Assembly: GCA_030825745.1 (NCBI GenBank)
Contig: JAPJPH010000015.1
Location: 1-11,193 of the forward strand
Reading direction: 5' to 3'
DNA from: Anaerococcus sp.
GTDB taxonomy: Bacteria; Bacillota; Clostridia; Tissierellales; Peptoniphilaceae
DNA: 11,193 nt
Made by a program: the position numbers and the translations under genes. A model generated the notes under the pieces. That model did no database searches. It was given only the letters and a program-made list of their open reading frames with translations, and was not told where the DNA came from. This document shows, in pieces, positions 1 through 11,193 of this stretch; position 1 is the stretch's first letter; the number at the start of each line of letters is the position of its first letter.

Positions 1-29
1 ATATAGGCCCTATAAAAGTTTTTATATAG

Positions 30-43
30 AACAAGCGCTTGTT
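30..43. promoter_or_regulatory. 14-bp perfect palindrome, possible operator
   Basis: The sequence AACAAGCGCTTGTT is a perfect inverted repeat with a GC-rich centre, standing out in very AT-rich DNA. It lies about 105 bp before the -35 box of the transporter gene. A symmetric site of this size is typical of a TetR-like dimeric repressor operator. No regulator gene is visible here, so it could equally belong to a gene beyond the left edge. A functional role is inferred. Confidence 0.4.
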
Positions 44-44
44 A

Positions 45-63
45 CATAATTATTATAATTATG
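45..63. repeat. 19-bp AT-only inverted repeat
   Basis: Two 9-bp arms, CATAATTAT and ATAATTATG, are perfect inverted copies around a single central base. The repeat begins one base after the GC-centred palindrome. Such symmetry is more likely by chance in AT-rich DNA, so it may mean nothing. Together with its neighbour it could form a compound operator. Confidence 0.3.
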
Positions 64-148
64 TTTAAAAAGACAGAATTTATAAGATTTATAATAATAA
101 ATATAGATAATTTTTTATAAACTTATAACGTTTTCATAAAAATTTAAT

Positions 149-177
149 TTGACAAAGCATAAATATGCAGTTATAAT
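149..177 (+). promoter_or_regulatory. Consensus sigma-A promoter
   Basis: TTGACA at 149-154 and TATAAT at 172-177 both match the housekeeping consensus perfectly and are separated by the optimal 17 bp. The predicted start is near 184, giving a leader of about 40 nt with AGGAGG at 212-217, seven bases before the ATG of the transporter gene. It should drive the transporter and hydrolase strongly unless a repressor blocks it. Confidence 0.88.
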
Positions 178-224
178 ATGTATAAATATTCCTAATATTT
201 TATTTTTAGTCAGGAGGTATAAGA

Positions 225-1433
225 ATGGAAGCATTGACTGCTTTGTTATTTATTTTTATTGTTTATACAATAGGTGATATAGTTGCGGCGGCAACTAATA
301 GTATAGTCCCTTCACTTTTTGTATGTTCAGCAATTTTTCTAGGGGCTTTTTGGTTAGGTCTACCTAACACTCTTTTTGAAGATTCACTCTTATATTCTAT
401 AGGGGCTATTCTTATTACTTCGCTTTTAGTTCATATGGGATCTATGATAAACCTAAATGAGCTAAAGGCCCAGTGGAAGACAGTTCTTATATCTTTTGGC
501 GGAATTTTAGGAGTAGTTATCCTACTTCTATTAGTAGCTAGACCTGTAGTTGGTAAGGAAACTGCTATAATAGCAGCTCCTCCTATATCTGGGGGGCTTA
601 TAGCAGGACTTCAAATGGGTGATGAGGCTGCAAAAATTGGTAGGGATGACCTACAGTTAATGGCAACACTTTTAGTAGTTTTACAAGGATTTATAGGCTA
701 TCCACTAGCTTCTTTATGTCTTAGAAAGGAAGCTACTTCTATCCTAGCTAGGCTAGATAAGGGAGATAGTTTTAAAAAAGAAGAAAAAGTAGAAATCAAT
801 GACAAGGATACAATCTTTAAGCTAGATGATAAATATAGGTCAAATAATTACTACCTAGCAAAGACTATATTAATAGCCCTTATAGCTACAAAAATATCAC
901 AGCTATTAAAAAATGTAGATACTGGGATATTTATAGTAAATGCTCTAGTAAGGATAGATAAAAACGTCCTAGCCCTACTTTTGGGAATAATCTTTGCAGA
1001 AGCTGGAGTAATAGAAAGAGAGCCATTGAGTAAGGCTAATTCATTTGGTTTTGCCATGGGAGCTTTGATGTCAGTTATTTATGCATCACTAGCGGGGGCC
1101 AGACCTTCTGATTTATTAGAAATTTTATTGCCAATTCTAATTTGCTTAGTCCTTGGAACTATTGGAATAGGAATTGTATCCATAGTAGTTGGAAAGATTT
1201 TAAAGCTATCTCCTTGGATCTCCTTTGCTATAGGATCATGTGCCTTATTTGGTTTTCCAGGAACCTATATAGTATCCAAGGAAGTATGTGAGGCAGTTGG
1301 TAGAAGTGAAGAAGAGAAAGAAATAATATTATCTGAAACTATGCCAAAGATGTTAGTATCAGGTTTTGTAACTGTATCTATAGGATCAGTAGTTTTGGCA
1401 GGAATTTTAGCACCAATGATATCGCCTGCTTAG
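225..1433 (+). CDS. GltS-like multi-pass membrane transporter
   Basis: This is a very hydrophobic 402-residue integral membrane protein that I do not recognise by name. About ten to twelve membrane segments are visible, in two halves split by a charged cytoplasm-like loop at roughly residues 167-208. Each half has a Gly/Pro-broken helix, AAPPISGG near 117-124 and ALFGFPGT near 340-347. Such breaks are typical of inverted-repeat carriers of the GltS / cation-proton antiporter-amino acid (CPA/AT) type. ATG at 225 is fixed by AGGAGG seven bases upstream. It is followed 30 nt later by an M20 hydrolase and shares its promoter, so it probably moves the hydrolase's substrate or product (an amidated or N-acylated amino acid or short peptide). 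The substrate and ion coupling are not readable. A function unrelated to glutamate is quite possible. Confidence 0.72.
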   Translation: MEALTALLFIFIVYTIGDIVAAATNSIVPSLFVCSAIFLGAFWLGLPNTLFEDSLLYSIGAILITSLLVHMGSMINLNELKAQWKTVLISFGGILGVVILLLLVARPVVGKETAIIAAPPISGGLIAGLQMGDEAAKIGRDDLQLMATLLVVLQGFIGYPLASLCLRKEATSILARLDKGDSFKKEEKVEINDKDTIFKLDDKYRSNNYYLAKTILIALIATKISQLLKNVDTGIFIVNALVRIDKNVLALLLGIIFAEAGVIEREPLSKANSFGFAMGALMSVIYASLAGARPSDLLEILLPILICLVLGTIGIGIVSIVVGKILKLSPWISFAIGSCALFGFPGTYIVSKEVCEAVGRSEEEKEIILSETMPKMLVSGFVTVSIGSVVLAGILAPMISPA

Positions 1434-1463
1434 AAAATAATTAAAATAGAAATGAGGTTAATA

Positions 1464-2642
1464 ATGGATATCAAACAATTAATAAAAGACAATGAAGAAT
1501 ATATAGTTAATACTAGAAGAGAGTTTCACAAATACCCAGAACTATCATTTGAAGAGCATGAAACTACAAAAAGAATCTGTCAAAAGCTAGATGAGTTAGG
1601 TATCAAATATGAAGTTCCAGAAGAAGAACCAAAAACTGGAGTTATCGGACTTATAGAGGGGGGCAAACCTGGAAAAACTGTTGCCCTAAGAGCAGATATA
1701 GATGCTTTAAATGTCTTAGAGCAAGCTGATGTTAACTTCAAATCTGAAAATGAAGGTAAAATGCACGCCTGTGGCCATGATACCCATCTTTCTATGCTTT
1801 TAGGTGCTGCCAAGGTCCTAAATGAGGTTAAAGATCAGTTAGCTGGAAAAGTATATCTAATCTTTCAACCAGCAGAAGAGGTAGGTCTAGGAGCCAAATA
1901 TATGATTAGACAAGGAAGTTGGTATGAAGAAACTGACTCAATCTATGGATCACATATTTGGTCAGGCCTAGAATCAGGCAAGGTATCAGTTGAGGCAGGA
2001 GATAGGATGGCGGCAGCTGATATGTTTAAAATAACAATAAAGGGTAAATCAGGACATGGATCATTACCAAATGAAACCGTAGATGCTGTGGTAGTTGGTG
2101 CTGCTGTAGTATCAAACCTCCAACAATTAGTATCTAGAAACTACTCACCCCTAGACTCAGTTACTGTAACTGTTGGAAGCTTTCATAGTGGGGCAAGATT
2201 TAACATAATAGCAGGTGAAGCTACAATGGAGGGTACTAATAGATATTTCTCTAGGGAAATTGGAGCTAGGATAGAAGATGATATGAGAAGGGTTATCAAG
2301 GGAGTATGTGATGCCTATGGGGCAGAGTATGAACTAGATTATACCTATATCCTTGGACCAACAATAAATGACCCTGATGCATCTGATCTAGCAACTAAAG
2401 CTGCTAAGAAAATTGTAGGGGAAGAAAATATAGTTAAAATGCCAAAAACAACAGGTGGAGAAGACTTTGCCTTTTATGTAGAAAATAAGCAAGGCTGCTT
2501 TGGTTTTATAGGGGCCAGAAATGATGAAATAGGTGCAAACCATCCTCACCACAGTGAGTTTTTCAAAATAGATGAAAGTGCCCTTGTAAATGGTGCTGGA
2601 CTTTATGCCCAATATACAGTTGACTTTTTAAACGAAAATTAA
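1464..2642 (+). CDS. M20 family amidohydrolase (AbgB/HipO-like)
   Basis: This is a cytoplasmic metal-dependent hydrolase of the M20D group (amidohydrolase / aminoacylase / carboxypeptidase), which cleaves N-acyl or aminobenzoyl-type amides of amino acids. An upstream in-frame ATG at 1452 exists, but GAGG at 1454-1457 sits six bases before ATG 1464, so I start there (392 aa, the usual size). Family motifs appear in order: ALRADIDALNV (75-85), HACGHD with the metal ligands Cys103 and His105, FQPAEE with Glu138-Glu139, a histidine at 164, the dimerisation-domain HGS near 198, TTGGEDFAFY (329-338) and a terminal histidine cluster at 360-363. The metal and acid residues of the family all appear present, so it should be active. 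It sits 30 nt behind the transporter and is followed by a hairpin, so the two form a short operon. Exact substrate (N-acyl amino acid, p-aminobenzoyl-glutamate or dipeptide) is unknown. Confidence 0.93.
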   Translation: MDIKQLIKDNEEYIVNTRREFHKYPELSFEEHETTKRICQKLDELGIKYEVPEEEPKTGVIGLIEGGKPGKTVALRADIDALNVLEQADVNFKSENEGKMHACGHDTHLSMLLGAAKVLNEVKDQLAGKVYLIFQPAEEVGLGAKYMIRQGSWYEETDSIYGSHIWSGLESGKVSVEAGDRMAAADMFKITIKGKSGHGSLPNETVDAVVVGAAVVSNLQQLVSRNYSPLDSVTVTVGSFHSGARFNIIAGEATMEGTNRYFSREIGARIEDDMRRVIKGVCDAYGAEYELDYTYILGPTINDPDASDLATKAAKKIVGEENIVKMPKTTGGEDFAFYVENKQGCFGFIGARNDEIGANHPHHSEFFKIDESALVNGAGLYAQYTVDFLNEN

Positions 2643-2670
2643 ATTATTGATTGTCTAAACTCCTTATTTT

Positions 2671-2695
2671 ATAGGCCTACTATTAGTAGGTCTAT
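2671..2695 (+). terminator. Hairpin closing the transporter-hydrolase operon
   Basis: ATAGGCCTACT (2671-2681) and AGTAGGTCTAT (2685-2695) pair as an 11-bp stem with one G-U pair and a 3-nt ATT loop, 28 nt after the hydrolase stop. The stem is strong, but the sequence after it (TAATATGAAAT) has no clear U-run, so it may be a weak terminator or a 3'-end stabilising structure. Confidence 0.55.
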
Positions 2696-2778
2696 TAATA
2701 TGAAATATAATATTTTAGGGTAAACTATTAATAAAGAAAAAATAAAATATTAGATAGTACTCATACAAGTAATATTTA

Positions 2779-2808
2779 ATATTTAAAGCTTGGGCACATA
2801 TTTAAAGC
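2779..2808. repeat. 11-bp direct repeat pair upstream of fetAB
   Basis: ATATTTAAAGC occurs at 2779-2789 and again at 2798-2808, a start-to-start spacing of 19 bp (close to two helical turns), ending 34 bp before the ATPase start. The position and spacing would suit binding of a regulator, perhaps metal- or redox-responsive. No convincing -35/-10 pair could be placed in 2696-2842. Chance in AT-rich DNA is a real alternative. Confidence 0.35.
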
Positions 2809-2842
2809 CTTAAAAAATAAGATATTATAGAAGGATAAATAA

Positions 2843-3487
2843 ATGTATGAATTTAAAAATGTAAGATATAAGAATATCTTAGACATAGATCATCTAAAAA
2901 TAAGAGATGGTAAAGTAACCTTTATATCTGGTCAATCAGGTAGTGGAAAATCAACTTTGTTGAAACTATTAAACAAGATGATATCAGCTGATGAGGGTGA
3001 GATTCTTTATAGGGGAGAGGATATAAAAAATATTGATTCTATAAAACTTAGGAGGGAAGTGGTAATGTTAAACCAAAGCCCTGCTATATATGAGGGTAAT
3101 ATTAGAGATAACCTATTAATAGGAAGAAAATTTGCTAAAACCCACGAAATTGATGATAGCTCCTTAGAAAAAGCATTAAAAGATGTTTACTTAGATAAAA
3201 GTTTAGATGACAGTCCAAATAACCTATCAGGCGGTGAGGCTCAAAGACTTGCTATAGCTAGGATAATGGTTATGGATTTTAAAACTCTAATCCTAGATGA
3301 ACCATCATCAGCCCTTGATAATAAAAATGAAACAGAAATTTTAGCAACAATAGTAAATTTTATAAAGGAAAGAAAGCTAAGCCTAATTATAGTTAGTCAT
3401 TCAAAAAGTCTCATAGAAAAATACGCCGAAGATATTGTATATGTAGATAATGGGAAGATTGTAAAGGAGCAAAGTTTTGAAAAATGA
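2843..3487 (+). CDS. fetA: ABC transporter ATPase, FetA-like
   Basis: This small 214-residue ATPase subunit has all catalytic motifs: Walker A GQSGSGKST (30-38), Q-loop Gln78 in LNQSP, signature LSGGE (128-132), Walker B LILDEP (149-154), D-loop SALD (156-159) and switch His186. It is close to the minimal nucleotide-binding domain length, as in the FetA/YbbL family. The partner permease follows with an 11-nt overlap and is a FetB/YbbM homologue, which makes the FetA assignment much firmer than the ATPase sequence alone. In E. coli FetAB is linked to iron export and oxidative-stress resistance; plant STAR1/STAR2 relatives confer aluminium tolerance. ATG 2843 follows AGGA at 2832-2835 at seven bases. 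The substrate here is an inference. Confidence 0.88.
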   Translation: MYEFKNVRYKNILDIDHLKIRDGKVTFISGQSGSGKSTLLKLLNKMISADEGEILYRGEDIKNIDSIKLRREVVMLNQSPAIYEGNIRDNLLIGRKFAKTHEIDDSSLEKALKDVYLDKSLDDSPNNLSGGEAQRLAIARIMVMDFKTLILDEPSSALDNKNETEILATIVNFIKERKLSLIIVSHSKSLIEKYAEDIVYVDNGKIVKEQSFEK

Positions 3488-4274
3488 TATTAGCCTTCAA
3501 CTAGGCAGGGTTTTAGCTGCCTATATATTTGTTGTAATATTACTAATAATAGTTAAAAAGAAAAACATTGGTAGGGAAAAACAAATAATAATTGCCAGTG
3601 TTAGGATGAGTATCCAATTAATCTTAGTTGGTTATATACTTATATATGTTTTTGATAATGTAAACTTATATTTTACCCTAGTCATATCCATCATAATGGT
3701 TGCTTTTGCCATACATACTGTAATTTCAAGATCTAAACGTCCCTTATCCAAAAGTCTAAAAAAGGTTGTCGCCATATCACTAGCAAGTGGTACACTAATT
3801 AGTTTATTTTACTTTCTAATCATAGTAATAAATGCCAATCCTTGGTATGATCCCAAAAATTTCATCCCTATAGCTGGTATGCTCATAGGAAATTCCATGA
3901 CTGGAATTAGCCTTGGGGTAAATAACCTCTTAGAGGGCATGTATACTAATAAATCTAAAATAGACCAGGCGTTAATGCTTGGAGCAAGCCCCAAAGTAGC
4001 TGTAAATGATATAGTAAATCACGCCTTTGACTCAGCAATCCTACCTACTATAAACTCTATGCTAGGTATGGGGATAGTATTTTTACCTGGAATGATGACA
4101 GGTCAAATCCTATCAGGTATCTCACCTTTAGTAGCAACCCAATACCAAATAGCCATTATGCTTGGGATACTAGGAAGTGTATCCCTAAGTGTTATTATGT
4201 TTGTAGAATTAGGATATAAGACATTTTTTAATGACCAAGATCAATTTATCTTAGAAGAGAATATAGAAAAATAA
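3477..4274 (+). CDS. fetB: FetB/UPF0014 family ABC permease
   Basis: This membrane subunit of 265 residues is predicted to pair with the ATPase before it. The start is TTG 3477, inside the end of fetA, supported by a strong AAAGGAG at 3463-3469 seven bases upstream, so the two are translationally coupled. About seven membrane segments are visible (near 10-27, 42-59, 64-83, 97-119, 128-148, 190-212 and 222-246). UPF0014 hallmarks are clear: PIAGMLIGNSM (131-141), an LGA segment at 168-170, and GMGIVFLPGMMTGQIL followed by SGISPLVATQYQI (197-225). The length is normal for the family. Established knowledge ties the family to iron/metal export and redox resistance. In this setting it could protect labile iron-sulfur proteins such as those encoded further downstream, but that link is only by neighbourhood. 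Confidence 0.9.
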   Translation: MKNDISLQLGRVLAAYIFVVILLIIVKKKNIGREKQIIIASVRMSIQLILVGYILIYVFDNVNLYFTLVISIIMVAFAIHTVISRSKRPLSKSLKKVVAISLASGTLISLFYFLIIVINANPWYDPKNFIPIAGMLIGNSMTGISLGVNNLLEGMYTNKSKIDQALMLGASPKVAVNDIVNHAFDSAILPTINSMLGMGIVFLPGMMTGQILSGISPLVATQYQIAIMLGILGSVSLSVIMFVELGYKTFFNDQDQFILEENIEK

Positions 4275-4280
4275 AATTCT

Positions 4281-4314
4281 AATTACTTTTTTACAACTTC
4301 ACTTGTAAGTAATT
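4281..4314 (+). terminator. Imperfect hairpin after fetB
   Basis: AATTACTT (4281-4288) pairs with AAGTAATT (4307-4314), and an inner ACAA/TTGT extends the stem around a CTTCAC loop with a four-T bulge on the left arm. It begins 6 nt after the fetB stop. The following bases (GTGTACTATC) lack a U-run, so it is a doubtful terminator and perhaps only a 3'-end structure. Confidence 0.33.
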
Positions 4315-4357
4315 GTGTACTATCAATAAATAATTAAGTGATAAAAACTATCAATTC

Positions 4358-4386
4358 TTGCATTATAGTAAATTAAATGATAATAT
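4358..4386 (+). promoter_or_regulatory. Putative promoter of the rhodanese lipoprotein
   Basis: TTGCAT (4358-4363) and TAATAT (4381-4386) are separated by 17 bp and each match four of six consensus bases. The predicted start near 4393 leaves a leader of about 30 nt before ATG 4424. The stretch between fetB and this point is non-coding, so a promoter is expected here. It may also be the only promoter for the six-gene cluster that follows. Confidence 0.5.
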
Positions 4387-4423
4387 ATGAACGATGAAAT
4401 ATTTTAACCAATTAGGAGGGTAT

Positions 4424-5251
4424 ATGAAACTAAAAAAAGTATTTTTAACATCAGCCTTAGCTATGGCCTTTGTTATAACAGGTTGTACAAATGATACAGC
4501 AACAGAGGATAAGGCTACAAAAACTGAAACAGAAGTAAGCACAGAAAAAGCTAAGGATAGCCAAAATAAGGATAATCCAGAAGGTAGTGAAAGTAAAGAA
4601 GAAGAAAAATCTACTAAAGATGCATCAGATAAAGAAGCAAAGACAATGGCTGGCGAAGAACTAGATAAGATCCAAGAAGATAACAAACTTAAAGAAAAAT
4701 ATCTAGTTATAGATGTAAGAGATGCCGAAGAATATGAACAAGGCCATGTAAAACACGCTATAAATATCCCAGTTGATGAGCTAGAAAATAGATTAGCTGA
4801 AATTGAAAACTACAAGGATAGGGATATTGTAACAATCTGTAATACAGGTAAGAAAAGTGCCAAGGGCCAAGAAATCCTATTGAACAATGGATTTAACAGT
4901 GTGTTTAATGCAGATGGTGTAAAAGAATATGAATATACAACTATAACAAAAGTAAAATCTGTTTTAGCAGAAGAATTCAAAAAATTAGTAGAAGAAGGAA
5001 ATGCTACAGTTATAGACTTTAGAGAAGAAAAAGACTATAATCAAGGACACCTAAAAGATGCTATAAACTCTACACCAGATGATATCCTAGATAAGCTAGA
5101 TCAAATACCAAAAGATAAACCAGTACTAACATACTGCTACTCAGGTAACAAATCATTTGTAGGTGCAGATAAACTTGTAAATGAAGGATATGATGTAACA
5201 AATGCTATCGATGGAACAAAAGAATACGATGGCTATGAACTTGTAAAATAG
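4424..5251 (+). CDS. Lipoprotein with tandem rhodanese domains
   Basis: The predicted product is a 275-residue sulfurtransferase anchored to the outer face of the membrane. A signal peptide with lysines at 4-5, a hydrophobic core and lipobox VITGC gives lipidated Cys21. ATG 4424 is chosen over 4394 because AGGAGG (4414-4419) precedes it and it yields a canonical signal sequence. Residues 22-72 are a low-complexity Lys/Glu/Thr/Ser linker. Two rhodanese domains follow at about 75-172 and 180-275. Each keeps a VIDxRxxxxYxQGH core (VIDVRDAEEYEQGH, VIDFREEKDYNQGH) and a catalytic loop, CNTGKKS with Cys139 and CYSGNKS with Cys238. Both active cysteines are present, unlike classical thiosulfate sulfurtransferases, where only the second domain is catalytic. 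It may pass sulfane sulfur or a related chalcogen outside the cell. A terminator-like hairpin and then the six-gene cluster follow. Confidence 0.9.
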   Translation: MKLKKVFLTSALAMAFVITGCTNDTATEDKATKTETEVSTEKAKDSQNKDNPEGSESKEEEKSTKDASDKEAKTMAGEELDKIQEDNKLKEKYLVIDVRDAEEYEQGHVKHAINIPVDELENRLAEIENYKDRDIVTICNTGKKSAKGQEILLNNGFNSVFNADGVKEYEYTTITKVKSVLAEEFKKLVEEGNATVIDFREEKDYNQGHLKDAINSTPDDILDKLDQIPKDKPVLTYCYSGNKSFVGADKLVNEGYDVTNAIDGTKEYDGYELVK

Positions 5252-5261
5252 GAAAGAATTT

Positions 5262-5284
5262 AGAGGTCTTAGGACCTCTTTCTT
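5262..5284 (+). terminator. Rho-independent terminator or attenuator hairpin
   Basis: AGAGGTC (5262-5268), loop TTAG, and GACCTCT (5273-5279) form a perfect 7-bp GC-containing stem followed by TTTCTT. It starts 10 nt after the lipoprotein stop and ends only about 10 nt before ATG 5291. Because no promoter fits between the hairpin and that gene, the downstream cluster must depend on readthrough or on a promoter inside the lipoprotein gene. That makes partial termination or regulated attenuation plausible. Confidence 0.78.
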
Positions 5285-5290
5285 ATTATT

Positions 5291-6742
5291 ATGATAATTT
5301 TTTTTACAAAAGCACCTAGGCTAGGATTTGGAAAATCAAGGCTAAGAAGATATTTATCTGATGAAGATATACTAAAATTAAATAAAAAACTAATAAAAAC
5401 TACCTATAAGAGCATAAGATGCTATGAGCATAGGATCTATTATAGTGGAAATAAGAAAAATTTAGATTTTCTAGAGCTAAAAGATGGTATAAAACTTTTA
5501 AAACAAAAAGGCTCTAACCTAGGCGAGAGGATGAAAGAAGCTATGTTTGATAGCCTTAAATCTAATGAAAAGGTAATACTAATTGGATCAGACCTAGTTG
5601 GAATGAATAGCAATATTATAGAAAATGCATACCAGAGCTTAGATGAAGTTGATCTAGTGGTTGCTAAAAGCTATGATGGAGGATATGGACTTATTGGTAT
5701 GAAAAAACACCTTGATGTCTTTACCGACATTACATATCAGACAGATCATGTATTAGATGACTTAATAGCTTTAGCTAAAAATATGGGCATATCTTATAAA
5801 ATAGTTGGTCAAATACTAGATATAGACACCTTCGATGATTTAGTAAGGGCTGAAACTAAAAGCTATGATATAAAACTGATAGGTCAGGGAGAATATAATA
5901 TAAATTATCTGGTAGATGGTAAGGTTTTTAGGGTAAACCTAGGATCTCAAATGGACCTAAAAGATGAGCAAATAGCCTATGAATACCAAGCCCTAAAGGA
6001 GCTAGAAAAATCAGATGTAACCCCTAAGGTTTATAAATATAAAAAAAGAGGTGACTATCTACCTTACGGATTTTTATATGAAAAGTACCTTTTTGGCAGG
6101 GAACTAGACTATAATAAGGACCTAAAAATAGCTGGTAGACTTTTAAGCACCATCCATAATATAGAAGCTAAAAATTCCAAGCTAATCAAAGCTAATAAAC
6201 CCTTTTTAAATATGTATGAAGAATTTGAAAAGATGTTTGGAATCTACAAGACCTATGAAAAAAAAGACCCTCTTGTAGAAGATCTTGTAGATAAAATGAT
6301 GGAGATAGCAAGGTCTTTGGGACTAGATGAACAAATTAAAAGAGAATCTATAATAAATACTGAATTAAACAATAGAAATTTCATAATAGGTGAAAAATCT
6401 TATGTTATAGATTGGGAAAAGCCCCTCATAGGAGACTGTGAGCAGGACCTCGCTCACTTTTTAGTTCCTACCACAACAAATTGGAAAACAAGTAAAATAT
6501 TGGCAGATAGTGAAATAGAAGAATTTTTACTAGAATATGAAAAATATAGGCAAATTGATAGAAATCTTTTAAGAAAATATATGGTATTTAATACCTTAAG
6601 GGGCATTACTTGGTCCTTGATGGCAAGAGTAGAGTATGAAAAAGCTCCTTTTATAAAAAATGAAGAAACCTATAATAAGATTTTAAGCTTTACCATTATG
6701 GAATTTATAACAAGCATATATGAGAAATTTTTTAAAGGATAA
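5291..6742 (+). CDS. TIGR04282-like transferase fused to kinase-like domain
   Basis: This 483-residue cytoplasmic fusion has two parts. Residues 1-190 match the DUF2064/TIGR04282 transferase family (CofC-like nucleotidyl/glycosyl-transferase fold): FFTKAPRLGFGKSRL (4-18), GSNLGERM (74-81), IGSD (98-101) and DGGYGLIG (129-136). Residues 193-483 look like a choline-kinase/aminoglycoside-phosphotransferase fold: a Gly-rich start LIGQGEYN (196-203), a helix-C-like EYQALKELE (231-239), metal-binding VIDWE (372-376) and GDCEQDLAHFL (381-391). The catalytic loop, usually HxDxxxxN, reads NTELNNRN (356-363), so Glu358 stands where the base Asp is expected; activity is uncertain. Start ATG 5291 fits the family N-terminus but has no clear Shine-Dalgarno, and an 8-T run covers codons 3-5. 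A LicC/LicA-like nucleotidyltransferase-kinase pair is an alternative view. It is the first gene of the tight cluster. Confidence 0.82.
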   Translation: MIIFFTKAPRLGFGKSRLRRYLSDEDILKLNKKLIKTTYKSIRCYEHRIYYSGNKKNLDFLELKDGIKLLKQKGSNLGERMKEAMFDSLKSNEKVILIGSDLVGMNSNIIENAYQSLDEVDLVVAKSYDGGYGLIGMKKHLDVFTDITYQTDHVLDDLIALAKNMGISYKIVGQILDIDTFDDLVRAETKSYDIKLIGQGEYNINYLVDGKVFRVNLGSQMDLKDEQIAYEYQALKELEKSDVTPKVYKYKKRGDYLPYGFLYEKYLFGRELDYNKDLKIAGRLLSTIHNIEAKNSKLIKANKPFLNMYEEFEKMFGIYKTYEKKDPLVEDLVDKMMEIARSLGLDEQIKRESIINTELNNRNFIIGEKSYVIDWEKPLIGDCEQDLAHFLVPTTTNWKTSKILADSEIEEFLLEYEKYRQIDRNLLRKYMVFNTLRGITWSLMARVEYEKAPFIKNEETYNKILSFTIMEFITSIYEKFFKG

Positions 6743-6744
6743 AT

Positions 6745-7437
6745 ATGAACAAGCAAAATAGAAATAGACTAATATTATTAATAGTTGTAATAGCAATCTT
6801 TATAGCCTACTTTGCTATAAGTCCCTTTAATAGTTTTATAAATAAATCAATAAATGCCCTAATGACCTTAGATATCAATGGTGTTGTTGAATATATTAGA
6901 GGCTTTGGAGCAAATGCGGTTATAGTATCATTTTTATTGATGATTCTCCAATCAATTATATCACCGATACCAGCCTTTTTTATAACCCTAGCTAACGCTG
7001 CTATATGGGGCTGGTGGAAAGGAGCTATCCTATCATTTGTATCTTCTATGCTAGGGGCTGCTATTTGCTTTTATATAGCTAGAATCATAGGTAGAGATGC
7101 AGTAGTTAAACTAAATTCTAACACCGCCGTAAATAGTATAGAGAAATTTTTTGACAAGTATGGGGCAAATGCTATTGTTATAGCAAGACTATTACCCTTT
7201 ATGTCATTTGATTTAGTATCTTACTTTGCAGGCCTAACTCCTGTAGGATTTTGGAAATTTTTCCTAGCAACAGGTTTGGGTCAACTTCCAGCAACTATCA
7301 TATACTCCTATGCAGGTGGTACTTTGAGTAAGGGAGCTCAATATATGATGATAGGGCTTATCATAATATTTGTTGGAGCTGCCCTAGTTTCAATACTAAA
7401 GAAAATGTATGACTCAAAAAATAAAGATGAGAAATAG
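6745..7437 (+). CDS. TVP38/TMEM64 (VTT/DedA-related) membrane protein, copy 1
   Basis: This integral membrane protein of 230 residues belongs to the SNARE-associated/VTT family. Its start lies two bases after the preceding stop, with AAAGGA (6734-6739) five bases before the ATG. An N-terminal membrane helix lies at about 8-28. The VTT core spans about 55-195, with SPIPAFFITLANAAIWGWWKG (73-93) followed by a helix at 95-112, then ARLLPFMSFDLVSYFAG (147-163), the segment carrying the family's conserved Arg-x-x-Pro and Gly, and GLGQLPATIIYSYAGG (177-192). A last helix lies at 200-218. Members have been linked to lipid scrambling, proton-coupled transport and metal or oxyanion resistance; none of these can be assigned from sequence. 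It is next to a second family member and between two transferases. Confidence 0.9.
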   Translation: MNKQNRNRLILLIVVIAIFIAYFAISPFNSFINKSINALMTLDINGVVEYIRGFGANAVIVSFLLMILQSIISPIPAFFITLANAAIWGWWKGAILSFVSSMLGAAICFYIARIIGRDAVVKLNSNTAVNSIEKFFDKYGANAIVIARLLPFMSFDLVSYFAGLTPVGFWKFFLATGLGQLPATIIYSYAGGTLSKGAQYMMIGLIIIFVGAALVSILKKMYDSKNKDEK

Positions 7438-8107
7438 AGAAAAAATATTTAAAACCCTCCTAACCATAATGATAGCCCTAGGCTCTATCTACCTACTTAA
7501 GTATGCAAAATTAGAGTATATAAGAAAGCTAGTCCTATCCTATGGCAAGCTAGGAGACCTAGTATATGTCCTATGCTGGATTATCCTACCGGTATTCTTA
7601 TTTCCAGTGCCTATTTTAGCCATGGCAGGAGGGATTATTTTTGGTTTAGTTAAAGGATCTATATTAACCATGGTAGGAGCTTTGATAAATACTGCTATAA
7701 TGTATTTCATTTCTAGATATATAGCTAAGGACCTAGTAGAAAAACTAGTCCTAAGTAAAATTACAGGCAATCTTAGGAAAAAATTAATGACAGACAATCA
7801 AAAAAGTTTGGGCCTATTATTTTTCATCCTAAGGATAATGCCCATAGTAAGCTTTAACCTAGAAAACTATTTGGCAGGCCTTACCAATATAAAATTATCC
7901 ATACATTTAATAGAAACATTTTTTGGGATAATCCCAGGGACAATTATATTTTTAAATGTTGGAGATAAGATTTTTGATCCTAAATCACCTAGTTTTATAC
8001 TATCCGTAATATTTTTAATATTATTGATAGTAATACCTATATTTTTTACAAGAAAATACTTTGGAGATATCAGTGGCAAGGGTAACGATAATAATTCCAA
8101 CCTATAA
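7409..8107 (+). CDS. TVP38/TMEM64 (VTT/DedA-related) membrane protein, copy 2
   Basis: This is a second VTT membrane protein of up to 232 residues. Membrane helices are seen near 14-31, 51-70, 74-103, 133-155, 168-182 and 196-214. Family landmarks are FPVPILAMAGGIIFGLVKG (65-83), ILRIMPIVSFNLENYLAGLT (140-159) and GIIPGTIIFLNVGD (173-186). It keeps the Arg-x-x-Pro and Ala-Gly-Leu features of copy 1 but is clearly diverged elsewhere, so the pair is an old duplication or a heteromeric pair rather than a recent copy. The start is uncertain. ATG 7409 has a weak AAAG seven bases before it and overlaps copy 1 by 29 nt; ATG 7427 would overlap by 11 nt but has no spaced ribosome site. Confidence 0.88.
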   Translation: MTQKIKMRNREKIFKTLLTIMIALGSIYLLKYAKLEYIRKLVLSYGKLGDLVYVLCWIILPVFLFPVPILAMAGGIIFGLVKGSILTMVGALINTAIMYFISRYIAKDLVEKLVLSKITGNLRKKLMTDNQKSLGLLFFILRIMPIVSFNLENYLAGLTNIKLSIHLIETFFGIIPGTIIFLNVGDKIFDPKSPSFILSVIFLILLIVIPIFFTRKYFGDISGKGNDNNSNL

Positions 8108-8726
8108 TGAAGAAAAAAATATAGAAAAAATCCAAGACTCTCTAGCTAAGATAGAGGGTGACTTTGAAGTGATCTTTTCCGATGGTTTTAGCAAGGACAA
8201 TACCTTTAACCTAATTAGCTATCCTAAGATAAGAAGGATGAAGTATAGGTCTAGGCAGATGAATGAGGCTAGTAAAATAGCTCAGAGTGAGTATTTATTC
8301 TTTGTTCATGCAGATTCAATAATAGATCCTAAATCAATAAAGGCTATAGAAAAATGTGGGGCTGACATAGGAGCTTTCAAGCTTAAATTTGACAGTGACA
8401 AATTAATTATGAAGATAGTATCCTTTTTTTCAAACCTTAGAGTAAAAACTAGAAATATAGCCTTTGGTGACCAGGGGATATTTATAAAAAAGTCATTGTT
8501 CGATAAGATAGGTGGCTATGATGATATCCCTATAATGGAAGATTACAAGCTATCTATGGATATAAAAAAATTAGGTATTAAATTTAAAGTATTAAAGCTA
8601 CCTATTATAACATCTGCTAGGAAATTTCAAAGAGAAGGAAGCTTAAAAACCATTATAAAGATGCAAAAACTTCAAAAAAGTTTTAGGCAGGGTGATGATA
8701 TTTGGGATATATATAGGAGATATTAA
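8073..8726 (+). CDS. Family-2 glycosyltransferase, TIGR04283-like
   Basis: This cytoplasmic glycosyltransferase has a GT-A fold and 217 residues. It starts with GTG 8073, preceded by GGAG (8063-8066) at six bases, which places MARVTIIIPTYNEE at the N-terminus as expected; TTG 8061 is an alternative four codons longer. Motifs in order are PTYNEE (9-14), SDGFSKDNT (36-44) for nucleotide-sugar binding, FVHADS (77-82) in place of the DxD metal site, the family-typical FGDQGIF (131-137), and GGYDDIPIMEDY (147-158) with the catalytic-type ED pair, then TSARKFQREG (180-189). The HADS, GDQGIF and MED combination fits TIGR04283, 'transferase 2, rSAM/selenodomain-associated'. No membrane segment is seen. 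It overlaps the VTT gene by 35 nt, which suggests translational coupling, and ends one base before the iron-sulfur gene. Confidence 0.9.
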   Translation: MARVTIIIPTYNEEKNIEKIQDSLAKIEGDFEVIFSDGFSKDNTFNLISYPKIRRMKYRSRQMNEASKIAQSEYLFFVHADSIIDPKSIKAIEKCGADIGAFKLKFDSDKLIMKIVSFFSNLRVKTRNIAFGDQGIFIKKSLFDKIGGYDDIPIMEDYKLSMDIKKLGIKFKVLKLPIITSARKFQREGSLKTIIKMQKLQKSFRQGDDIWDIYRRY

Positions 8727-8727
8727 C

Positions 8728-9675
8728 TTGGTAAATGCAAAAGAAAATATAAGGAAAAATTGTATAAATTGTAATAAATGCAAAAATTCATGTGTATTTT
8801 TAGAAAAATATGATATGAACCTTAAAGACTTTACTTTTAGGGATTATCTAAGATATTCATGTTTTTTATGTGATAAATGTAAGAAGGTTTGTCCTAAAGA
8901 CCTATCAGGAAAATCTCTGGCCTTAGAAATGAGAAGAAAAAATCCTAGGGAAGCTAAAAAAACTATATTCATGAAAGATAAGTACAAATTAAGCAATAAC
9001 TCTAATAAAAAGTCTAACACCTTATTATTTTTAGGTTGTAACTATCCAGGATATTTTCCCAAAACCAGCCAAGCCCTAATAGATATTTGCAAAAGTCATG
9101 GCATAGACTATAGCATAGATTGTTGCAAAAAACCCATAAATGATATGGGGGCAGAGGCTAGCCATGAAAACTTACAAGAACTTTTCAAGCAAAAAAATAC
9201 CAAGAGGATTATAACCGCCTGCCCAAACTGCTACCATTTTTTGAAGGGGAAATTAGAAGGGATAGAGGTTGTTGATCCATATTATTTTTTAAAAGCAATA
9301 GGATATGGGGCAAAAATAAAGGAAAAGGCCCATATATTTATACCTTGCTCTGAAAGATTTGATAAGGATATATTAGAAAATATAAAATACTTTGCAGAAG
9401 ATATAGACTATACTGCTTATGAAGATATAATTTGCTGTGGCATGGGTGGGGGAGCATCAAAAAAAGAACCTGACCTAGTGGGAAAGATTCATAAGAATAT
9501 CAAAGATAAAAAATCAGATAATATCTATACCTACTGCGCAACCTGTGCAGGAAGTTTTAAAGCAAGTGGAATAGATAACATTAAAAATTTCTTATCAGAA
9601 ATATTAGAAGTACACGAATGTCCTGACCCTGCCTATACAAAAAATGTGCTAGCATACAAAATAAGGAGACACTAA
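8728..9675 (+). CDS. Ferredoxin plus double-CCG iron-sulfur protein
   Basis: This 315-residue cytoplasmic electron-transfer protein resembles the HdrD / GlpC / LutA-type (Fe-S)-binding family. TTG 8728 is chosen because AGGAGA (8715-8720) lies about eight bases upstream; a GTG at 8692 would add 12 unsupported residues and deepen the overlap. Two four-cysteine sets for [4Fe-4S] clusters lie at Cys12/15/18/22 and Cys45/48/51/55, the second ending in CP. Two cysteine-rich CCG repeats follow: Cys104, CC 132-133, CPNC 165-168, and Cys207, CC 236-237, CATC 270-273. In heterodisulfide reductases such repeats bind a noncubane [4Fe-4S] cluster that splits disulfides. No flavin or membrane anchor is present, so it needs a partner. 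A thiol/disulfide or chalcogen redox role in this cluster is inferred. Confidence 0.88.
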   Translation: MVNAKENIRKNCINCNKCKNSCVFLEKYDMNLKDFTFRDYLRYSCFLCDKCKKVCPKDLSGKSLALEMRRKNPREAKKTIFMKDKYKLSNNSNKKSNTLLFLGCNYPGYFPKTSQALIDICKSHGIDYSIDCCKKPINDMGAEASHENLQELFKQKNTKRIITACPNCYHFLKGKLEGIEVVDPYYFLKAIGYGAKIKEKAHIFIPCSERFDKDILENIKYFAEDIDYTAYEDIICCGMGGGASKKEPDLVGKIHKNIKDKKSDNIYTYCATCAGSFKASGIDNIKNFLSEILEVHECPDPAYTKNVLAYKIRRH

Positions 9676-10115
9676 TGGATGATAAAAAAAAGAAATTAAT
9701 TTACTCATATATGGATGAGGGACTAAACTGCTCACAAACAGTAATGAAATATTTCCTAGATGACTTAGATATAGATGAAGAAACTGCTATGAAAATATCT
9801 CAACCCTTTGAAATGGGCCACTACCAAGGTGGACTATGTGGATCACTCTCATCTGGCCTTATGGTATTAGGACTTAAATTTGGAGGTAGGGATGATGATA
9901 GCAAGGGAAAAGTAGTTGAACTTTCATATAAACTCCAAGAAAGATTTAAAAAAATTATGAAATGTAGTGATTGCAAGGACCTTTTAGGAATAAATGTAAA
10001 TGAGGGGTCTAACTTGGATAAGGCCTTTCAAGAAGGCAAGATTGAAACTATATGCCCAAAATCAATATTTGCAGTTATAGATATAATAGAAGATATTTTA
10101 TCAAAACAGAAATAA
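9675..10115 (+). CDS. C_GCAxxG_C_C family redox protein
   Basis: This soluble helical protein of 146 residues belongs to the C_GCAxxG_C_C family (TIGR01909/Pfam 'Putative redox-active'). The start overlaps the previous stop as TAATG, with GGAG (9665-9668) six bases upstream, so translation is coupled. The five cysteines fit the family pattern: Cys19 in GLNCSQ, Cys55 in GGLCGSLSSGLMVLG, Cys97 and Cys100 in CSDC, and Cys127 in ETICPKS. Serine replaces alanine in the GCAxxG-like segment (CGSLSSG). The biochemical role of the family is not established. The arrangement suggests a metal or iron-sulfur site or reversible disulfides. It is the last gene of the six-gene cluster, directly behind the CCG protein, which may be its electron partner. 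Confidence 0.9.
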   Translation: MDDKKKKLIYSYMDEGLNCSQTVMKYFLDDLDIDEETAMKISQPFEMGHYQGGLCGSLSSGLMVLGLKFGGRDDDSKGKVVELSYKLQERFKKIMKCSDCKDLLGINVNEGSNLDKAFQEGKIETICPKSIFAVIDIIEDILSKQK

Positions 10116-10222
10116 CAGGGATAGAAGTTATTTCATTCATGGATAGTAAGTATAAATTTAAAATTATAAGTAAAAAAAATTAATAAAGATATCGGTTACT
10201 TAGATAAATAAGTTTAATACAG

Positions 10223-10256
10223 ATGGAGAGCTTCTATCAGATCTCGCCATTCTTTT
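10223..10256 (+). terminator. Imperfect hairpin with T-rich tail
   Basis: ATGG-A-GAG (10223-10230) can pair with CTC-G-CCAT (10243-10250), leaving one A/G mismatch and a 12-nt loop, and is followed by TCTTTT. It lies about 110 nt after the last cluster gene. The stem is weak, so this is a tentative first terminator before the better one at 10296. Confidence 0.3.
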
Positions 10257-10295
10257 AGTAAGTCTACATAGTAGAAGTTTCTAGATTATAAAAAC

Positions 10296-10323
10296 AAAGA
10301 GACTTTTGAAATAGCCTCTTTTT
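10296..10323 (+). terminator. Rho-independent terminator of the six-gene cluster
   Basis: AAAGAG (10296-10301) pairs with CTCTTT (10316-10321); a further C-G pair lies inside after one mismatch. The loop is about ten bases, and the right arm runs into five Ts. The form is typical of low-GC Gram-positive terminators. It sits about 180 nt beyond the last cluster stop, and no gene intervenes. Confidence 0.65.
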
Positions 10324-10364
10324 CTGTGAGAATTATTAGTAAGAATTAGGGATAGAAAAGGTGA

Positions 10365-10526
10365 GGTTGTGGATATTGCAATAATAATTTATGCAAAATT
10401 AATAATGATTACGATTATACTGAATTCATAAAAGAATACATAAAACATAGCAAGAAAGGAAATGGCCATCTCTTTGTAGATATGCAAACTAGTTTCAAAT
10501 ATATTTTAGAGGAGAGAAAAGTATAG
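10365..10526 (+). pseudogene. 3' remnant of a Cys-rich protein
   Basis: An open frame of 53 codons reads as a plausible protein C-terminus: GCGYCNNNLCKINNDYDYTE at its start (Cys at 2, 5 and 10), then a helical FIKEYIKHSKK and a final HLFVDMQTSFKYILEERK. It is blocked upstream by TGA (10362-10364) and TAG, and has no usable start codon, so it appears to be the tail of a decayed gene. Its stop lies three bases before the ATG of the truncated ABC exporter, which suggests that both once belonged to one operon. The spaced cysteines recall metal-binding tails such as SPASM domains of peptide-modifying radical SAM enzymes, but the fragment is too short to assign. It could also be chance open frame. 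Confidence 0.4.
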
Positions 10527-10529
10527 AAA

Positions 10530-10964
10530 ATGAAAAAATATATAAAAAACAACCAAAAAAACATTATAATATACATATTTATGTGTTTCATTTCTGCAAG
10601 CTTTACTGCTGGTACTGCGTTTTTGTACCAAAGGATTACTAGTTCGGCTATAAACAATGACTTCAGAGCTTTAATTTTATTTTCAATATTTGCCATTTTC
10701 TACCTTATACTTGAAGCTAGTTTTGATTATATCCCCAAAAAATATAGATCTATAATCACCAATAGTGTATCCTTAGATTTAAAAAATGACTTCATAAAAA
10801 GTATAAATGAAACAGAATTGTCAAAAATGGACTATAATTTTACTAATACAATAAAAAACAAAATGGTAAATGATTTGAGCATAATAGAGCAATCTTATAT
10901 AAGTAATTTACTGTCTATAATATTATATTCTTTTATGTTTGTTATCTCCTTAATTTCTGCATAG
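10530..10964 (+). pseudogene. Truncated ABC exporter membrane domain
   Basis: This 144-residue open frame matches the first part of an ABC exporter transmembrane domain. TM1 is at about 11-33, TM2 at 48-68, a connecting helix segment SLDLKNDFIKSINETELSKM (81-100), and TM3 starts at 125-143. A full half-transporter is near 550-600 residues with its own ATPase. Here the frame ends inside TM3 at TAG (10962-10964), and none of the three forward frames downstream continues a membrane or ATPase domain before 11099. So the rest is deleted rather than frameshifted nearby. The ribosome site is poor, with GGAG at 10511-10514 about 15 bases from ATG. It may be a remnant of a peptide or bacteriocin exporter, given the Cys-rich remnant directly upstream. 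A short independent membrane protein is less likely. Confidence 0.68.
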
Positions 10965-11099
10965 CATAAAATATTATGTGTAAAATTGAAAAAAAGATAG
11001 TCAAGTCCATAATCTTGTGTAAATATATCTAGTAAAATATTCACCATACAATTCATTTATATCAATAAATCTTGAACTCAATCAGATAATAGGTTTTAA
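10965..11099. other. Non-coding junction downstream of the exporter fragment
   Basis: No gene is visible on either strand. The stretch separates the truncated exporter from the end of a minus-strand gene and probably contains the boundary of the deletion that removed the exporter's remainder. On the minus strand a weak AAGAT/ATCTT pairing runs into seven Ts near 10992-10998, too poor to call a terminator. Confidence 0.45.
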
Positions 11100-11193
11100 T
11101 CATTCGTATGACTGAATCATAATTATAAAATATTCTAATTGCTTTCTCGTATCTTTAACTTTTTCATTTAATATTTCCAAAAAACTTAAATAA
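11100..11193 (-). CDS. C-terminal end of a minus-strand gene (partial)
   Basis: Reading leftward from the window edge, 30 codons end at TGA (11100-11102) and give YLSFLEILNEKVKDTRKQLE, then YFIIMIQSYE. The heptad-like leucine/isoleucine pattern suggests a C-terminal coiled-coil helix, as at the dimerisation end of MerR-type regulators. The fragment is too short to name, and the start lies outside the window. If it is a regulator, it is convergent with the exporter remnant. A chance open frame cannot be excluded. Confidence 0.4.
   Translation of the reverse strand, partial: YLSFLEILNEKVKDTRKQLEYFIIMIQSYE

Follow-up and report, generated by a model that had tools for sequence, protein, structure and literature searches.

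The six-gene cluster at positions 5291 to 10115 of the window (the whole 11,193-nucleotide stretch of Anaerococcus sp. DNA analyzed here) and the rhodanese gene directly upstream belong to a set kept across many related bacteria, usually alongside ArsS or an E. coli-like importer in the genome. Tentatively, and with slightly less than even confidence, we read the cluster as one conserved set that activates the ribose-type sugar of an unusual nucleoside, joins it to a membrane lipid, and flips the product to the surface. Family identities, linkage, co-occurrence, and exclusion patterns were computed; all reactions, the substrate, and the acceptor were inferred. In the open-access literature, we found no experimental function for the TIGR04282/TIGR04283 transferases or for ydjXYZ-ynjABCDE as a system. 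The pattern assigns every part a specific, assayable step, giving these gene families a checkable job, and predicts a new bacterial membrane lipid, of which ArsS genomes are predicted to make an arsenical form, with importer genomes predicted to scavenge the nucleoside.

In the proposed pathway, the nucleoside would either arise inside the cell, through ArsS in relatives, or enter through a YnjBCD-type ABC transporter; a nucleoside hydrolase or a phosphorylase would then strip off the base. The hydrolase route would need the kinase domain of the first gene to form the sugar-1-phosphate, whereas the phosphorylase route would not. The TIGR04282 domain would convert the sugar-1-phosphate to an NDP-sugar, the donor with which the TIGR04283 GT2 would glycosylate a membrane lipid; the acceptor would be a phospholipid if the product resembles arsenosugar phospholipids, and otherwise undecaprenyl phosphate. 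The glycolipid would then cross the membrane via the two VTT proteins or, in other members of the phylum, via one VTT protein and an MprF-type flippase, with the Fe-S, C_GCAxxG_C_C, and rhodanese proteins keeping the hetero-atom of the sugar reduced or thiolated. The features of the window were as follows.

4394..5251, + strand: RHO, double-rhodanese lipoprotein (two stretches matching Pfam Rhodanese, 111.2 bits)
5262..5279, + strand: hairpin resembling a terminator, separating RHO from the fusion gene (7-pair stem, T-rich tail; consensus match only)
5291..5854, + strand: TIGR04282/DUF2064 domain at the N-terminal end of the fusion, with a CofC-like nucleotidyltransferase fold (TIGR04282, 144.1 bits; cut-off 134)
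5855..6742, + strand: KIN, the C-terminal domain of the fusion, a predicted sugar kinase with an APH/choline-kinase fold (PF01636, 33.0 bits; cut-off 23.2)
6745..7437, + strand: VTT/DedA-type membrane protein 1 (VTT1), YdjZ-like, predicted lipid scramblase/flippase (VTT_dom, 95.7 bits; cut-off 33.9)
7409..8107, + strand: VTT/DedA-type membrane protein 2 (VTT2) (VTT_dom, 70.1 bits; cut-off 33.9)
8073..8726, + strand: GT2 glycosyltransferase, TIGR04283 (209.8 bits; cut-off 182)
8728..9675, + strand: Fer4 and CCG iron-sulfur protein with 20 Cys (CCG, 40.8 bits; cut-off 20.6)
9675..10115, + strand: C_GCAxxG_C_C predicted redox protein (PF09719, 84.0 bits, cut-off 27; TIGR01909, 54.0 bits, cut-off 47.4)
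10530..10964, + strand: truncated ABC exporter membrane piece of 144 aa, outside the system (ABC_membrane, 26.8 bits; gathering cut-off 28)

All six genes lie on the + strand with the spacings described by the sequence-only reading. With start codons picked by reading the sequence, the fusion gene (5291-6742) was followed after a gap of 2 nt by VTT1 at 6745, VTT2 began at 7409 with an overlap of 29 nt, and the GT2 gene, starting with GTG at 8073, overlapped the end of VTT2 (8107) by 35 nt. The CCG gene, starting with TTG at 8728, followed position 8726 after a gap of 1 nt and overlapped the C_GCAxxG_C_C gene at 9675 by 1 nt. RHO, which had gone unnoticed earlier, belongs to the set; its likelier start is the ATG at 4424, which is preceded by AGGAGG and followed by a putative lipobox ending in ITGC. 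The hairpin at 5262-5279 may put RHO on a transcript apart from the putative six-gene transcript.

The first gene encodes a 483-aa two-domain fusion, likewise not recognized before: residues 2-184 match TIGR04282 and residues 194-398 the APH kinase fold of PF01636. TIGR04282 is curated as a glycosyltransferase, and the predicted nucleotidyltransferase role rests on fold and fusion. By profile search, the domain matched CofC at 46.1 bits, and its Foldseek matches were 3cgx, 2i5e, and 7p97 (3-phosphoglycerate guanylyltransferase). The AlphaFold models from three-sequence input were weak (mean pLDDT, 64.2 and 60.6), and the 64.2 model was used solely for the nucleotidyltransferase half. KIN lacks the canonical Brenner motif HxD....N with its catalytic Asp; an invariant NTE[LV]N..NF...DWE motif takes the place of HxD, with Glu in 36/36 copies. 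This substitution makes the activity of KIN uncertain and counts against the ribose-lipid reading. The nearest solved relative of KIN by profile was 7s3l, a weak match of 30.5 bits that fits an identity as the Bacillus subtilis ribose/2-deoxyribose kinase CcrZ. The Glu of KIN aligns with the Asp counted as residue 166 of 7s3l (D166), and KIN differs from CcrZ also in being fused to a nucleotidyltransferase.

Alternatively, the fusion could be a kinase-cytidylyltransferase of the LicA/LicC kind, acting on choline, ethanolamine, or a related alcohol, with which the cluster would decorate a surface glycan or lipid. One chain does carry both a kinase and a nucleotidyltransferase; the low-confidence KIN model matched APH(2''), choline kinases, and LicA, as a fold check without substrate discrimination, and the best NCBIfam matches of KIN were GntI and thiamine kinase, all below cut-off. 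However, the HxD motif is missing throughout, CcrZ is active on ribose and inactive on choline, the set includes a GT2, and the cluster is linked to a nucleoside hydrolase, a YnjB-type importer, and ArsS, all of which make an alcohol-decorating role distinctly unlikely.

The breadth of the set was determined by searches of 130 genomes of the Ezakiella family, in which genome counts are not phylogenetically independent. The first-gene family was present in 43/130 genomes. The GT2 gene adjoined the first gene within 10 kb in 42/43 loci, and the same distance around the TIGR04282 gene took in CCG and VTT genes (39/43 loci each), a rhodanese-profile match (36/43), and, as a less constant member, the C_GCAxxG_C_C gene (25/43). 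The set stays linked across the family, beyond what chance would give, although gene order is rearranged. The single-set idea of the sequence-only reading would have been refuted had the six genes seldom been neighbors in relatives, and these counts did not refute it.

The radical SAM enzyme ArsS was found in 29/130 genomes, all within the 43 genomes of the first-gene family (hypergeometric, 1e-18), with an in-frame TGA in 15 of the 29 matches. Its genomes included the three closest relatives by cluster tree (G001, G048, and G002). In the nearest relatives, ArsS lies a short way downstream of the same genes. TIGR04169 directly follows the cluster genes in two Ezakiella loci (L001 and L002); behind it comes ArsS in the former and, in the latter, a piece of ArsS cut off by the contig end. 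The link to an arsenic/selenium-type radical SAM enzyme that the sequence-only reading had suggested is therefore real in relatives, and for the same reason ArsS absence was rejected as a feature, or a defining trait, of the system. The "arsenosugar biosynthesis" clusters of the ArsS/rSAM-selenodomain type comprise TIGR04167, TIGR04169, TIGR04282, and TIGR04283. The window shares the last two, over cut-off as listed above, but has neither ArsS nor TIGR04169 in its 11 kb and has TIGR04282 fused to a kinase.

ArsS has been reported to adenosylate arsenic, and an ArsM-like match lay within 80 nt of ArsS in three genomes (G022, G023, and G034). However, 13 cluster genomes (excluding G029, a 3.6-kb contig also left out of the YnjB, nucleosidase, and phosphorylase counts) run the core without any ArsS match, so that arsenic is unlikely to be the sole substrate, and 8 of these 13 also gave no ArsM-like match. 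SelD was too widespread to serve as a discriminating partner (86/130 genomes, 41/43 of the first-gene family, 27/29 with ArsS). These patterns bear on a redox reading along the lines of the earlier proposal, in which a sulfur, selenium, or arsenic species would be reduced or detoxified and the transferases would form a soluble conjugate. The frequency of the rhodanese, CCG, and C_GCAxxG_C_C genes and the occurrence of ArsS and ArsM in relatives are in its favor; the 13 genomes lacking an ArsS match, 8 of them an ArsM-like match too, the lesser constancy of C_GCAxxG_C_C, and two flippase-type membrane proteins suggestive of a lipid product leave it quite unlikely. Its conjugation half would proceed by predicted kinase, nucleotidyltransferase, and glycosyltransferase steps, with the redox proteins as accessories. 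In the CCG protein, Fer4 matches were below cut-off, and the NF045663 dicluster match (79.1 bits) was far below its cut-off of 530.

A YnjB-family binding protein exceeded the cut-off in 13/130 genomes, all of them kinase genomes. It was present in 11/13 cluster genomes without ArsS versus 2/29 with ArsS (Fisher, 1.3e-6). Against the ribose-lipid reading, two genomes (G038 and G039) lack both ArsS and the importer, and in three others (G049, G106, and G108) the importer lies elsewhere in the genome. We know of no YnjB substrate.

A nucleoside-hydrolase-type gene occurred in 13 family loci, 12 of them in kinase genomes and one in the G029 fragment, a linkage that connects the kinase with nucleoside chemistry. 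Two of the 13 hydrolases were tested against PF01156, and both were over the cut-off of 34.2 (89.0 and 69.8 bits). The N-terminal D.D...D.DD motif was present as the strict pattern ending in A in 8/17 proteins; seven more keep every motif Asp, and those of L058 and L063 each lack one. Several observations count against the reading: the hydrolase falls far short of the RihC equivalog cut-off (58.4 vs 382), it is in the mapped locus of only 5/14 genomes with ArsS and kinase (G002, G018, G022, G023, and G034), and in G001 and G048 (Ezakiella and close kin, with kinase and ArsS) neither a cluster hydrolase nor a match to TIGR01704 or TIGR01697 was found. A TIGR01697-type phosphorylase matched in 15/15 kinase-less cluster genomes (11 over cut-off, 4 below) versus 9/27 kinase genomes (8 over cut-off). 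MTA/SAH nucleosidase (TIGR01704) was rejected as a partner, being present in 12/42 genomes with no clean split.

The alternation of hydrolase plus kinase with a phosphorylase is described for 5'-deoxyadenosine in PMC6079011, where the drdK/MTR-kinase route of 5-deoxyribose salvage likewise makes a pentose-1-phosphate. That route is catabolic, whereas the cluster sugar would be activated and transferred. The kinase and hydrolase might nevertheless perform such salvage, of 5-deoxyribose or 5-methylthioribose released by radical SAM enzymes, as the shared first steps would allow. No isomerase or aldolase of the drd pathway was recognized by eye, from leading residues, among the recurrent neighbor families, and in 18/27 kinase genomes of the family the kinase shares a chain with a nucleotidyltransferase, making salvage highly improbable.

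The VTT1 profile matched E. coli YdjZ at 224.5 bits and the VTT2 profile matched YdjZ at 215.5 and YdjX at 134.4 bits; profiles from the window and relatives together gave YdjZ at 224.5 and YdjX at 138.5 bits, a YdjX/YdjZ-like pair. The sugar could instead pass to undecaprenyl phosphate and into a wall polymer, with the VTT pair returning the carrier and no special phospholipid being made. UptA was the best NCBIfam match of both VTT proteins, which share the VTT domain with the DedA/UptA undecaprenyl-phosphate flippases, and DedA proteins are C55-P flippases (PMC12893004), which also speaks for the lipid end of our reading. The scores (39.6 and 22.1 bits) are, however, well under the UptA equivalog cut-off of 250 (NF052604), and the window proteins occur paired and cluster-bound. 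No polymerase, ligase, or Wzx-type gene was recognized by eye, from leading residues, among the recurrent neighbor families, and MprF-type flippases occupy the same clusters elsewhere in the phylum; we regard the wall-polymer route as unlikely. When solved structures were searched by sequence, the GT2, hydrolase, and YnjB gave only general matches or none.

Outside the family, the same core adjoins ArsS, radical SAM enzymes of two other types, or the kinase and importer, and the kinase has the importer as its neighbor in 6/8 loci (one truncated by a contig end) and a nucleoside hydrolase in 4/8. In favor of the lipid end of our reading, an MprF-type (PF03706) flippase was found in 11/29 loci outside the family, all of which carry a single strong VTT, and can occupy the place of the second VTT protein. 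MprF-type flippases are linked to aminoacyl-phosphatidylglycerol.

The "loose parallel" drawn earlier with E. coli ydjXYZ-ynjABCDE proved to be a shared homologous module of six of its eight genes, as profiles derived from these loci matched YdjZ, YdjX, YnjB, YnjC, YnjD, and YdjY. The cluster shares two VTT proteins and a rhodanese with the E. coli operon, and relatives' loci share homologues of YnjB (over the PRK11622 cut-off), YnjC, YnjD, and YdjY. YnjA and YnjE were not matched by the TIGR04169 and rhodanese profiles of these loci, although YnjA and TIGR04169 are both AhpD/CMD-type; the annotation of YnjE as a molybdopterin synthase sulfurtransferase hints at a different role for the rhodanese and counts against our reading. 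The operon has no annotated TIGR04282, TIGR04283, kinase, or CCG gene, whereas the window has no YnjBCD-type importer, there being no such binding protein among its ORFs. More speculatively, it is possible that TIGR04282, TIGR04283, and VTT proteins form a general chassis for nucleoside-derived glycolipids, whose exchangeable front end is ArsS, a BioB-like/Rv1681-like radical SAM enzyme, or YnjBCD with a nucleoside hydrolase and a Glu-type sugar-1-kinase, the E. coli operon being the uptake-and-flip half. The ArsS front end would serve arsenic, and the BioB-like/Rv1681-like enzymes other hetero-atoms or carbon chains.

When relatives' proteins were used as tblastn queries, ArsS, TIGR04169, and the nucleoside hydrolase gave no match below E = 1 in the window. 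A relic of these genes was thus rejected, and the earlier statement that no radical SAM gene is present holds for these 11 kb. The truncated ABC gene fills the place where three Ezakiella loci (L001, L041, and L002) have TIGR04169 and ArsS close by.

The six-gene cluster of the sequence-only reading was confirmed on the forward strand, and profile scans assigned its products. The relevant features are as follows.

5291–10115, forward strand: six-gene cluster with intergenic spacings of 2, −29, −35, 1, and −1 nt
First gene of the cluster, forward strand: TIGR04282 domain joined to an APH-fold kinase domain (fusion protein)
Within the cluster, forward strand: two VTT membrane proteins
Within the cluster, forward strand: TIGR04283 glycosyltransferase (GT2)
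Within the cluster, forward strand: Fer4 and CCG iron-sulfur protein with 20 cysteines by count
Within the cluster, forward strand: C_GCAxxG_C_C protein
39 nt upstream of the cluster: lipoprotein with two rhodanese domains
Between the lipoprotein and fusion genes: terminator-like hairpin
10530–10964, after a 0.4-kb spacer downstream of the cluster: truncated membrane piece of an ABC exporter, 144 aa, seemingly a gene in decay

Scanning genomes with the fusion protein retrieved two loci, one in Ezakiella peruensis, with 58% identity, and one in an Ezakiella MAG, with 55%; both share the seven genes of the window and their order. Downstream, one locus (L001) carries TIGR04169 (157.4 bits; cut-off 120), then the radical SAM enzyme ArsS, TIGR04167 (411.2 bits; cut-off 300). 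In the other (L002), a nucleoside hydrolase and TIGR04169 (150.0 bits) follow, and the contig breaks off within ArsS, leaving a fragment of it. The rest of ArsS in the latter genome lies at the end of another contig, and the two pieces were taken to be one gene. The ABC exporter piece of the window occupies the place where the Ezakiella loci have TIGR04169 and ArsS nearby. In a tree built from a concatenation of four proteins of the cluster, the window fell within the clade of genomes G001, G048, and G002 (support 1.0 and 0.995). Because all three members carry ArsS, the gene probably adjoined the cluster in the ancestor of the window and has since moved or been lost.

We surveyed 130 genomes of the GTDB family of G001, of which 43 matched the fusion protein or its parts. 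Regions were read from 41 genomes, including L001 and L002; the two remaining genomes, G069 and G084, and a further contig of G063 were read later. Genes lying no more than 10 kb from the TIGR04282 gene were called with local profiles (score >40) at one locus per genome. GT2 occurred in 42 of the 43 loci, CCG and VTT in 39 each (VTT as a pair in 37), rhodanese in 36, the kinase and C_GCAxxG_C_C in 25 each, ArsS in 14, and TIGR04169 in 10. This co-occurrence upheld the earlier proposal of a single conserved gene set, and the set with its partners is well supported. The exact order rhodanese–fusion–VTT–VTT–GT2–CCG was found in 11 of 44 loci, the window counted, and many others were rearranged; thus, proximity was conserved and order was not. 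In G089 and G062, one reading frame matched both the GT2 and TIGR04282 profiles, which suggests another fusion of putative pathway enzymes. In three loci (L046, L055, and L056), ArsS sits between CCG and C_GCAxxG_C_C; the L055 and L056 stretches gave no match to VTT.

ArsS was found in 29 of the 130 genomes, always above the 300-bit cut-off and always inside the 43 (hypergeometric 1e-18). Fifteen of the 29 matches contained one in-frame TGA. In the two loci readable by pattern, TGA stood at the cysteine position of CYGCTAGxGSS[C]GG, and the same pattern found nothing in three further TGA-bearing ArsS loci; the position in those two is the one expected for selenocysteine. ArsM-like matches (NF008823, E ≤ 1e-30; 6 over the cut-off) occurred in 36 of the 130 genomes, including 31 of the 43; they were no more than 80 nt away from ArsS in G022, G023, and G034 and were absent in eight ArsS-less cluster genomes. 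An in-frame TGA was also present in 27 of 41 ArsM-like matches (L108–L117 and others), four of them with a second stop, and likely encodes selenocysteine. In arsenosugar phospholipids, a dimethylarsinoyl riboside is carried by a phosphatidylglycerol-type lipid. A review citing Cheng 2021 states that ArsS adenosylates arsenic (PMC12159101).

The kinase, when G029 (a 3.6-kb contig fragment) was excluded from these counts, was present in 27 cluster genomes (18 fused, 9 separate) and absent from 15; ArsS was present in 15/15 kinase-less genomes versus 14/27 with the kinase. A nucleoside-hydrolase-type gene occurred in 13 loci, twelve from kinase genomes plus the G029 fragment, and both proteins scanned from these loci matched PF01156. 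A recurrent ABC importer consisted of a binding protein (455.8 bits on PRK11622/YnjB; cut-off 203), two permeases, and an ATPase. Genome-wide, 13 of the 130 genomes, each of them with the kinase, scored above the cut-off of the YnjB model, and weaker matches occurred in G026 and G031, both without the cluster. YnjB was found in 11/13 ArsS-less versus 2/29 ArsS-bearing cluster genomes (Fisher 1.3e-6 over 42 genomes, with kinship ignored), and the opposition held within the 27 kinase genomes (Fisher 4.2e-4, likewise ignoring kinship). The importer was inside the mapped locus in 10 of the 13 genomes, nine of these with the hydrolase, and away from the cluster in G049, G106, and G108. Only G038 and G039, a closely related pair, had neither ArsS nor importer.

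If a phosphorylase removed the base of a nucleoside, the sugar 1-phosphate would form directly and a kinase would be unnecessary, whereas hydrolysis would yield free sugar and require one. These alternatives, which are described for 5'-deoxyadenosine (PMC6079011), predict phosphorylases in kinase-less genomes. The TIGR01697 phosphorylase was found in 15/15 kinase-less versus 9/27 kinase genomes (Fisher 1.4e-5), or, over the cut-off, in 11/15 versus 8/27 (Fisher 0.0099), a split that clade structure could also have produced. The phosphorylase logic is weakened by G001 and G048, which have the kinase but in which no cluster hydrolase, TIGR01704 nucleosidase, or TIGR01697 phosphorylase was detected.

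Among 348 genomes across the phylum, TIGR04283 was found in 26 (21 over the cut-off), ArsS in nine, all with TIGR04283, and the kinase in nine, including G212, G253, and G352 outside the 26; only G001 had both ArsS and kinase. Loci were read for 24 of the 26 (G243 and G414 left out; G001 read through L001). The front end was ArsS in nine (with the kinase too in G001; on a different contig from GT2 in G154), the kinase without ArsS in five (on another contig in G215), a BioB-like radical SAM protein in four, and an Rv1681-like one in four; none was seen in two of the loci read. These unnamed BioB-like (L202–L204, L209) and Rv1681-like (L201, L205–L207) proteins, defined by local profiles, adjoin the TIGR04282/TIGR04283/VTT core in place of ArsS, and four members fell below all NCBIfam cut-offs. 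Three PF03706 proteins served to build a flippase profile, which matched 11 of 29 mapped loci (one at 57 bits), each with exactly one VTT protein above 100 bits. Among the 18 loci without it, five had two or three VTT proteins, three had one, and ten had none in the stretch examined, several of these being contig ends or partial loci. The flippase thus seems to replace the second VTT protein, which supports a predicted lipid-moving role; DedA proteins are C55-P flippases (PMC12893004).

The best solved-structure match of kinase profile A1 (12 sequences) was 7s3l (30.5 bits), whose aligned HCD motif places Asp at residue 166, counted from the alignment. We take 7s3l to be CcrZ, with which the residue-166 numbering agrees. 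In B. subtilis CcrZ, Asp166 is catalytic, and the enzyme takes ribose and 2-deoxyribose as substrates but is inactive on choline (PMC9135335). All 36 kinase copies examined had NTE[LV]N..NF...DWE and none had HxD; this Asp-to-Glu change is the largest doubt on the predicted kinase activity. The first structural model, confident in its N-terminal part, matched 3cgx, 2i5e, 7p97 (3-phosphoglycerate guanylyltransferase), and Rv2983 in Foldseek, with GT-A type glucosyl-3-phosphoglycerate synthases lower. The nucleotidyltransferase-fold matches, together with the kinase fusion, favour nucleotidyl rather than glycosyl transfer by the TIGR04282 half, contrary to its curated family name. Sugar activation, transfer to lipid, and flipping are a tentative prediction, to which we give slightly less than even weight.

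The likeness to E. coli ydjXYZ-ynjABCDE, earlier described as a loose parallel, proved closer: profiles built from the loci matched YdjZ (224.5 bits), YdjX (138.5), YnjB (272.1), YnjC (124.1), YnjD (171.0), and YdjY (214.1) of K-12, so the parallel is homology for most of the operon. YnjA and YnjE were unmatched by the TIGR04169 and rhodanese profiles, YnjE being annotated as a molybdopterin synthase sulfurtransferase, and TIGR04283 had no match in the E. coli control genome. Among the papers listed from open-access literature and few subscription journals, none dealt, by its title or abstract opening, with the kinase fusion, the cluster hydrolase or importer, or the function of ydjXYZ-ynjABCDE as a system.

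Elsewhere in the window, an ABC pair at 2843–4274 comprises an ATPase and a UPF0014 permease (279.7 bits, Pfam); it is FetAB-like but below the FetB cut-off (158.6 versus 410). A perfect sigma-70-type promoter (TTGACA-17-TATAAT, 12/12) at 149–177 precedes a 402-aa membrane protein (225–1433) and an amidohydrolase (1452–2642) that groups with M20-like proteins from other loci.
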